From Hominimerdicola alba 8 (GTDB taxonomy: Bacteria > Bacillota > Clostridia > Oscillospirales > Ruminococcaceae), in NCBI RefSeq assembly GCF_000178155.2, contig NZ_ADKM02000130.1:1-64000 (forward strand): a DNA stretch of 64,000 bases, in the 5' to 3' direction. The notes beneath the pieces were generated by a model, which saw only the letters and a list, made by a program, of their open reading frames with translations, was not told the origin of the DNA and made no database searches. Position numbers and translations under genes: made by a program. This document shows, piece by piece, positions 1 to 64,000 of the stretch. How positions within the stretch are numbered: the first letter of the stretch is position 1; each line of letters starts with the position of its first letter.

Positions 1-1853
1 ACGGTGTGCCCGCCTACTATTTCCTTAAGACCATACGCGGCAAGGGGCGTGACGGCAAGCATATCATAATAGGTGTGCGCAATATTGATGCGCAGGTGCG
101 CCGCGAAAAGGCAACTGCTGAGGAGAACAGGCGATATTCCGAGATAGCAGGCTCTCTGGCGAGTTTGTTTGAGGTCATATATCTTATCGACCTGAACACA
201 GGCAGGTATAAAGAGTACAGCGCAAGCAGTAAGTTCGCTGAACTTGGCATAAAGTCTGAGGGTGATGACTTTTTCAGGGTGGTAAAGGAACAGACTGTCG
301 GCGTTATACATGAAGATGACTATGCGCGGGTGACTGAGGCACTTCAGCGCAGTAATATGGTGAAAGTTCTGGAAAAGTGCGGCTCATTCTCGCTTAGTTA
401 CAGGCAGATACTTGACGGCAGACCGCAGTATGTATCTCTGCTGGCGATAAGACAGCGCAACACCAGCGACAGGGTCGTGATAGGCATAAGAAATGTTGAC
501 GAGCAGGTACAGCGAGAGAACGCAGCCGCTCAGGAAAGCGCCACTTACAGTCATATCGCAAAGGCGCTGGCAAGCAGGTATGAAGTAATATACTATATCA
601 ATATAGAAAATAATGAATATGTCCAGTACAGCGCCAGCGAAAGGTTTGCAAAGCTGGGTATGACCGTATCAGGCAAGGATTTTTTCAAATCGGTAAAAGC
701 GGATATCTCAAAATATATACACCCCGATGATAAAAAGCGGCTGTTTGATAATCTGAGAAAGGATAATCTGGTGGAGGTGCTGGCACAGAGCGGCTCGATG
801 TCGATGACATACAGACAGACACTCGGCGGCAGGACACAGTATGTGACTGTGCTGGCTGTCAGACCCAAAAATGATGACAAGCACGTTATCATGGGAGCAT
901 TAAATGTTGATGCCCGTGTAAGGCGTGAACAGTCGATGGCGCGTGAAAATGAAGCTGTCGGAGAGATAGTCATGACGATGGCGCAGATGTATGAAGTCAT
1001 CTACTATGTGAACATAGTCACTGATGAATACCGCGAGTACAGCCACAGTGACAAGTACACAAAGCTGACGGTAAGCACCACAGGCACAGATTTCTTCGGA
1101 GATACACAGCACAATATGCACAGCCTCATCTGTACCGAAGACCATCAGATGATGGAAGAGGCGATGAAAAAAGAGAACCTGCTGAAAAGTATGGAGGAAA
1201 CAGGTTCCATCACCCTGAATTACAGGCTGATGCTGGACGGCAAACCCACCTACGTGACGCTTTTCGCCCTTAAGCCGAAGGAAGACTCCGAACATATAAT
1301 AATCGCAGTGGCAAACGTTGACAGCGCAAAACGCCGCGAGATGGCTTATAAGCAGGCGCTCGGCAGTGCTATGGATATGGCGAACCGCGATGCGCTGACA
1401 GGTGTCAAGAACAAGCACGCCTACGTGCAGTCAGAGATGGAGATAGACCGGCTGATAGCTGAGGATAAGTGTTATGACTTTGCGGTGCTGGTGGCTGATG
1501 TGAATGGGCTGAAACAGGTCAATGATACGCTGGGTCACCATGCGGGCGATGAGTATATCAAGGCGGCATGCAAGGTCATATGTACTACTTTCAAGCACAG
1601 CCCTGTTTTCAGGATAGGCGGTGACGAGTTCGCTGTAATAATGAAAGGCAGTGACTTTGAAGATCGCGAAATGCTCATAGAACAGATTTATGAAAAGATG
1701 AAAGCTAATGGCAGTGCGGGACTGGTGACGGCGGCTGCGGGCAAATCGGAATACATAAAGGGCAAAGACCTGCGCATGCAGGACGTTTTTGAACGTGCCG
1801 ACAACGCGATGTACGAGCAGAAAAAACTCTGCCGTGAAAGACGGCGCGAGTAG
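1..1853 (+). CDS. PAS-repeat diguanylate cyclase (GGDEF), 5' partial
   Basis: C-terminal 617 or so residues of a protein that begins before the window; the frame is open to base 3 and the first residues already match the end of a repeat unit. Three similar sensor units of about 130 residues follow (approximately 55-155, 190-290 and 325-425), each with a pattern like YEVIYYINI, then DFF, HPDD, and a closing block such as RPQYVSLLAI, which is PAS-like. Residues about 455-610 form a GGDEF domain with intact RIGGDEF (G538-F542 counting from base 6) and the D-x-N-x-L-K-x-x-N segment. The protein should make cyclic di-GMP in response to whatever the PAS array senses. No transmembrane segment is visible in the part present. 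It ends 14 bases before the dockerin gene. Confidence 0.88.
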   Translation, partial: GVPAYYFLKTIRGKGRDGKHIIIGVRNIDAQVRREKATAEENRRYSEIAGSLASLFEVIYLIDLNTGRYKEYSASSKFAELGIKSEGDDFFRVVKEQTVGVIHEDDYARVTEALQRSNMVKVLEKCGSFSLSYRQILDGRPQYVSLLAIRQRNTSDRVVIGIRNVDEQVQRENAAAQESATYSHIAKALASRYEVIYYINIENNEYVQYSASERFAKLGMTVSGKDFFKSVKADISKYIHPDDKKRLFDNLRKDNLVEVLAQSGSMSMTYRQTLGGRTQYVTVLAVRPKNDDKHVIMGALNVDARVRREQSMARENEAVGEIVMTMAQMYEVIYYVNIVTDEYREYSHSDKYTKLTVSTTGTDFFGDTQHNMHSLICTEDHQMMEEAMKKENLLKSMEETGSITLNYRLMLDGKPTYVTLFALKPKEDSEHIIIAVANVDSAKRREMAYKQALGSAMDMANRDALTGVKNKHAYVQSEMEIDRLIAEDKCYDFAVLVADVNGLKQVNDTLGHHAGDEYIKAACKVICTTFKHSPVFRIGGDEFAVIMKGSDFEDREMLIEQIYEKMKANGSAGLVTAAAGKSEYIKGKDLRMQDVFERADNAMYEQKKLCRERRRE

Positions 1854-1867
1854 ACTGTGGGGGCGAT

Positions 1868-2854
1868 ATGAAGAAGATACCTTTTATAACAGCGCTTGTC
1901 TGCGCGTCGATGATGTCGGCGGGCGTTTTTGCAGAAAAGATATCGGGCGGCGACCTTAACGGTGACGGCAGGATAAATGTCACCGACCTGTCAAAACTGG
2001 CGGCGCATATCAAAGGCGTAAAGCCGCTGGGCGACCTTTCACAGGCTGACATAAACGGTGACGGCAAAATAAATGTTACCGATATTTCCGCACTGGCATC
2101 ATATGTCAAGGGCGGTAAGTCAGAAGACACACAGCCGCCGCATTTCGTGGATTTCAGCACCTACCTCGCATGGGCGCAGGGAACGGGCTATAACGGCGGC
2201 AGTCTTGTCGCGGGCGGCGCTGACGGCATCAACGGGGATACATACCGCACTCTGCCGTCACAGGCGGGTTATGATTCGGGCAGGATAGTCATAGGCGACA
2301 GCAGGTCTTGTCAGATAGGCATATATGAACAGCACCGCAATAAAAGCGACACAGCGGTGTTCGCACTGTGGGGCGGGCATTACTCAAATTATGCGGGGCA
2401 GATATTGACTTCCGACCTGCGGGCAGATATCCGCGCCTGCATCGAAAAACAGATAGAACACTGCGGCAGTTCGACTGTGTACCTGTTTTCATCGGTCAAT
2501 GACTATGACTACTCAAACGGCAATAACAGCGGCAACATATCGGCAACTATCGCGGCGGCTGAAAGCATAAGAGCGATGACCGTCATAAAAGACGGCGTGC
2601 AGTACAGTCCTCGCGTAGTGATAGTCGGCAATGCGGGCTGTGACCCGAATAACCTGCTGTTCGGGTATATCGACCCGAATTATTTCAACAGATACATGGC
2701 TGACTACAACAGCGCTTTGCAGTACGCGGCGGCGCAGTCGGGGTTTGACTGCTATGTCAGCCTTGAAGAAATGGCAGGCGGCAGTATCGGTTTCATAGAT
2801 GACGGTCTGCATTATGACGAGAGGACACTGCAAAATATATGCAGTAATATATAG
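1868..2854 (+). CDS. Secreted dockerin protein with SGNH-like hydrolase domain
   Basis: 328 residues. Signal peptide about 1-22, then a type I dockerin (about 27-85) with two Ca-binding loops, GDLNGDGRINVTDLSKLAAH and ADINGDGKINVTDISALASY, which in ruminococci dock enzymes to cohesins. The rest (about 100-328) has IVIGDSRS near residue 140 and DGLHYD near the C-terminus, the pattern of the nucleophile block and the Asp-x-x-His block of SGNH/GDSL hydrolases. That suggests an esterase acting on polysaccharide or peptidoglycan, though the middle Gly/Asn blocks were not placed. The ATG follows a weak GGGGCG site. The dockerin is at the N-terminus, less usual than the C-terminus. Confidence 0.75.
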   Translation: MKKIPFITALVCASMMSAGVFAEKISGGDLNGDGRINVTDLSKLAAHIKGVKPLGDLSQADINGDGKINVTDISALASYVKGGKSEDTQPPHFVDFSTYLAWAQGTGYNGGSLVAGGADGINGDTYRTLPSQAGYDSGRIVIGDSRSCQIGIYEQHRNKSDTAVFALWGGHYSNYAGQILTSDLRADIRACIEKQIEHCGSSTVYLFSSVNDYDYSNGNNSGNISATIAAAESIRAMTVIKDGVQYSPRVVIVGNAGCDPNNLLFGYIDPNYFNRYMADYNSALQYAAAQSGFDCYVSLEEMAGGSIGFIDDGLHYDERTLQNICSNI

Positions 2855-2978
2855 CGAACAGTTCGTGCTGTTAGTCTGTTTCATTGCGAAAGGCGGTAGA
2901 TGCAAAAGGGAAAACATCGTCAGATATAGAGGGGCAGATAAGTGAAAGGGTTATTTTAGGGATACGGAGGATATAAAA

Positions 2979-3668
2979 ATGTTAAAGAGGATAATTTCAC
3001 TGGCGATAACTGTGACTATGGCGGCAGGCTGCATAACGGCGTATGCAGACAGCAATAAAGGCGACCTTAACAATGACGGCAGGCTCAATGTCACTGATGT
3101 GTCGAAACTGGCGGCGCATGTAAAGGGTGTGAAGTCACTTAGCGGCACATCACTTACAAGGGCAGATGTGAACAGCGACGGCAAGGTGAACGTAACAGAT
3201 ATCTCGATGCTGGCAAACCATGTCAAGGGCGGCGGGGACAGTTCGGCATCAAAAACACCTACCGCTGACGATTATGCGCTTCAGCTGGCGAAACTGGTGA
3301 ATAATGAACGCAGAGCGCGTGGTCTTACACCTTATGTCTATTCCACCGAACTGAATAAAGCGGCTATGATAAGGGCTAAAGAACTCTACACTAAGTTTGA
3401 CCATACCCGCCCTGACGGAAGAAGCTGTTTTTCCATATATGACGATCTCGGCATCAACTGGACGGCTGTGGCTGAGAACATAGCATACGGTCAGAGTTCT
3501 GCGCAGGCGGCGTTCAATGACTTTATGAGTTCTGAGCATCACCGCAGCAGCATGCTCGATGCCACCAAGACTTATATGGGTATAGGCGTATACCGCAGCA
3601 GCAGCGGCACTTTGTACTGGGCACAATTATTCGCCAACGGCAGCGGAATGACAGGAAGCGTTGTTTAA
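2979..3668 (+). CDS. Secreted dockerin protein with CAP (SCP/PR-1) domain
   Basis: 229 residues, good ribosome site GGAGG seven bases before ATG. Signal peptide about 1-23, a type I dockerin about 26-85 (GDLNNDGRLNVTDVSKLAAH and ADVNSDGKVNVTDISMLANH), then a CAP/SCP domain from about 97 to the end with the family blocks LVNNERRARGL, the His in KFDHTRPDG, AENIAYG, the SEHHRSSML helix and YWAQLFANG. Bacterial CAP proteins of this YkwD type are secreted; their activity is poorly known. The dockerin implies attachment to a cohesin on the cell surface or in a cellulosome. It is a likely recent relative of the preceding gene in its dockerin part. A 124-bp gap without a clear terminator separates the two genes. 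Confidence 0.85.
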   Translation: MLKRIISLAITVTMAAGCITAYADSNKGDLNNDGRLNVTDVSKLAAHVKGVKSLSGTSLTRADVNSDGKVNVTDISMLANHVKGGGDSSASKTPTADDYALQLAKLVNNERRARGLTPYVYSTELNKAAMIRAKELYTKFDHTRPDGRSCFSIYDDLGINWTAVAENIAYGQSSAQAAFNDFMSSEHHRSSMLDATKTYMGIGVYRSSSGTLYWAQLFANGSGMTGSVV

Positions 3669-3718
3669 TTCACAATTCATAATTCATAATTCATAATTAT
3701 TGGCATGGGCGAAAGCGT
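3667..3718. repeat. AATTCAT-rich repeat block
   Basis: Just after the CAP gene stop: three to four tandem AATTCATAATT-like units followed by ATTGGCATGGGCGAAAGC. Related blocks lie at 9465-9515 and 41424-41463. Confidence 0.5.
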
Positions 3719-3760
3719 GCTGTGCCGCCGAAAAAGCCGAGTAAGGACATGATACAAAAT

Positions 3761-3795
3761 AAAGCTCTTCGCAAATCTGCGGAGAGCTTTATCAA
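3761..3795 (+). terminator. Stem-loop after the dockerin-CAP gene
   Basis: AAAGCTCT pairs with AGAGCTTT around a 14-base loop. Only a short T tract follows, so termination is likely but weak. Confidence 0.5.
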
Positions 3796-3946
3796 TTCAT
3801 GAAAATATTACAAGTCAAGATCTGTTCTTTCCACCTCCGAAAAAGTCACGACTACCTCACTTGTGTAATGCTCAGCTCAAAAAGTGAACAGAACGTTAAT
3901 ACGGTGATTTACTTGTCAATTTGTGCGTGATAGATAATTGTGCTGC

Positions 3947-3975
3947 TTGACTTCTCAAAAAAACTATGCTATAAT
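3947..3975 (+). promoter_or_regulatory. SigA-type promoter for the 4161 gene
   Basis: TTGACT (3947-3952), 17 bp, TATAAT (3970-3975). The predicted start point falls at the left edge of the family A repeat, so the repeat would lie in the 5' untranslated leader. Confidence 0.7.
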
Positions 3976-3987
3976 TATAACATAAAT

Positions 3988-4113
3988 CGTGGCTATCCCG
4001 CTGACACACCACCAAAACGGCGGTTTTACAGAACTTAAGGCGGTTGGCGTATGGCGCTCAATTATCCTTTTGTTTACAGCATTTTCAGCTGGTGTGCTAA
4101 AGGGATAACCATA
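3988..4113 (+). mobile_element. MITE-like element, family A copy 1 (126 bp)
   Basis: Starts CGTGGCTATCCCGCTGACAC and ends with the partly inverted GCTAAAGGGATAACCATA. Flanked by ACATAAAT (3980-3987) and ATATAAAT (4114-4121), an 8-bp target duplication with one mismatch. It has the same length as copy 2 at 30720 and no coding capacity. Confidence 0.8.
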
Positions 4114-4160
4114 ATATAAATTGTCCGCAAGGATAATAAAAAACGAAAGGTGGATTTTTC

Positions 4161-4436
4161 ATGGGAAGCGCAAAAAGAAGACAGGAAGAATTTGACGATG
4201 CTCGCAACCGCGGCACCGAAATTCTGATCGAAGAGGGGGTTATCAGCCGCTGCGAACACCACGAGGAGATAGTCACCGACAACTGGGACGACTCAGGACT
4301 GAGCAAGGCTCAGGACAGGTTCGCAGCAGAGATGGCTGGTAAATTCACTCGCGAGGAATGCGATGAGTTTCTCGACAGCATCATCAAAGATGCTCCGAAC
4401 GATTGCCCGCTCTGCGAGAAATTCGAGGCAGAATAG
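4161..4436 (+). CDS. Small charged protein of unknown function
   Basis: 91 residues with a good site (AAAGGTGG) ten bases before ATG. No signal peptide or membrane segment. It is rich in Glu, Asp and Lys, with a CEHHEE segment in the middle and CPLCEKFEAE at the end. The single Cys and His pair plus the terminal Cys-x-x-Cys could bind a metal, but no complete zinc-ribbon pattern is present. I do not recognise a family. It stands alone: its own promoter lies upstream of a family A repeat and a bidirectional terminator follows. A cytosolic role is inferred only from composition. Confidence 0.6.
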   Translation: MGSAKRRQEEFDDARNRGTEILIEEGVISRCEHHEEIVTDNWDDSGLSKAQDRFAAEMAGKFTREECDEFLDSIIKDAPNDCPLCEKFEAE

Positions 4437-4446
4437 CATGCAAAAC

Positions 4447-4478
4447 AAAAGGTCTTCACCCCCGTGAAGACCTTTTTT
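4447..4478. terminator. Bidirectional terminator
   Basis: AAAAGGTCTTCAC pairs with GTGAAGACCTTTTTT around four bases. It serves the small plus-strand gene and the convergent permease gene. Confidence 0.9.
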
Positions 4479-4480
4479 CA

Positions 4481-7400
4481 TTATTCAACAGATTTCAGGC
4501 TCTCTGCCATGTTTATCTTTTCCAGCTTACTGCTCATGACCGCGTTCACGCCGATGTTGAACAGGAATGTCAGCGCGATGCTGTAAACAAAACTCATAGG
4601 AAGTATGCGCACCTTGAAGCTGACCATATCGACCACTATCTGCGCCATCACAAAACGGTGCAGGAGTACGCCCAGCCCAAGCCCGACCGCTATGCCCAGC
4701 GCCGTCAGGAAGATGTTCTCGCGCAGTACGTATGCCGCCGTTTCATTGCGGAAAAAGCCCAGCACCTTGATGGTAGCTATCTCGCGCTCACGCTCGGTTA
4801 TGTTGATGTTTGTCAGGTTGTACAGCACTATGAACGCCAGCCCCGCCGCGCTGACTATGACCAGCAGTACCACGTAGTCAAGACTGCTCATCGAGTCGGT
4901 CAGACGCTTCTTCAAGTCCTCGTAAAGGGTCACGTTTACCACATCGTCCAGCTTGCCGATGGCGGTCTGTGCCTTGTGGACATCTTCGCCCGCCTTGAAC
5001 CTCACATACGCTTCGTTCATATCTGTCTGCTCGCCCAGCTGACGTTCGACCGCTTCGTGCGGAACGAAAATGTAGTTGTAAACGTGGTTGTCAAATATCG
5101 CCTTTACCTTGAACTTCATCACCCGCATGTTTTCATCACGCAGAGTTATCTCATCGCCCGCTTTGACCTTGTATCGCTCTGCCACACTTATGCTCACCAG
5201 CGCTTCATCACCTGTGGGCGGCTCGACCGCTTCACCCTCAGTGTCGATGAAATTCATACTGCCCTTCAGTTCATCAAAATCAGCAGGAGCCATCAGGGTC
5301 ATGCTCTTTGTCAGATCTTTTTTGACAAGATCCCACGCCCCCGTGTAGATGCAGGCATACTCCGCACCCATATCGTCCAGCTTTTCAGAAAGCGAATGCG
5401 GCATGCCGCCGTCATCGCCCGCCTTGAAGTCCACCGAAGCATCAGCCGTCACTATCTCTTCGTACTGAACTTCCGCAAATCCCGATACCGAGTCTTTCAG
5501 CCCGAAGCCCGTCAACAGCAGAGCCGTACAGCCGCTTATGCCGACTATCATCATGAAGAAACGTTTCTTGTAGCGGAAAATGTTGCGTATCGTTACCTTG
5601 TGCAGGAATTTCATTCTGTTCCATATGAACGGAAATCTCTCCAGCAGTACCCGCTTGCCCGCTTTGGGCGCTTTGGGACGCATAAGCCCCGCCGCAGTTT
5701 CGCTCAGTTCATATCTGCACGACAGCCAAGCCGCACCCACCGAACATGCTATCGCGACCGTACCCGCTATCGCCGCCAGCTTCACATCGAACAGGTACTT
5801 TATGTCAAGTTCTATGTACATCAGCTTGTAGGTCATCCATATGACTTTCGGGAAAAGCACCGTACCCACGCCGTAGCCTGTCACACAGCCCAGCACCGCC
5901 GCACTGCCCGCATAGAACGTGAACTTGCCCATTATCGCCCGCTCGGAATATCCCAGCGCTTTCAGCGTGCCTATCTGCGTGCGGCGCTCTTCCACCATGC
6001 GGCTCATGGTCGTCATGCAGACCAGTGCCGCCACAAGTATGAAGAATATCGGGAATACCCTCGCCACCTGCTCGACTATCTCCGAGTCGTTCTCAAAGCA
6101 CGCATAGCCGATGTTAGTGTTGCGGTCAAGCAGGAAAACATCGGGCTTTTTCAGGTCACGAAGTTCTTTTTCGCCGTCTGCCAGTTCTTGCTCAGCCTTA
6201 GCTATCTCCTCATCAAAGGAGGTCACACCGTCCTGATACTCAGCCTCGCCGTCCTCATACTTTTCAAGACCATCTTCGTACTCAGCCTTGCCGTCCTTAT
6301 ATTCCTGTCTGCCTTTTTCCAGTTCAGCTTTGCCGTCCTCCAGCTGTTTTTTGCCGTCCTCATAATCACGCAAGCCCTTGTCGTACTGTGCCTTGCCCGA
6401 CTGATACTGCGCCAGCGAAGCCGAGTACTGTGCAAGGCCTTGCTGATACTGCGCCCTGCCCGCTTCCAGCTGAGCGCGGCTCTGTTCAAGGACTTCCCGC
6501 TGTGCCGAAAGTTCAGCCTGCCCCGCCGAAAGTTCTGCCTTTTTCGCATCAAGTTCAGCCTGTGCCGCCGAAAGCTGTTCAAAGCCGCCGTCAAGCTGTG
6601 CCTTGCCCGCCATTATCACGGCTGACTCTTCGGGCGGCAGCATGTCCGCCATGTCGAGGTATTCGCCGTACTGTTCCATGAACTGCGCATACTGCATATT
6701 CAGCGCCGCAGTGTTTGCATCTATCTCCGCCTGACCTGCTTCTATCTGCGCCGCACCGTCATCAAGCTGTGCCTGTGCCGCCGCCAAAGCCGCTTCGCCC
6801 TCACGGAGTTGTTTTTCGCCCGCATCTAACTGCGCCTTGCTTGCCGCGAGGGTCGCCGCCGCGCTGTCAAGCTGTGCCTTGCCGCTCACGAGTGTACCCT
6901 CAGTGTCATCGAGGGTCTTTTTGGCATCTTTCAGCTTCTTCTCGTTGTCGGCTATCTCTTTTTCACCGTCAGCTATCTCCTTTTCGGCATCGGTGAGTTT
7001 CTGCGCCGCATCGTCAAGTTCCGCCTTAGCATCATCAAGTTCCGCACGCGCATCGTCCAGCTTTTGCTGACCTTCTTCGCGTGCATCTTCAAGTTCCTGC
7101 CTGCCGTCAGCCAGCTTGTCCTCAGCTTCCGAAACTATCCTGTCATAGCGCTGTTCAGCCTGTTCTTCGGCAGCTTTCTCCCAGCTGTCCTCGCGGTCAG
7201 CCATATAGTCCTTGTAGTCGTCCGAATACACATCAAGTTCGTGGTCCAGCTTAACATAAAGTTCGGTATAAACTTCCATGTCAAAAGCCGACTTGTCAAG
7301 ATAGATATACCCGTTCACAGAACCGCTTCCGAGTGTGGTAGTGCCGCGCTCAAAATGTACGTAAGCAGGCGCGTATATCCGCCCGACCACCGTCAGTTCA

Positions 7401-7891
7401 CGGGGCTTGAAATTGTCCAGCGTGTCCTCGCTGTTGCCCTCGCCAACCGTGAATTTGTCGCCCACCTTAAAAGAGGTCTTGCCGTCTATCAGCACTTCGC
7501 CGTCATTTTCGGGCATCCTGCCCTCCAGCATTTCGGGGACATTCACCCCGTCAGTCAGCGAGTGGGTCTTGAATACCAGTTCGTTGTCCTTTTCATCATG
7601 CACCAGCAGGTCGAGGGCGTATGCACCCTCAGCCGCGCGGACATCTTCACGCCCTTTCAGCGCCGCAACGTCATCTTCCTCCCACCCCAGCGTGGAAACT
7701 ATGCGGTAATCGAACAACTCGTGATCGGTCATAAAGCCGCCCACCGTGTTGACCATAGCGGGCGTGGTTATTTTTACGCCCGAGAAAAATCCCACACCCA
7801 GCGCGATTATCGCCATTATCGCAAAAAAGCGCCCGAAAGTGCTCTTTATCTCCCTAAGCGAAGAAACTCTCAGTTTTGAACGCATGTGCAT
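4481..7891 (-). CDS. ABC transporter permease, FtsX type, with long coiled coil
   Basis: 1136 residues from the ATG at 7891, whose A is shared with the TGA of the ATPase gene (translational coupling); GTG codons just upstream are possible but unnecessary. An N-terminal membrane helix (about 17-38) is followed by an extracellular region that contains a very long Ala/Glu/Asp/Gln coiled coil (about 205-600) with many short repeats such as DGKAELEKG and KAQLDAG. Then come two FtsX-like blocks, each with three to four helices, one at about 640-760 and one at the C-terminus, plus a helix near 790. The architecture is that of MacB-like exporters with a giant ectodomain. Substrate unknown; lipid, peptide or cell-wall-linked export is inferred. 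Confidence 0.85.
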   Translation of the reverse strand: MHMRSKLRVSSLREIKSTFGRFFAIMAIIALGVGFFSGVKITTPAMVNTVGGFMTDHELFDYRIVSTLGWEEDDVAALKGREDVRAAEGAYALDLLVHDEKDNELVFKTHSLTDGVNVPEMLEGRMPENDGEVLIDGKTSFKVGDKFTVGEGNSEDTLDNFKPRELTVVGRIYAPAYVHFERGTTTLGSGSVNGYIYLDKSAFDMEVYTELYVKLDHELDVYSDDYKDYMADREDSWEKAAEEQAEQRYDRIVSEAEDKLADGRQELEDAREEGQQKLDDARAELDDAKAELDDAAQKLTDAEKEIADGEKEIADNEKKLKDAKKTLDDTEGTLVSGKAQLDSAAATLAASKAQLDAGEKQLREGEAALAAAQAQLDDGAAQIEAGQAEIDANTAALNMQYAQFMEQYGEYLDMADMLPPEESAVIMAGKAQLDGGFEQLSAAQAELDAKKAELSAGQAELSAQREVLEQSRAQLEAGRAQYQQGLAQYSASLAQYQSGKAQYDKGLRDYEDGKKQLEDGKAELEKGRQEYKDGKAEYEDGLEKYEDGEAEYQDGVTSFDEEIAKAEQELADGEKELRDLKKPDVFLLDRNTNIGYACFENDSEIVEQVARVFPIFFILVAALVCMTTMSRMVEERRTQIGTLKALGYSERAIMGKFTFYAGSAAVLGCVTGYGVGTVLFPKVIWMTYKLMYIELDIKYLFDVKLAAIAGTVAIACSVGAAWLSCRYELSETAAGLMRPKAPKAGKRVLLERFPFIWNRMKFLHKVTIRNIFRYKKRFFMMIVGISGCTALLLTGFGLKDSVSGFAEVQYEEIVTADASVDFKAGDDGGMPHSLSEKLDDMGAEYACIYTGAWDLVKKDLTKSMTLMAPADFDELKGSMNFIDTEGEAVEPPTGDEALVSISVAERYKVKAGDEITLRDENMRVMKFKVKAIFDNHVYNYIFVPHEAVERQLGEQTDMNEAYVRFKAGEDVHKAQTAIGKLDDVVNVTLYEDLKKRLTDSMSSLDYVVLLVIVSAAGLAFIVLYNLTNINITEREREIATIKVLGFFRNETAAYVLRENIFLTALGIAVGLGLGVLLHRFVMAQIVVDMVSFKVRILPMSFVYSIALTFLFNIGVNAVMSSKLEKINMAESLKSVE

Positions 7892-8595
7892 CACCACTCG
7901 ATGTCTTCAACATCAACGATATCGGTATTCAGCCGCATGCTTTCCACCATACCGCTCTTGACAGTGATTATCCTGTCTGCCATAGCCGCCAGCGCCGAGT
8001 TGTGGGTTATCACCACGACAGTCATGCCCTTTTTGCGGCAGGTGTCCTGCAACAGTTTAAGCACCGCCTTGCCCGTGTTGTAGTCCAGCGCACCCGTAGG
8101 CTCATCGCACAGCAAAAGTTTCGGGTTTTTGGCGAGCGCCCTCGCGATAGCCACACGCTGTTGTTCACCGCCCGAAAGCTGTGCGGGGAAGTTCTTCATT
8201 CGCTCCCCAAGACCCACCTGTCTGAGCACTTCTTCCGCATCGAGCGGGTCTTTGCATATCTGCGCCGCCAGTTCCACATTTTCCTTAGCGGTGAGGTTCT
8301 GCACCAGATTATAGAACTGGAACACGAACCCGATATCATACCGCCTGTAAGCGGTAAGTTCCTTTTTGCCCAGCTTTGATATCTCGCGGCCGTCCAGCTT
8401 TACACTGCCCGAAGTCAGCGTATCCATTCCGCCGAGAATATTCAGTATAGTCGTTTTGCCCGCGCCCGAAGCGCCGACAATAACGCAGAATTCGCCCTTG
8501 CCTATCTCAAAAGTGGCATCTTTCAGCGCATGTATCTCGACTTCACCTGTCTTGTAAGTTTTCTTTACGTTCTTAAATTCAACAAATGCACTCAT
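7891..8595 (-). CDS. ABC transporter ATP-binding protein (LolD/MacB type)
   Basis: 234 residues from ATG at 8595, preceded by AGGAGT; a longer in-frame start is less likely because it would lie inside the repeated leader. Walker A is GASGAGKTT, the signature LSGGEQQR and Walker [12 protein letters not shown], followed by a switch His in VITHN. Lengths and motifs fit the MacB/LolD subfamily, which powers FtsX-type permeases by mechanotransmission rather than classical channel transport. It overlaps the permease start by one base. The 5' leader is almost identical to that of asnS on the other strand (see the repeat at 8596). Confidence 0.92.
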
Positions 8596-8645
8596 TTTTA
8601 CTCCTATTCTAAATGTGGGCGAAGCCCCCATACCCCCGACGCTCA
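8596..8645 (-). repeat. Duplicated GC-rich leader (inverted partner at 9971)
   Basis: Read on the minus strand it runs GGGGGTATGGGGGC, a short loop, GCCCAC, ATTTAGAATAGGAGTAAAA and into the ABC ATPase start. The same sequence with few changes lies directly before asnS at 9971-10023, in the opposite orientation on the chromosome. Confidence 0.75.
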
Positions 8646-8648
8646 GAC

Positions 8649-8733
8649 TTTTGCGCCTGAGAAACTTAAAGATTTTTTTGCACCCTTCGGTCGTACCTCC
8701 CTACGGGCACAAAAAAACTTTAAAGGCGCAAAA
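8649..8733. repeat. 85-bp imperfect palindrome
   Basis: TTTTGCGCC (8649-8657) and GGCGCAAAA (8725-8733) are exact inverted repeats. Inside them CTTAAAG, TTTTTTTGC and CCC pair with GGG, CAAAAAAA and CTTTAA. The strand can fold into one long hairpin. Half of the element (TTTTGCGCCTGAGAAAC) recurs at about 8819-8835. Confidence 0.65.
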
Positions 8734-8991
8734 GCTCCTCGCTCTTTGGCATGTACGAGAGTCTTGTTTTGCTCGATTATCTTAAATGGGGTCGAAGCCC
8801 CCAAGCCCCCACGCGAGCCTTTTGCGCCTGAGAAACATAAATGGGGACTCGCCCGCACGTCCGAAAGTCCGTTTTCTCCCTTTTTTCATGGGAAATGCCA
8901 TCATTCACGCAACAATTTCCACCGCTGAATGCTAGATATATCGGCACACTGCCGCTAATGTCAGCAATCGTGGATTATAAAACCGATTTCT

Positions 8992-9020
8992 ATTATACCA
9001 TAGTAATATTGAAAAATCAA
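8992..9020 (-). promoter_or_regulatory. Candidate promoter for the ABC exporter
   Basis: On the minus strand TTGATT, 17 bp, TATAAT. This would give a leader of about 390 bases through the palindromic region. Confidence 0.45.
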
Positions 9021-9074
9021 GGCGCGTATCTGATGTATTCCAGCATTTTCCTGAAAAAAGACAGCACTCACCCC

Positions 9075-9103
9075 TTGACAAATCGGGAAAAAGGTGTTAT
9101 AAT
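9075..9103 (+). promoter_or_regulatory. Promoter of the asnS T-box transcript
   Basis: TTGACA (9075-9080), 17 bp, TATAAT (9098-9103), directly before the T-box leader. Confidence 0.85.
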
Positions 9104-9124
9104 ACATACAATATTTTTCAAACG

Positions 9125-9383
9125 CTATGACTGGGAGAAGTAACACAGGTATTTCACTCACAGAGAGCGCGGAAGAGGTGTGAGCCGCGCAGCAGAGCCT
9201 TTGCGAATAACACCCGCGAGCGGCAGACCGAACGGCGGAAGCTCAGTAGGAAAGACGTGTTCCTCACGTTATGAGGATAAGAGTGACAACGCTCGGATAA
9301 TGCTTTTGAGCGATTTGTAATTCAGGTGGTACCGCGATGGCTTACAGCTTTCGTCCTGTTTTTGGGGACGAGGGCTTTTTTTA
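9125..9383 (+). ncRNA. T-box riboswitch leader (asparagine)
   Basis: The stem I distal elements AGAGAG and GGTGTGA, a specifier-loop-like GAATAACAC with AAC (Asn) at 9209-9211, the conserved AATTCAGGTGGTACCGCG box at 9319-9336, and a terminator with CTTTCGTCC pairing GGACGAGGG followed by seven T. The T box can pair with the 5' arm to form the antiterminator when uncharged tRNA binds. The next gene is asnS, in agreement with an Asn specifier, but it starts 640 bases further on. Confidence 0.9.
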
Positions 9384-9464
9384 TGCCAAAAAAGCGGTGC
9401 GGCTGTGTGCTCGGGAAGGGGAGCGGTATGGATAATACGGATAATGAAAATATAAAGCGATTTT

Positions 9465-9515
9465 ATAATTCATAATTCATAATTCACAATTCATAATTAT
9501 TGACATGAACGCAAG
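9465..9515. repeat. AATTCAT-rich repeat block
   Basis: Four AATTCATAATT-like units then ATTGACATGAACGCAAG, matching the block at 3667-3718 over about 45 bases. Confidence 0.5.
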
Positions 9516-9551
9516 TATTGTGCATTTATGAAAAAATCCCAATTTGGTTGT

Positions 9552-9586
9552 GTATTGTTCCCCCGCCGCAGGCGGGGGAACAATAC
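9552..9586. repeat. GC-rich perfect hairpin, solitary copy
   Basis: Arms GTATTGTTCCCCCGCC and GGCGGGGGAACAATAC pair perfectly (16 bp) around GCA. A related hairpin sits inside family A copy 3 at 39957-39996. The CCCCCGCC core is conserved, while the outer stem bases differ in both arms together. Confidence 0.75.
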
Positions 9587-9890
9587 GAAAGAACAGCCAT
9601 TTTGTATCATCAGCAATACACATCAAAATTGGAAGATGAAAAATGCAGATGTTATTGTAGGGCGTGGGCGTATGCGGCTGTGTCGGCATAAATCCCGCCA
9701 AAGGGTGCGCTCAGAGCGTTACAGGCACATACGCAGATCTATGCAGACACAAACACAATTCCCCGAAAGCATGGCAAAGAAGCCATGTGAAAGCTGATGT
9801 TTGGGGCATGGGGGCGAACCATTCCCCTAAAAAATCAAAACGAAATAATGCGGGCGAAACAAAGCCATCACTCATGCCAAAGAGCGACCC

Positions 9891-9966
9891 GCGCCCCGTT
9901 ATCGCGGGAGAGAGCAAAATGACCCGTAGGGGCATTTTGGGAACGAAGCGATAACCCTCCGGGCGC
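9891..9966. repeat. 76-bp nested palindrome
   Basis: Outer arms GCGCCC with GTTATCGC pair with GCGATAAC and GGGCGC; an inner CAAAATGACCC pairs with GGGGCATTTTG around GTA. No T tract follows, so it is a folded repeat rather than a terminator. Confidence 0.65.
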
Positions 9967-9970
9967 GGCT

Positions 9971-10023
9971 GAGCGCGGGGGTATGGGGGCGAGTCAGCCC
10001 CCATTCAGAATAGGAGTAAAAAA
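9971..10023 (+). repeat. Duplicated GC-rich leader before asnS
   Basis: GCGCGGGGGTATGGGGGC, a loop, GCCCCCATTCAGAATAGGAGTAAAA, including the asnS ribosome site. Near-identical to the leader of the divergent ABC gene at 8596-8645. Confidence 0.75.
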
Positions 10024-11397
10024 ATGAAACATATTGATATTAAAGAAGTATTGCAGAATAAGGAACTCATCGGACAGACCGTGACTGTTTGCGGCTGGGT
10101 AAGAACTTCAAGAAACTCGAAGAATGTGGCTTTCGTAGAGCTGAATGACGGCACTTCGCTGAAAAATGTGCAGGTCGTTATAGATAAGGCTGATGACCCC
10201 GATTATAAGGATATCCCCCGCGTGGGAACTTCCCTTAAGGTCGAGGGCAAGCTGGTAGAGGGCAGAAATGCCGCTGAGATAAATGTTACACCCGCCGATA
10301 TCACTGTCCTGGGCGACTGCCCGCAGGATTACCCTCTCCAGAAGAAAGGTCATACGCTGGAATTCCTGCGCACCATGCCCCACCTGAGAGGCAGGACGAA
10401 CACTTTCAACGCTGTTATGAGAGTTCGCTCGGTGCTGGCACAGGCTATACACAGCTACTATCAGGACAGGAATTTCATCTATGTGAATACGCCCCTGATA
10501 ACAGGTTCTGACTGCGAGGGCGCAGGCGAGATGTTCAGAGTCACCACCATCGGTTTTTCGCAGGATTACAAGACTGAGGACGATTACGATGCCGCTGATT
10601 TCTTCGGCAGACGCGCAGGTCTGTCGGTGTCGGGTCAGCTGGAAGGCGAGATGGCGGCTACCGCTATGGGCAAGATATATACTTTCGGTCCTTCGTTCAG
10701 GGCTGAGAACTCCAACACACCCAAGCACCTTGCTGAATTCTGGCACGTTGAACCTGAGATAGCTTTCGCTGAACTCGATGATGTCATCGAAGTCGCTGAG
10801 GATATGGTAAAGCATGTCATCGGCACAGTTCTTGAAAAGTGCCCCGATGAGATAGCTTTCTTCGATGCGCATTTTGAAAAGGGTCTTAAGGCAAGACTTG
10901 AAGAACTTATCAGCCACGAATTCGGCAGAGTTACCTACACAGAAGCTATTGAACTGCTGAAAAAGTCGGGCGAGAACTTCGTTTATCCCGTTGAGTGGGG
11001 CTGTGACCTCCAGACAGAACATGAGAGATACCTGTCCGAAAAGGTCTTCGGCAAGGCAGTTTTCGTTACCGATTATCCTAAGGAGATAAAGAGCTTCTAC
11101 ATGAAGCAGAACCCCGACGGCAAGACCGTTGCGGCTGTTGACCTGCTTGTACCCGGTGTCGGTGAGATAATCGGCGGCAGTGAGAGAGAAGCTGACTACG
11201 ATAAGCTGATAGCCGCTATGAAGGAGAGAAACATGAACCTCGACCTGTACAGCGACTACCTCGACCTGAGAAAGTACGGCACTGTACCTCACGGCGGCTT
11301 CGGTCTGGGCTTTGAAAGACTTATAATGTACACCACAGGCGTACAGAACATAAGAGATGTCATCATGTTCCCGAGAACAGTAGGTTCTATCAGATAA
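10024..11397 (+). CDS. asnS: Asparaginyl-tRNA synthetase
   Basis: 457 residues, the usual length for bacterial AsnRS. The N-terminal OB-fold anticodon domain (about 1-105, with VTVCGWVRTSRNSKNVAFVE) is followed by a class II core: motif 1 region near PHLRGRTN, motif 2 with FRAENSNTPKHLAEFWHVEPE and motif 3 GGFGLGFERLIMY at the C-terminus. The residues after motif 2 and the absence of a GAD-like insertion favour AsnRS over AspRS. It charges tRNA-Asn in the cytosol. It is controlled by the Asn T-box upstream and lies two genes from asnA, which makes asparagine. The ribosome site TAGGAG lies in a duplicated leader. Confidence 0.96.
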   Translation: MKHIDIKEVLQNKELIGQTVTVCGWVRTSRNSKNVAFVELNDGTSLKNVQVVIDKADDPDYKDIPRVGTSLKVEGKLVEGRNAAEINVTPADITVLGDCPQDYPLQKKGHTLEFLRTMPHLRGRTNTFNAVMRVRSVLAQAIHSYYQDRNFIYVNTPLITGSDCEGAGEMFRVTTIGFSQDYKTEDDYDAADFFGRRAGLSVSGQLEGEMAATAMGKIYTFGPSFRAENSNTPKHLAEFWHVEPEIAFAELDDVIEVAEDMVKHVIGTVLEKCPDEIAFFDAHFEKGLKARLEELISHEFGRVTYTEAIELLKKSGENFVYPVEWGCDLQTEHERYLSEKVFGKAVFVTDYPKEIKSFYMKQNPDGKTVAAVDLLVPGVGEIIGGSEREADYDKLIAAMKERNMNLDLYSDYLDLRKYGTVPHGGFGLGFERLIMYTTGVQNIRDVIMFPRTVGSIR

Positions 11398-11407
11398 TTA
11401 TATAGCT

Positions 11408-12013
11408 ATGGGATTTATGTTCGGACTTTTTGTCGCTTTCTCAGCTGCCATTGTACTCGTGCCTGTGACTTTCATGATCGGTCTGCCTGTGGGTATCCTT
11501 TCACTGCGCGATAATTTAAGGCTGAGAAAGTACATGCGGCAGATAGATCAGCGGGTGAAGAACGAACTGCTGTCGCAGTCGGGCTACGGCGCTGTAACGC
11601 CCGATGTGCTGGCTATGGTCAAGGGGCATATCCTGAAAAGCAATCTGGTGCTTGCGGGCATAATGGGTGCGATGTGCCTGCTATTCCTGTTCTTTTTGAA
11701 CGAGTGGCAGATGTGGCAGGCGGCTGTCTATGTAATGGTGCTGTTCACTGCGGCGACAGGACTGCATTTTGCTTATGATCTTTTTTGCCTGAGAGATGCG
11801 CCCTCGCTTATGAAGGTCAAAGCGTTTGTCTTTATGACTCACGGAAATAATGTGACTTTCATATATTACGACATGCAAAAGCTTGAATACTGCGCGACAT
11901 CAAGGAATGTCATGTTTTCGGGCAGAGCGAATATCAGGGCGGGGAATTATGTGAACATCATCGTCAGAAAACGTCAGAACGGCTATAAAGTCATAAGGGT
12001 GCTTACGTTCTGA
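11408..12013 (+). CDS. Small membrane protein of unknown function
   Basis: 201 residues. A hydrophobic segment at about 4-30, two more at about 78-97 and 101-122, and a basic C-terminal part of about 75 residues that ends in NYVNIIVRKRQNGYKVIRVL. The first ATG lies only ten bases after asnS with no clear ribosome site; a second ATG three codons on is possible, so translation may depend on asnS. I do not recognise a family. It shares the asnS transcript, since no promoter or terminator separates them. A link to asparagine or cell-envelope work is only guilt by position. Confidence 0.65.
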   Translation: MGFMFGLFVAFSAAIVLVPVTFMIGLPVGILSLRDNLRLRKYMRQIDQRVKNELLSQSGYGAVTPDVLAMVKGHILKSNLVLAGIMGAMCLLFLFFLNEWQMWQAAVYVMVLFTAATGLHFAYDLFCLRDAPSLMKVKAFVFMTHGNNVTFIYYDMQKLEYCATSRNVMFSGRANIRAGNYVNIIVRKRQNGYKVIRVLTF

Positions 12014-12123
12014 GAAAAGGCGCTGAATAATACAAATGCAGGCTGAAAACAGTCATCTTGCATTAACTGAATGACAAAATACATTAAAAATACGTTGTTT
12101 ATCTTATTTTTACGGAAAACCTC

Positions 12124-12152
12124 TTGACAAAAATGCAATTTCGGTGTATAAT
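12124..12152 (+). promoter_or_regulatory. Promoter of asnA
   Basis: TTGACA (12124-12129), 17 bp, TATAAT (12147-12152): a full consensus promoter. Confidence 0.9.
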
Positions 12153-12172
12153 AATTGCATGGTAAGGAACAA

Positions 12173-12214
12173 GGACGTTCCGGTCGCAAGAGGCGGTCGG
12201 AATGTCCTTTTTTG
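12173..12214 (+). terminator. Leader terminator (attenuator candidate) before asnA
   Basis: GGACGTTCCG pairs with CGGAATGTCC (ten pairs, one G-U) and is followed by six T. It starts about 13 bases after the predicted transcription start and lies 30 bases before the asnA start codon, so asnA expression must require read-through. Confidence 0.75.
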
Positions 12215-12244
12215 TTTCAAAGATGTGAAAGGTAGTGAGTTTTT

Positions 12245-13255
12245 ATGTCAAGATCACTCTATCTGCCGGAAGGTTATGCTCCGGCACTGTCGCTGAGAGA
12301 AACTCAGCACGCTATCAAGTATATCAAAGACGTTTTTCAGCAGGCGCTGTCCATACAGCTTATGCTGGACAGAGTTTCCGCACCGCTGATCGTCAGAAAG
12401 GGAAGCGGCATAAATGATGACCTCAACGGCGTTGAACGCAAGGTCAGCTTCGACATCAAGGAGATCGACTGCGAGGCTGAGGTCGTTCAGTCGCTGGCTA
12501 AGTGGAAGAGAATGGCGCTCTACCGCTACGGCTATAAGGCAGGCGAAGGCATCTATACCGATATGAACGCTATCCGCCGCGATGATGATACCGATAACCT
12601 CCACTCGATATTCGTTGACCAGTGGGACTGGGAAAAGGTCATCAGAAGAGATCAGAGAACCATTGATTTCCTGAAAGAAACTGTAAAGTGCGTGGTAAAG
12701 GCGATCGTCTACACAAAGAGAAAGGTCAGCCTGAGATACCCCCAGCTGAAAGGCGAGATCTGCGAGGACGTTTTCTTTGTGACCACACAGGAACTTGAAG
12801 ATATGTACCCCGACAAGACCCCGAAAGAGCGCGAGAAGCTCATCGCTAAGGAGAAGAAGACCGTATTCATCATGCAGATAGGCGGCAAGCTGAAAAGCGG
12901 CGAGAAGCATGACGGTCGTGCGCCCGACTACGATGACTGGTCGCTCAACGGCGATATCTTCTTCTGGAACGAGGTGCTGGACAACGCCATCGAGATCTCT
13001 TCGATGGGCGTGAGAGTTGACGAGAAGTCGCTGGCATCACAGCTGAAAGAAGCTGACGCTGAGGACAGGATGCAGTACGACTATCACAAGATGATAGCAA
13101 ACGGTACTCTCCCGCTGACTATCGGCGGCGGTATCGGTCAGTCAAGACTCTGCATGCTCCTGCTGGAAAAGGCTCACATCGGTGAAGTACAGTCGAGCAT
13201 CTGGCCTGATGATATGATCGAAAAGTGCGCTGAAAAGGGCATCACACTGCTCTGA
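12245..13255 (+). CDS. asnA: Aspartate-ammonia ligase (asparagine synthetase A)
   Basis: 336 residues, matching the usual 330 or so. It converts aspartate, ammonia and ATP to asparagine and AMP. The fold is related to class II tRNA synthetases; visible family blocks are ETQHAIKYIKDVFQ near the N-terminus, VQSLAKWKRMALYRYG, VDQWDWEKVI (about 122-131) and the C-terminal TIGGGIGQSRLCMLLL motif-3-like segment. It has its own strong promoter and a terminator-like leader hairpin, unlike the T-box controlled asnS nearby, so the two asparagine genes seem to be regulated by different means. A strong terminator follows at 13305. Confidence 0.96.
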   Translation: MSRSLYLPEGYAPALSLRETQHAIKYIKDVFQQALSIQLMLDRVSAPLIVRKGSGINDDLNGVERKVSFDIKEIDCEAEVVQSLAKWKRMALYRYGYKAGEGIYTDMNAIRRDDDTDNLHSIFVDQWDWEKVIRRDQRTIDFLKETVKCVVKAIVYTKRKVSLRYPQLKGEICEDVFFVTTQELEDMYPDKTPKEREKLIAKEKKTVFIMQIGGKLKSGEKHDGRAPDYDDWSLNGDIFFWNEVLDNAIEISSMGVRVDEKSLASQLKEADAEDRMQYDYHKMIANGTLPLTIGGGIGQSRLCMLLLEKAHIGEVQSSIWPDDMIEKCAEKGITLL

Positions 13256-13304
13256 TAAACACCGCATGGCTTTCGGTGTGATAAGATAGGATATGAATAT
13301 TATG

Positions 13305-13347
13305 ACGGTCAGCCGCATATTGTCAGTGCGGCTGACCGTTTTGTTTT
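13305..13347 (+). terminator. Terminator of asnA
   Basis: ACGGTCAGCCGCA pairs perfectly with TGCGGCTGACCGT (13 bp), followed by TTTGTTTTT. Confidence 0.92.
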
Positions 13348-13383
13348 TCACACGGCGCACACCCATAATTCCCTAAAATGTGC

Positions 13384-13412
13384 TTGCATAACAGGGCAAA
13401 ATATGCTATAAT
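13384..13412 (+). promoter_or_regulatory. Promoter of the D,D-carboxypeptidase gene
   Basis: TTGCAT (13384-13389), 17 bp, TATAAT (13407-13412). Confidence 0.75.
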
Positions 13413-13452
13413 GAATGTGTGTAAAATTTTTTGGCAAAGAGGTCGTGTGTAA

Positions 13453-14859
13453 ATGAAGAACAAATTTCGTGCCCTGACAGCGCTGTTATGCACCTTTGCA
13501 GTACTGGTCAGCAGTGCCCTGCCCGCAGGTGCGCTGACTTTCAAGCCCACTGTGAGAGATGAAAACGGTGAACTTAAAGATCTCAGGCTGTACTCCGAAT
13601 GTGTCTATATGATAAATATGGACACAGGTGAGGAGATAGTCGATATAAACAGCGATAAGGAAGTTCCTCCCGCATCGCTGACAAAGCTGATGACTGCTGT
13701 GGTAATGCTTGATGAACTGGGCGGCGATGAAGATGCGCTGAAAGCAAAAAAAATGTCGGCAGGCACAGAAGCATTCGATGAACTGTACGGCACAGGCGCT
13801 TCCACCGCCGATATACAGCCCTACGAATCGGTAAGTGCCTACGACCTGCTGGCGGCGAACCTTATACCGTCTGCGTGTGAGGCTTCAAACATCATCGCGG
13901 TGAATGTGGGCGGCAATATACCCCGCTTTGTCGATATGATGAACGAAAAGGTGACCGAACTGGGGCTTAAGCATACCCATTTCTCCTGCGCACACGGGCT
14001 GTTCACTCAGCAGAATTTCTCTTCTGCTAAGGATATCGCGAAAATATGCGAGTATGCGCTGGATAATTACCCTGTCTTCAAGGAACTGGTCAATACAACG
14101 TTCTACACGATGGAACCCACTGACTTCCACCCTGAGGGCACAAGCCTGACCAGCACCGACTTTATGATAAACGAGTATACCGATTACTATTACAGCTATT
14201 GTCGCGGCATAAAGACGGGTACTACCGAAGCGGCAGGCAGATGCTTCGCAAGCTACGCTACCTGTGACGGCGCTACCTATCTGACGGTAACGCTGGGTGC
14301 TCCGATGGAAAAACAGCCCGAAGACATCAAAAAAGGTGAGGAAGACCCCGATTCGCTGTATGCGGCGGAAGATGTGTACTATAATTTCATCGACCATATC
14401 AATCTCTATGAATGGGCTTTCAGCACTATGGTGCAGAAGGATTTCATCAACGAGATAAGCGAGGTGCGCGATGTAAAGGTCGAGTACGGCAAAAAGCTGG
14501 ACTACGCCAACCTCAAACCTGCCTGCGGCTACAGCAGGATGTGGCCCGCAAATATCAAGGTGGAAGAGGTCGAGAAGATAGTCACTGTAAAAGACCACAT
14601 AGTTGCACCTGTTGAAAAGGGCGATGTGCTGGGTAAAATGGAGCTTCGCTATAACGGCGAAACGCTGACGGAGATAGACCTTATCTCCACCACTAAGGTC
14701 GAAAGGTCACCTGTAAAGGAAAGAATGCGGGTGATGAAAGCCTACTTTGAGTCGATGACTTTCAAGGTGACACTGGCATGCGTGCTGGGCGGACTTCTGC
14801 TGTACTGCATAATAGTCTTCCTGATAGCACAGAGAAAATATCTGAAAAGGGTAAAATAA
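13453..14859 (+). CDS. D-alanyl-D-alanine carboxypeptidase (PBP5 type, peptidase S11)
   Basis: 468 residues. Signal peptide about 1-28. The S11 active-site set is complete: SLTK (S75-K78), SACEASN for the SxN motif near residue 140 and KTGT in RGIKTGTTEAAG near residue 255. It trims the terminal D-Ala of peptidoglycan pentapeptides and so limits cross-linking. The C-terminal half has a beta-rich PBP5 domain, then a hydrophobic helix (about 436-457) and a basic tail RKYLKRVK. That is a true transmembrane anchor rather than the amphipathic helix of E. coli PBP5. DacF/DacA-like; I give no symbol because paralogues cannot be separated here. Confidence 0.93.
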   Translation: MKNKFRALTALLCTFAVLVSSALPAGALTFKPTVRDENGELKDLRLYSECVYMINMDTGEEIVDINSDKEVPPASLTKLMTAVVMLDELGGDEDALKAKKMSAGTEAFDELYGTGASTADIQPYESVSAYDLLAANLIPSACEASNIIAVNVGGNIPRFVDMMNEKVTELGLKHTHFSCAHGLFTQQNFSSAKDIAKICEYALDNYPVFKELVNTTFYTMEPTDFHPEGTSLTSTDFMINEYTDYYYSYCRGIKTGTTEAAGRCFASYATCDGATYLTVTLGAPMEKQPEDIKKGEEDPDSLYAAEDVYYNFIDHINLYEWAFSTMVQKDFINEISEVRDVKVEYGKKLDYANLKPACGYSRMWPANIKVEEVEKIVTVKDHIVAPVEKGDVLGKMELRYNGETLTEIDLISTTKVERSPVKERMRVMKAYFESMTFKVTLACVLGGLLLYCIIVFLIAQRKYLKRVK

Positions 14860-14917
14860 GCAAAAAAGTTAAATATAGGAGTGCAGTGAGTGAAAATTTC
14901 TTTTTGGAGGATATTGA

Positions 14918-15784
14918 ATGAAAACATTGAAGAAATACTTCTGCATCATGCTTGCGGGAATGACTGCACTGCTGTCAGGCTGCGGCAGCAAGTCCGAAAA
15001 GGTCGATATAGCCGATATCGGTGAGGGGCTGACTATCTATTCTTTCAACGCTGGCAAGGCTGATGCCCACCTCATCTACAATGATGAATGGGCGGTGCTG
15101 ATAGACTGCGGCGAAAAGGGCTTCGGCAAGACAATAGTCAGCTATATGGAAGAAAATAACATATCCAAACTTGATTATCTGATAATCACACATTTCGATA
15201 AAGACCATGTGGGCGGCGCGGCTAAGGTGCTTAAAAACTGCGAAGTAGGGTCAGTACTGCAAAGCAATTTGCCGAAAGAAAGCGATGAGTACGACAATTA
15301 CCTAGAAGCGCTGGAAATAGCACAGAAAACGGCTGAAACTGTCCGCGAAAGGTACAGTTTCACACTGGGCGATGCAGAGTTTACTGTTGACCCGCCTCAG
15401 CAGGAGGTCTACGAAAACGATGACAGCAACAATTCGTCGCTGATAACAGAAGTCACTCTCGGTGAGGTGAATATGCTGTTCACAGGTGACGCTGAGAACG
15501 ACAGACTTGAAGAGTACACTTCATCGGTGAATAAGGTCTACAAATATGTGAAAGTACCGCATCACGGGCGCTGGCAGGACAGCAATACCGATTTTGCCAA
15601 CAAGGTCAAGGCTGAGATAGCAGTCATCACAAGTTCGGACGAAGAACCCGAAGATGAAGAAACTATCAAGGCTTTTGAGGATAACGGCGCTGAGGTCTTC
15701 ATTACAAGGAACGGCGCAGTCAGGGCAAAATGCGATGGTAAGAACATCGCGGCGGAATATGTGACGGAAGAAACCGTCGAATAA
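14918..15784 (+). CDS. MBL-fold metallohydrolase lipoprotein (ComEC C-domain-like)
   Basis: 288 residues, site TTGGAGG before ATG. A lipoprotein signal with LLSGCGS puts the lipid Cys near residue 22. The body is a metallo-beta-lactamase fold: IDCGEKG, then H92-x-D94-x-D96-H97 in THFDKDHVGG, a later LFTGDAE and the VPHHGR block. This is the layout of the C-terminal hydrolase domain of the DNA-uptake protein ComEC, but without the membrane channel part. Such stand-alone forms are common in Clostridia; some are DNA or nucleotide phosphodiesterases, and the substrate here is unknown. It is exported and anchored outside the membrane. Confidence 0.85.
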   Translation: MKTLKKYFCIMLAGMTALLSGCGSKSEKVDIADIGEGLTIYSFNAGKADAHLIYNDEWAVLIDCGEKGFGKTIVSYMEENNISKLDYLIITHFDKDHVGGAAKVLKNCEVGSVLQSNLPKESDEYDNYLEALEIAQKTAETVRERYSFTLGDAEFTVDPPQQEVYENDDSNNSSLITEVTLGEVNMLFTGDAENDRLEEYTSSVNKVYKYVKVPHHGRWQDSNTDFANKVKAEIAVITSSDEEPEDEETIKAFEDNGAEVFITRNGAVRAKCDGKNIAAEYVTEETVE

Positions 15785-15807
15785 TTGTAAAAATTATGTG
15801 AACGCCC

Positions 15808-15836
15808 TTTACAAATCACGGGAAATCGTGTATAAT
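15808..15836 (+). promoter_or_regulatory. Promoter of rpsO
   Basis: TTTACA (15808-15813), 17 bp, TATAAT (15831-15836). Confidence 0.8.
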
Positions 15837-15842
15837 AATGAA

Positions 15843-15968
15843 GTCGTATTGTGCGGTAAACGCACACAGCAATATCCCTGCGGCAGAATACGGGTCACGC
15901 TTCGGTAAGAAGATTGTACCTGCCGTATCCCGACGCAGCGGAAAAATTTAAGAAAGAGGTACAAAAAT
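15843..15968 (+). ncRNA. Structured leader of rpsO (S15)
   Basis: About 125 bases between the promoter and rpsO with a GTGCG/CGCAC hairpin (15851-15865) and a larger TACGG...CCGTA stem. S15 mRNA leaders in many bacteria bind S15 for feedback control; that this one does is inferred from position. Confidence 0.45.
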
Positions 15969-16235
15969 ATGCTGAGAAAAGACGAAAAGACAGCCGTTAT
16001 CGAGGCTAACAGAACTCATGAAACCGACACAGGTTCTCCCGAAGTACAGATCGCTATCCTGACCAGAAGGATCTCCGACCTGACCGAACATCTGAAGGTA
16101 CACAAGAAGGACAACCACTCCAGAAGAGGTATGTACAAGATGATCGGTAAGAGAAGAAATCTTCTCAACTACCTGAAGAAGAACGACATCGAGAGATACA
16201 GAGCAGTTATCGACAAGCTGGGTATCCGTAAGTAA
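15969..16235 (+). CDS. rpsO: 30S ribosomal protein S15
   Basis: 88 residues, the universal S15 length. Family blocks [20 protein letters not shown], the [14 protein letters not shown] loop that binds 16S rRNA helices 20-22, and the [17 protein letters not shown] helix are all present. S15 binds 16S rRNA early and organises the platform of the small subunit. The rpsO-pnp pair is a widely conserved order, here with a stem-loop and a separate leader between the two genes. It starts with AAAGAGG upstream of ATG after a structured leader. Confidence 0.98.
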
Positions 16236-16251
16236 TCATTTGAAAATTATC

Positions 16252-16281
16252 GGGGCAGAGGTGCGTTTTGCACCACTGCCT
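16252..16281 (+). terminator. Stem-loop between rpsO and pnp
   Basis: GGCAGAGGTGC pairs with GCACCACTGCC, apart from an internal mismatch, around TTTT. The T tract after it is broken (TTTCGGTGTTTT), so partial termination or RNase processing is likely. Confidence 0.5.
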
Positions 16282-16330
16282 TTCGGTGTTTTATTTAGTA
16301 AAGTTCAAAACAAATGTTGAGGTGACGGTG

Positions 16331-16383
16331 TTTAGCATTGACCGGAGGACAGGAAGACTTCCCGCCCTGCGCTTATTGCTAAA
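16331..16383 (+). ncRNA. Stem-loop leader of pnp
   Basis: TTTAGCA (16331-16337) pairs with TGCTAAA (16377-16383) and encloses smaller hairpins with a GGAGGACAGGAAG segment. PNPase autoregulation through a leader hairpin is known in enterobacteria; here it is only a structural suggestion. Confidence 0.4.
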
Positions 16384-16418
16384 AGCCCTCGCCTGACAGA
16401 CGAGGAGGAAATGAAAAG

Positions 16419-18533
16419 ATGTTTGAGAATGCAAGAACTTTTGAAACCACCTACGCAGGCAGACCTGTCGTAGTTGAAACAGGCAAGACCTGCGGGCTGG
16501 CCAACGGCTCCTGCTGGGTAAGATACGGTGAAACTGTCGTAATGGCAAACGTTACCGCTTCCAAGAAGCCCCGTGAGGGCGTGGATTTCTTCCCGCTTTC
16601 CGTTGACTTTGAAGAGAAGATGTATGCTGTCGGCAGGATACCGGGCTCTTTCACCAAGCGTGAAGGCAAGGCAAGCGACAAGGCTATACTGACTTCAAGA
16701 TGCGTTGACAGACCTATCAGACCTCTGTTCCCTAAGGATATGAGAAACGATGTAACTGTAGTTATGACAGTTCTGTCGGTAGACCCCGATAATTCGCCCG
16801 AAATAACAGGCATGATAGCGACGGCTATCGCTATCTCCATCTCCGATATCCCGTGGAACGGTCCTGTAGCTTCCATCAACGTTGGCTATGTTGACGGTGA
16901 ACTGGTGCTCAACCCCACCCTCGAACAGAGAGCTAAAAATAAGCTGAACCTGACTGTTGCGGGTTCTGCCGAGAAGATAGTAATGATCGAAGCTGGCGCT
17001 GAAGAGATACCCGATGACCTGATGCTCAAGGCTATCGAAACAGGTCACGCCGAGATCAAGAAGATGGTAGAGTTCATCAAGGGCATTCAGGCTGAGATAG
17101 GCAAGCCTAAGTTCGAGTTCGAGTCGATGGAAGTTGACCACGACCTGTTCGATGAGATCGAGGCTATGGTAGGCGAGGACGTCAAGAAGGCTCTCGATAC
17201 CGATGACAAGAACGTAAGAGATGCAAGAATGCAGCCCATCTATGATGCTGTTCACGAGAAGTATGACGAGCAGTATCCCGATCAGGGCGCTATGCTGGAG
17301 GAAGTTCTCTATAAACTCCAGAAGAAGATAGTAAGAAACTGGCTGTACGAAGGCAAGCGTGTTGACGGCAGAGGCATCGATGAGATCAGACCTCTGGCGG
17401 CTGAAGTTGGCGTTCTGCCTAGAGTACACGGTTCAGGCATATTCACCAGAGGTCAGACTCAGGTAATGACAGTCTGCACACTGGGCCCCATTTCCGATGC
17501 TCAGAAGCTGGACGGTCTGGACGAGGAAACCAGCAAGAGATATATGCACCAGTACAACTTCCCAAGCTACTCTGTAGGCGAAACAAGACCTTCCAGAGGA
17601 CCCGGAAGACGTGAGATTGGTCACGGCGCACTGGCTGAAAGGGCACTCGTGCCTGTACTGCCAAGCGTTGAAGAGTTCCCATACGCTATCAGATGCGTGT
17701 CTGAGGTGCTTTCTTCCAACGGTTCGACTTCGCAGGGCTCTATCTGCGGCTCGACTCTGGCTCTGATGGACGCAGGCGTTCCGATAAAGGAGCCTGTTGC
17801 GGGTATCTCATGCGGTCTGATAACCAAAGAGGACGGCAGCTGGATGACAATGGTCGATATTCAGGGTCTTGAAGACTTCTACGGCGATATGGACTTCAAG
17901 GTGGGCGGTACCAAGAACGGTATCACCGCTATACAGGTAGATATCAAGGTCGATGGTCTGACTATGGACATCATCGCAAGCGCTTTCGAGAAGACAAGAA
18001 AGGCGAGAATGTACATTCTCGATGAGATAATGCTCAAGGCTATACCTGAGGTAAGACCTGAGGTAAGCAAGTGGGCACCTAAGATGCTCACCACAAAGGT
18101 CCCTGTTGACAAGATCAGAGAAGTTATCGGCTCAGGCGGAAAGGTGATACAGAAGATCAGTGCAGAGTGCGAAGTCAAGATCGATATCAACGAGGACGGC
18201 AGCGTATTCGTTTCGGGTCTGGACAAGGAGAAGGCTCAGCAGGCTATCAACATCATCAACACCATCGCAAACGATCCCGAGATCGGTGCTATCTACAAGG
18301 GCAAGGTCGTTCGTATCATGAACTTCGGTGCGTTTGTTGAGATTGCTCCCGGTAAGGACGGTCTGGTACACATCTCCAAGCTGGATAAGCAGAGAGTTGA
18401 AAAGGTAGAAGATGTTGTTTCCATCGGTGACGAGATCGTTGTCAAGGTAATGGAGATCGACGATCAGGGCAGGATCAACCTGTCCCGCAAGGACGCACTG
18501 GCTGACCTCGCCAAGAGGAATGCGGCTAAGTAA
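16419..18533 (+). CDS. pnp: Polynucleotide phosphorylase (PNPase)
   Basis: 704 residues, the standard length. Two RNase PH-like domains (about 10-140 and 310-530) are joined by an all-helical linker. The second carries the FPSYSVGETRPSRGPGRREIGHGALAERAL active-site region, and the Asp pair for metal lies near DFYGDMDFKVGG. A KH domain (about 550-615, with VIGSGGKVIQKI) and an S1 domain (about 620-690, IYKGKVVRIMNFGAFVEI) bind RNA. It degrades RNA from the 3' end by phosphorolysis. The ribosome site GAGGAGG is strong, and the gene sits in the conserved rpsO-pnp order. A stem-loop without T tract follows the stop. Confidence 0.98.
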   Translation: MFENARTFETTYAGRPVVVETGKTCGLANGSCWVRYGETVVMANVTASKKPREGVDFFPLSVDFEEKMYAVGRIPGSFTKREGKASDKAILTSRCVDRPIRPLFPKDMRNDVTVVMTVLSVDPDNSPEITGMIATAIAISISDIPWNGPVASINVGYVDGELVLNPTLEQRAKNKLNLTVAGSAEKIVMIEAGAEEIPDDLMLKAIETGHAEIKKMVEFIKGIQAEIGKPKFEFESMEVDHDLFDEIEAMVGEDVKKALDTDDKNVRDARMQPIYDAVHEKYDEQYPDQGAMLEEVLYKLQKKIVRNWLYEGKRVDGRGIDEIRPLAAEVGVLPRVHGSGIFTRGQTQVMTVCTLGPISDAQKLDGLDEETSKRYMHQYNFPSYSVGETRPSRGPGRREIGHGALAERALVPVLPSVEEFPYAIRCVSEVLSSNGSTSQGSICGSTLALMDAGVPIKEPVAGISCGLITKEDGSWMTMVDIQGLEDFYGDMDFKVGGTKNGITAIQVDIKVDGLTMDIIASAFEKTRKARMYILDEIMLKAIPEVRPEVSKWAPKMLTTKVPVDKIREVIGSGGKVIQKISAECEVKIDINEDGSVFVSGLDKEKAQQAINIINTIANDPEIGAIYKGKVVRIMNFGAFVEIAPGKDGLVHISKLDKQRVEKVEDVVSIGDEIVVKVMEIDDQGRINLSRKDALADLAKRNAAK

Positions 18534-18551
18534 GTCAAATTGAAAATATTC

Positions 18552-18588
18552 TCTATGCAGGGCGTGTCTTCGGGTACGACCTGCATAG
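18552..18588 (+). other. Stem-loop after pnp
   Basis: CTATGCAGG pairs perfectly with CCTGCATAG around a 19-base part-paired loop. There is no T tract, so this is more likely an RNA stability or processing element than a terminator. Confidence 0.5.
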
Positions 18589-18604
18589 CTGTAATTATAA
18601 GGAA

Positions 18605-18656
18605 ATTGTCTGCTTACGGGATATGAACCCTCGCAAAAACACATATAAAAGCAGAC
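18605..18656 (+). repeat. Inverted repeat before the zinc-ribbon pair
   Basis: TTGTCTGCTT and AAGCAGACAA are exact inverted repeats about 32-34 bases apart, ending about 30 bases before the start codon of the next gene. It could be an operator or a leader hairpin. Confidence 0.4.
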
Positions 18657-18687
18657 AACATGAATAATCGAAAAGGAGTAACAGAAT

Positions 18688-19497
18688 ATGAATTGTCCAA
18701 TGTGTGGTGGAAATCTCGGTGAGAACGATCAGAGCTGTCAGTACTGCGGCACCAGAAGAAGCGAGATGGGTCCCGCTTTCAACAACCAGCCGAATACTGT
18801 CAACTACGGAAATGCCAATAATTACAGCAATAACGCGGCCTACGGTCAGCAGGGCGGATATGGCAATGATAACTACGGTAATACAGCCAATTACGGTCAG
18901 CCAAACAGCTATGGCATGGGCTACGGTATGAATGCGCCGCGCAATTCGGGCAGCGGCTTCGCTTCAAGGGCGCTGATGAATCCGCTCGGAACGATAAAAA
19001 AGATCAGGCTGATAACATCGCTGATATGTATACTGATATTTATAGGCGTGTTCCTGTACAGGAACGTCTTTATGATGCGCGATGTCAAAAAAGACTTTGA
19101 CGATTTTTCGGTGACTTTCCCGCAGGTGCTCAAAGAAGATAAAACATCGACTTTCAATGACAATGATGCAGAAGAGAGCGCGGTATATTCCAACAACAAC
19201 ATTGCCTTTGCATATGTAAAGTATGATATGAGCGATGCTGATGTCGATGCGGAAACTTTTGTAGAATACATGGATATTTCGCTTAAGAGCGGACTTGATG
19301 ATTATGACCAGATAAAACTGGTAGGTGATAAACTCTACTTCTATTTTTCTGAGGACGATGAGAATTATTACAGTCTTCTTACAGCCGAGAAAAAAGACGA
19401 TGACCTCTATATGTTCATCGGTTATTGCCTCAAATCAGAGGAGAGCAAGTACAGTTCACAGGTAGGCAAGATGATACAGTCTATCAAATTCAAATAA
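18688..19497 (+). CDS. Zinc-ribbon, Gly/Asn/Tyr-rich membrane protein
   Basis: 269 residues. The N-terminus is a zinc ribbon with CPMCGG and CQYCGTRR (two Cys-x-x-Cys pairs, residues 3-6 and 17-20). A low-complexity linker of about 70 residues rich in Asn, Gly, Tyr and Gln follows (for example NYGNANNYSNN), then one transmembrane helix (about 110-130) and an outer domain of about 135 residues rich in Asp. The ribbon would be cytosolic and the acidic domain outside. It is a paralogue of the next gene, which keeps ribbon, helix and outer domain but lacks the linker. Function unknown; such zinc-ribbon proteins are often stress or envelope sensors. Confidence 0.75.
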   Translation: MNCPMCGGNLGENDQSCQYCGTRRSEMGPAFNNQPNTVNYGNANNYSNNAAYGQQGGYGNDNYGNTANYGQPNSYGMGYGMNAPRNSGSGFASRALMNPLGTIKKIRLITSLICILIFIGVFLYRNVFMMRDVKKDFDDFSVTFPQVLKEDKTSTFNDNDAEESAVYSNNNIAFAYVKYDMSDADVDAETFVEYMDISLKSGLDDYDQIKLVGDKLYFYFSEDDENYYSLLTAEKKDDDLYMFIGYCLKSEESKYSSQVGKMIQSIKFK

Positions 19498-19510
19498 GGA
19501 GGCTGTTTAT

Positions 19511-20290
19511 ATGGTTTGTAAGACCTGCGGAAAACCTGTTGAAACAGGCGAAAAAATGTGCAGAAACTGCGGTACGCTGACCGAATTCGGGCTTGAATCA
19601 CAGATGGTCGGACTGAAAAAGCCACAGCAGACTAACGATTTTCAGCAAAAAGCCGCTCGGTTCGGTGAAGTGACAGTCAGAGAACGGAAGGCTTCTGTAT
19701 TTGCATCGATAGACCCGAAAATCGCTGGCATTATTTTGCTTATTTCGATGCTTGTCATATTCTTCGGAACTTTCTTCTACTACGAGAGCAAGAATATCAC
19801 TGTCGAGATGAAAGGCTATGACATCACACTTCCCGCTTCGATGAGGGAGGTCAAAGACAGATCTTTCGAGGTAATGGATTCTATCAGCTGTGATTCCTAC
19901 GCGAACAACAGGATGGAGTTCACCTGCATACGGTACGATGCAGAAACTATCATACCCGACCTGTCGCTCAACCCTTCAAATGACGATATAGAAGGTCTGG
20001 ACGCATACTATACCGCAAAGTCGGAACTGGAGATGCTTGATCTGAATTTTCCTGAGATGCTTGATGGAATTTTCTCGGAAAAACTGAAAAACTACGAGCG
20101 CAAGAAACTGCAAGGCAGGGTGCTGGAGTTCACTTACAGCGACAAGGCAATGGTCGATAATTTCGTGGCTGTGCATATCGAGGTCAAGGATCATACAGTC
20201 TACCAGTTCAGCCTGCTGTGTTCCAACGACCAGAAGAGCAAGCTGGAAAAGAAGTTCAAAGATATATTCAAGTCAATAGAAATGCACTGA
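19511..20290 (+). CDS. Zinc-ribbon membrane protein, paralogue of the preceding gene
   Basis: 259 residues, AAGGAGG before ATG, 13 bases after its neighbour. An N-terminal ribbon (CKTCGK and CRNCGT) is followed by a short basic linker, a transmembrane helix (about 75-95, IIVLLISMLVIFFGTFFY-like) and an outer domain of about 160 residues. The order and the outer-domain pattern (LPASMREVKD near the helix, a final KKFKDIFKSIEMH) match the preceding protein (FPQVLKEDK, KMIQSIKFK), so the pair arose by tandem duplication. No enzymatic motif seen. The two are probably co-translated and may form a complex. Confidence 0.75.
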   Translation: MVCKTCGKPVETGEKMCRNCGTLTEFGLESQMVGLKKPQQTNDFQQKAARFGEVTVRERKASVFASIDPKIAGIILLISMLVIFFGTFFYYESKNITVEMKGYDITLPASMREVKDRSFEVMDSISCDSYANNRMEFTCIRYDAETIIPDLSLNPSNDDIEGLDAYYTAKSELEMLDLNFPEMLDGIFSEKLKNYERKKLQGRVLEFTYSDKAMVDNFVAVHIEVKDHTVYQFSLLCSNDQKSKLEKKFKDIFKSIEMH

Positions 20291-20296
20291 GTTTAA

Positions 20297-20324
20297 GCCC
20301 CCGATGCCGAACGGCGTTGGGGGC
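20297..20324 (+). terminator. Stem-loop after the zinc-ribbon pair
   Basis: GCCCCC with an inner GCC pairs with GGC and GGGGGC. The following T run is short. Confidence 0.5.
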
Positions 20325-20367
20325 ACAGTTTTCAGGGGCGGCGCATAGTATGCACAGGGGTGAAACT

Positions 20368-20685
20368 ATGGTGTATCTTGCGGCGGTGCTGGTACTTATC
20401 ACGGCAGGGCTTCTGCTGGGGGAACTGTTTCGCGGTGACGAAATACCCGCTGTGCCTGCGGCAGTGGTCGTTTTTGATGACGGAAGCATCGGACTTGAAG
20501 CGCAGGTGATGTCATTCCTGCGGGAAGAAGAAGCCTTGGGGCGGAACGCAAGACCTGTCATAATTTACCGCACTGACAGAGATTTCAGCAATGCGGCTGA
20601 AAGGCTTGCCGCTGAAAACAGCGGGGTGTATCTTGCAGGAGATATGGGAGAAGTCGGTCGCATCGCGGCAGGTGTAAAAGAATGA
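20368..20685 (+). CDS. Small single-helix membrane protein, unknown
   Basis: 105 residues from the ATG at 20368, which has AGGGGTG eight bases upstream; the frame is open further upstream but overlaps the previous gene. The N-terminal hydrophobic helix VYLAAVLVLITAGLLLGELF is followed by about 80 residues with a beta-alpha-like pattern (VVVFDDGS, PVIIYRTDRD, GVYLAGDMGE). No family recognised. It overlaps a possible early start of recD2 by an ATGA junction, so it may share that transcript. Confidence 0.55.
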   Translation: MVYLAAVLVLITAGLLLGELFRGDEIPAVPAAVVVFDDGSIGLEAQVMSFLREEEALGRNARPVIIYRTDRDFSNAAERLAAENSGVYLAGDMGEVGRIAAGVKE

Positions 20686-20735
20686 TGGCTCATACTGCGG
20701 GCGGCAGGGGAGTCGGAGGAAAGGAGAAACGGAAA

Positions 20736-22985
20736 ATGGCAGAGCCAGAGAGGATAGAGGGCGAAGTAGACCGTGTAAAATTCAAGAATTCAGACGGCAG
20801 TTTCTGCGTGATAAACGTCAAGACTGACGATGAACTGATAACCGCTGTCGGTGCGATGGGCGACATCGAAGAGGGCGAGATGGTGGTGCTGACGGGCGAG
20901 TTTTTCAACAGCGACATCTACGGCAAAGAGATGAAAGTGCAGATGTTCGAGAGAAGCCTGCCCTCTACAGAAGCGGCTATACTGAGGTATCTCAGCAGTG
21001 GGGCGCTTAAGTCTGTAAGACCGCTGATAGCTAAGATGCTTGTTAAGAAGTTCGGTGACAAGACGCTGGAAATAATCGAAAACGAGCCTGAAAGGATACT
21101 GGAGATAGCGGGCATGACGCAGGAACGTGTCGATACTATCAGCGATGAATTCAAGAAAGCGTTCGCGGCGCGTGCGCTGGTGGTCTATATGAATAAAAAC
21201 GGCATACCCACCAAATACGGCGTTCGCGCATGGCGCAAGCTGGGAAACGGCGCTCAGCAGGAGATAAAGAAGAACCCCTACATAATGTGCGGTGACGGCA
21301 TCGACCTGCCATTTGAGGACGCTGACAGCATCGCAGAAAAAGAGGAGATACCCCGTGACAGCGAACAGCGCATAAGGGCGGGCATACGCTTTGCTCTGAG
21401 AGATGTTGCCCGCGAAAAGGGTCATACCTGCATAGCTATGGAAGCACTGAAATATGACGCTGTAAGGCTGTTGGATATAAGCGGTGAACTGTTTGACAAG
21501 GTGAAGAAAGTCGCCCTTGCCGAACAGGATATCTACGAACTTGAGATAAACGGCGAGAGTTTCGTGATGCTTGATGACTATTATAAGGCTGAGGAGTACA
21601 TAGCAAGGCGGCTGGAAGTGATGAAATCCATATCACATGATAGCAGGATAGACTATACGCCTGTCATCGAACTGGAAGAGTCCCAGACAGGCATAAAGTA
21701 CGAAGACCAACAGAAAAAAGCAATAAATCTCGCGCTTTCAGAGGGCTTTCTGGTGCTGACGGGAGGTCCGGGCACAGGTAAGACCACAACGCTGAATGCC
21801 ATAATATCGCTGTTTGAACAGCAGTCGCTCGATGTTTTCATCGCAGCACCCACAGGCAGGGCGGCAAAGCGCATAAGCGACCTGACAGGTCATGATGCCA
21901 AAACGATACACCGCATGCTTGAAGTCATGCCATCTGACGGTGACAGAATGCTGTTCATTCACGATGAGGACAACCTGCTGGACTGCGATGTAATGGTGGT
22001 CGATGAGATGTCGATGGTTGACAGCGAACTGTTTGAGGCTCTTCTGAGGGCGCTGAAAGTCACCTGCAAGCTGGTGCTTGTGGGCGACAGTGACCAGCTT
22101 CCGCCTGTTGGCGCGGGCAACGTCCTTCAGGATATCATCGACAGCGGCGTGATGTCGGTGGTGCGGCTGACCGAAGTGTTCAGGCAGGCGCAGGAGTCTG
22201 ATATAGTCATGAATGCCCACCGCATAGTTTCGGGTGAGATGATAGACCTCAAAAAGCGTGACAGGGACTTTGTTTTCCTGCACCGCGCCGATCCCGACAG
22301 CTTATACAGCACACTGGTGGAACTTTGTGCCGAACGTCTGCCAAACAAGTACGGCGTTTCGCCCATATCTGATATACAGGTGCTCTCACCCACGAAACAG
22401 GGGGCGATAGCCACACATACCCTCAACAAGATATTGCAGGAGAAGCTGAACCCTCCCGCCGCCGACAAGGAAGAGATAAAGACCGCATACCGCATCTACC
22501 GCGTGGGCGATAAGGTGATGCAGACCCGCAATAACTACGAGATAAGCTGGACACCCGAAAACAGCAGTGATGACGAGGAAAGCGGCAAGGGCATGTATAA
22601 CGGCGATATCGGCATAATAGTCGAGGCCGATCCCAAAGCAAAGACGCTGGCTGTGAATTTTGAGGGGCGCATAGCCCTGTATCGCGGCGAGATGCTTGAC
22701 GATCTGGAACTTGCTTACGCGGTGACTGTACACAAAAGTCAGGGCAGTGAGTACGATGTGGTGATACTGACACTCTATCAGGGACTTGATGCGCTGTATT
22801 ACCGCAATCTGCTGTACACGGCGGTCACAAGGGCGAAGAAACTGCTGGTCATACTGGGTACATCGGGGCGCATCGGCTACATGATACGCAACAACAACAA
22901 AAGCCTGAGATTTACAGCGCTCAGGTACATGCTCGAACAGGGTGCATACGCAAAAGAGTTCGAGGAGATGGACGAAGACATCTGA
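20736..22985 (+). CDS. recD2: ATP-dependent RecD-like DNA helicase (RecD2)
   Basis: 749 residues from the ATG at 20736, after GGAGGAAAGGAG; this start gives MAEPERIEGEV, in line with the family N-terminus. An upstream ATG at 20682 that overlaps the previous stop is the alternative. The N-terminal OB-like part and a helix-hairpin-helix stretch (about 95-190) precede an SF1B helicase core: Walker A GGPGTGKTTT (from residue 343), VVDEMSMVD, VGDSDQLPPVG, and the C-terminal YAVTVHKSQGSEYD and TAVTRAKKLL motifs. RecD2 is a 5'-3' helicase found without RecBC and works in DNA repair. Confidence 0.95.
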   Translation: MAEPERIEGEVDRVKFKNSDGSFCVINVKTDDELITAVGAMGDIEEGEMVVLTGEFFNSDIYGKEMKVQMFERSLPSTEAAILRYLSSGALKSVRPLIAKMLVKKFGDKTLEIIENEPERILEIAGMTQERVDTISDEFKKAFAARALVVYMNKNGIPTKYGVRAWRKLGNGAQQEIKKNPYIMCGDGIDLPFEDADSIAEKEEIPRDSEQRIRAGIRFALRDVAREKGHTCIAMEALKYDAVRLLDISGELFDKVKKVALAEQDIYELEINGESFVMLDDYYKAEEYIARRLEVMKSISHDSRIDYTPVIELEESQTGIKYEDQQKKAINLALSEGFLVLTGGPGTGKTTTLNAIISLFEQQSLDVFIAAPTGRAAKRISDLTGHDAKTIHRMLEVMPSDGDRMLFIHDEDNLLDCDVMVVDEMSMVDSELFEALLRALKVTCKLVLVGDSDQLPPVGAGNVLQDIIDSGVMSVVRLTEVFRQAQESDIVMNAHRIVSGEMIDLKKRDRDFVFLHRADPDSLYSTLVELCAERLPNKYGVSPISDIQVLSPTKQGAIATHTLNKILQEKLNPPAADKEEIKTAYRIYRVGDKVMQTRNNYEISWTPENSSDDEESGKGMYNGDIGIIVEADPKAKTLAVNFEGRIALYRGEMLDDLELAYAVTVHKSQGSEYDVVILTLYQGLDALYYRNLLYTAVTRAKKLLVILGTSGRIGYMIRNNNKSLRFTALRYMLEQGAYAKEFEEMDEDI

Positions 22986-23000
22986 TAAGGGGGCGGGCGA

Positions 23001-24044
23001 ATGCCATTCAATATCATAAGGGCAGATATCACAACGGTAAAGGCTGATGCCATCGTAAATGCGGCTAACAATTCGCTTCTTGGCGGCGGGGGAGTTGACG
23101 GCGCGATACACCGCGCGGCAGGAGCAGAACTTCTGGAAGAGTGCAGGACGCTCGGCGGCTGTGAAACAGGTCATGCTAAGGCGACAGCAGGCTACAGGCT
23201 GGATTGCAGGCACATAATACATACGGCAGGTCCTGTATGGCGGGGCGGAAATGACGGCGAAGAAGAACTTCTCAGGTCTTGCTACAGAAACTCTCTGGCG
23301 CTGGCGAAGAGTCTTGGCTGTGAGAGCATAGCTTTCCCGCTGATATCGGCAGGCATATACGGCTACCCTAAGCGTGCGGCTATCGAAGTCGCAGAGAGCG
23401 AAGCGCGGGCATTTCTTGAAGAAAACGAAATGGATATCACGCTGGTCGTTTTCGACAGAGCCGAATTTGAGATAAGCAGTGACCGTTACAGCGATATCGC
23501 GCAGTACATCGATGATGCTTACGCAGATGCGGTAAAAAAACGCGAACGCGGCAGAACAGCAGAAATGAACTCGGCTTTCGGGGCGGCTGAAAAGTCAAAA
23601 AAACGGAGGTTTTTCGGGGTAAAAGCGAAGTCAGCCGAACCCGCTCCGCTGATGGAAGAGTGCTGTGAAGCTATATCGGCGGCAGATATTTTTGCCGACC
23701 GTGACGAATCATTCTCACAGTCACTTCTGCGAATGATAGATGAGCGCGGCATGACCGATGTTGAAGCGTACAAGCGTGCGAACATCGACCGCAAGCTGTT
23801 CTCTAAGATACGCAGTGACATTCACTACAAGCCCAAAAAACAGACGGTGCTTGCATTTGCAGTGGCGCTGAAACTCAGCCTTGCCGAAACCGAGCAATTA
23901 CTGGCGCGGGCAGGCTTTGCGCTGTCAAACTCACTGGACTTCGACCTGATAGTCAAGTACCATATCACACACGGCATATACGACATTTACGAGATAAACG
24001 AAGCACTCTTCCGATTTGACCAGACTTTGCTGGGTCAGGTCTGA
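23001..24044 (+). CDS. Macro-domain protein with C-terminal helical DNA-binding-like domain
   Basis: 347 residues. Residues 1-175 are a macro domain of the MacroD/YmdB kind: [40 protein letters not shown] and ISAGIYGYP. These bind ADP-ribose and often remove it from proteins or O-acetyl-ADP-ribose. A lysine-rich linker (about 180-215) leads to about 110 residues (235-347) with a helix-turn-helix feel: [38 protein letters not shown] and a LLARAGF helix. This tail resembles XRE-like folds that co-occur with macro or TIR domains in Clostridia. Ends at a terminator; starts 15 bases after recD2. Confidence 0.82.
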
Positions 24045-24058
24045 GCGAATATAAGACG

Positions 24059-24095
24059 AAAGGGAAGAAAGGCAGAACTTTCTTCCCTTTTTTGT
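24059..24095 (+). terminator. Terminator after the macro-domain gene
   Basis: AAAGGGAAGAAAG pairs with CTTTCTTCCCTTTTTT. Confidence 0.9.
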
Positions 24096-24137
24096 GCATA
24101 AAAAGACACCCCTGCCAAAGCAGAAGTGTCTTCGTAA

Positions 24138-24209
24138 GCTGGTGGCCGGACTCGAACCGGCGACCTGCTCATTACGAATGAGCTGCACTACCAACTGTGC
24201 TACACCAGC
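24138..24209 (-). tRNA. tRNA-Thr (CGT anticodon)
   Basis: On the minus strand GCTGGTG pairs with CACCAGC (acceptor), GCAC/GTGC (D arm), GCTCA-TTCGTAA-TGAGC (anticodon arm) and GCCGG-TTCGAGT-CCGGC (T arm). The anticodon CGT reads ACG, so Thr. Total 72 bases; CCA is not encoded. Confidence 0.95.
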
Positions 24210-24244
24210 ATATATCAGCCCTGCCGTAAGACAGGGCATTTTGT

Positions 24245-24712
24245 TTACCAAGTCTGATCGTCGCCCTCGATAGAAGTCAGTGCGAGGTCACCCGCCGCCA
24301 TAGCCTTAGCCCTTACATAAGCCGCCAGTGAAGCCACATCTATCGTGCTCAGTTCATCAGTCAGCTCCTGCAAAATGGCAGGGGGAATGGAATAACTGTG
24401 TACCTCAGGCATGTGTATCTCAGGCGCGAACTTGAACATGGGTATAGTCGCATCATCAGTATTGAGATCACAGCGGAAATCGGTCGGTATCTTATACGGC
24501 TCGTCCTTGCGGGGCTTTTTGATAAGTTCGACCTTAGTCAGCCATACATTCAGCTTGTTGAAGTCGGCTGAAAGCTGAGGGAGCACATCATTATCGGCAT
24601 AGTATATGAACAGCGAAGCTAAGTCATTCATGATGAAAACTCTGTCAAGCGCGAAGTCATTGAAAAACACATGCCGCAGAGCACAGCAAAGCGCAAACTT
24701 ATTTCTTGCCAT
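24245..24712 (-). CDS. Hypothetical protein
   Basis: 155 residues, site AGGAGG before ATG. No signal peptide or clear membrane helix. The first half is hydrophobic and mixed (SLFIYYADND), the second is acidic with Pro-rich segments (HMPEVHSYSIPPAILQ) and a final helix ASLAAYVRAKAMAAGDLAL. I do not recognise a family. It has its own promoter (TTGACA, 17 bp, TATAAT at 24758-24786 minus) and lies beside the tRNA, with no partner gene. Confidence 0.65.
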   Translation of the reverse strand: MARNKFALCCALRHVFFNDFALDRVFIMNDLASLFIYYADNDVLPQLSADFNKLNVWLTKVELIKKPRKDEPYKIPTDFRCDLNTDDATIPMFKFAPEIHMPEVHSYSIPPAILQELTDELSTIDVASLAAYVRAKAMAAGDLALTSIEGDDQTW

Positions 24713-24757
24713 AACATATCCCTCCTATATTCGGCCGGAACTTATATCAGCCTTGAT

Positions 24758-24786
24758 ATTATACCACATTTCCTCTGATTTGTCAA
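24758..24786 (-). promoter_or_regulatory. Promoter of the 24245-24712 gene
   Basis: Minus strand TTGACA, 17 bp, TATAAT: full consensus. Confidence 0.85.
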
Positions 24787-24826
24787 GAGCAGTTATCTGA
24801 CATGTTGTTAAGCGTATCCTCAGCCT

Positions 24827-26056
24827 TTATATTATCTGGAAAAGATAGAATTTCAGATAGTCCGTTTCCGGTACGTTCATAAGTATCGGGTGGTCGGGTC
24901 CCTGCTGTCTTGCTTCTACCAGTTTAAGGCGTACCCCCGCATCTTTCGCCGCACTCATAAGCATTTTCACAAAGAGGTCGTTTCGCATGAAGTGCGAGCA
25001 GGAACATGTCGCCAGATACCCGCCGCGCGGCAGAAGTTTCATCGCGCGGTAGTTTATCTCCTTGTAGCCGCGCTCAGCCGAATTTACCGTCTTTCTGCTT
25101 TTTGTGAATGCGGGCGGGTCGAGTATCACAAAGTCATACCCCGCCTTTTCTTCTGCCAGCTTAGGCAGAAGGTCGAACACATCTGCGCATACAAAGTCCA
25201 TCTTATCCGACAGACCATTTCTTTCGGCGTTGGCTTTAGCCGTATCCACCGCAAACTGTGAAACGTCCACCGCAGTGACATGTTCAGCACCGCCCATAGC
25301 GGCATTCAGCGCGAAAGAACCTGTGTGTGTGAAGCAGTCCAGCACCCGCTTGCCCTTAGCTATCTTAGCCGCCGCCAGTCGGTTGTACTTCTGGTCAAGG
25401 AAAAATCCTGTTTTCTGACCGTTCTCCACATCTACCTTATAGATAACGCCGTTCTCGCATATCTCTGTCACGGGTGAGGGCGTTTCGGCAGGCAGGAAAT
25501 CGGCTTTATACCAGCCCTTGCCCTGTTCAAGACCCTCCAGTTCTCTTATAGCCACATCATTTCTCTCCATGATGCCCCTGAGCGTCACACCGTCAGCCGC
25601 CAGTTCTTCGGTCAGCAGTCGGTAGAGCATATCTTTGCGCTGTTCCATGCCGTAACTCAGCACCTGCACCGAAAGTATATCGCCGTAGCGGTCAACAGTC
25701 AGTCCGGGCAGACCGTCAGACTCGCCGTGTACCAGTCGGCAGGCGGATATGTCATCGCCCATGACAGTCTTTCTGTGGTCGAGCGCATAGCGCACCCTCC
25801 GCCTGAAAAAGCTCTCACCGAAAGTTTCGTTGGCATTGTCCGAGAGTATGCGCACCCTTATCTTGCTGTTCATGCTCACCAGTCCCGAACCGAGATAGCC
25901 GCCCTTTTCGGTCAGCACATCGGCTATCACGCCGTTTTCGATGTCATCGGGCGACTGTGTTATCTCATTATCGTACACCCACGGATGCCCGCCTTTCAGC
26001 CTTTCGGCGCACCTTTTGCTGACTGTGAATGTGGGAAGACCCCTTTTGCTTTTCAT
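24827..26056 (-). CDS. RlmI-type rRNA (cytosine-C5) methyltransferase
   Basis: 409 residues from the ATG at 26056, preceded by AGGAGGAATTAT; an ORF start further out is less likely. The N-terminal PUA-like part (TVSKRCAERLKGGHPWVYDNEI, about 1-85) leads to a SAM-dependent Rossmann domain: VLDCFTHTGSFALNAAMGGA for motif I, VCADVFDLL, the catalytic-type LDPPAFTKS motif and ATCSCSHFM near the end with the Cys pair region. This is the YccW/RlmI family, which methylates a cytosine of 23S rRNA (C1962 in E. coli). The exact site in this organism is inferred. Translated 39 bases downstream of RNase R. Confidence 0.88.
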   Translation of the reverse strand: MKSKRGLPTFTVSKRCAERLKGGHPWVYDNEITQSPDDIENGVIADVLTEKGGYLGSGLVSMNSKIRVRILSDNANETFGESFFRRRVRYALDHRKTVMGDDISACRLVHGESDGLPGLTVDRYGDILSVQVLSYGMEQRKDMLYRLLTEELAADGVTLRGIMERNDVAIRELEGLEQGKGWYKADFLPAETPSPVTEICENGVIYKVDVENGQKTGFFLDQKYNRLAAAKIAKGKRVLDCFTHTGSFALNAAMGGAEHVTAVDVSQFAVDTAKANAERNGLSDKMDFVCADVFDLLPKLAEEKAGYDFVILDPPAFTKSRKTVNSAERGYKEINYRAMKLLPRGGYLATCSCSHFMRNDLFVKMLMSAAKDAGVRLKLVEARQQGPDHPILMNVPETDYLKFYLFQII

Positions 26057-26095
26057 ATAATTCCTCCTGCCTGTTATGGTAAACGACAACACTTA

Positions 26096-28201
26096 TCAGT
26101 TGTCCGCTAAAACGAAATCGACCTTGCCCGAATTTACATTCGCGCCCAGCACCTTTATGGCGATGCGCTGTCCCACGCGGTATACTGTGCCTGTGGAGAA
26201 GTTTTTCAGCTGCATCATGCCGTCGCTCTCATAGTAGCCCTCAGGCAGGTTGTCAACATGGATCAGACCCTCGCAGGTGTTGTCAAGTTCAACGAACATG
26301 CCGAAATCCGTCACCGAAGTGATAACGCCCTCAAAGCATTCGTCGATGTGACCTGTCATATATTCAGCCTTGTAGCAGTCATCACATGCACGCTCTGTCT
26401 GCATGGCGGTCAGTTCTGTTTCGGTAGACCTGTCAGCCGCCGCATAAACGAACTTGTTGAATCTGCTCCTGCACTCTTCGGCAGACATGCCCTCCAGAAA
26501 AGCCGACATTATGCGGTGTATCGAAAGGTCGGGGTAGCGGCGTATCGGCGAGGTGAAGTGCGCATAATCCTCCAGCACCAGCCCGTAGTGACCTATCGGC
26601 TCGGTATCGTACTTCGCCTTTGACATGCTTCTCAGCACCGCGTTGTTGACTATCTTCTCGGCATCAGTGCCTTTCGATATTTCCAGTATCTCCGCCAGCT
26701 GTTTCGGCTTTGGGTCGTCCCCCAGCACATAGACTATGTTCAGCCCCGCCAGCATTTCTTTAAGCCCCTCTATCTTCTCGGCAGAGGGCGGTTCGTGTAC
26801 GCGGTATACGAAAGGCAGTTCGTTCTCCAGCCCGAACCTTGCGGCGCACTCATTGGCAGTCAGCATGAAGTCCTCTATCATCTCCTGCGCAAATCCGCGC
26901 TGATACTCGCCCACGCCCACACAGACGTTCTCTTCGTCGAACATCAGTGCGCTCTCGCTTGTTTCTATCTGCGGCGCACCTCTTGCGATGCGCTTTTTGC
27001 CCAGTATCTCAGCCAGTTTTTTCATTACGGGCAATTGGTCGATGACCTCTTTGTACTTCTCAGCCATCTCGCGGCTCACAAAGCCGTCAAAAATATCGTT
27101 TATCTCCGAATAAACGCCCTTCACCCTCGACCTTATGACCGATTTTGTGAACTTATAGCTTTTTATATCGCCCGACTTGTCCAGCTGACACAGACATGAG
27201 AAAGCCAGCCTGTCCTCCTGCGGGTTGAGCGAACAGATGCCGTTTGAAAGTTCGGCAGGGAGCATTGGTATGACCCTGTTTGCGTAGTACACGCTGGTGC
27301 CGCGCTGAAAAGCCTCGTTATCCAGCGCAGACTTCGGCTTTACATAGTGTGAAACATCTGCTATGTGTACCCCCAGCAGGTAGCCGTCCTCATTCTCCTG
27401 AACGCTTACGGCATCGTCAATATCTTTGGTGTCAGCGCCGTCTATGGTGAATATGGGCAGTTCCCTCAGGTCGAGCCTGCCCTCCTTTTCCTCAGCGCTT
27501 ATACCCGCCGCAGAAGTCCTGCGTGCCTCGTCTATGACCTCAGGCGGGAAAATAGGGGACAGCCCCGCCGCCGCCACTATACTCAGCGCACAAGCGTCAG
27601 CTTTCAGCGAACTTCCCAGACATGTCACTATCTCGCATCTGTGCTCGCTGTGGCGTTCGCCGCGCTTTGTTATGAGCGCCACTGCCTTGTCACCCTCGTG
27701 AAGTTCCAGCCCCAGCGGGTTGACAAAATCCAGCGCGTATTTTGATATGACATCGGGCATTATTTTCAGCTGACCGAATTCGCTGACGATCTCGCCGCTG
27801 AAACGGCTGAAATTCTCCTCCTCTATGGAAACGACTTCACCTTCGGGGCTTTCGCCTTTGCTTGGGCGTATCTGCACCATCACGATGTCGCCGGGCATCG
27901 CACCCATCAGCAGTTTGCCCGGTATGAATATCTCCTCGTTGGTGTCAACGTTCTTTACAAAGCCGAAACTCTTGTGCAGTCTGGTGACGCGGCACTTTTT
28001 CAGCTTGCCGCCGTTTCCCAGTGTGAAACCCAGCCTGCCCTCGACTATCTCGCCCTTTTTCTTCATTTTGTCCACTGTTTCTGCGAACCTGTCAAAGTCA
28101 AAATTCCCCTTTCGGAAAGCCTTGACCAACTCCTTGAAGCTGACAGGCTTCTTGCCTGATGCTTTCAGCTTGTGGAGTATCAGTTTTCTGTAATCTTTCA
28201 T
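26096..28201 (-). CDS. rnr: Ribonuclease R (3'-5' exoribonuclease)
   Basis: 701 residues, the typical length for Bacillota. An N-terminal helix-turn-helix-like segment (1-60), two cold-shock domains (about 70-215), the RNB catalytic domain (about 240-575) with TIDGADTKDIDDAVSV holding the Asp cluster, GICSLNPQEDRLAFS and HFTSPIRRYPDLSIHR, and a C-terminal S1 domain (about 620-700). It digests structured RNA and works with tmRNA in quality control. It reads in the same direction as secG further upstream, with two other genes between, unlike the compact secG-rnr-smpB order seen in many relatives. Confidence 0.96.
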   Translation of the reverse strand: MKDYRKLILHKLKASGKKPVSFKELVKAFRKGNFDFDRFAETVDKMKKKGEIVEGRLGFTLGNGGKLKKCRVTRLHKSFGFVKNVDTNEEIFIPGKLLMGAMPGDIVMVQIRPSKGESPEGEVVSIEEENFSRFSGEIVSEFGQLKIMPDVISKYALDFVNPLGLELHEGDKAVALITKRGERHSEHRCEIVTCLGSSLKADACALSIVAAAGLSPIFPPEVIDEARRTSAAGISAEEKEGRLDLRELPIFTIDGADTKDIDDAVSVQENEDGYLLGVHIADVSHYVKPKSALDNEAFQRGTSVYYANRVIPMLPAELSNGICSLNPQEDRLAFSCLCQLDKSGDIKSYKFTKSVIRSRVKGVYSEINDIFDGFVSREMAEKYKEVIDQLPVMKKLAEILGKKRIARGAPQIETSESALMFDEENVCVGVGEYQRGFAQEMIEDFMLTANECAARFGLENELPFVYRVHEPPSAEKIEGLKEMLAGLNIVYVLGDDPKPKQLAEILEISKGTDAEKIVNNAVLRSMSKAKYDTEPIGHYGLVLEDYAHFTSPIRRYPDLSIHRIMSAFLEGMSAEECRSRFNKFVYAAADRSTETELTAMQTERACDDCYKAEYMTGHIDECFEGVITSVTDFGMFVELDNTCEGLIHVDNLPEGYYESDGMMQLKNFSTGTVYRVGQRIAIKVLGANVNSGKVDFVLADN

Positions 28202-28460
28202 ATCTTCTCCCTCATGAGTCCAACTAAGTGGACATCTATTTTCTCTTATAAGTTTTCAGCCATGATCTGTAGGCATCTTCATAACTATTAAAGTCTTCGG
28301 CTTGAAACGCCTTTTTTTCGTATTATAGCAATCCAACTATTTAAATTCACAAAATCCAGTCGCAAAAGCTCGGATTTATGGATTTTGTCTGAATTTTAAG
28401 GCGGATTGCTATAGTCCTGTCTTTATTCACAGGAAATCTGCGGTAGCTCCTGCTCATTTT
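28202..28460. other. Intergenic stretch holding MITE family B copy 1
   Basis: 259 bases between rnr and the next minus-strand gene. Apart from the family B element at 28324-28413 and AT-rich sequence nothing else is clear. Confidence 0.5.
28324..28413 (+). mobile_element. MITE-like element, family B copy 1 (90 bp)
   Basis: Ends TATAGCAATCC and GGATTGCTATA are perfect 11-bp inverted repeats, and the arms continue with ATTCACAAAATCC against GGATTTTGTCTGAAT. It matches, in inverse orientation, 39751-39853. Ends of this kind next to TA suggest an IS630/mariner-type source. Confidence 0.75.
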
Positions 28461-29438
28461 TCACCCTTTTTTCTTAATCAGCATCTCCATCAGCCGAACA
28501 TATCTGCCGTCGCCCGCAATTTCAGCGCAATTTTTGATATCCCCGTAGCAGACAGAATAAAACTCACCGACCCTTACGCTGTGCCTGATATTCTTTTTCA
28601 CATACTTCCATATGCGCTTCCTTGTGCTTTCGTCAGCCTGCATAATGCACAGCGCACAGGTGTAAAAAGCCCGACGATTGGCGCTTGTCAGCACATCGGT
28701 GTGCTTTTTGAAAAGTTCTTCCGCCGCTGATACCTCGCCCTTTTCCGCCAGCAGTCCTATCATCTCTTCTGCGGCGGTCAGCGCACGCATCTTACCGTTT
28801 TCGTCTGTTATTTCGGACTCAAAAGCCCGTTCGTAGCACCCGCGCACCGCCTGCTCTCTGTCCTCTGTGCGATGGGTATACTCAGCAAACCTTCTCAGCT
28901 TCTCAAAGTCCTCGCCCTCAAGCCCGTTTTCCTTGAAAATATCCACCAGAGCGCAGACTTCCTCAGTCATTTCAAGTTCAGCCGCCAGATAGATGCTGTC
29001 CACAATATCGTACTCATCGGTGCTTGCGGGATAATTGTACCCGCCATCGGTCATAAGACCGCACCAGCAGTCAAAATTTGCGTTCTTCGCCCGCGTGAAC
29101 AGTTCCTCGTCAGCGCTCGTGCGGTATTTCTGCATCATGTCGGCAAGCATCTCCATACCCGCGCCGAACCCCTGAAAACTTTCATTTTCGCAGGCTTTGA
29201 CCTCCTGTTCAAAAAGTTTCCGCACCATCTGTTCGCGCTCATTTTCGGGCAGTTCTCTCACCCCGAACTGCAAGCCGTACACCAGCCGCAGACGGGCAAT
29301 ACGGTTCTCATCTGTATCGCCGTACCTCTCGGTGTGCCTGCATTTGTACAGATACGCCGCTTTATCCCCCGCGAGATATCGGTCGATATCTGCGGTCAGA
29401 CGTTCTTTTATACGTGAAAGTATCTCGCGCTGACCCAT
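28461..29438 (-). CDS. Helical repeat protein of unknown function
   Basis: 325 residues from the ATG at 29438. Largely alpha-helical and rich in Glu, Ala, Arg, with pairs of helices such as AAEEMIGLLAEKGEVSAAEELFKKH that have a TPR-like look (residues about 160-250). It has no signal peptide, membrane segment or catalytic motif. Its start lies four bases before the end of the upstream GNAT gene's transcript direction (a GTG-ATG overlap region at 29436-29444), so the two are likely co-translated. No family recognised; a scaffold or partner for the acetyltransferase is an inference. Confidence 0.65.
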   Translation of the reverse strand: MGQREILSRIKERLTADIDRYLAGDKAAYLYKCRHTERYGDTDENRIARLRLVYGLQFGVRELPENEREQMVRKLFEQEVKACENESFQGFGAGMEMLADMMQKYRTSADEELFTRAKNANFDCWCGLMTDGGYNYPASTDEYDIVDSIYLAAELEMTEEVCALVDIFKENGLEGEDFEKLRRFAEYTHRTEDREQAVRGCYERAFESEITDENGKMRALTAAEEMIGLLAEKGEVSAAEELFKKHTDVLTSANRRAFYTCALCIMQADESTRKRIWKYVKKNIRHSVRVGEFYSVCYGDIKNCAEIAGDGRYVRLMEMLIKKKG

Positions 29439-29441
29439 CAC

Positions 29442-30200
29442 TCAGTCCTCTCCGAAAGCTACAGCCGTGTACTCCTCTTTAAGAGTATACCCGAATTTTG
29501 CGGCTATTTTCAGCGACATTGTGTTTGCCGCGTCCCAGTGGGCTTTAAGTCCGCGCTTTGCACATTCACGAATAAACGCCGCCCCCGCGACAGTCGCCAG
29601 ACCTTTCCTGCGGTAGTCGGGGTGAGTGGCTATCTCCACCTCGACCCCGCCGCTGTAAGCCGAATAGCAGGAAGCCGCGCAGATAAGCCTTCCCCGATGG
29701 GTGATACAGCACCCGAAAGCGTTATCGGCAAAGTCGGCATAGTCCTTAAAATTACCCACAAACGCCCACGACCATGTTTCCTTTATCGCCTGAGCGTATA
29801 TTTCTTCGTCTATCATGCCAAGTTCAAATTCGGGTAAAGCCGATATGTCAGCCAGCCTGTCCAGCTGTGTGATATCGAATTTTTCGGGCATTTTCGTGCG
29901 GTAGCGCACCGTCCTCACCAGCCCCTTGTCAAGGGCGAGAAGCGCCTGCGTCCAGCTTTCGTCCAGCGGCATGAATACTGCCTCGCTGTTATTTTCTGCC
30001 AGCGCAAAAACCTCAGCCGCCGCCGAAGCATCCCCCGCGCAGAAGTAAAAATCACCCGCGCATATCACCGCAGATGCGGGCTTTTCTTCGTTATCGCAGT
30101 AAGCGATGCCTGTGCGCCCCTCTTTGTAGCTTATCAGCACCGAATCCTCAAACCCCTCGAACATCTGGGCTATCAGTGCGCGCTTGTCCGTTTTGACCAT
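29442..30200 (-). CDS. GNAT-family N-acetyltransferase
   Basis: 252 residues. The N-terminal 130 residues are a family-specific domain; the C-terminal GNAT fold carries VEVEIATHPDYRRKGLATVAGAAFI, where the basic R-x-x-G-x-A segment binds acetyl-CoA pyrophosphate, and ends with AANTMSLKIAAKFGYT. This fits the GNAT group that has an N-terminal non-catalytic half. The acceptor is unknown. It is followed closely by the helical-repeat gene. Ribosome site GGAGGAAAC precedes ATG. Confidence 0.82.
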   Translation of the reverse strand: MVKTDKRALIAQMFEGFEDSVLISYKEGRTGIAYCDNEEKPASAVICAGDFYFCAGDASAAAEVFALAENNSEAVFMPLDESWTQALLALDKGLVRTVRYRTKMPEKFDITQLDRLADISALPEFELGMIDEEIYAQAIKETWSWAFVGNFKDYADFADNAFGCCITHRGRLICAASCYSAYSGGVEVEIATHPDYRRKGLATVAGAAFIRECAKRGLKAHWDAANTMSLKIAAKFGYTLKEEYTAVAFGED

Positions 30201-30220
30201 GCTGTTTCCTCCCTACAATG

Positions 30221-30246
30221 AAAAAAGCCCCGCGTTGGCAGGGCTG
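30221..30246 (-). terminator. Terminator of secG
   Basis: Minus strand AGCCCTGC pairs with GCGGGGCT around CAAC, then TTTTTTC. Confidence 0.9.
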
Positions 30247-30255
30247 ATATCATTC

Positions 30256-30513
30256 TCACTTGTTGAGATATCCGTGGATTATGCTTACTGCAATAGTCAG
30301 TATGAACATAACTATCGCTGCATTTCTGGTCATTCTGTTCAGCTTTGCATCACGGGTGTTGCCTGTGTTCTTGCCGTAGAACGAGTCGTTATAACCGCCG
30401 CCGATAGCGGAAGTCAAGCCATCGTCCTTAGACTCCTGTACCAGAACAACAAGAATGATTATTACACTGCAAAGCGCCAGTACAACGCCTGCGCCGATCT
30501 CGATAGGTGACAT
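30256..30513 (-). CDS. secG: Preprotein translocase subunit SecG
   Basis: 85 residues from ATG at 30513, after TGGAGGAAAG. Two membrane helices (about 4-25 and 60-80) with the family sequence VLVQESKDDGLTSAIGGG between them. SecG is the small accessory subunit of the SecYEG channel in the inner membrane; it aids SecA-driven export. Its own promoter lies upstream (minus TTGCAA, 17 bp, TATAAT at 30552-30580), and a terminator follows, so it is a single-gene unit. Confidence 0.94.
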   Translation of the reverse strand: MSPIEIGAGVVLALCSVIIILVVLVQESKDDGLTSAIGGGYNDSFYGKNTGNTRDAKLNRMTRNAAIVMFILTIAVSIIHGYLNK

Positions 30514-30551
30514 AATACTTTCCTCCATAATGGTATTACATAATTTACATC

Positions 30552-30580
30552 ATTATAGCACACTTTTTCAGAAATTGCAA
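30552..30580 (-). promoter_or_regulatory. Promoter of secG
   Basis: Minus strand TTGCAA, 17 bp, TATAAT. Confidence 0.8.
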
Positions 30581-30719
30581 GGGGTTTGCGAAATTTTTTA
30601 CAATATTCCCGTCATTCAGCAGTACACACCATGACGAGTGACAGCCCCCCGACATTATTCCTCAAACACTCCGACAGCGCGATCCTATCTCCTTAAAATA
30701 ATTGCACATTAAAATTTTT

Positions 30720-30845
30720 CGTGGTTATCCCGCTGACACACCACAAAAACGGCGGTTTTACAGAACTTAAGGTGGTTGGCGTATGGTGCTCAATTATCCT
30801 TTTGTTTACAGCATTTTCAGCTGGTGTGCTAAAGGGATAGTCATA
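30720..30845 (+). mobile_element. MITE-like element, family A copy 2 (126 bp)
   Basis: CGTGGTTATCCCGCTGACAC to GCTAAAGGGATAGTCATA, with perfect 8-bp duplications AAATTTTT at 30712-30719 and 30846-30853. The same length as copy 1 and about 93 percent identical by eye. Confidence 0.88.
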
Positions 30846-30883
30846 AAATTTTTTATGGAGCGTAACACTCCCCGCGTCATCAT

Positions 30884-30892
30884 CATAGTATA
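30884..30892 (+). promoter_or_regulatory. Possible sporulation-sigma -10 element for cotJABC
   Basis: CATAGTATA fits the CATANNNTA pattern of sigma E/K promoters, about 39 bases before the cotJA start. There is no SigA-like box here. A -35 element could not be set with confidence. Confidence 0.35.
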
Positions 30893-30930
30893 TTCACGGA
30901 GGCTGACCTCCATGAAACGGAGATGATATA

Positions 30931-31176
30931 ATGGATAAATTTGAAAAAGATATTCTCGGCAAAATATTCGATGATGATGCCGATGATGTCAAAGCCTGCC
31001 CCGTACCGGGTACGGCTCTGCCAAAAGGAATGGCTCTCGCTATGGCGTATGTGCCGTTCCAGATGTGGGAAACGCCATATGAAGATGATGTGGCGTTCTC
31101 GCGCGGAACGGTCTTTCCCTGTCTTGATAAGCCGTTTATAGGAGAGGAGGCTGTGAAAAATGCCCGTACTGAATGA
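30931..31176 (+). CDS. cotJA: Spore coat-associated protein CotJA
   Basis: 81 residues. The family core ALAMAYVPFQMWETPYEDDVAFSRGTVFPCLDKPFIG (residues 35-70) is clear. CotJA is part of the CotJABC complex made in the mother cell and assembled in the inner spore coat of Bacillus and Clostridia. A hairpin GGAGG-CTGA-CCTCC lies just before the ribosome site (CGGAG). It overlaps cotJB by 17 bases. Confidence 0.92.
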   Translation: MDKFEKDILGKIFDDDADDVKACPVPGTALPKGMALAMAYVPFQMWETPYEDDVAFSRGTVFPCLDKPFIGEEAVKNARTE

Positions 31177-31423
31177 TAAGCAAAAGCTGATGCGCAAACT
31201 CCAGCAAAGCTGTTTCGCCCTTGCCGAAGCTAATCTCTACCTCGACAGCCACCCCACCTGCAAGATGGGTCTTGAGTATTTCCGCCGCCATAAAGCAGAA
31301 AAAGAGGCTATCGAAAAGGAGTACACCGAGAAGTACGGCCCGCTGACAGCAGTGCAGTCAGACGGCACGAAAAAATGGGAGTGGGTAGCCGCACCCTTCC
31401 CGTGGGAAAGAGGTGAGAACTGA
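31160..31423 (+). CDS. cotJB: Spore coat protein CotJB
   Basis: 87 residues. The family segments KLMRKLQQSCFALAEANLYLDSHP and WPW-like KWEWVAAPFPWERGEN are present. It is needed with CotJC for coat assembly in Bacillus. Starts within cotJA (site GGAGAGG) and its stop overlaps the start of cotJC by one base (TGATG), so the three are strictly coupled. Confidence 0.92.
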   Translation: MPVLNDKQKLMRKLQQSCFALAEANLYLDSHPTCKMGLEYFRRHKAEKEAIEKEYTEKYGPLTAVQSDGTKKWEWVAAPFPWERGEN

Positions 31424-32022
31424 TGTGGCAGTATGAAAAGAAACTCCAGTACCCCGTAAACATCAAAGAGCCTAACCCCGCCCTCGCTAAGGTGATAATA
31501 TCTCAGCTTGGCGGACCTGACGGCGAACTCGGCGCATCTCTGCGCTATCTCAATCAGCGCTATGCCGCCCCATGCCGCGAAGTTCAGGCTATGCTGACCG
31601 ATGTTGGCACAGAAGAACTTGCTCACATGGAAATGATAAGCGCTATCCTCTACCAGCTGACTCGCGGTCTTTCGATGAAAGAGATAAAAGAGGGCGGATT
31701 TGACACCTATTTCGTTGACCACACTACGGGCATATATCCCGTAGCGGCATCGGGCGTGCCATTTTCGGCAGATTATTTCCAGTCTAAGGGCGACCCTATA
31801 GCCGACCTCAACGAAGACCTCGCCGCCGAGCAGAAAGCCCGCGTGACTTACGACAACATTCTCCGCCTTACCGATGACCCCGATGTGCGCGACCCGATAA
31901 AGTTCCTGCGCGAAAGGGAGATAGTCCACTATCAGCGTTTCGGTGAGAGCCTGCGCCTTGTCACCGATATGCTTGACAGCAAGAATTTCTACGCATTCAA
32001 TCCCTCTTTTGACAAAAAGTAG
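31423..32022 (+). CDS. cotJC: Manganese-catalase-like spore coat protein CotJC
   Basis: 199 residues, the usual length for CotJC. A ferritin-like four-helix fold with metal ligands visible: Glu in PDGELGASLRYL, EELAHMEM, the NEDLAAEQKARVTYDNIL helix and the REREIVHYQRFGE block. These two E-x-x-H sets bind a dimanganese centre, so it may break down peroxide in the coat. Together with cotJA and cotJB it forms a compact operon. Confidence 0.93.
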   Translation: MWQYEKKLQYPVNIKEPNPALAKVIISQLGGPDGELGASLRYLNQRYAAPCREVQAMLTDVGTEELAHMEMISAILYQLTRGLSMKEIKEGGFDTYFVDHTTGIYPVAASGVPFSADYFQSKGDPIADLNEDLAAEQKARVTYDNILRLTDDPDVRDPIKFLREREIVHYQRFGESLRLVTDMLDSKNFYAFNPSFDKK

Positions 32023-32095
32023 GTCGTAACAGCAGGGCGAAAGGCAGTCTTTGCATGCCCCGTATCAGCTTTATGACTTCGCTTTGTTCATGCTC

Positions 32096-32124
32096 TTGCT
32101 TTCTCGGCGGTTTCATGATATAAT
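32096..32124 (+). promoter_or_regulatory. Promoter of nspC
   Basis: TTGCTT (32096-32101), 17 bp, TATAAT (32119-32124), 25 bases before the nspC start. Confidence 0.7.
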
Positions 32125-32149
32125 GTATGTAATGAACGGAGGTCATATC

Positions 32150-33295
32150 ATGAAATTTCCATTTGACAGCGATATTTATTCATTGCATACACCATGTTAT
32201 CTCGTCAGCGAGAAAGCCCTTAAACACAATATGGAGATACTTCTCTCAGTCCGCAAACGCACAGGCTGTAAGATCCTCCTCGCCCAGAAAGCATTTTCAA
32301 TGTACTCAGCCTATCCGCTGATGCGCCCCTACCTTGACGGCACTACCGCCAGCGGTCTGTATGAAGCAAAACTCGGTCATGATGAGTTCGGCGGCGAAAC
32401 ACACGTTTTCGCCCCTGCCTATAAGCACGAAGATATGGCTGAACTTGTGAAGATATGCGATGATATCATATTCAACAGCTTCTCCCAGTGGCGCTTGCAC
32501 CGCGATACTGTCCGCAAAAGCGGCAGGCGCATCTCCTGCGGCATTCGCTGCAACCCGCTCTACTCGGAGATAGAAACAGATATCTATAACCCATGTTTCA
32601 CAGGTTCGCGGCTCGGCGTTACCCCCGAAAATTTCGAGAGCGGCGAACTTGACGGCATCGAGGGTCTGCATTTTCATACCATGTGCGAACAGGGCGCTGA
32701 TGTTTTCGCGCGTACAGTCCCCCATATCGAAAAGCATTTCGGCGGCTATCTGGGGCAGATGAAATGGCTGAATTTCGGCGGCGGTCACCACATCACCAAA
32801 GCGGGCTACGATGTTGACCTGCTGTGCAGAACGGTGGACTATATCCAGCAGAAGTACGCTGTGCAGGTCTACCTTGAACCTGGTGAAGCCTGTGCGCTGA
32901 ATGCAGGCTGGCTTGTGACGCAAGTCCTTGATACCGGCAGGAACGGCACAGATTTCGCCATAGTCGATACCTCAGCCGCCTGCCACATGCCCGATGTCCT
33001 TGAAATGCCCTACCGCCCAGAACTTATCGGCGCAGGTGAAAAAGGCGAAAAGCCCCACACCTACCGTCTGGGCGGTCCGACCTGTCTTGCGGGCGATATC
33101 ATTGGCGATTATTCGTTCGATGCCCCCCTCAAAGCGGGCGACAGGCTTGTTTTCTGCGATATGGCGATATATTCGATGTGTAAGAACAACACATTCAACG
33201 GCATGCCCCTGCCCGATATCTACCTCGAAAAGCCGGACGGCAGCACCGAACTTGTAAAGCACTTCGGGTATGAAGATTTCAAACAGAGAGTCTGA
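32150..33295 (+). CDS. nspC: Carboxynorspermidine/carboxyspermidine decarboxylase
   Basis: 381 residues from ATG at 32150, with CGGAGG upstream and a promoter inside the longer open frame. It is a fold III PLP enzyme of the alanine-racemase/ODC class: the Schiff-base Lys is in ILLAQKAFSMYS near residue 41, with LNFGGGHHI and CHMPDVLEMPYRP later, and GGPTCLAGDIIGDY for the second active-site Cys of the partner subunit. It makes norspermidine or spermidine from the carboxy form. The partner dehydrogenase, normally next to it, is absent from this window. Confidence 0.92.
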   Translation: MKFPFDSDIYSLHTPCYLVSEKALKHNMEILLSVRKRTGCKILLAQKAFSMYSAYPLMRPYLDGTTASGLYEAKLGHDEFGGETHVFAPAYKHEDMAELVKICDDIIFNSFSQWRLHRDTVRKSGRRISCGIRCNPLYSEIETDIYNPCFTGSRLGVTPENFESGELDGIEGLHFHTMCEQGADVFARTVPHIEKHFGGYLGQMKWLNFGGGHHITKAGYDVDLLCRTVDYIQQKYAVQVYLEPGEACALNAGWLVTQVLDTGRNGTDFAIVDTSAACHMPDVLEMPYRPELIGAGEKGEKPHTYRLGGPTCLAGDIIGDYSFDAPLKAGDRLVFCDMAIYSMCKNNTFNGMPLPDIYLEKPDGSTELVKHFGYEDFKQRV

Positions 33296-33304
33296 TAATA
33301 TGTC

Positions 33305-33341
33305 AAAAGCCTTTCCCCGCAAAACGGAGAAAGGCTTTTTT
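33305..33341. terminator. Bidirectional terminator between nspC and the stator operon
   Basis: AAAAGCCTTTC pairs with GAAAGGCTTTTTT. Serves both convergent units. Confidence 0.85.
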
Positions 33342-33784
33342 CAGTTGTTTTCTTCTGTAAATTCGATGCCGCGCTCTTCGAGATAAGCGGTCAGGTCTTT
33401 GTAGGCGTTGAGCGTTGAATTCTCATCGGTTATCTTTACCACCGCACCTTCCTTGCCCTCAATGATGCCTTTCAGTTCGTCAATGTCCATCACCTTGTCC
33501 TCAAAGATGTACTTGTCCTCAGATACCGTCACCTCTATCATCTCAGCCTTAGCATTCTCGTTCATCGAATCGGTAGAATCATCGCCGTTGCCCGTATCGG
33601 AAGTTTCCTCAGCCGAATTTGCGGGTACTCTTGCATCAGCCTGCACTTCTGCCTGTGATTCGGCAGTTCCGCCGTCTTTATTAAAAACCTTATCTATAAA
33701 AGAACATGCACAAAGTGACGTTGATATTGTAATTATCCCAATTAACAGTAAAAACGTCTTTTTTCTTGTTTTAATATTATTCAT
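33341..33784 (-). CDS. Lipoprotein with ExbD-like extracellular domain
   Basis: 147 residues from the ATG at 33784, which overlaps the stop of the upstream gene. The signal ends in a lipobox-like TSLCACSF near residue 23. A Ser/Asp/Glu-rich linker (about 35-75) leads to a domain of about 70 residues: MIEVTVSEDKYIFEDKVMDIDELKGII, then VVKITDENSTLNAYKDLTAYLEERGIEFTE. This is paralogous to the end of the next gene and shows the beta-alpha pattern of the ExbD/TolR periplasmic domain. It is thus a lipid-anchored, detached ExbD-type domain, last gene of the stator operon. Confidence 0.72.
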   Translation of the reverse strand: MNNIKTRKKTFLLLIGIITISTSLCACSFIDKVFNKDGGTAESQAEVQADARVPANSAEETSDTGNGDDSTDSMNENAKAEMIEVTVSEDKYIFEDKVMDIDELKGIIEGKEGAVVKITDENSTLNAYKDLTAYLEERGIEFTEENN

Positions 33785-34151
33785 TTTCATCACCTTCAAT
33801 ATATTTAATTTTGTGTTCTTCCAGCTGACTGACAAGTTCGCGGAATGCTTTCTGTGAAGCGCCCTTGTCGGTAATGCGCACCGCCGAAAGGTCATCGTCC
33901 TCTTCGACCGCACTGATTATATCGGCTATCTCAGCCTTTTCATCTTTTAGGTAGTAGTCACTGCCGTCAATGGTGACCTCTAAATACTCCATCTGATCTG
34001 TATTGAGTTCGATGGGTGCAACAGCGGGTATAGCGCCGTCACTGCCCGTACCGCTCCCCCGATGGGTAAATACGTATATCGCCGCAGCTCCGACTGCGAC
34101 CACTGCCAGCGCCAGCATCACACCAAGTATAGAAATGCCTTTTCTGTTCAT
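33777..34151 (-). CDS. Single-helix protein with ExbD-like extracellular domain
   Basis: 124 residues, AAAAGGAGG before ATG. N-terminal helix about 7-29, short linker, then an outer domain of about 70 residues: YLEVTIDGSDYYLKDEKAEIADII and VRITDKGASQKAFRELVSQLEEHKIKYIE. By eye it follows the E. coli ExbD periplasmic domain from VYLSVKADN to KIGLVGEE, including the D-K pair before the last helix. It lacks the ExbD transmembrane Asp. Probably a companion of the channel proteins encoded upstream, not a channel subunit itself. Confidence 0.72.
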   Translation of the reverse strand: MNRKGISILGVMLALAVVAVGAAAIYVFTHRGSGTGSDGAIPAVAPIELNTDQMEYLEVTIDGSDYYLKDEKAEIADIISAVEEDDDLSAVRITDKGASQKAFRELVSQLEEHKIKYIEGDENE

Positions 34152-34166
34152 GCTATTATCCTCCTT

Positions 34167-34733
34167 TTAGACAGATGTGTCGGTCTCAGACAGGAAAAAG
34201 TGCGTATACTTCACTTTCAGCCTGTCAAACACCCCCGATATGACCCTATATGAATTGCGCGAACCCGCCAGAGATGCGTCATATATCAGTTCGCACAGAA
34301 AAGTGTCATCGGGAGATACCCCCGCCGCTTCCACCAGCTGTTCTATCTTTGTTTGAAGTTCGTCATCGTATACATCAAAACTGCCTGCTTCTGCTTCGCC
34401 CTTTTTGACATACACCGTCCACGACTTGCCGTCGGGCTTCAGCAGAAACTTGAGATTCTGCCCCTTGCTGAATTCAAATATCGCTGAGATATCCTGCCCC
34501 TGACGCTCATTCGCGTCCATAAGTTCAGCCAATTCCTGCTCGGCCTGTGCTTTCAGCTCTTCTGCCTCTGCCAGCTTGTATTCAGCTTCATCGGATATCG
34601 CCTGCGCCTCCGCCATAGCGGTCTTAGTCTTTGTGTCGCTCTCCATCGAACTGAACATTATGAAGAAGAAAAGAATTATCAGTATGACATCAAGCAGTGA
34701 GGTGAAATCCAGAATGATATCCTTGTTATTCAT
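34167..34733 (-). CDS. ExbD/TolR-like stator subunit
   Basis: 188 residues. The N-terminal helix ILDFTSLLDVILIILFFFIM carries an Asp (D15-16 region) exactly where ExbD/TolR keep the proton-carrying Asp (VTPFIDVMLVLLIIFM). A charged coiled coil rich in Ala and Glu (about 40-85) follows, and then a folded outer domain (about 95-185) ending ...DRLKVKYTHFFLSETD. The start overlaps the ExbB-like stop by eight bases. Its site is GAGGTGG. Proton-driven torque or force at the membrane is expected from family; the target is not known in a one-membrane cell. Confidence 0.78.
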   Translation of the reverse strand: MNNKDIILDFTSLLDVILIILFFFIMFSSMESDTKTKTAMAEAQAISDEAEYKLAEAEELKAQAEQELAELMDANERQGQDISAIFEFSKGQNLKFLLKPDGKSWTVYVKKGEAEAGSFDVYDDELQTKIEQLVEAAGVSPDDTFLCELIYDASLAGSRNSYRVISGVFDRLKVKYTHFFLSETDTSV

Positions 34734-35235
34734 CAGCCACCTCTTCTTTGGCAGTCTTTACCTTCTTTTTCTTCTTGTCCTTCGATTCAATTTCCTGAAC
34801 TATCTCGTGTATGCGCGTGATAGTGTCGTTTACCGATGAAACGATGAATGCGTTTACCGACTTGAACACCACCGAGAAAACTATGCCCCACGCAGTAGAA
34901 GTCAGTGCGTTGAAGAAGTTGTTCTTGATATCTTCCATATTAGTTTCAGCGGGCGCGAATTTCAGGTTCAGCAGTGCGATAACAGTGCCGAACATGCCCA
35001 GCAGAGGGAATATCGTTATCGAAGTAGTGAACAGCGAGTAGCTAGTATTAAAAGCTTTACGAAGTATTTTAGCTGAATCAGGATTAGATGTCATTTTATC
35101 TTCGTACTTATTTATTAAACGTTGGAAAAAATTAACCGAGATTAAAATAATAAGCGTTATAAAGGCAAAAATTGCAATAAATCCATCTTGATGGAGGATA
35201 CTATTTTTCATTTTTTCAATAAAACTAAGATCCAT
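34726..35235 (-). CDS. ExbB/TolQ/MotA-like proton channel subunit
   Basis: 169 residues. Three helices (about 17-40, 68-90 and 108-132) in the order of TolQ/ExbB without the long N-terminal loop. The second helix carries LLGMFGTVIALLN, like LGLLGTVWGI of TolQ, and the third NALTSTAWGIVFSVVFKSVNAF, like the TolQ ALIATAAGLLVAI block. A basic tail KDKKKKKVKTAKEE is cytosolic. First gene of a four-gene operon; a promoter with minus TTGAAA, 17 bp, TATACT lies at 35254-35282. Homologues act as the pentameric stator around an ExbD dimer. Confidence 0.8.
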   Translation of the reverse strand: MDLSFIEKMKNSILHQDGFIAIFAFITLIILISVNFFQRLINKYEDKMTSNPDSAKILRKAFNTSYSLFTTSITIFPLLGMFGTVIALLNLKFAPAETNMEDIKNNFFNALTSTAWGIVFSVVFKSVNAFIVSSVNDTITRIHEIVQEIESKDKKKKKVKTAKEEVADE

Positions 35236-35253
35236 AAAAAATCACCCAACAAC

Positions 35254-35282
35254 AGTATAACACATATTACCTCCGATTTCAA
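35254..35282 (-). promoter_or_regulatory. Promoter of the stator operon
   Basis: Minus strand TTGAAA, 17 bp, TATACT. Confidence 0.55.
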
Positions 35283-35387
35283 GGACTTTTGTCAAATAAC
35301 TGCACGCGCATCGTCAGTTATTTTCGCCTGACGGAAATTATTTTATGGATAAAAACGGAAAAAAGTCCGTAATATACATGGTTACCC

Positions 35388-35416
35388 TTGACAAATCGGG
35401 CTTTTGGGTATATAAT
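35388..35416 (+). promoter_or_regulatory. Promoter of rex
   Basis: TTGACA (35388-35393), 17 bp, TATAAT (35411-35416). Confidence 0.85.
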
Positions 35417-35461
35417 ATTATCGTTATTTATTTGTCAAAGTGACCTCAGGGGGAACAGCAA

Positions 35462-36112
35462 ATGTCAAAAAACGGAAATATATCGTCATCAGTCATAAAG
35501 CGCCTGCCGAGATATTACAGATTTCTTGGCGAACTTGAAAAACAGGGCGTAGAGCGCATCTCGTCAAGGGAATTATCTGAAAAAATGAAACTTACCGCCT
35601 CGCAGATAAGGCAGGATCTCAACTGTTTCGGCGGTTTCGGTCAGCAGGGCTACGGCTATCAGGTGCAGTCATTGCGGGAGGAGATAGGTCACATTCTCGG
35701 TGTTGACAAGGCATACTCCACCATACTGATAGGCGCGGGCAATCTGGGCAAGGCTATAGCACTGCACATAAATTTTGAAACAAGGGGCTGTCAGCTGACA
35801 GGCATTTTTGATGCAAACCCCCGTCTTACAGGCGAAACTGTGGGCAGTCTGGCAATAAGGCACACCGATGAGATAGAGGAATTCTGCAAGGCTGAACACC
35901 CTGTCATCGCGGTGCTGTGCATACCGAAAGCGAACACTCAGGCGATAGCTGACAAGCTGGTGGGTCTGGGCATTCGCTCTTTCTGGAACTTCTCTCACTA
36001 TGACCTGACCATTGACCATCAGGGCATCGAGGTCGAGAACGTGCATCTGGGTGACAGCCTGCTGACGCTGACTTACCGCACAAGTCACCTTAAAGACAGC
36101 GAAGAAGAATAA
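35462..36112 (+). CDS. rex: Redox-sensing transcriptional repressor Rex
   Basis: 216 residues. A winged helix-turn-helix (about 5-80; SSRELSEKMKLTASQIRQDLNCFG with the family YY and QIRQDL features) and a Rossmann domain with IGAGNLGKAI near residue 93 that binds NADH or NAD. The C-terminal helix (about 190-205) is the domain-swap element. It represses fermentation and reductase genes when NADH is low. Located upstream of the biotin genes but with its own promoter and terminator; no clear Rex box was found at its own promoter. Confidence 0.95.
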   Translation: MSKNGNISSSVIKRLPRYYRFLGELEKQGVERISSRELSEKMKLTASQIRQDLNCFGGFGQQGYGYQVQSLREEIGHILGVDKAYSTILIGAGNLGKAIALHINFETRGCQLTGIFDANPRLTGETVGSLAIRHTDEIEEFCKAEHPVIAVLCIPKANTQAIADKLVGLGIRSFWNFSHYDLTIDHQGIEVENVHLGDSLLTLTYRTSHLKDSEEE

Positions 36113-36121
36113 ACTTATATG

Positions 36122-36148
36122 GAAACTCCGCGAGGGGTTTCTTTTTTG
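36122..36148 (+). terminator. Terminator of rex
   Basis: GAAACTCC pairs with GGGGTTTC, then TTTTTT. Confidence 0.85.
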
Positions 36149-36179
36149 TTTGCATAGTATACTTGTCCGAAAGTTATGG

Positions 36180-36237
36180 TTGACAATCCGCTGAAACGGT
36201 GCTATAATGTATACTGATATCAAGAAAGGAGTATACA
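36180..36237 (+). promoter_or_regulatory. bio promoter with a BirA-type operator
   Basis: TTGACA (36180-36185), 17 bp, TATAAT (36203-36208). TGTATAC (36208-36214) and GTATACA (36231-36237) are inverted half-sites 16 bases apart, the geometry of BirA sites (TTGTAAACC-N14-GGTTTACAA). The palindrome spans the end of the -10 box, the transcription start and the ribosome site, and touches the bioY ATG. Confidence 0.8.
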
Positions 36238-36798
36238 ATGAAAACACGAGAAATGATACTAACAGGGATTTTCGCCGCGCTGACGGCGGTGGGCGCATTC
36301 ATCAAAGTGCCTGTGCCTGTCTGCCCGTTCACACTGCAATTTCTGTTCACAACACTGGCAGGGGTGCTTCTTGGCGGAAAACTCGGTGCATGCGCCGTCG
36401 GCATATACGTTATGCTCGGTCTGGCGGGACTGCCCATCTTCGCGGGCGGCGGCGGCATCAGCTATGTGCTTCAGCCCACATTCGGCTACCTGATAGGCTT
36501 TATCGCGGGCGCATGGCTGACAGGTGCGATAGTCCATCGTGGCACGCTCGACATGAAGCGGCTTTTCGCAGGCTGTTTCGCGGGACTGATGGTGGTCTAC
36601 GCCTTCGGAATGGCGTATTACTGGGCAATAAGCAAATTCTGGCTGGGTACGCCCATCGGGGTGAAGCCGCTGTTCATCTACTGCTTTGTACTGGCAGTAC
36701 CGGGCGATATCGCACTGTGCATCATATCGGCAGTGCTAGGCAAAAGACTGTTGCCGCTGACCAAAAAGCACTTCCCACATGCCGCAAAAACCGTGTGA
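36238..36798 (+). CDS. bioY: Biotin transporter S component BioY
   Basis: 186 residues, six membrane helices. Family features: IFAALTAVGAFIKVPVPVCPFTLQFLFTTLAGVLLGGKLGA in helices 1-2 and YVLQPTFGYLIGF in the loop that lines the biotin site. BioY binds biotin and works with the general ECF energising module (EcfAA'T), which is not in this window. It sits first in an operon with bioB, bioD and bioA under the BirA-type operator, so biotin uptake and synthesis are co-controlled. Confidence 0.95.
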   Translation: MKTREMILTGIFAALTAVGAFIKVPVPVCPFTLQFLFTTLAGVLLGGKLGACAVGIYVMLGLAGLPIFAGGGGISYVLQPTFGYLIGFIAGAWLTGAIVHRGTLDMKRLFAGCFAGLMVVYAFGMAYYWAISKFWLGTPIGVKPLFIYCFVLAVPGDIALCIISAVLGKRLLPLTKKHFPHAAKTV

Positions 36799-36860
36799 TA
36801 TCGGCTTTTCGGACAATTTCGCGGGGCCGCATGCCCCATCGGATAAATATGGAGGTAATC

Positions 36861-37832
36861 ATGGACATAAACAAACTCACAGAAGAAATAATAAACGGCA
36901 GACGGCTGACACGCGCCGACAAGCCCGAATTTCTGCTTGATGCCGACCTTGACGAACTTACTGCGGCGGCTGACAGACTGCGTGAACATTTCTGCGGCAA
37001 CAGCGCGAATCTCTGCTCGATAATCAACGGCAGGAGCGGCAGATGTCCCGAAAACTGTAAATTCTGCGCACAGTCGGCGCATAACTGCACAGGTGTCGAA
37101 GAATACGGCTTCCTTGACACCGATAAGATACTCGCTGAGTGCCGCCACAACGAAGAACGCGGCGTACATCGCTTTTCCATCGTGACTGCGGGCAGGACTG
37201 TCAGCGGGGCAGACTTTGAAAAAGCCCTTGACGCTTACCGCACCCTCAGCCGCGAATGCAAGATAGACCTCTGCGCCTCTCACGGTCTGCTGACTGAGGA
37301 GCAGATGCGTCAGCTGAAAGCGGCAGGTGTCAGCCGATACCACGCAAATATCGAAACTTCCCGCAGGAATTTCCCCAACATCTGCACCACCCACACTTTT
37401 GAGGACAAGCTGGAGTGCATACGCCGCGCAAAAGCGGCAGGTCTGGAAGTCTGTTCGGGCGGCATAATCGGCATGGGCGAAAGCAGGGAGGACAGGCTCG
37501 ATATGGCGCTGGAACTCTCCGAGGCAGGTGTGCGCTCAGTGCCGATAAATGCACTTATCCCAGTAAAAGGCACTCCCCTTGAAGACCTTGAGCGCATCAC
37601 CGAAGCTGACATTCTGCGCACTGTCGCGATATTCCGCTTTATCCTGCCCGAAGCCGACATAAGGCTTGCGGCAGGCAGAGATCTTATGGCAAACTGCGGT
37701 GAGCGCGCATTCCGTTCGGGCGCAAATTCCGCTATTACGGGGGATATGCTGACAACATCGGGCAACAGCATAGCAGATGACATCAAGATGCTTCACTCCA
37801 TCGGTCTTGACACAGGGAGGTGTTCGCAGTGA
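36861..37832 (+). CDS. bioB: Biotin synthase
   Basis: 323 residues from ATG at 36861 (TGGAGG upstream); a longer frame runs back through bioY but is not used. A radical SAM enzyme that inserts sulfur into dethiobiotin: CPENCKFC near residue 57 binds the 4Fe-4S cluster, followed by AQSAHNCTGVEEY; CSGGIIGMGESREDR and the C-terminal NCGERAFRSGANSAITGDMLTTSGN block hold the ligands of the second cluster region. The stop overlaps the bioD GTG start (GTGA). Confidence 0.96.
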   Translation: MDINKLTEEIINGRRLTRADKPEFLLDADLDELTAAADRLREHFCGNSANLCSIINGRSGRCPENCKFCAQSAHNCTGVEEYGFLDTDKILAECRHNEERGVHRFSIVTAGRTVSGADFEKALDAYRTLSRECKIDLCASHGLLTEEQMRQLKAAGVSRYHANIETSRRNFPNICTTHTFEDKLECIRRAKAAGLEVCSGGIIGMGESREDRLDMALELSEAGVRSVPINALIPVKGTPLEDLERITEADILRTVAIFRFILPEADIRLAAGRDLMANCGERAFRSGANSAITGDMLTTSGNSIADDIKMLHSIGLDTGRCSQ

Positions 37833-38521
37833 GAAAAGCAATATTCATGACAGGTACAGGCACAGACGTTGGCAAAACTTACGTGACCGCACTGCTGGTA
37901 AAAAAGCTGAAAGATCGCGGCTATGACCCCGCCTACTACAAAGCGGCAGTCAGCGGCAACACGCGCGGCGCAGACGGCAGACTCATCGCGGGTGATGCGC
38001 TTTATGTCAAGAATATTTCGGGCATAGACCAGCCCCTTGATGAGATGTGCCCGTACATCTACGAGCGTGCAGTATCTCCCCATCTCGCGGCACAGATAGA
38101 GGGTGACCCCGTTGACATGGAAACAGTCCGCAAAGGCTTTGAAAAGGCGTGCGAAACACACGGCTGTGTCGTCATGGAGGGAAGCGGCGGTATAGTCTGC
38201 CCGATACGCTGTGACGATAAGCTGATACTGCTGGAAGATATTATAAAAACGCTGGGGCTTTCCTGCATCATTACAGCAGATGCGGGGCTGGGCACGATAA
38301 ACAGTGTCGTCCTCACCGCCGAATACATGCGCAGAAACGGCATAAAAATTCTCGGCGTGATACTCAATAACTTCCACGCGGGTGACGTTATGGAAGAGGA
38401 CAACCGCATGATGTGCGAGATAGTCGGCGGCGTGAAGATAATAGGCACTGTCGCCCCCGATGCGACCGATATAGACATGACAGATGAAGCGCTCGATGCG
38501 CTGTTTTGTGAGGAGGAATAA
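37829..38521 (+). CDS. bioD: ATP-dependent dethiobiotin synthetase
   Basis: 230 residues from a GTG at 37829 that overlaps the bioB stop; GGGAGG lies eight bases upstream. It closes the ureido ring of 7,8-diaminopelargonate with CO2 and ATP. The P-loop TGTGTDVGKTYV (residues about 7-18) and the Lys in YYKAAVSG are clear, as is MEGSGGIVCPI. Deeply coupled with bioB and bioA. Confidence 0.96.
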   Translation: MRKAIFMTGTGTDVGKTYVTALLVKKLKDRGYDPAYYKAAVSGNTRGADGRLIAGDALYVKNISGIDQPLDEMCPYIYERAVSPHLAAQIEGDPVDMETVRKGFEKACETHGCVVMEGSGGIVCPIRCDDKLILLEDIIKTLGLSCIITADAGLGTINSVVLTAEYMRRNGIKILGVILNNFHAGDVMEEDNRMMCEIVGGVKIIGTVAPDATDIDMTDEALDALFCEEE

Positions 38522-38523
38522 AC

Positions 38524-39726
38524 ATGCTCTGGTATCCGTATGCGCAGATGAAAACACTTGATGCGCCCATAAAGATAGCCCGCGCCAAAGGCGTACACCT
38601 TTATACCGAAGACGGTCACGACCTGATAGATTCGGTGTCATCGTGGTGGAGCGTCATACACGGCTATGCTCACCCTGAGATAAACGCCGCCATCACCGAA
38701 CAGCTTGAAAAGTTCGCCCATGTGATGATGGGCGGTCTTACCCACGATGCAGTGCAAAAATTGTCAGACAAGCTGGCTGACTGGCTTCCCGCCGACCTCG
38801 ACTACTGCTTTTTCTCGGATTCGGGCAGTGTGGCGGTGGAAGTCGCACTGAAAATGGCTTTGCAGTTCAACACCAATCGCGGTTCAAAGCGCGATACTAT
38901 CCTCGCCCTTGAACATGCCTATCACGGCGACACTTTCAAGGCTATGGAAGTGGGCGATGACGAGGACTACCACTTCGCTTTCGGCAAGACCAACGAGAAA
39001 AAGCGCGGTGTCATACATATCCCCACCGAAACAGATGCCCTTGAAAAAGCCTTTTCCGAGTACGGCGAACGGCTGACCTGCTTTATAGTAGAACCCCTTT
39101 TGCAGGGCGCGGGCGGCATGCGCATGTATGACATATCTTTCCTTGAAAGGGCGCGTCAGCTTTGTGATGAATACGATGTCCTGCTGATATTCGATGAAGT
39201 CGCAACAGGCTTCGGCAGAACGGGAAACCGCTTTGTGGCAGACCTTGTACTGCCCGACATAATAGTGCTTGGCAAGGCGCTGACAGGCGGCTATATCGGT
39301 CACGCGGCAACAGTCACCAACAGGCGCGTCTGGGAGGGCTTTTACAGCGATGACCCCACCCACGCCCTCATGCACGGTCCGACTTTCATGGGCAACGCGC
39401 TGGCATGTTCTGCGGCGCTTAAGTCCATAGAACTTTTCGAGAAAGGCGATTACCTCTCAAAGATAGCAAACATCGAAAACATCACCCGCCGCGAGATGGC
39501 AGGCTTCACCGACCCCCGCATAAAAGAGATACGCATAATGGGCGGCTGTGTCTGCATAGAAGTATATGACAGCAGTACGCTTGACGGCTTCAAAAAGTTC
39601 GCATACGAGCGCGGCGTGTTCAGCAGATGCTTCCTGAAATACATGTACGCGATGGTACCTTATGTCATCAGCGAGGGCGAACTTGTGCATGTGCTTGACA
39701 CCATGAAAGCGTGGTTTGCAAGATAA
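38524..39726 (+). CDS. bioA: Adenosylmethionine-8-amino-7-oxononanoate aminotransferase
   Basis: 400 residues, a little shorter than E. coli BioA (429). A fold I PLP transaminase that uses SAM as amino donor: SSWWSVIHGYAHPEIN near the N-terminus, FFSDSGSVAVEVALKMALQF, AYHGDTFKAMEVG, LIFDEVATGFGRTG and ILGKALTGG, whose Lys holds PLP. It turns KAPA into DAPA. No bioF is nearby. A terminator follows, with family B and then family A repeats on either side of it. Confidence 0.96.
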   Translation: MLWYPYAQMKTLDAPIKIARAKGVHLYTEDGHDLIDSVSSWWSVIHGYAHPEINAAITEQLEKFAHVMMGGLTHDAVQKLSDKLADWLPADLDYCFFSDSGSVAVEVALKMALQFNTNRGSKRDTILALEHAYHGDTFKAMEVGDDEDYHFAFGKTNEKKRGVIHIPTETDALEKAFSEYGERLTCFIVEPLLQGAGGMRMYDISFLERARQLCDEYDVLLIFDEVATGFGRTGNRFVADLVLPDIIVLGKALTGGYIGHAATVTNRRVWEGFYSDDPTHALMHGPTFMGNALACSAALKSIELFEKGDYLSKIANIENITRREMAGFTDPRIKEIRIMGGCVCIEVYDSSTLDGFKKFAYERGVFSRCFLKYMYAMVPYVISEGELVHVLDTMKAWFAR

Positions 39727-39750
39727 TGCGCGGAATGTCAGCGTGATACC

Positions 39751-39853
39751 AATAGCAATCCGCCTTAAAATTCAGACAAAATCCGGTCACAAAACCCATA
39801 GATCCCAGCTTTTGCGACCGGATTTTGTGAATTTAAACAGTTAGATTGCTATA
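39751..39853 (-). mobile_element. MITE-like element, family B copy 2 (103 bp)
   Basis: Starts AATAGCAATCCGCC and ends AGATTGCTATA; the reverse of the 28324 copy with about 10 extra bases in the loop. Lies between the bioA stop and its terminator. Confidence 0.72.
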
Positions 39854-39859
39854 AAAACA

Positions 39860-39892
39860 AATGACCGACGGCACATACCATCGGTCATTTTT
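39860..39892 (+). terminator. Terminator of the bio operon
   Basis: AATGACCGA pairs with TCGGTCATT, followed by TTTTTC. The family A element at 39896 duplicated part of this T tract. Confidence 0.85.
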
Positions 39893-39895
39893 CAT

Positions 39896-40057
39896 TATGA
39901 CTATCCCTTTAGCACACCAACTAAAAATGCGGTAAACAAAAGTATAATTGAGCGTTGTATATTTTTCCCCCGCCTGCGGCGGGGGGAAAAATATACGCCA
40001 AGCACCTTAAGTTCTGTATAGCCGCTGTTTTTGTGGTGTGTCAGCGGGATAACCACG
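39896..40057 (-). mobile_element. MITE-like element, family A copy 3, with inserted hairpin (162 bp)
   Basis: TATGACTATCCCTTTAGCAC to GTGTCAGCGGGATAACCACG, reverse orientation, with perfect TTTTTCAT duplications at 39888-39895 and 40058-40065. About 37 bases longer than the 126-bp form because of the hairpin at 39957-39996. It inserted in the T tract of the bio terminator; the right duplication ends one base before the stop codon of the next gene. Confidence 0.9.
39957..39996. repeat. GC-rich hairpin nested in family A copy 3
   Basis: GTATATTTTTCCCCCGCC pairs with GGCGGGGGGAAAAATATAC around TGC, with one extra G. Related to the hairpin at 9552-9586. It interrupts the GGCGTAT-GCGCTC junction seen in copies 1 and 2. 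Confidence 0.75.
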
Positions 40058-40065
40058 TTTTTCAT

Positions 40066-40773
40066 TCATTCTTCATCTGCACTTACGCGCATGCTTGAAC
40101 GTATCTGCCGCCAGTCGGGGCAGTAGCGCTCCACCAGCGCCCAGAAATCCGCGCTGTGATCCATGTGTACAAGGTGCGAGAGTTCGTGTATGCACACATA
40201 GTCTATATGCGCCTTTGAATAGGATACCACCTTGTAGTTTATCGAGATGTTCCCCTTTGAATTGCAACGCCCCCAGCTTGCACTGAGGTCTTTGACGGTT
40301 ATCTTTGAGGGGTACAGCCCCATCAGCTTTGTCAGCCGCCGCATGCTTTCGGTTATCTCGCGGTTGGCACACTCTATGATAAAAGACTGCACCTGCCGCG
40401 CCATATAGCCGCTGTCTGTACTGCAGCAGACGGCTATCAGCAGTCTGCCGTCTTCTATCTTCGGGGGAAAATACTTCTCTGCCGCCACCGCAGTTATAGT
40501 CACCCACTCGCCCAGTATGCGGAAAGTTTCGCCGTCCGCGAACTTCTGCGGCAGTCCCGACTGCTTTGCCGACTTAGCGAGATTTTCCTCTATCCAGTCG
40601 GCATGTTCCTCAATAAACCGATGTATCTGCGCGGGGTCGGCATTCATCGGCACCCGCACTATCAGTCTGCCCTCACTTATGGCTAGGGCGGCATTTTTGC
40701 GCCTGCCCCTGTCAAGGGTGAATTCTATGCGCCTGCCGTCAGCGGTGGTGATGTAGGTGCTGTACTTAGCCAC
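40066..40773 (-). CDS. YgjP-like (M48/SprT-related) metallopeptidase
   Basis: 235 residues. The C-terminal half carries the zinc site HELSHLVHMDHSADFW and the preceding SWGRCNSKGNISINYKVV block of the YgjP/DUF45 family. It has no signal peptide, so it acts in the cytosol. The N-terminus (about 10-60) is the family beta-sheet with RRKNAALAISEGRLIVRVP. Substrate unknown. The stop codon directly abuts the target duplication of a family A repeat. It starts one base from the end of the SH3-domain gene upstream. Confidence 0.88.
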   Translation of the reverse strand: MAKYSTYITTADGRRIEFTLDRGRRKNAALAISEGRLIVRVPMNADPAQIHRFIEEHADWIEENLAKSAKQSGLPQKFADGETFRILGEWVTITAVAAEKYFPPKIEDGRLLIAVCCSTDSGYMARQVQSFIIECANREITESMRRLTKLMGLYPSKITVKDLSASWGRCNSKGNISINYKVVSYSKAHIDYVCIHELSHLVHMDHSADFWALVERYCPDWRQIRSSMRVSADEE

Positions 40774-40774
40774 C

Positions 40775-41326
40775 TTACTGCTCCCAGGGCGGGAGAACTG
40801 TCTGGTAATCCGACAGATAGTCCCTGTAAATATAGCCTGTCAGCTGACCGTCAGTACTCATGAAAGTCACCTTGACATAGCCGTTGTCCTCATATCCCAG
40901 CACCGTCACAGCCACGCCGGGAGTCATGCAGACGATGTTCTCAGCATCATTTGACGGCTGTGTGTGCAGGTAAGCATATTCAGTGATATACTTTGTGCCC
41001 TGTTCTTCCGCCGCAGACGAACTGTCATCAGCAGAACTAGCAGAACTTTCAGCACCGCTCTCGACCGCTGTAACACTGCCGCTCTCGTCAGTGACTACTG
41101 CATTCGGCGCAGAAGTCACAGCAGTAGTTTCGGTCACCTGCGGTTCGGTAACATTGGTGTTGATGGTAGCTGTATCGAGATTATCGGGAGCAGTCTTAGC
41201 GTTGCTCGCAAAGACGACTCTGCCGATGATGAACACCATACATATCGTAAAAATGCCTGCAACTATGACCGATACCATACCCGCGCTCGGTTTGGAAGCA
41301 GGTGCAGAATTCTTTTCGTTATCCAT
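40775..41326 (-). CDS. Membrane-anchored SH3b-domain protein
   Basis: 183 residues, one membrane helix at about 17-39, a low-complexity Thr/Ala/Ser/Val/Glu linker (about 45-110), then an SH3b domain with YAYLHTQPSNDAENIVCMTPGVAVTVLGYEDNGYVKVTF and GYIYRDYL. SH3b modules bind peptidoglycan or peptides outside the cell. The promoter is minus TTGACA, 17 bp, TATAAT at 41387-41415. Followed closely by the YgjP-like gene, so one transcript is likely. Confidence 0.8.
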   Translation of the reverse strand: MDNEKNSAPASKPSAGMVSVIVAGIFTICMVFIIGRVVFASNAKTAPDNLDTATINTNVTEPQVTETTAVTSAPNAVVTDESGSVTAVESGAESSASSADDSSSAAEEQGTKYITEYAYLHTQPSNDAENIVCMTPGVAVTVLGYEDNGYVKVTFMSTDGQLTGYIYRDYLSDYQTVLPPWEQ

Positions 41327-41386
41327 TTTCGCTCTCCTTACTGAATGATATTATATACTGCTGTGCGCAGAAATATCCACCACACT

Positions 41387-41415
41387 ATTATAAAACATTT
41401 GTCGGAGAATGTCAA
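41387..41415 (-). promoter_or_regulatory. Promoter of the SH3b-peptidase unit
   Basis: Minus strand TTGACA, 17 bp, TATAAT. Confidence 0.8.
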
Positions 41416-41423
41416 CCTGTGGG

Positions 41424-41463
41424 ATAATTCAGAATTTATAATTTTTGACATGGGCGAAAGCTC
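41424..41463. repeat. AATTCAT-type repeat, third copy
   Basis: ATAATTCAGAATTTATAATT then TTGACATGGGCGAAAGC, matching the end of the block at 3667-3718. Confidence 0.45.
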
Positions 41464-41504
41464 GGCGCATTTCGGAATAATGTGCTAAGATCGTATGGCA
41501 GGGG

Positions 41505-41639
41505 AGTGCCCCCACCGTTCTCCGCCGCCCCATGCGATAAATCAGCATACCCCGCTGATGCCCCCATCAAATCGCAGTGCCGCCCCCCGAAAGTTTCAGT
41601 GCCCCCACCGTCACCCGCCGCCCCGTGCGATAAATCAGC
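41505..41639. repeat. Direct repeat, 42-bp units 93 bp apart
   Basis: AGTGCCCCCACCGT...CCGCCGCCCC.TGCGATAAATCAGC at 41505-41546 and again at 41598-41639, with about four differences. Between them is the shorter related CATCAAATCGCAGTGCCGCC. No coding frame with a ribosome site. Confidence 0.55.
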
Positions 41640-41712
41640 TTTCCACCGCCGCGATTGTCTATTTTTACCCGCAAAAAAGGGTGAAAATATTAATATAGTT
41701 GAATTGTCCTTA

Positions 41713-41742
41713 TTGACAAGCTGTACATAAAAGTGTTATAAT
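41713..41742 (+). promoter_or_regulatory. Promoter of the solute-binding lipoprotein
   Basis: TTGACA (41713-41718), 18 bp, TATAAT (41737-41742). Confidence 0.8.
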
Positions 41743-41752
41743 GCAAAAGGAA

Positions 41753-41770
41753 TTTGTTAACGTTAACAAA
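41753..41770 (+). promoter_or_regulatory. LacI-family operator
   Basis: TTTGTTAACGTTAACAAA, an 18-bp perfect palindrome with central CG, about 4-20 bases after the predicted transcription start. This is the classic LacI/GalR/CcpA-like operator shape; binding here would block the promoter. Confidence 0.75.
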
Positions 41771-41788
41771 ATCAGGAGGGATATTTAA

Positions 41789-43243
41789 ATGAAAATAACT
41801 AAGAAAATGCTCGCGCTGACTGCGGCTCTCATTTCTGTCATGAGCATAGCTGGCTGCAGCGGCAGCAGTGACAGCGGTAAGTCGGAAGATACGCTCGAAA
41901 GCTATGAAGATAAGGTAGAAGTCGCTTCTACCGAAGATATCGAAGGACTGGTGCAGGAGGTCTCCGCTATCCCCGATGGCGCTGACGGTACGCTGAAATG
42001 GCTGTCATATTTTGATATAAACCCCAGCCGCCGTGTCCCCGAAAAGAGGACAGACCTCACACTGTTCGAGGAAAAAGGCGGCAAGATAGAGTATGAAAGC
42101 TGTTCTTCCATCGAGAAGTACGAAAAGCTGGCGACCGAACTTATGGCAAACAACCCGCCCGATATGTTCTGGTATGAGCAGAAAATGACTTTCCCCGCAA
42201 ACTGCATCAAGGAAATGTTCCAGCCTGTTGACTCCATAGTTGACTTTGACAGCCCGCTGTGGAGCGATGTGAAGTCGGCGGCTGACCAGTATACCCTCAA
42301 CGGTGAACATTTCGTGGCACCCATCAGCTTCGGCGCAACTTCGGTGCTGACATACGATAAGGACGTTATAGAAGCCGCAGGTCTTGATGACCCTTATGAG
42401 ATGTACATAAACGGCGAGTGGGACTGGGACGCATGGTATGATATGATGACCGAGTACTGTCAGGGCGCTCCCGAAGGTGAGGACAGATACGGTGTAAACG
42501 GCTGGTTCGCTCCTTTCATCTTCCAGTCTACAGGCAAAACGCTCATATCCTACGATGCCGAAAAGGACGAGTATGTGGAGAACCTCAACGATGCCGATTT
42601 CCAGCGCGCATCGGAAGTCCTCTACAATATCAAGAAGAACAATATGTACTACCCCGAATGGGTGGGTCAGACCAGTGACGCTTTCAAGGCGAATATCCTG
42701 TTCTATGCAATGGGTCCGTGGGCTTCCTGCGACAGCCATACTCCAAAGGCGGAAGACCACTGGGGCATGGTGCCGATGCCGAAAGACCCCAATCAGGATA
42801 CCCTCAACTGCATTGTTGATACTTCTGCCTACATGTGGGTAAACGGTTCGACCAAGAACGATGCCATGAAGTGCTGGCTGGAGTGCGCAAGGATAGTACA
42901 CGTTCAGGACGAGTACATAGAAACCGAGCGCAAGAAGTTCAACGAAACGAACCCCTACTGGACCGATGAGATGTATCAGGTAGCCTACGAGGAAGTTTCC
43001 AGCGGCAAGTTCAACATCATCGTTGATCCCGGCTACGGCATTTCCACTGTACTTTCCGATGATGATGCTGCCACCAACGCCACTCTTGAAGCTGTTATCC
43101 CCTACATGTACTCTTCTGTCATGAAAGAGGACGAGAACGGCGCACAGTTCACATGGACGATGCTTCGCGAACAGTATTCGGGTACTATAGCCTCCGAACT
43201 TAAGACCTTTAACGATGCTTACCACGCTTATACAAGCAAGTGA
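41789..43243 (+). CDS. Extracellular solute-binding lipoprotein (carbohydrate ABC type)
   Basis: 484 residues, AGGAGGG before ATG. Signal with lipobox SIAGCSG (Cys near residue 23). The mature part resembles family 1 solute-binding proteins: an acidic N-terminal stretch, then NGEWDWDAWYDMMTEYCQ, PWASCDSHTPKAEDHWGMVPMPKDP and NGSTKNDAMKCWLECARI. The ligand is likely a glycan fragment, judging by family and by the LacI-type operator. No permease or ATPase gene is adjacent; it is followed by a degraded family A repeat and a terminator. Confidence 0.85.
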   Translation: MKITKKMLALTAALISVMSIAGCSGSSDSGKSEDTLESYEDKVEVASTEDIEGLVQEVSAIPDGADGTLKWLSYFDINPSRRVPEKRTDLTLFEEKGGKIEYESCSSIEKYEKLATELMANNPPDMFWYEQKMTFPANCIKEMFQPVDSIVDFDSPLWSDVKSAADQYTLNGEHFVAPISFGATSVLTYDKDVIEAAGLDDPYEMYINGEWDWDAWYDMMTEYCQGAPEGEDRYGVNGWFAPFIFQSTGKTLISYDAEKDEYVENLNDADFQRASEVLYNIKKNNMYYPEWVGQTSDAFKANILFYAMGPWASCDSHTPKAEDHWGMVPMPKDPNQDTLNCIVDTSAYMWVNGSTKNDAMKCWLECARIVHVQDEYIETERKKFNETNPYWTDEMYQVAYEEVSSGKFNIIVDPGYGISTVLSDDDAATNATLEAVIPYMYSSVMKEDENGAQFTWTMLREQYSGTIASELKTFNDAYHAYTSK

Positions 43244-43257
43244 GGATAGTTCTTCCG

Positions 43258-43353
43258 AATGATAATCACGCTGACACACCATAAAAACATCTGGTTTACA
43301 GAACTTAAAGTGGTTACCGCATTTTCAGACGGTGTGCAAAAGGGATGACCGTA
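43258..43353 (+). mobile_element. MITE-like element, family A copy 4 (degenerate, 96 bp)
   Basis: AATGATAATCACGCTGACAC to GTGCAAAAGGGATGACCGTA. It lacks about 30 internal bases of the full form and its flanks show no target duplication. An old copy, between a stop codon and its terminator. Confidence 0.7.
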
Positions 43354-43369
43354 AATCGTTATATAAGCC

Positions 43370-43405
43370 AAAAGCCCATCTGTCACACGGCAGACGGGCT
43401 TTTTT
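43370..43405 (+). terminator. Terminator of the solute-binding gene
   Basis: AAAAGCCC.TCTG pairs with CAGA.GGGCTTTTTT. It may also serve the convergent LRR gene. Confidence 0.85.
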
Positions 43406-43485
43406 GCATGGAAAAGCACCCACAGCAAAAACTGCGGGCGCTCTTCCGGTGAAGGTAATTTATTGAAGTTTTGTTGAAATCATTA

Positions 43486-46110
43486 TCAGAGTTTTCTGAT
43501 GCCCTTTACAGCAGCAGCTATGCGGGACAGGTCGGTGACATTCACCTTGCCGTCGCCGTTTACATCAGCTTTTGCCAGCATATTCTCGTCACCGAGAGTC
43601 TTTACGCCCTTTATGTGGGCAGCCAGCTTTGCAACGTCGGAAACGTTCAGCTTGCCGTCACCGCTGATATCGCCCTTGACCTCTTTCGAGGGTACAGGTT
43701 CAGCAGGCTGAGCGGGTCTTACATAATCGCTCAGTGTGTCATCAGCATAAGGCGTAGCCGCAAAGTTCATATCGTGCGCAAATGCGTAATCTTCGGGATA
43801 TGTGCCCTTTACGCCATACATGGTGACAGTTTCATTATCAACGTTGGTGTCAAAGTAGCTGAATGCGTCCTCAGCTATCTCTTCAATGTTTGAACCCACA
43901 TAGATATCCTTAAGTGCAGTACATTCACCGAATGCGCCGCTGTCTATCCTCTTGACAGAATAAGGTATCTTTACCTCTTTAAGTGCGTAGTCATAGCGGA
44001 AAGTTTCCTTGCAGATATACTTTGTCCTTTTGCTGAGAGTCACATCGGTCAGCTTGGGGCATTCCTTGAATGTGTAGAAGCCCATGTCCTTTACACTGTC
44101 GGGGATAACTGCCTTTGTCAGTTCATCACAGCCCTCAAAAACAGAGTCGCCCATAGTTTCAACGCCCATCGGCAGTGTCATTTCAGTCAGCGAGTCGCAG
44201 TTTGCGAATACACCGCTCTTTATCTCCTTGATAGTTTCCTTGTCGTTCCATGTCACGGTGTTAAGGCTTGTACAACCTCTGAATGCGCCGCCCTTGATGA
44301 CTTCGAGCTTTTCGGGCATGATAACGCCGACAAGATTTTTGCAGTTTTCGCAGAGCGCGGTTTCAACAGTCTTAAGTTCAGACGGCAGTTCGAGTCTTCT
44401 GATGCCCGACTGCTCAAATGCCGATGCACCCAGCTCTGTCAGGGTATCGGGCAGTCTTATCTCCCACAGACCTGTACAGTTCATGAATGCCTTTGAGCCG
44501 ATGGTCTGAACAGTGTCGGGTATACTGAATCCCTTAAGTGATGTACAGCCTATGAACGCTCTCTCGCCTATCTCGGTGATGCCCGCGCCGAAAGTGACCT
44601 TTTTCAGCTGTTCAGCCCAAGCGAATGCACAGCCGTCTATCTTTACGACGGTATCAGGTATAACTATCTCCTCAATGCCGGTTTCAGACAGCAGGTAGTT
44701 TGCTATGGACAGTGTGCCCTCTTCAAAGGTGACTTTCTTAAGGTTCGCGCAATCTCTGAAAGGTCCTGTGCAGTCTATCGAGCCGACATCGCACTTTGTC
44801 AGTGACTTTGGTATGAGTATTTCGCTGATGGCTGCACCCCTGAAAGCATCCTTGCCCAGAGTGGTGAGGTGCTTTGAGAGAGTAACGGACGAAAGGTCTT
44901 TACAGCCTGCGAATGCGTACTCTTTGATGTCGGTGACACTTGACGGTATCTCTATCTTGGTAAGACCCGTGTTGTTGAAAGCCCTGCCGCCTATCGTGGT
45001 AACGGTCTTAGGTATCTCTACATACTGCAAAGCAGATGCGCCCGCAAAGATGCACGCAGGAACGGTGGTCATGCCCTGTTCGAGTGTCGCAGTGGTCAGG
45101 TCAGGGCAGTTATAGAAAGGACCTTCGTTGGTGGATATACTAGATGTCATTGCCTCAGTCAGCTGTTTTCTTATGGTAACAGACTTAAGACCCGAACCTG
45201 CAAAACATTTAGTACCCAGCTTTGTGACAGTCTTTGGAATGTCAACACTTTCAAGCGATGTGCAGCCCTTGAATGCTTCCTCACCGATATATGTCACCGA
45301 CTCAGGTATGGTGACTTCTTTAAGAGAAGTGCAGTAGCTTGCAAAACATGCAGGAACAGCAGTCAGCGAATTTGGAAGTTCCAGCGTTTCAAGTCCTGTA
45401 GCGCCTGCCAGCAGATAGTTAGGCAGAGTTTCAACGCCCTGCGGCAGCTTTACTGTCTTAAGGGCATCGCAGTCCTTGAAAGGGCCGCTTCCCGGATTTA
45501 TACTGCTTGAACCTACCTCAGTTACCGATGCGGGTATCTCGATGCTCTCCAGACCCGACCTTTCAAAGCAGGTATAGCCCAGCTTTGTCAGACCATCTGG
45601 CAGATCTATGCTTTTCAGGGAAGCACATGCCGTGAAAGCGTCCTCTTCTATACTTTTCAGCGAGTCTGGCAGTGTGATGTCTGACAGTGCAGAACAGCCC
45701 GCGAAAGCGTACTTGTCTATCGTTTCAACATTTTTGCTGAGCACAACAGTGCTAAGGCTCTCATCATTGTCGAATGCACGTTCGCCTATCCTCTTTACAG
45801 AATCGGGCACAGTCACCTTTTTCAGGCTCTTCTTATTGCGGAACAGGCGATAGCCCAGTTCAACGACAGGCTTGCCGCCTATCTCGGAGGGTACGACTAC
45901 CTCAACGGGGTCGTTCGCACCGACATACTTTGAGAGCACAGCGCCGTCATCAGCCAGAGTGTACTCATAATCGCCCTCAGTGAATGTTTCCTCAGCCGCA
46001 TGTGCGGTGACAGCGGCGGTCTTTACAGATTCAAACACACCCTCAGGTGCAGCGGCAGCAGTGCCGAATACCAGTGTCAGTGCCAGAACAGATGCCAGAA
46101 CTTTTTTCAT
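43486..46110 (-). CDS. Secreted leucine-rich-repeat (BspA-type) dockerin protein
   Basis: 874 residues. Signal peptide about 1-28 with AAAAPEG; then more than 25 LRR_5 units of the form LKSIDLPDGLTKLGYTCFERSGL and VTKIGERAFxxCTSLKxVTIPxSV (about 55-770); a linker rich in Pro (AQPAEPVPSKE); and a C-terminal type I dockerin (GDISGDGKLNVSDVAKLAAH and ADVNGDGKVNVTDLSRIAAA). BspA-like LRRs mediate adhesion. This would place an adhesin on a cohesin scaffold. Promoter minus TTGACA, 17 bp, TATAAT at 46258-46286. Tandem identity along the gene invites recombination. Confidence 0.92.
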   Translation of the reverse strand: MKKVLASVLALTLVFGTAAAAPEGVFESVKTAAVTAHAAEETFTEGDYEYTLADDGAVLSKYVGANDPVEVVVPSEIGGKPVVELGYRLFRNKKSLKKVTVPDSVKRIGERAFDNDESLSTVVLSKNVETIDKYAFAGCSALSDITLPDSLKSIEEDAFTACASLKSIDLPDGLTKLGYTCFERSGLESIEIPASVTEVGSSSINPGSGPFKDCDALKTVKLPQGVETLPNYLLAGATGLETLELPNSLTAVPACFASYCTSLKEVTIPESVTYIGEEAFKGCTSLESVDIPKTVTKLGTKCFAGSGLKSVTIRKQLTEAMTSSISTNEGPFYNCPDLTTATLEQGMTTVPACIFAGASALQYVEIPKTVTTIGGRAFNNTGLTKIEIPSSVTDIKEYAFAGCKDLSSVTLSKHLTTLGKDAFRGAAISEILIPKSLTKCDVGSIDCTGPFRDCANLKKVTFEEGTLSIANYLLSETGIEEIVIPDTVVKIDGCAFAWAEQLKKVTFGAGITEIGERAFIGCTSLKGFSIPDTVQTIGSKAFMNCTGLWEIRLPDTLTELGASAFEQSGIRRLELPSELKTVETALCENCKNLVGVIMPEKLEVIKGGAFRGCTSLNTVTWNDKETIKEIKSGVFANCDSLTEMTLPMGVETMGDSVFEGCDELTKAVIPDSVKDMGFYTFKECPKLTDVTLSKRTKYICKETFRYDYALKEVKIPYSVKRIDSGAFGECTALKDIYVGSNIEEIAEDAFSYFDTNVDNETVTMYGVKGTYPEDYAFAHDMNFAATPYADDTLSDYVRPAQPAEPVPSKEVKGDISGDGKLNVSDVAKLAAHIKGVKTLGDENMLAKADVNGDGKVNVTDLSRIAAAVKGIRKL

Positions 46111-46257
46111 TCAAATTCGTCCTCCCTTTGATAACTATTATTTATATCGCTCACGTTACCATGTGTGAGCGCAGTTTTCGGGTACATCAGACTGTTAAAC
46201 GCCTTATGCGGACTTCTATCAGTGTTAAAGCCGCAAGAACCTATTTTAACAAGTATA

Positions 46258-46286
46258 ATTATATTACACACAGCGTTTTTTGTCAA
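46258..46286 (-). promoter_or_regulatory. Promoter of the LRR-dockerin gene
   Basis: Minus strand TTGACA, 17 bp, TATAAT. The leader is about 140 bases. Confidence 0.8.
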
Positions 46287-46583
46287 CTAAAGTGACATAT
46301 AATCAGCATATCAAACAATTCGGTCATAATTTTTTTACCGCTTGCACAACATAATTTTACTATAACGTTTGCGTACCCATCAAACATCGGAACTTTTGGG
46401 GAGTTCCTTGTTGATGTAAACATAATACCACAACAGGCAAAAGTTTTCTACCAACGCGGCTTTGAAATTTCGCAACTCTTAGTTGCAGTTTTATCCTTTT
46501 ATGCAGAAATATCCGCTGTGTAGTGAATATTTAACAGATATATGCGCATAAGATATCCTCCGCCCACACCGCGACGGCTTGCC

Positions 46584-46662
46584 GCTTTGTCGCGAAATGC
46601 GGGCTTTCTGTCGTGAAATGGCGGCTTTTTCTATTGTAAGGGAGCTGAAAATGTGGTATAAT
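46584..46662 (+). promoter_or_regulatory. Direct repeats and promoter upstream of the histidine kinase
   Basis: GTCGCGAAATG at 46589-46599 and GTCGTGAAATG at 46610-46620 are direct repeats with 21-bp period, each followed by a GCGGCTTT-like run. They end six bases before TTGTAA (46634-46639), 17 bp, TATAAT (46657-46662). This spacing is typical of LytTR-type activator sites. Confidence 0.55.
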
Positions 46663-46734
46663 AAACTCGTTGATGATATACATTTACTCTATAAATTAAG
46701 ATAAATATACCATATAAAGACTTTGCCGCGTGAT

Positions 46735-48150
46735 ATGTTCCGTGACAAAGCCCTGCAAAAGGAAGTGAGAAACATAGACACGCATTTTTTTGGCTCTGTT
46801 ACTGTATCTGTGACTGACTACCTGCTGAGCCTGCTTATATTTATATCAGCGATACTTATAATACACTGCTTTTTTGATGATGAAGTCATGCTGAAAAAGC
46901 AGAACCTCTTTTTCTATGGCTGTACAACTTTTGTGCTGGAAATAATATACTTTTTTTCTCAGGACTACCTCTTAGGTGATGCTGTGGGCTTTATCATGTA
47001 TGTATCCGGCGGCATTTACGGCGCGCTGCTCGTAAAGGAAAAGCGTGTGCGGCGGTTCTTCTCAGTTATGGTGATGATGTTGCTGGTGGCGATGTTGGGT
47101 GCGATGCTCACCCATGTGCTCATGTACTGCCTGGGACGCAGTGACCTTATGATATACGAAGAAAAACGCGACCAGCGCTATACCTTTTTCACCCTCACCA
47201 ACATACCGCTGCTGCTGCTTGTGGTGCTCTACCTGACCAATCAGTACATCAAAAAGGGCAGGACGATGATGCTGAGAAAAGTTGACAAGCTGTACCTTGT
47301 TATATACCTTGCATATATGTGCGTCATAAGCAAGCTGTTCGTGTGGCTCGAAACCGAAAAGACCACCTTTGCGGAGGAGTACGGCGCTGTCAAGCTGTTC
47401 ACCTCGCTGGTCGCCATCGGCATAGCAGTGCTGGTGCCGATGTTCATACTAAGGAACAGACAGACAGACTACTTCAATAAACTCAGTGAACAGCACAAGA
47501 GTTTCCTTGAAGCCGAACTTGCAGCGTCCAAGCAGTTCAAGGAGGCGCAGGAGGAAACACTGGCTTTCCGCCACGATGTACAGAACAACCTCAGCGTGGT
47601 GTCACAGCTGATGAGCGAGGGCAAGTACAAGGAGGCTGAACGCTTCATAAACGACATGCACGAGCATGTTTCGGCGCTTTCACCAAAGATAGTCACGGGC
47701 GATGAGATGCTTGATTCGCTGATAGCTTCAAAAATGGCGAAAATGACCGATGCGGGCATAAACTTCACCATCGACGGCGTGGCGGACGGCGGCATCGGCT
47801 GGAAACCGATGGATATCTGCACCGTGTTCGCAAACGCCCTTGATAATGCCATAGAAGCCTGCCAGCGTGTCGAAGAGCGCAGACGGCGCTTCATAAAACT
47901 GGAGATAAGAAAGACCGCTCACCAACGGCTGATAACCCTTGTAAACAGTTCAGCCGAAGATGTTGACTGCGAAAAGCTGATGCACAGCAAGATACACCTC
48001 ACCACCAAAGAGGATAAGCAGCTTCACGGGTATGGCGTGCGCAACATACGCCGCACAGTCGAACACTACGGCGGCATGCTGAGAATGACCTGCGATGACG
48101 GCCAGTTCAAACTGGAAATGATAATGGGACTGGGACATGCCGCAGGATAA
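46735..48150 (+). CDS. Sensor histidine kinase, GHKL/AgrC type
   Basis: 471 residues from the ATG at 46735; a TTG four codons upstream is possible and neither has a good ribosome site. The N-terminal 210 residues have about six membrane helices. The kinase part starts with FRHDVQNNLSVVSQLM (phospho-acceptor His), then the N box with FANALDNAIEAC and the G box GYGVRNIRRTVEHYGG; it lacks the long dimerisation bundle of classical kinases. These kinases usually pair with LytTR regulators in peptide or stress signalling. No response regulator is beside it. Confidence 0.88.
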   Translation: MFRDKALQKEVRNIDTHFFGSVTVSVTDYLLSLLIFISAILIIHCFFDDEVMLKKQNLFFYGCTTFVLEIIYFFSQDYLLGDAVGFIMYVSGGIYGALLVKEKRVRRFFSVMVMMLLVAMLGAMLTHVLMYCLGRSDLMIYEEKRDQRYTFFTLTNIPLLLLVVLYLTNQYIKKGRTMMLRKVDKLYLVIYLAYMCVISKLFVWLETEKTTFAEEYGAVKLFTSLVAIGIAVLVPMFILRNRQTDYFNKLSEQHKSFLEAELAASKQFKEAQEETLAFRHDVQNNLSVVSQLMSEGKYKEAERFINDMHEHVSALSPKIVTGDEMLDSLIASKMAKMTDAGINFTIDGVADGGIGWKPMDICTVFANALDNAIEACQRVEERRRRFIKLEIRKTAHQRLITLVNSSAEDVDCEKLMHSKIHLTTKEDKQLHGYGVRNIRRTVEHYGGMLRMTCDDGQFKLEMIMGLGHAAG

Positions 48151-48314
48151 TGTATAGGGAAACTGTCAAGGCGCAGGACACCGAGAACGCCATCGATGAA
48201 CTGATCGTGTATGTAGACGTAAAAAATGCAGGGCATGCAGAGGGCGGCGTATATACCCGCGAAATAGGCTATGAAGAATTCAGTGAATATGTTGAACGTG
48301 TCGAAAATGATTGA
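48150..48314 (+). CDS. Small protein overlapping the kinase stop
   Basis: 54 residues, starting on the A of the kinase stop (TAATG). It is acidic, with ETVKAQDTENAIDELIVYVD and REIGYEEFSEYVERVEND. No ribosome site of its own beyond coupling. Not recognised. It and the next gene follow the kinase in one direction without a terminator, so one operon is likely. Confidence 0.5.
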   Translation: MYRETVKAQDTENAIDELIVYVDVKNAGHAEGGVYTREIGYEEFSEYVERVEND

Positions 48315-48341
48315 TACCGCATTTGATACGGGGAGGCAGAA

Positions 48342-49205
48342 ATGTTCAGAAAGATACTTGCAGTCATATTCCTGCTGATGACCGCAGTGTGGTGTTTCAG
48401 CGGCTGTGCCATGTCAAAGGAAGATGTCAGACTGCTGGATAAAAAGGGCGCTGAGGACTTCGCGGAGGGATACACAAAAACATGGTAATATCTCGGCTGT
48501 GATGACAGTGAAGAATTTGTAAAGGTGTATAATTTCACCGATACCGAACTGGGCTTTGATTTCATAGTGAGAAGTTCGGCTGTCAGCGAGGGAATGGACG
48601 GCGCAGCGTTCTATTACAAATGCAGTAATTACACCGACTGGGATAAAAAGTACGCGGAAATGGTCATAGCCGGCTGTTCTGACGAAGTTGAAAAGCTGTG
48701 TGCAGAATACAGCATCGACTGTGATATGGCTATGCTGGCGGACAGTAAGTTCATTGGTCTGAAACAGCGCGAGGATTCTGACCCCTCACAGCTGACCGAA
48801 CTCTATGATAACATATGCGCGGCAGTTTCCGCCGCCGACCCTCGCAGCAGATTCGGTGAAATTGAAATAAGTGTGACCCCCGTTCCCGGTTCGGTATGGA
48901 AACGCGGCAGTTATACCGCAAAGGGCGGCTATGTCAGCGCCACCGAATGGGTCATCAACAGGATACTTGAAACTGCGGCAAAACAGCTTGGTAAAAAACG
49001 CGAAGAACTTACGCTTGTTTCCGCCGAACAGCGCACCATCGAACAGATGCCCTACATCAATGAAGCAGATGTTACATATACCCCGCCATTGTTCGATAAC
49101 AATAATACGATCTATAAAGAAGTGTATTTCAGCTGCGGCGTCAGAACATACAAGGCAGTGAATATCGAGGTCGGACATGAGATGTACCTCGAAGAGGCTG
49201 ACTGA
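48342..49205 (+). pseudogene. Lipoprotein gene broken by an in-frame stop
   Basis: GGGAGG precedes an ATG at 48342. The frame gives a signal with CFSGCAM (lipobox), then 48 codons to a TAA at 48486-48488, after which the same frame stays open for 238 codons to 49205 (YLGCDDSEEFVKVYNFTDTE...). The two pieces read as one secreted protein of about 287 residues: N-terminal lipid anchor, then a mixed alpha-beta domain with no known match. Either a nonsense mutation, read-through, or a sequencing error at TGGTAA. A GTG at 48525 could restart but lacks a ribosome site. Confidence 0.72.
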
Positions 49206-49219
49206 CCTGCGCGGGTGCT

Positions 49220-49248
49220 TGCAAACCAAAGAAAAATGTGCTATAATA
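49220..49248 (+). promoter_or_regulatory. Promoter of rimM-trmD
   Basis: TTGCAA (49220-49225), 17 bp, TATAAT (49243-49248). Confidence 0.75.
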
Positions 49249-49278
49249 TACAGATAATAATTCTAAGGAAGTGACTGT

Positions 49279-49797
49279 ATGCAAAAACTGCTTGAAGCAG
49301 GCAAGATAGTTTCGGTCTTCGGGCTGAAAGGTGAGGTCAAAGTGCAGGCTTGGTGCGATACTCCCGATTTTCTCTGTGAGTTCGATACGCTGTATTATAA
49401 GAGCGGCACACCCGTTGAAATAGAACGTTCAAGGGTGCAGAAGAATATCGTCGTGATGAAGATAAAGGGCATCGATACAGTCGAGGAAGCCCAGAAGATA
49501 CGCAACCGCGTGCTGTATATCGACCGAGATGATGTCGAACTTGACGAGAATACCTATTTCGTGCAGGACTTAGTGGGTCTGAAGGTGGTTGACCTTGACA
49601 GCGGCAGAGAGTACGGCACTCTCACCGAAGTCAGCGAAACAGGTGCTAACGATGTATACCATATTAAAAGCGCTGACGGTAAGATGTATTATATACCCGC
49701 TATACCCTCTGTTGTGGCTGAAACGGATATCGAGGGCGGCGTGATGAAGATAACTCCCCTTGAAGGGCTGTTCGATGATGCGGAGGAGATAAGGTGA
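49279..49797 (+). CDS. rimM: Ribosome maturation factor RimM
   Basis: 172 residues. The N-terminal RimM domain (GKIVSVFGLKGEVKVQ, residues 7-22) and a C-terminal PRC-barrel (about 100-168; DLVGLKVVDLDSG and MYYIPAIPSVV) match the family. It binds S19 and helps 30S head maturation. Its stop overlaps the GTG start of trmD (GTGA). The usual neighbours rpsP, khpA and rplS are not here. Confidence 0.95.
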   Translation: MQKLLEAGKIVSVFGLKGEVKVQAWCDTPDFLCEFDTLYYKSGTPVEIERSRVQKNIVVMKIKGIDTVEEAQKIRNRVLYIDRDDVELDENTYFVQDLVGLKVVDLDSGREYGTLTEVSETGANDVYHIKSADGKMYYIPAIPSVVAETDIEGGVMKITPLEGLFDDAEEIR

Positions 49798-50528
49798 ATA
49801 TCGATATTGCAACACTCTTCCCCGAAATGCTGGAGAATTACCTGTCGCAAAGCATCGTGGGCAGGGCAAGGGCGAAGGATATCTTCACCGTCAACTGCCA
49901 CGATATACGCGCATATACTAAGGATAAGCACCGCCGTGTAGACGATACGCCCTACAGCGAACAGAAAGGCATGCTGATGCAGTGCGACCCCATCTTTAAC
50001 TGCTTTGAAGCGGTGACAGCAGGCAAAGCGCGTCCCCATGTCATATATATGTCGCCGCAGGGCAAGACCCTTACCCAGCAGCGCTGTAAGGAACTGGCAC
50101 AGATGGATAATATTTTTATATTGTGCGGTCACTATGAGGGCGTTGATGAGCGAATAATCGAAACGCTGGTGGACGAGGAGATATCTATAGGCGACTATGT
50201 GCTTACAGGCGGTGAACTGCCCGCACTGGTGCTGGTGGACGCTGTTGTGCGCATGCTTGACGGCACACTCTCTCAGCCCGACTGCTATCAGGACGAAAGC
50301 CATTACAGCGGTCTGCTGGAGTATCCCCAGTACACCCGTCCCGAAGTCTGGCACGATATGAGAGTGCCTGAGATACTCCTGTCGGGACACCACGCAAACA
50401 TCGCAAAATGGCGGCATGAGCAGGCTTTGATAGCCACCGCGAAGAAGCGTCCCGAACTGTTGGAGAAGCTGGAATTGACTGCTGAAGATTTGTCAATTAT
50501 ACACAAAGTTGTCGATTTTGACAAATAG
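49794..50528 (+). CDS. trmD: tRNA (guanine37-N1) methyltransferase
   Basis: 244 residues, GTG start overlapping the rimM stop with GGAGGAG upstream. SPOUT-fold methyltransferase that prevents +1 frameshifting: the N-terminal IDIATLFPEMLENYL, the knot region with CGHYEGVDERI, EISIGDYVLTGGELPALVLVD and a C-terminal HANIAKWRHEQAL. Conserved residues for the trefoil knot are in place. Co-translated with rimM. Confidence 0.96.
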   Translation: MNIDIATLFPEMLENYLSQSIVGRARAKDIFTVNCHDIRAYTKDKHRRVDDTPYSEQKGMLMQCDPIFNCFEAVTAGKARPHVIYMSPQGKTLTQQRCKELAQMDNIFILCGHYEGVDERIIETLVDEEISIGDYVLTGGELPALVLVDAVVRMLDGTLSQPDCYQDESHYSGLLEYPQYTRPEVWHDMRVPEILLSGHHANIAKWRHEQALIATAKKRPELLEKLELTAEDLSIIHKVVDFDK

Positions 50529-50704
50529 AACTGACCAAGTTATTGGTCATAACCGATAAAGATGTTAAAAAAACTTGTACAGAGTGATACAAAAAATGTT
50601 GACTTATTGTATAGTATTGATAAAGCGGTTTGACGATTGTTAACCTTTTGTAGGTGAAAGCTACGAAAATGATGCCCACCGCTGTGGTTTGTTCAAATTT
50701 TGCG

Positions 50705-50733
50705 TTGACTAAAGCGGAGTTGTCGGGTATAAT
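50705..50733 (+). promoter_or_regulatory. Promoter of the HPr gene
   Basis: TTGACT (50705-50710), 17 bp, TATAAT (50728-50733). The leader carries GGGAGGAAAAACTCCCC, a small hairpin. Confidence 0.75.
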
Positions 50734-50825
50734 ATATTTAGTGAACAGGGAGGAAAAACTCCCCGCCGATCACAAAGCACTTTTGATAATGTTTAAGACT
50801 TTATAGGGATTGGAGAGATCGCATC

Positions 50826-51098
50826 ATGTTACAGAATACTGTTGTTGTCCAGAATCAGGTAGGCCTTCACGCACGTCCTGCTACTTTCTTCATTCAGAAG
50901 GCTAATGAGTTCAAGTCTTCTATATGGATAGAGAAGGAAGACAGAAGAGTAAATGCAAAGAGCCTGCTGGGTATCCTTTCGCTGGGTATCGTTGGCGGCA
51001 CTACCATCAAGATCATCGCTGACGGCGCTGATGAGGAAGAGGCTGTTAAGGGTCTGGTTGACCTGGTAGACAGCGGCTTTGCTGAGGACGCAAGATAA
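50826..51098 (+). CDS. HPr-family phosphocarrier protein
   Basis: 90 residues. His15 in QVGLHARPAT is the PTS phosphorylation site and Ser46 in NAKSLLGILSLGI the HPr kinase site, so both catalytic and regulatory roles (including CcpA-type control) are possible. It stands alone without ptsI or an enzyme II gene nearby. A true HPr and a Crh-like form cannot be separated by context; the intact His15 favours HPr. Confidence 0.9.
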   Translation: MLQNTVVVQNQVGLHARPATFFIQKANEFKSSIWIEKEDRRVNAKSLLGILSLGIVGGTTIKIIADGADEEEAVKGLVDLVDSGFAEDAR

Positions 51099-51142
51099 TC
51101 TAAATAGCATGGGGCACCAAGTCCCGCTGATAAGCTGATAAT

Positions 51143-51174
51143 AACACCTGCGTATCTGTGCGCGGGTGTTTTTG
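51143..51174 (+). terminator. Terminator of the HPr gene
   Basis: AACACCTGCG pairs with CGCGGGTGTT, then TTTG. Confidence 0.75.
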
Positions 51175-51463
51175 TGTATAATACAGGATGATGCGGCACT
51201 ATAAATGGATAAAAAGGTTTTCACATAACGCACAAAAACAAATCAACAAAATGTTTAATGGTTACAAAACAATTACCTGCATGTAGAATTTCGTTGTGGG
51301 TTTTTGTGGATATTAAACAATAAAGCTTTTAATTTTACATTGTGTTCACACATTCGGGCGAAAAATATGTTACAATTTGTAACATATCGGGGCGTATGTA
51401 TCGGCGCTTCGTGGCTCGGTAAAAAGTTTTTTTGCAAATATCACACTTTTTACTATAAAAGAC

Positions 51464-51492
51464 TTGCAAAATTCTTCTTTTTTTGTTATAAT
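51464..51492 (+). promoter_or_regulatory. Promoter of the PucR-type gene
   Basis: TTGCAA (51464-51469), 17 bp, TATAAT (51487-51492). Confidence 0.75.
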
Positions 51493-51569
51493 TATTGTAA
51501 GTGAATGTTTTACCGCAGATAGGGTAAAACAGACTGTGAGAATATATTGCAAGTAGAGGGGATCAAATT

Positions 51570-52655
51570 ATGTCAAACAGATTATTTCAAAGCGTTGTTC
51601 ATCAGATGCGCGACACCATCGACTGCGTTATCGGCGTTATCGACGAGACCGCGACCATAATCGCCTGCTCAGAGCTGGCTCAGGTCGGCACGACCAATGA
51701 GTTCGTTTCGCTGGATCTGGGAGACTCTCATGATATTTTCGTGCGTGACGGCTATACTTATAAGCCCTTCGGCGCACACATGAAGCCCGATTATGCAGTT
51801 TTTGTTGAGGGCACCGACGAGGTAGCCGCAAAGTATGCGAGCATACTGGCTATAACTCTGTCGAGCATCAAGCAGTATTATGATGAGAAGTACGACCGCA
51901 ACAACTTCATCAAGAACGTTGTGCTGGATAACGTGCTGCCCGGCGATGTTCACGTTAAGGCGCGTGAACTGCACTTCAGTTCGGATATCTCCAGAGTTGT
52001 TCTGCTGATAAGGATAGTATCTTCCAACGATGTATCCGCTTACGATGTTATACAGAACCTCTTCCCTGACAAGAACAAGGATTTCGTGTTCAATATCACC
52101 GAGAGCGATATCGTGCTGGTAAAGGAAGTTGCCGCAGGCGTTGAAACAAAGGATCTGGAGAAGCTGGCAAGAAGCATCGCAGATACTCTGTCCAGTGAGT
52201 TCTATACAAGAGTAAATGTCGGCATCGGTACTGTTATCGAGGGCGTAAGGGATCTGGCAAAGTCCTTCAAGGAGGCACAGGTATCCCTCGAAGTCGGCAA
52301 GGTTTTCGATACCGATAAGAATATCGTTTCCTATGACGATCTGGGTATAGCAAGGCTGATCTATCACCTGCCCACCACTCTCTGCGAAACTTTCCTTAAG
52401 GAAGTCTTCAAGAAAGGCTCGATAGACTCCCTCGACCACGAAACACTGTTCACGATACAGAAGTTCTTTGAGAACAACCTGAACGTTTCGGAAACCTCAA
52501 GAAAACTGTTCGTACACAGAAATACTCTGGTGTACAGACTTGAAAAGATCAAAAAGCTCACAGGTCTTGACCTGAGAGAATTTGACCACGCGATAATCTT
52601 TAAGATCGCGCTGATGGTTAAGAAGTATCTTTCTGCTAACCCCGTCAAATTCTAA
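51570..52655 (+). CDS. PucR/CdaR-type transcriptional regulator
   Basis: 361 residues. The N-terminal two thirds is a mixed alpha-beta sensory part with a region near 195-265 that resembles the GGDEF-like sensor of CdaR (INVGIGTVIEGVRDLAKSFKEAQVSLEVG). The C-terminal helix-turn-helix (HTH_30, about 295-350) has TIQKFFENNLNVSETSRKLFVHRNTLVYRLEKIKKLTG. Such regulators control sugar-acid, purine or amino-acid use. It precedes ftsE with a 56-base gap and no terminator, so it may share that unit. Confidence 0.85.
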   Translation: MSNRLFQSVVHQMRDTIDCVIGVIDETATIIACSELAQVGTTNEFVSLDLGDSHDIFVRDGYTYKPFGAHMKPDYAVFVEGTDEVAAKYASILAITLSSIKQYYDEKYDRNNFIKNVVLDNVLPGDVHVKARELHFSSDISRVVLLIRIVSSNDVSAYDVIQNLFPDKNKDFVFNITESDIVLVKEVAAGVETKDLEKLARSIADTLSSEFYTRVNVGIGTVIEGVRDLAKSFKEAQVSLEVGKVFDTDKNIVSYDDLGIARLIYHLPTTLCETFLKEVFKKGSIDSLDHETLFTIQKFFENNLNVSETSRKLFVHRNTLVYRLEKIKKLTGLDLREFDHAIIFKIALMVKKYLSANPVKF

Positions 52656-52711
52656 GGTCTGCCTATGGGTTTGGACGCTTGCGTCCGAAAACTTTAAGGC
52701 GGTGTAAAATT

Positions 52712-53401
52712 TTGGTAGAGTTTCAGGATGTGTCCGTCACTTATAATTCAAGCGGCGTTGACGCACTAAACAAAGTCAATCTGAAGATCAACGACGGCGA
52801 CTTCGCCTTCGTGGTCGGCCCGTCGGGTGCGGGCAAATCCACCCTCATCAAGCTGGTACTGAAAGAGATAGACGCGACCAGCGGTACGGTTCTGGTAAAC
52901 GGCTTCAACCTCAAAAAACTGAGGAGGAGCAAGGTGCCTGCACTGAGAAGAACGATAGGCGTTGTGTTCCAGGACTTCAGACTTATACCCACAATGACGG
53001 TGTATGAGAACGTGGCATTCGTGCTGCGTGTTATAGATGCTCCCGCTAAGTATATCAGGAGCAGAGTTCCGTATGTTATCAGTCTGGTCGGTCTTTCCGA
53101 TAAGGCGAAATGCTACCCCACCGAACTTTCGGGCGGTGAGCAGCAGCGTGTGGCTCTGGCGAGGGCGCTGGTCAATGACCCGCAGCTGATAATCGCGGAC
53201 GAGCCTACGGGTAACATCGACCCCGCACTGTCCTACGAGATCGTTGAACTGCTCAAAGGCATCAACGAGTGCGGCACCACTATCCTCATGGTAACACATG
53301 AACATGATCTGGTGCGCTATTTCGGAGGACGTATCATCAACATCAATAAGGGAAGCATTGATTTCGATGAAGTAGTGGGAGGTGCGCACGATGAAAATTA
53401 G
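52712..53401 (+). CDS. ftsE: Cell division ATP-binding protein FtsE
   Basis: 229 residues from a TTG at 52712, preceded by GGCGGTG. The TTG start gives MVEFQDVSVTYN, matching the family N-terminus; no ATG is near. ABC ATPase with Walker A GPSGAGKST, signature LSGGEQQR, Walker B LIIADEPTG and an H loop VTHEHD. With FtsX it forms the FtsEX complex that in Gram-positives activates peptidoglycan hydrolases at the septum. Overlaps ftsX by 11 bases. Confidence 0.93.
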   Translation: MVEFQDVSVTYNSSGVDALNKVNLKINDGDFAFVVGPSGAGKSTLIKLVLKEIDATSGTVLVNGFNLKKLRRSKVPALRRTIGVVFQDFRLIPTMTVYENVAFVLRVIDAPAKYIRSRVPYVISLVGLSDKAKCYPTELSGGEQQRVALARALVNDPQLIIADEPTGNIDPALSYEIVELLKGINECGTTILMVTHEHDLVRYFGGRIININKGSIDFDEVVGGAHDEN

Positions 53402-54296
53402 CAGTTTCCGCTACCTTGTGCATCAAGGCGTCGCAGGCATCTGGAAAAACCGTATGATGACATTCGCTTCCTTCTGCATACTTCTGGTAAGTCTGCTGAT
53501 GGTCGGTCTGGCAAGCCTTACGGCGATAAACCTGACAAGAATAATCAGCGGCATCGAGGATAAGAGTGAGGTCGTCGTGGTTATCAGCGATAACGCCGAT
53601 AAAGCGGCTGAGGCTGAACTTGAAGAACACCTCAAAGCAATACCGAATGTCAATTCCATCGAACTTTACAGTAAGGAGGAAGCATGGAACGGCATGCTGG
53701 AAAGCATGACCGAAGAGGAACGCGCTTTCTTCAAGTACGCTGACGAGAACCCGCTTCCCGATACCTACAGACTGACTGTAAAGGATATCGAACTGATGAG
53801 CGAGACCACAGCACAGATAGAAACACTGGATTTCGTTGAGTCTACACAGTCACCTACGACTTTTGCAGATGTTCTTATCAGCATCAGAAGGATATTCACC
53901 ATTCTGGCGACTGCTGTTGTGGCAGCACTGGTGGTGGTAAGCCTTGTAATAATCTCGAATACCACGAGAGCAAGCGTTTTTGCAAGACGTAAAGAAATAA
54001 ATATCATGAAGTACGTCGGCGCAACTAACGCATTTATCAGGATACCTTTCTTCGTGGAGGGCATGATCGTCGGACTTATCGCCGCTCTGGGCGCATTGCT
54101 GATGACCAAGTTCGCATACGAGGGTGTGTATAATATTTTCAGTGATGATTCGGTCATCTGGGTCATCATGGGCATGAAGAAGCTCTATTCGTTCAACGAA
54201 CTGCTGTTCCCCGTTAGTGTATCTTATCTGGCAGCAGGCGCGATAATAGGAGCGGTGGGCACTTCTATCAGTACAGGCAAACACCTGAGGGTGTAG
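53391..54296 (+). CDS. ftsX: Cell division protein FtsX
   Basis: 301 residues from ATG at 53391, with GGGAGGTG upstream. Four membrane helices: one at about 22-44, then an extracellular domain (about 45-165) with coiled and acidic parts, and three at about 173-195, 220-245 and 268-290. The large extracellular loop is the part that contacts hydrolases in Streptococcus FtsX-PcsB. Coupled to ftsE. The next two genes encode coiled-coil hydrolases. Confidence 0.92.
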   Translation: MKISSFRYLVHQGVAGIWKNRMMTFASFCILLVSLLMVGLASLTAINLTRIISGIEDKSEVVVVISDNADKAAEAELEEHLKAIPNVNSIELYSKEEAWNGMLESMTEEERAFFKYADENPLPDTYRLTVKDIELMSETTAQIETLDFVESTQSPTTFADVLISIRRIFTILATAVVAALVVVSLVIISNTTRASVFARRKEINIMKYVGATNAFIRIPFFVEGMIVGLIAALGALLMTKFAYEGVYNIFSDDSVIWVIMGMKKLYSFNELLFPVSVSYLAAGAIIGAVGTSISTGKHLRV

Positions 54297-54438
54297 CCGC
54301 TGTTTTGACAACAATGGGGCAGGGACGGGGTAATATCGTTTTCTGCCCTTTTGTATATGGAAATTTCGACCAATTGTGTAAAAATTCTGCGGTATAATAA
54401 AGAAAGAGATCCGCAGTTTTCTGACGGAGGAATTCAAA

Positions 54439-56070
54439 ATGAATAAACTGACAGGCTTTAAGAAGATCGCCGCGTGTACGGTGGCTGTGCTTATCTGTGC
54501 GTCTGTTTTTTCAGGTGCAGGCAGTGTTGTTATGAATGCTGAAAAGGCGCAGGCACAGAGCGCTGAACTAAAGGAAAATCAGTCCAATATCAGCGATACC
54601 AAAAGCGATATAGAAGAACTTATAGCCAAACAGGAAGAACTCGACAAGAAGATAGCCGAAACTAAGGATAATATCGATTCCGAAGAGGAAAACAAAAAGG
54701 CTATCGAAGAGCAGATCACTACTGTTCAGCGGACGATCATGGCGCTCACTTCCACCATTTCACAGACCAATGACGAGATAACCGCACTGGAACAGTCCAT
54801 TGCCGAAAAGGAAGTACAGGTAAACGAGAAGCATGAGCAGATCGTTGAGGGCGTGGGCGAGTTCAAGGAGAGGCTGAAAGCCATGTACGTGGCAGGCAAT
54901 AACTCCTATTCGGATATCATCATCGGTTCATCTGATTTCTATGATATGCTGATGAAGATGGAACTGGTAAAAAGGGTCGCAGAACATGACGATAAGATGA
55001 TAGATGATCTTATCGTGCTGAAAGATCAGTATGAGGCTGATGAGGCAGAACTCAACGCCGAAAAGACTGAACTTGAAACCAAGCAGGCAGAACTTGAAAC
55101 TCAGAAAAAGGCTCACGAGAACCAGAGGGACAAGCTGCAGGTGCTATTTGAGGAAAGTCAGATAGCGATCGATGAACTCAGCAGCAATCAGGAGATCTAC
55201 AAGAATAATCTCGCGATGATCGAACAGGATAAGGCTGAGTTCGAGAAGCATCTGGAGCAGCTGTATATGGAACGTATGGCTATCCAGACGGAGGAGAAGA
55301 GAAAAGCTGACGAGGAGAAGGCTCGTCAGGAAGAAGCGCGCAGAAAAGAGGAAGAGCGCAAGAAAAAGGAAGAAGAGGAAAAGCAAAGACTGGCTCTGGA
55401 AAAACAGCGTCAGGAGGAAGAGGAAGCTGCACGCAAAAAGGCAGAAGCAGACGCTGCGGCACAGCAGGCTGATGATAACAGCGGTTCGGGCAGCACCGAT
55501 GACTACGATACCGACAGCGGCAGTACAATTACCGATACTCCTGCTGATACCGACGACGGTGATGACGATACACAGCTCTACATACCGCCCACAGCATCCG
55601 ATAACCTCAGCAAGAATGCACAGAACGGCTATGTCGAGAAGTCAAGGTTCACATGGCCTGTGCCGGGACACTATAACGTGTCATCAGGCTTCGGATACAG
55701 GAACTGGGGCGTTCTGGTGGGCTATCACGGCGGCATAGACATCTGGGACAGCAATATCTACAATGCCGAGATAGTTGCGGCTGACGCTGGTACTGTCATC
55801 GATGTTTCAAACTACTGCCCGCACGACTACGGCAAGAGTTACAGCTGCGGCTGCGGCGGCGGCTACGGAAGATACTGCATAATCGAGCACAGCGACGGCT
55901 ACTGGACACTTTACGGTCATGCCAACAACATCGTTGTGTCGGTGGGACAGTATGTCGAAAAGGGACAAGTGCTGGGCTATGTCGGCTCAACAGGTCACTC
56001 CACAGGTCCTCATACTCACTTTGAGGTACGCCTGAATGGAGAAAGACAGGATCCTCAGAACTATGTCTGA
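54439..56070 (+). CDS. Secreted coiled-coil M23 peptidase (PcsB/EnvC-like)
   Basis: 543 residues. Signal peptide about 1-38; a long coiled coil (about 38-270) with Glu/Lys/Gln heptads in two parts; a Glu/Lys/Arg helical run (about 285-345); a Ser/Asp/Thr-rich linker (about 345-385); and an M23 (LytM) domain (about 405-540) with its first zinc set in YHGGIDIW and the second in PHTHFEVR. A Cys-rich insert CPHDYGKSYSCGCGGGYGRYC sits between them. As for EnvC or PcsB, the coiled coil should be the part FtsX acts on, and M23 the cutter of cross-bridges. Confidence 0.93.
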   Translation: MNKLTGFKKIAACTVAVLICASVFSGAGSVVMNAEKAQAQSAELKENQSNISDTKSDIEELIAKQEELDKKIAETKDNIDSEEENKKAIEEQITTVQRTIMALTSTISQTNDEITALEQSIAEKEVQVNEKHEQIVEGVGEFKERLKAMYVAGNNSYSDIIIGSSDFYDMLMKMELVKRVAEHDDKMIDDLIVLKDQYEADEAELNAEKTELETKQAELETQKKAHENQRDKLQVLFEESQIAIDELSSNQEIYKNNLAMIEQDKAEFEKHLEQLYMERMAIQTEEKRKADEEKARQEEARRKEEERKKKEEEEKQRLALEKQRQEEEEAARKKAEADAAAQQADDNSGSGSTDDYDTDSGSTITDTPADTDDGDDDTQLYIPPTASDNLSKNAQNGYVEKSRFTWPVPGHYNVSSGFGYRNWGVLVGYHGGIDIWDSNIYNAEIVAADAGTVIDVSNYCPHDYGKSYSCGCGGGYGRYCIIEHSDGYWTLYGHANNIVVSVGQYVEKGQVLGYVGSTGHSTGPHTHFEVRLNGERQDPQNYV

Positions 56071-56114
56071 TCTTTTTCTTATCATACAAAACGACATAAG
56101 ATCTTCACTGATAC

Positions 56115-56146
56115 CGACCGAAGATGCGTTTGTCTGCGGTCGGGTA
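56115..56146 (+). other. Stem-loop between the two M23 genes
   Basis: CCGACCG pairs with CGGTCGG around 17 bases; no T tract. It may tune expression of the second gene. Confidence 0.45.
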
Positions 56147-56194
56147 AGTGATTTTTATGCAGTTTGATATGGCTTCCCTGAAAAGGAGAGTATA

Positions 56195-58063
56195 ATGAAT
56201 AAGCGCAAGGGCTTTACTAAGATCATGTCGATGGCGGCAGCACTGTGCATCACCTTTACGGCGGTGAGCAGCGGCATCGACGCTACAAAGGCTGATGCCT
56301 ATTACGATGACAATGGCTACGGCTACGATTACGGCGGATATTCCGACTACGGTTATGACGGCGGCTATGGTTACGACGGTGGCTACGGCTATGACGGCGG
56401 TTATGGCTATGACGACGGCTATGGCTATGACGGCAGCTACGGCTATGATGGCGGCTATGGTTATGATGGCAGTTACGATAACGGCTATGATAATAACAAC
56501 GGCTGGACTGATCCCAATGCAGGCTGGACAGACCCAAGCACAGGCTACGACAACGGCTGGACAGATCCCAACGCGGGCAGTACCACAACTACCACCGACA
56601 GCACAGCTGATGACTCGTCATCGGCTGAGAACCCCACTTCGCCAAGCGATGTCTACGAACCGCTGACGGTCACTGATATTTCGGGCTACGCAGAGGCGCT
56701 GAGAGATATCATCGGCAAGCAGTCGGAACTTAAAGTCGAGATATCCGATGCCGATACCGCCATACGTGAAGAGGAAAAGATGCTCAAAAGCATCAAAAAG
56801 CGCACCGAAGAACTGGATAACGAACTGTATATCCTAAACAGATCCATGTCTTCGCTGGAAGTTCAGGTCGGCAGCAACAAGCGTGAACTTGAACGCATAA
56901 ACGACCGTATCGAGGACGGCACCGAAAGACTGAAAAAACGCCTGCGTGCGCTGTACCTGTCGGGGTCTGACTCGTATACCACAGTATTGCTGGAGTCTGA
57001 CAGCTTCTATGACATTCTGATGCGAATGGAACTTATCAAGCGTGTGGCTGCCCATGATGACAATATCATCGATGAACTTTACGGCTTGCAGGAAAAAGCT
57101 GAGGTAAAACAGGCAAATCTCGATGCACAGCAGGCTGAACTGGATAAGCAGTATGCTCTGTTCGACTCGAAAAAGTCGAAACTCGATGAGATATATAATT
57201 CATCGGCACAGGCAAGGGTGTTGCTTGAAGATAAGCAGAAAAAACTGAAAGAGCAGGAAGCGCAGTTCAATCTTGAAAAGATGAAAGCCGCGCAGGATCT
57301 CGGTGCAGTGCTGAAACAGTCCACAGGCACCACCTCTTTTGATGAAGAAGTTGCGGCTACTATGGCGCTTGCAGATGCCAAGCTGGAAGAACTGCATAAT
57401 GCCATTCGCGAGCGTATCAAGAATGATGAAGAGATACCTGAGGACGAACCGACCTATACATTCGCATGGCCTGTACCTCAGTGCTATCAGATAAATTCCG
57501 GTGTCGGCGCACGCTGGGGCACTTACCACAAGGGCATAGACATCGGCGGCGATCACGGTTATCCCATACACGCCAGCGAAACAGGCACAGTCATAATGAC
57601 AAATACCACCTGCACTCACGACTACGGCAAGTACGAGTCCTGCGGCTGCGGCGGCGGTTACGGCAACTATGTCATCATAGATCACGGCAACGAGTTCATC
57701 ACGCTCTACGGTCATATGACACAGGTGCTTGTCAACGTGGGCGATAAGGTTAAGCAGGGCGATATAATCGGTCTTATGGGCTCAACAGGCTACTCAACGG
57801 GCGATCACCTGCATTTTGAGATACGCTATCAGGGCTATATAGTCAACCCCGTTTACTATGTTGACCTTACCATAGATACCGAAAAAGGCGGCGCAGCGTC
57901 ACTGAAAGAAAAGAAAGACACAAGCGCCGATACCATAACAGTGGTCGAAACAGACCCTGACAGCAAGTCCGAAACTGTCTGGCTCGAACAGCCTGCCGAC
58001 TCAAAGTCGGAAAGTTCAAAGCCCGATGACTCAAAACGCGAAGACAGTTCGGGAGGAACATAA
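56195..58063 (+). CDS. Secreted coiled-coil M23 peptidase with Tyr/Gly/Asp repeats
   Basis: 622 residues. Signal peptide about 1-33, then a low-complexity block (about 38-110) built of YGYDGG and related six-residue units, then two WTDPNAG units; a coiled coil (about 165-400); an M23 domain (about 425-555) with HKGIDIGGDHGYP and DHLHFEIRYQG as the zinc sets and the same CGCGGGYGNYV insert as its neighbour; and a Ser/Lys-rich tail. Clearly a paralogue of the preceding gene, with the repeat block gained. Expected to work with FtsEX. Confidence 0.93.
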   Translation: MNKRKGFTKIMSMAAALCITFTAVSSGIDATKADAYYDDNGYGYDYGGYSDYGYDGGYGYDGGYGYDGGYGYDDGYGYDGSYGYDGGYGYDGSYDNGYDNNNGWTDPNAGWTDPSTGYDNGWTDPNAGSTTTTTDSTADDSSSAENPTSPSDVYEPLTVTDISGYAEALRDIIGKQSELKVEISDADTAIREEEKMLKSIKKRTEELDNELYILNRSMSSLEVQVGSNKRELERINDRIEDGTERLKKRLRALYLSGSDSYTTVLLESDSFYDILMRMELIKRVAAHDDNIIDELYGLQEKAEVKQANLDAQQAELDKQYALFDSKKSKLDEIYNSSAQARVLLEDKQKKLKEQEAQFNLEKMKAAQDLGAVLKQSTGTTSFDEEVAATMALADAKLEELHNAIRERIKNDEEIPEDEPTYTFAWPVPQCYQINSGVGARWGTYHKGIDIGGDHGYPIHASETGTVIMTNTTCTHDYGKYESCGCGGGYGNYVIIDHGNEFITLYGHMTQVLVNVGDKVKQGDIIGLMGSTGYSTGDHLHFEIRYQGYIVNPVYYVDLTIDTEKGGAASLKEKKDTSADTITVVETDPDSKSETVWLEQPADSKSESSKPDDSKREDSSGGT

Positions 58064-58069
58064 AATAAC

Positions 58070-58129
58070 TAAGACCGCTCGATTTTTTGCCATAGTTTGG
58101 CGGAATGATACGTGCGGTCTTTTATTTTA
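58070..58129 (+). terminator. Terminator after the second M23 gene
   Basis: AAGACCGC pairs with GCGGTCTT around a 35-base part-structured loop, then TTATTTT. Confidence 0.7.
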
Positions 58130-58145
58130 GGAAGGAGTTATAAAA

Positions 58146-59375
58146 ATGAAAAAAATGAAAAATCTGTTTGAATACGCTACCAAAGAACTTTCGCAGGACG
58201 CTTTTCTCCGCTGGCTCTTTGAAAACTACAAATGCGAAAAGGAAAAGGTAAGAGAAGCTGCTTACAAACTTCTCAACGAATTCTGCTGTCTAAAAATGAA
58301 AGACGGTGATATAACTGATCTAAAGACCTGCGGGCAGTATAAGAAAATTGATGTCACTGTCTGCTTCAAATATAATGACAGATGCTATCTTGTCGCCATC
58401 GAGGACAAAACTTTCTCTAATGAGCATGACCAGCTGAAAAAATACAACGATGCGCTCGAAAACAAAGAAAACAAATATGATATATGCGATAAATTTGAAT
58501 TAAGTGATGATGAATATAATAATTTAAAGATATTCAAGATATTCTATAAAACAGATGATGATTATTTCAAAGAAAAAGATATATGTGAAAAAAACGGCTG
58601 GAAACATTATTTCATAGATGATGTAAGCAAGCTGTTCAGTGGCATTTCCAACACAGGCAGTGAAATACTTGATGATTATATAGAACATCTTACTATAACA
58701 AGAAAAAAGGTTAACGAAGTATCTGCTGAACCGATAAAAAAATGGGATTATCGCAATTTCAGAACATACCTCCATAAAGTTATACTGCCGGAAGCGGAGA
58801 AAATATTTGACGGTAAAAAATGTAAGATGACACATGTCGGCTGGTACGCCTATGCGTCATTAGAATTCAAACATAATTACGATTTTTATAAGGTAAAGCC
58901 AAACAAGGAAACAGAAGATAAAATTAAAAAAAAAGAAACTGAAAATAAAATTACAAAAAAAGAAACTGAATTATCAATGGAGTTGAAGAGCTATGACACG
59001 GAGTCGAAGAACAGTGTCACGGAGTCGAAGAACAGTGTCACGAAGTCGAAGAACAGTGTCACGAAGTCGAAGAACAGTGACACGGGTTTTAAAGTCACAT
59101 TCAGATTGAAAGGAAAAGCCAAATTTGAAGATGACGAGATCATAGATGTGGAGTGCGACCCTAAACTCAAAGATAGCTTCAGGAATATTATTACTAAAAG
59201 CGAAAATTTTAATAAATACTCAAAAAAGTGGTGTGTTTCGAGCTCAAGCAAAAAACTTGATGAAAAGTTTTCAAATAAAAACCAACTTGATATTATGACA
59301 GCTAATATCGTGGCAGTGATAAAGGAACTCGCTGATATATTCGATGAATGCGAACATATTGATGGCATCAAATAA
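58146..59375 (+). CDS. PD-(D/E)XK nuclease superfamily protein
   Basis: 409 residues, AAGGAG before ATG. The opening LFEYATKELSQDAFLRWLFEN is the hallmark of the PDDEXK_4 group; the core has KIDVTVCF (Asp) and IEDKTF (Glu-x-Lys). Around residues 255-310 is a Lys/Glu/Ser/Thr-rich insert with KKETENKITKKETE and four repeats of SKNSVTE-type, encoded by 21-bp units. Base and codon use is more A-rich than all neighbours, pointing to acquisition from elsewhere. Such nucleases occur as defence genes or phage-linked orphans. It stands between two terminators. Confidence 0.78.
   Translation: MKKMKNLFEYATKELSQDAFLRWLFENYKCEKEKVREAAYKLLNEFCCLKMKDGDITDLKTCGQYKKIDVTVCFKYNDRCYLVAIEDKTFSNEHDQLKKYNDALENKENKYDICDKFELSDDEYNNLKIFKIFYKTDDDYFKEKDICEKNGWKHYFIDDVSKLFSGISNTGSEILDDYIEHLTITRKKVNEVSAEPIKKWDYRNFRTYLHKVILPEAEKIFDGKKCKMTHVGWYAYASLEFKHNYDFYKVKPNKETEDKIKKKETENKITKKETELSMELKSYDTESKNSVTESKNSVTKSKNSVTKSKNSDTGFKVTFRLKGKAKFEDDEIIDVECDPKLKDSFRNIITKSENFNKYSKKWCVSSSSKKLDEKFSNKNQLDIMTANIVAVIKELADIFDECEHIDGIK
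58995..59078. repeat. Four in-frame 21-bp tandem repeats in the nuclease gene
   Basis: Units of the form GTCACGGAGTCGAAGAACAGT; the first begins GACACGG, units three and four have CGAAGTCG. 21 is divisible by 3, so gain or loss of units keeps the frame and changes only a spacer. Confidence 0.88.
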
Positions 59376-59388
59376 GTCTGATACATAT

Positions 59389-59418
59389 AAAAAGGGAGTG
59401 CGCATGCGCTCCCTTTTT
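59389..59418 (+). terminator. Terminator of the nuclease gene
   Basis: AAAAAGGGAG.GCGC pairs with GCGC.TCCCTTTTT around AT. Confidence 0.9.
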
Positions 59419-59521
59419 GCGCATTCTCCCACCTCTGCAAACGCGGCAGGATATCCATAACGCTCTCTTCTTACCGCCGTTTCCTCAAAATTTGATTTCA
59501 GTGACTATCACGTAACAAGGG

Positions 59522-59550
59522 TTGACTAATAAAGGGATATATGGTATAAT
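59522..59550 (+). promoter_or_regulatory. Promoter of ilvB
   Basis: TTGACT (59522-59527), 17 bp, TATAAT (59545-59550). No T-box or leader peptide is seen in the 70 bases to the start. Confidence 0.78.
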
Positions 59551-59621
59551 TATATAAATTTTTACTTGCGGACAACGGTTCTGTGAAAAGGGCAGTCTGC
59601 GATTTTCAAGGAGGTCATAAT

Positions 59622-61259
59622 ATGAAAATGACAGTAAGTCAGGCTATGGTCGAATGCTTGAAAGCGGAGGAGATCAAGGTCGTCTACGGTTATCCGGGCG
59701 CGGCTATCTGCCCCTTTTATGATGCACTGCTTGACGCTGAAAAGGATATAAAGCACGTTCTGGTAAGGCATGAAGCCAACGGCGGTCATGCGGCAAGCGG
59801 CTATGCAAGGATATCGGGTAAGCCCGCAGTCTGCATCGCGACCTCAGGACCCGGTGCGGTCAACCTTATAACAGCCATCGCGACCGCTTATGCAGACTCG
59901 ATACCTATAGTCTGCATCACAGGTCAGGTAAATACCGACCAGATAGGTTCTGATGTTTTTCAGGAGGCTGATGTGACAGGCGCGGCTGAACCGTTCGTTA
60001 AACACAGCTACCTGCTGAAAGACCCCGCCGATGTCGCCAGAGTCTTTAAGGAGGCTTTCTATATCGCAGGTTCGGGCAGACCCGGTCCTGTGCTGATAGA
60101 TGTTCCGATGGATGTCCAGAAGATGACAGTTGATTTCAAATACCCCAAGACCTGCGAGATACGCAGTTATAAACCCACAGGCAAGGGCAACGCTTTGCAG
60201 GTAAAGCGCGTAACCGAAGCACTGCGCTCGGCTGAAAAGCCCCTTATCTGTATCGGCGGCGGCGTTTTCGCATCAAATGCACAGGCTGAGGTCGTTGCGC
60301 TTTCCGAAAAGCTGAATATCCCCGTTATCACTACTATGATGGGCATTTCAGTCTTATCGGATGATAACCCGCTGTTCGTGGGCATGATAGGCACACACGG
60401 CACTAAGATAGCTAACTACGCTGTCAATGCCTGCGATACATTGTTCCTTGTGGGCGCAAGGGTGGGCGACCGCGCAGTCAAGACTCCGCTGGCACTTGAA
60501 AAGACCACCAAGATACTCCATATAGATATCGACCCCGCCGAGATAGGCAAGAATATCGGCGCGGATATCCCGCTTGTCGGCGATGCGAAGCTGGTTTTGC
60601 AGCAGATGCTCGCCTATATAGATAAGCACCCCGACGGCACTGCCGACCATACCGCGTGGCTCGGTCAGATAGCGGAAAAACGCACACCGGTCAAGTTTGA
60701 AAAGCCTGTCAAAGGCACTGTAAACCCCAAAGAGTTTTTACAGAAACTTGCTGAAAGAATGCCTGCAAATGTCAATATCTGCGCCGATGTCGGTCAGAAC
60801 CAGATCTGGACGAGCAGATATTACTTCAAACGCGGCGGACGTTTCCTGACTTCGGGTGGCATGGGCACTATGGGCTACTCACTGCCCTGTGCGATAGGCG
60901 CGAGAATGGCTGACGAGAGCCGTCCCACTATCGCAATATGCGGTGACGGCGGCTTCCAGATGAATATGATGGAACTGGCAACTGCGGTGCAGTACGGTGT
61001 CGATGTCAAGGTCATCGTCTTCACCAATACCCGTCTGGGCATGGTGCGCGAACTCCAGACAAAAGGCTATAACGACAGACAGATAGCCGTCTTCCTCGAC
61101 GGTTCGCCCGATTTCGTAAAACTGGCGGCGGCTTACGGTATACCCGCTGTCCGCGTAAAGGACAGCAAGTCAGCCGATAAAGCCATAGAGATGCTGGCTG
61201 AGGAAAAAGGCATGCTGCTCTGTGAAGTAGTTGTCGATAAGGATTTCCCCACATTGTAA
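59622..61259 (+). CDS. ilvB: Acetolactate synthase, large subunit
   Basis: 545 residues from ATG at 59622 (AAGGAGG upstream). ThDP enzyme that joins two pyruvates, or pyruvate and 2-oxobutyrate, in branched-chain amino-acid synthesis. N-terminal Pyr domain with VRHEANGGHAASGYAR, whose Glu activates ThDP; a middle FAD-type domain; and a C-terminal PP domain with GDGGFQMNMMELATAV for Mg and ThDP. The usual HEQGAAHAADGYAR stretch differs slightly. An orphan gene (61270) and ilvN follow. Confidence 0.95.
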   Translation: MKMTVSQAMVECLKAEEIKVVYGYPGAAICPFYDALLDAEKDIKHVLVRHEANGGHAASGYARISGKPAVCIATSGPGAVNLITAIATAYADSIPIVCITGQVNTDQIGSDVFQEADVTGAAEPFVKHSYLLKDPADVARVFKEAFYIAGSGRPGPVLIDVPMDVQKMTVDFKYPKTCEIRSYKPTGKGNALQVKRVTEALRSAEKPLICIGGGVFASNAQAEVVALSEKLNIPVITTMMGISVLSDDNPLFVGMIGTHGTKIANYAVNACDTLFLVGARVGDRAVKTPLALEKTTKILHIDIDPAEIGKNIGADIPLVGDAKLVLQQMLAYIDKHPDGTADHTAWLGQIAEKRTPVKFEKPVKGTVNPKEFLQKLAERMPANVNICADVGQNQIWTSRYYFKRGGRFLTSGGMGTMGYSLPCAIGARMADESRPTIAICGDGGFQMNMMELATAVQYGVDVKVIVFTNTRLGMVRELQTKGYNDRQIAVFLDGSPDFVKLAAAYGIPAVRVKDSKSADKAIEMLAEEKGMLLCEVVVDKDFPTL

Positions 61260-61269
61260 GAGGTGCGAG

Positions 61270-61827
61270 ATGCTGCATTACAGGATACTCAGCTATGGCA
61301 GTGACTATGACTGGGAGTATATGGTAGACCTCATCTCACTTCGCGATGCGGGCGAGATAGAGCGCCAGTTCGTCAGAAGGCTCAGCGATATGTCCCGCGA
61401 TGATGCTTTTGCCGATGATGCTTCGGCGGCACTGATGAAAGATATCGACCGCGCCGAACGTACAGGCGAGTACGCGGTCATCACACCAAAAGGCAAGGGC
61501 TGTATCACCTGCCTGTCCAACGCAGTGCGCTTCGGGCTGATGGTCATAGATGCCGCCAAAAACGGCAAGCCCGTCATAACTAAGCCCTACGCCGCAGATA
61601 TCGCGGTGCTTGAATGGCTGGCAAGGGCGGGGGAGCATACGCTGGTGCTCACAGATAATGAGTGCGATAAGTCGCTGAAAGAGGTGCTGACACTGGTCAA
61701 TAACGGCGAAGCAGACCTCGAATATCAGGGGCAGACTTACTCGGCATACAGCATCAGGGATTGTATCGATGCTCTGCTGCCGCTCATTGAAAAAAATGAG
61801 GGCACTGCCGAAGAGGACACTCTCTGA
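61270..61827 (+). CDS. Hypothetical protein between ilvB and ilvN
   Basis: 185 residues from ATG at 61270 with AGAGGTG upstream. Alpha-beta mix without signal or membrane segment: WEYMVDLISLRDAGEIERQFVRRLSDM at the start, ITPKGKGCITCLSNAVRFGLMVIDAAKNGKPVITK in the middle, then a possible DNA- or metabolite-binding helix pair. No family recognised. Its position in the ilv cluster suggests co-transcription with ilvB, but a separate ilvN promoter follows it. Confidence 0.65.
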   Translation: MLHYRILSYGSDYDWEYMVDLISLRDAGEIERQFVRRLSDMSRDDAFADDASAALMKDIDRAERTGEYAVITPKGKGCITCLSNAVRFGLMVIDAAKNGKPVITKPYAADIAVLEWLARAGEHTLVLTDNECDKSLKEVLTLVNNGEADLEYQGQTYSAYSIRDCIDALLPLIEKNEGTAEEDTL

Positions 61828-61861
61828 GCGCAAGGAAAATAATTCTGATATGCTCGCGTTA

Positions 61862-61879
61862 TTAACTTTATTAAGTTAA
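61862..61879 (+). promoter_or_regulatory. Palindrome upstream of ilvN
   Basis: TTAACTT-TATT-AAGTTAA with perfect 7-bp arms, 31 bases before a TATAAT (61910-61915) whose -35 is weak. It may be an activator or repressor site. Confidence 0.45.
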
Positions 61880-61957
61880 AATGTTAAAGAAATGGTCATA
61901 ATATCATAGTATAATAAATAGGTGTGGAATTTATTTCCCGAAAACGGAGGTTTTAAT

Positions 61958-62455
61958 ATGAAGCATACCATCTCAGTCCTCGTAGAGAACCATAGCGGTG
62001 TTCTGTCAAGAATATCGGGTCTGTTCTCAAGAAGAGGCTTCAATATCGAAAGTCTGGCTGTAGGTCCCACAAATGATGAGTCCATATCAAGGATAACCAT
62101 CGTTGCTGACGGTGACGATCATACCGTTGAGCAGATCGAGAAACAGCTGAACAAGCTGATCGAGGTCATCAAAGTCAAGACCTTCGGCAGAGATGAATTT
62201 GTAGCGCGTGAACTTATGATAGTCAAGGTGAATGCCCCCGCCGACAAGAGAAGCGAGATAATGACCATAGCCGAGATCACGGGCGCTAAGGTAATGGATA
62301 TCACCCTTACCACCATGACGCTGGAGATATGTGACAGATATGACAGGCTGTGCCGTTTTGAGAAAGTTATCGAGCCTTACGGCATACTCGAAATGGCAAG
62401 GACGGGAACTGTCGCTGTTGAACGCGGCGCAGAGTATTTCAGCGCAAAAAAGTAA
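61958..62455 (+). CDS. ilvN: Acetolactate synthase, small (regulatory) subunit
   Basis: 165 residues from ATG at 61958 (CGGAGG upstream). The N-terminal ACT domain (1-78; HTISVLVENHSGVLSRISGLFSRRGFNIESLAVG) binds valine for feedback control, and the C-terminal domain contacts the large subunit. Lengths and blocks match IlvH/IlvN of about 160 residues. It lies 62 bases before ilvC. Confidence 0.95.
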   Translation: MKHTISVLVENHSGVLSRISGLFSRRGFNIESLAVGPTNDESISRITIVADGDDHTVEQIEKQLNKLIEVIKVKTFGRDEFVARELMIVKVNAPADKRSEIMTIAEITGAKVMDITLTTMTLEICDRYDRLCRFEKVIEPYGILEMARTGTVAVERGAEYFSAKK

Positions 62456-62504
62456 GTAATTTGCCCCATCACAGGGTAAAATAAATCAATCCAAAAATAT
62501 TTAG

Positions 62505-63542
<1,038 letters not shown>

Positions 63543-63565
63543 TTTTCTGACAAATAAGCTATATG

Positions 63566-63597
63566 AAACTCTCCCGCGTGTCGGGAGAGTTTTTTTT
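63566..63597 (+). terminator. Terminator of ilvC
   Basis: AAACTCTCCCG pairs with CGGGAGAGTTT, then T run. Confidence 0.92.
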
Positions 63598-63640
63598 GTT
63601 TTGTTTCCAAAATGGAAATGTTAATTCTTAACAATTTCTG

Positions 63641-63669
63641 TTGACTTTCGGCTCTGCCTGCATTATAAT
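63641..63669 (+). promoter_or_regulatory. Promoter of a short leader RNA
   Basis: TTGACT (63641-63646), 17 bp, TATAAT (63664-63669). Confidence 0.75.
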
Positions 63670-63675
63670 TATCTT

Positions 63676-63748
63676 AAGGTGCAAATATGTCTTGGGGAGA
63701 GGCGTACCCGAAAACCGCAGCTGGGGTAGCTGTGGTCTTCTTTTTTGC
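63676..63748 (+). ncRNA. Short RNA or attenuator ending in a strong terminator
   Basis: From the predicted start about 70 bases to ACCGCAGCT-GGGGT-AGCTGTGGT and CTTCTTTTTT. A GGGGAGAGGCGTACCCG segment precedes the stem. No coding sequence. A small RNA or a leader for the downstream gene; the downstream gene also has its own promoter. Confidence 0.5.
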
Positions 63749-63836
63749 CCTGAATGCTATATGTCGTTTGGTATAAAAATGTTGCGTAAAAATGAGCAAA
63801 ATGCAATAAATTTTAGTCATGAGGACTGCGGAGATT

Positions 63837-63866
63837 GACAAGAATTCCAAAACGTGTTATAATTTT
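63837..63866 (+). promoter_or_regulatory. Promoter of the PP2C gene
   Basis: TTGACA (63836-63841), about 18 bp, TATAAT (near 63860), 50 bases before the start codon. Confidence 0.7.
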
Positions 63867-63915
63867 AGTGTGGGCGCATATGCGCGAATCGTGTGATTTT
63901 TTTGGGGTCTGATCT

Positions 63916-64000
63916 ATGAAGTACTACGTTTATGGATATACCAATACAGGTAACAGAGATAAAAATGAAGATGCCGTACTGGTCGGTAATGAAGTAGTCA
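63916..64000 (+). CDS. PP2C-type Ser/Thr protein phosphatase, 3' partial
   Basis: 28 residues before the window ends: MKYYVYGYTNTGNRDKNEDA then VLVGNEVV. The segment TGNRDKNEDAVLV fits the first metal motif (G-x-x-R-x-x-N-E-D) of PP2C/PrpC phosphatases. Ribosome site weak (GGGGT). In Bacillota these partner with PASTA kinases. The rest lies beyond the window. Confidence 0.7.
   Translation, partial: MKYYVYGYTNTGNRDKNEDAVLVGNEVV

Follow-up and report, generated by a model that had tools for sequence, protein, structure and literature searches.

A solitary, probably acquired PD-(D/E)XK nuclease gene upstream of ilvB in Hominimerdicola alba 8 and its possible place among anti-phage genes

Between an M23 peptidase gene and ilvB, Hominimerdicola alba 8 carries a gene for a PD-(D/E)XK nuclease-like protein that is intact, conserves its catalytic residues, encodes a confidently predicted nuclease core and occupies a locus that is empty in relatives. 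We favor, with some confidence, the reading that it is a complete, horizontally acquired and solitary member of a broad nuclease family and that its function is probably anti-phage. The DNA analyzed, referred to here as the window, is a stretch of 64,000 nucleotides at the start of contig NZ_ADKM02000130.1, and the features discussed are collected in Table 1. In the mechanism proposed, the nuclease would cut DNA with a metal ion at D69, E86 and K88, the C-terminal domain could sense a phage- or DNA-derived trigger or else form an oligomer, and phage or other invading DNA would be restricted either directly or via killing of the infected cell.

Table 1. Features of the nuclease gene and its surroundings (positions in the window)
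Feature	Position	Strand	Basis or remark
PD-(D/E)XK nuclease-like protein gene, 409 aa	58146..59375	+	ORF, relatives, AlphaFold with 73-row alignment
Catalytic-core codons	58350-58352 (D69); 58401-58409 (E86-D87-K88); 58431-58433 (Q96)	+	invariant in 73/73
N-terminal nuclease domain and helical extension, aa 1-220	58146..58805	+	AlphaFold
C-terminal domain with a weak YbjN / secretion-chaperone likeness, about aa 194-409	58725..59372	+	VIA-align Z <=7.6
27-bp array in frame, 2.6 copies, 9-aa unit, aa 252-275	58901..58970	+	
21-bp array in frame, 5.1 copies, 7-aa unit, aa 278-314	58979..59085	+	
Approximate extent of the insert, judged against the empty site of L015 (G024)	58064..59388	+	ends inexact
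Shine-Dalgarno-like GGAAGGAG	58130..58137	+	sequence; 8 nt upstream of ATG
Hairpin with U-rich 3' flank, immediately before the ribosome-binding site	58071..58121	+	z -4.3 for 58064-58150
Terminator-like hairpin	59388..59419	+	z -4.4 for 59376-59425

The gene and its flanking signals

The reading frame runs from an ATG start through 409 codons with no internal stops. Its GC content is 0.341 and its GC3 0.395, the latter being the minimum among the 39 window ORFs of at least 200 aa (next lowest 0.53, median 0.597); the flanking peptidase gene and ilvB have GC contents of 0.507 and 0.526. A composition unlike that of the neighbors, as an earlier sequence-only reading had it, is thereby confirmed. 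AT-richness is typical of the nuclease family: the nuclease gene is more AT-rich than the mean of the flanking ORFs in 59 of 72 relatives' loci, and more AT-rich than every flanking ORF in 44 of the 72.

The two hairpins on either side of the gene are both much more stable than shuffled sequences. The nearest relative, whose site is empty, lacks the upstream hairpin, and the downstream one is the equivalent of a hairpin located right behind the peptidase gene in nuclease-free relatives. The gene had been described as lying between two terminators; the two strong hairpins bear this out in part, but a simple terminator scanner flagged neither, and it is by inference that transcription would terminate at both. 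Transcription is probably weak and due to read-through out of the peptidase gene across the upstream hairpin, because a scan for sigma-70-like sites on the + strand flagged none from position 57900 to the nuclease ATG and because no WYL regulator gene lies beside the nuclease.

Acquisition of the gene

Vertical inheritance within the genus is ruled out, since a direct protein search found the nuclease in none of the 28 other genomes of the genus (0/28). A family profile detected two distant members in the genus, in genomes G024 and G022, both on contigs other than those of the ilvB loci. In seven of the 27 other ilvB loci (L015, L016, L018-L021 and L041) the same peptidase gene is found within 1.5 kb before ilvB, with no room for a nuclease between them; the check covers that 1.5 kb, and a longer insert would mimic a peptidase-less locus. 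The nearest of these relatives, L015 (ilvB 98%), has an empty site, in which the peptidase gene gives way directly to the hairpin AGGGAGC...GCTCCCTTTT, with the ilvB promoter region after it. In the window this hairpin is placed behind the nuclease, and the insert therefore extends from about 58064 to about 59388; inspection by eye revealed no clear target duplication. Orthologues of normal composition were looked for at this locus in relatives and not found. That the gene is solitary and was acquired is supported.

The distribution is patchy. Members were detected in one of 100 relatives, in 7 of 391 genomes of the class and in 9 of 398 of the phylum; the gene's own genome is counted each time, and chance probably accounts for the short matches in G103 and G339 at the least. 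In a different species of the genus (L017, from genome G023), an ORF that reads as an insertion sequence transposase is located directly upstream of ilvB, in the same slot. It may be, given this ORF, that the intergenic site upstream of ilvB is a repeated insertion point.

The nuclease family and its conserved residues

Compared with the Pfam, NCBIfam and PADLOC models, the window protein has no matches, even at an E-value of 10. PDB sequence searches and a single-protein scan of genome contigs likewise found nothing. With residues 1-255 as the query, tblastn identified proteins annotated 'PD-(D/E)XK nuclease family' on plasmids in Caballeronia (E 3e-5) and Cetobacterium (E 0.4), along with 'hypothetical' proteins in Burkholderia (4e-5) and Paraburkholderia (2e-4), and a class-wide genome search added a further relative, L007, at 44%. 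A nine-row alignment of the first relatives formed the basis of a scan of GTDB genomes, in which 320 of 359 stretches bearing the search pattern encode relatives. Out of the 320, the 80 most similar to the window protein were kept, all of them carrying the pattern. A 73-row alignment leaves out eight of these (L065, L070, L071, L076, L082, L088, L102 and L106), which are short, cut off, over-long or have an odd start. The relatives come from Bacillota, Mycoplasmatota, Bacteroidota, Pseudomonadota, Campylobacterota, Myxococcota and other phyla. In the locus from Ruminococcus sp. YE71, the sole trace of the nuclease found is an 82-codon N-terminal stub (L076:6004-6252).

Seven residues (Q64, D69, E86, D87, K88, Q96 and Y100) are invariant in all 73 aligned proteins; the invariance of the ELSQD motif, close to the N-terminus, follows from its use as the search pattern. 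The intact core of Asp and Glu-x-Lys that had been read from the single sequence is borne out by the invariance of D69 and E86-D87-K88 across the aligned family members. At an E-value of 0.01, the Pfam model PF14281 (PDDEXK_4) is matched by 62 of the 73, and four of the first eight relatives pass its curated cut-off; the matched stretch in the relatives spans the region of the D, E-x-K and Q residues. In contrast, the window protein itself does not match this model at an E-value of 10, and its kinship is one of homology to the members rather than to the model. The PADLOC PDC-S26 models give a similar result: 63 of 73 match at 0.01 (best 9.1e-19), and the solitary lifestyle of the window gene would suit a one-gene system, but the window protein is below detection at an E-value of 10. 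By sequence comparison, then, the curated models miss the protein, but the family to which it belongs already counts as a defence candidate. The reach of the PDC-S26/PDDEXK_4 candidate defence family thus goes beyond its current models and takes in rumen- and gut-type Clostridia. In the tree, L042, L043, L044 and L057 form a group with the window protein (support 92/68), within a larger group that also contains L045 (99/97).

In the literature searched, neither PDC-S26 nor PDDEXK_4 was found by name, and no test of a relative came to light. Two papers treat PDC genes as candidates (PMC11514479, PMC13356809), and according to a third most PDCs lack experimental validation (PMC12988326).

No relatives were found in viral sequences, either by a single-protein scan of viral contigs, by an alignment scan of the same contigs (17 pattern stretches, none encoding a relative) or by a search of phage records with the window protein. 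In PHROGs there is one match, at chance level and over the repeats, to a tail-fibre family (E 1.2).

Predicted structure

AlphaFold gave a pLDDT of 35.9 from the single sequence; the model used instead, built with the 73-row alignment, has a mean pLDDT of 74.7 and a pTM of 0.76. Ten-residue means of pLDDT are at least 87 across residues 21-220 and fall to 33-65 over residues 231-380, where both repeat arrays are located. In the well-predicted part, a helix (33-47), three strands (56-65, 68-76 and 79-88), helices (96-105/107-117) and a further strand (128-135) form the alpha-beta-beta-beta-alpha-beta core of the PD-(D/E)XK superfamily. D69 opens the second strand of this model, and E86-x-K88 closes the third.

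Structural comparison of about residues 5-182 with VIA-align yielded AF1548, Cdn1, Card1, VC1899, Can2, FokI, HinP1I, EndoMS and MspJI (Z 4.7-7.6); these neighbors are mostly known PD-(D/E)XK nucleases, and all have Z below 8, the tool's caution level. The core aligns with those of the CRISPR-ancillary nucleases Can2, Card1 and Cdn1 over 101-111 residues (Z 4.7-7.3). However, only the nuclease part is matched, and the second domain of the window protein is C-terminal and weakly YbjN-like. Foldseek found no match in the PDB at an E-value of 0.001 or below, its top hit by E-value being an unrelated Arp2/3 chain, and in a viral library a single match falls below 0.001 (1.7e-4), to a phage protein named as belonging to the PD-(D/E)XK nuclease superfamily. 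Family conservation, the PDDEXK_4 matches of the relatives and the modeled core all agree with the initial assignment of the protein as a PD-(D/E)XK nuclease.

For the C-terminal domain (residues 194-409), the VIA-align matches include YbjN (7.6), AmyR (7.3), Spa15 (6.8), an Arp2/3 subunit (6.8) and a SycN-YscB chain (6.6). Together with CesT and further Arp2/3 subunits, these matches span Z 5.2-7.6, below the caution level of 8 and in a low-confidence region of the model, and no known sensor fold stood clearly out among them, an absence that carries little weight. We take YbjN, AmyR, Spa15, SycN-YscB, CesT and the Arp2/3 subunits to be one fold class, resembling secretion chaperones.

In-frame repeat arrays

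Both arrays fall in the last 40% of the gene, and the 27-bp array was absent from the list given in the sequence-only reading. The 21-bp array has 90% matches, no indels and a GC content of 0.505, well above that of the gene in which it lies. Its identity at a lag of 21 is 77 of 84 nt, as against a maximum of 48 across 1000 codon shuffles, and no further copy of the unit was found elsewhere in the genome with up to three mismatches allowed. Most simply, the arrays are slippage-expanded loops of the C-terminal domain, and they are probably incidental. The spacer had been called variable and in frame; both arrays do exist and preserve the frame, but the data contained no length variants of the window gene.

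The nuclease genes of 75 family members, the window gene left out, were compared with 209 size-matched neighboring ORFs. Arrays of any kind occur in six of the former and ten of the latter (p=0.38), so that repeats as a mark of the family are unsupported; one of the six, a 13-bp pair in L079, is probably a coincidence. Strong arrays (score of at least 90) occur in 3/75 and 1/209 (p=0.058), a hint, and only that, of a weak tendency in the family. Indel-free arrays with a period divisible by three are found in 4/75 and 5/209 (p=0.25). The nuclease genes of L063, L107 and L109 carry arrays of 18, 15 and 24 bp, all in frame and all in one loop, corresponding to about residues 138-161 of the window protein, and this loop differs in place from the arrays of the window gene. 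The M23 peptidase gene upstream has an in-frame array of its own, with 6.5 copies of an 18-bp unit (56354-56470).

WYL regulators near relatives

A gene encoding a WYL-domain regulator is present in 19 of the 80 relatives' loci and is directly adjacent to the nuclease (-1 or +1) in 11. In the 0.85 Mb that these loci cover, 0.6-0.9 such genes would be expected, so the observed number is at least twenty times the expectation. The underlying densities are 57 matches in about 77 Mb from 31 related genomes and 42 in about 38 Mb from 20 carrier genomes, with genome sizes rounded and summed by hand; 17 of the carrier genomes were chosen for a WYL neighbor, which raises the expectation. The profile that gave the figure of 19 derives from 16 WYL proteins encoded in these same loci, and Pfam and PADLOC provide independent checks. 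PADLOC WYL models account for at most 13 of the 140 nearest genes; for 111 far genes, where 25 of 115 families were shown, they do not appear. The contrast between near and far has a p-value of 0.0007 if no far gene matches and 0.004 if one does. Other defence genes are scattered among near and far neighbors alike, and WYL is the one family to stand out in the two sets of 25 families shown.

Ten WYL-nuclease pairs overlap or are at most 20 bp apart (L046, L048, L054, L056, L057, L074, L089, L095, L109 and L110). On the tree, the WYL label requires 12 changes, at least 11 of them by well-supported branches. Its clustering is matched by just three of 500 label shuffles, and near-copies aid such clustering. 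In L057, a member of the window protein's group of five, the WYL gene is 10 bp upstream of the nuclease; the loci of the three nearest relatives, L042-L044, have none. These three argue against the suggestion that the gene is the remnant of a larger cassette, as they too are without a WYL partner, although L057 does have one. In the window, a WYL profile derived from the family matched none of the ORFs of at least 60 aa, and the Pfam WYL matches of this genome are on contigs C48, C51 and C57, not on the nuclease contig (C7).

Known systems offer a partial model. WYL proteins are reported to regulate CBASS (CapW, PMC9122588) and BREX and defence islands (BrxR, PMC9122601), and the arrangement in the 19 loci is similar in that a WYL gene is near the gene for a potentially toxic effector. 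It differs from those systems in that the partner here is a single PD-(D/E)XK nuclease, and in that the window copy is without a WYL neighbor. The papers searched yielded no link between WYL proteins and this nuclease. With a WYL gene close by in 19 of 80 loci, a one-gene defence candidate gains both a testable regulator and a testable catalytic site, and the WYL link is the part most worth testing.

Defence and alternative explanations

The gene had been proposed to be a solitary defence nuclease; it is solitary, and a defence role is made plausible by the PDC-S26 matches of the family and by the WYL genes in relatives' loci. The hsd-type operons of three Bacteroidota loci and the HEC-07-like gene beside L042, described below, point the same way. 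A nuclease of housekeeping type or from a mobile element, serving repair, recombination or plasmid upkeep and often transferred with no defence role, is an unlikely but serious alternative. Function is not told by a catalytic core alone; relatives lie on large plasmids, L002 and L003 having parM and a second nuclease gene a short distance of a few genes away, and two of the nearest three relatives (L043 and L044) sit behind the housekeeping genes tsaE and a tsaB/tsaD-like gene. However, so patchy a distribution, even with some probable chance matches in the counts, is unlike that of a repair gene, and the WYL enrichment and PDC-S26 matches also speak for defence. It is more doubtful still that the gene is the effector half of a broken WYL-nuclease pair, on its way out after the loss of its regulator. 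Such pairs do exist in the family, including the adjacent WYL genes and the closely spaced one in L057, and a terminator-like hairpin upstream with no promoter flagged would be consistent with decay. Against this, the gene is intact and keeps all of its catalytic residues, and L042, L043 and L044 are likewise without WYL. Living without WYL must be common, because the tree requires at least 11 gains or losses of it.

The repeats lead to a different alternative, in which they are the functional novelty of the gene and changes in length by slippage tune the nuclease in the manner of a contingency locus. Unit lengths of 27 and 21 do preserve the frame, which also means that slippage could not switch the gene off, since every length keeps it. 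Four relatives have indel-free arrays with periods divisible by three, three of them in the one other loop, and the comparison of strong arrays leans in the same direction. This explanation is nevertheless very improbable: no length variant of the window gene is present in the data, the comparisons of all arrays and of indel-free arrays with neighboring ORFs show no significant excess (p=0.38 and p=0.25), and the neighboring peptidase gene also has an array. A further proposal joins several of these elements, such that the family would be a distinct immune module of a PD-(D/E)XK nuclease and a YbjN-like sensor, under a WYL repressor in many Bacillota and some Bacteroidota. The window copy would be repressor-free and hushed by an attenuator hairpin before its ribosome-binding site, with slippage in the two arrays altering the sensor. 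As a whole, this proposal is improbable.

Other neighbors of the relatives

Several further genes occur close to members of the family. In three Bacteroidota loci (L075, L081 and L083), the nuclease is located inside an operon that, from a reading of the ORFs, has the order hsdM-hsdS-nuclease-hsdR. Methylase- and specificity-like genes are upstream of the nuclease, which overlaps by 8 bp a large gene resembling that for a type I restriction subunit. In L042, a HEC-07-like candidate defence gene (4096-5967, PADLOC 1.8e-15) is 30 bp upstream of the nuclease relative. A GNAT-type gene is present upstream of the nuclease, between it and the WYL gene, in L053, L058 and L062 (checked with Pfam in L053 alone). 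In L060, L064 and L110, the next gene downstream of the nuclease reads as metallophosphoesterase-like.
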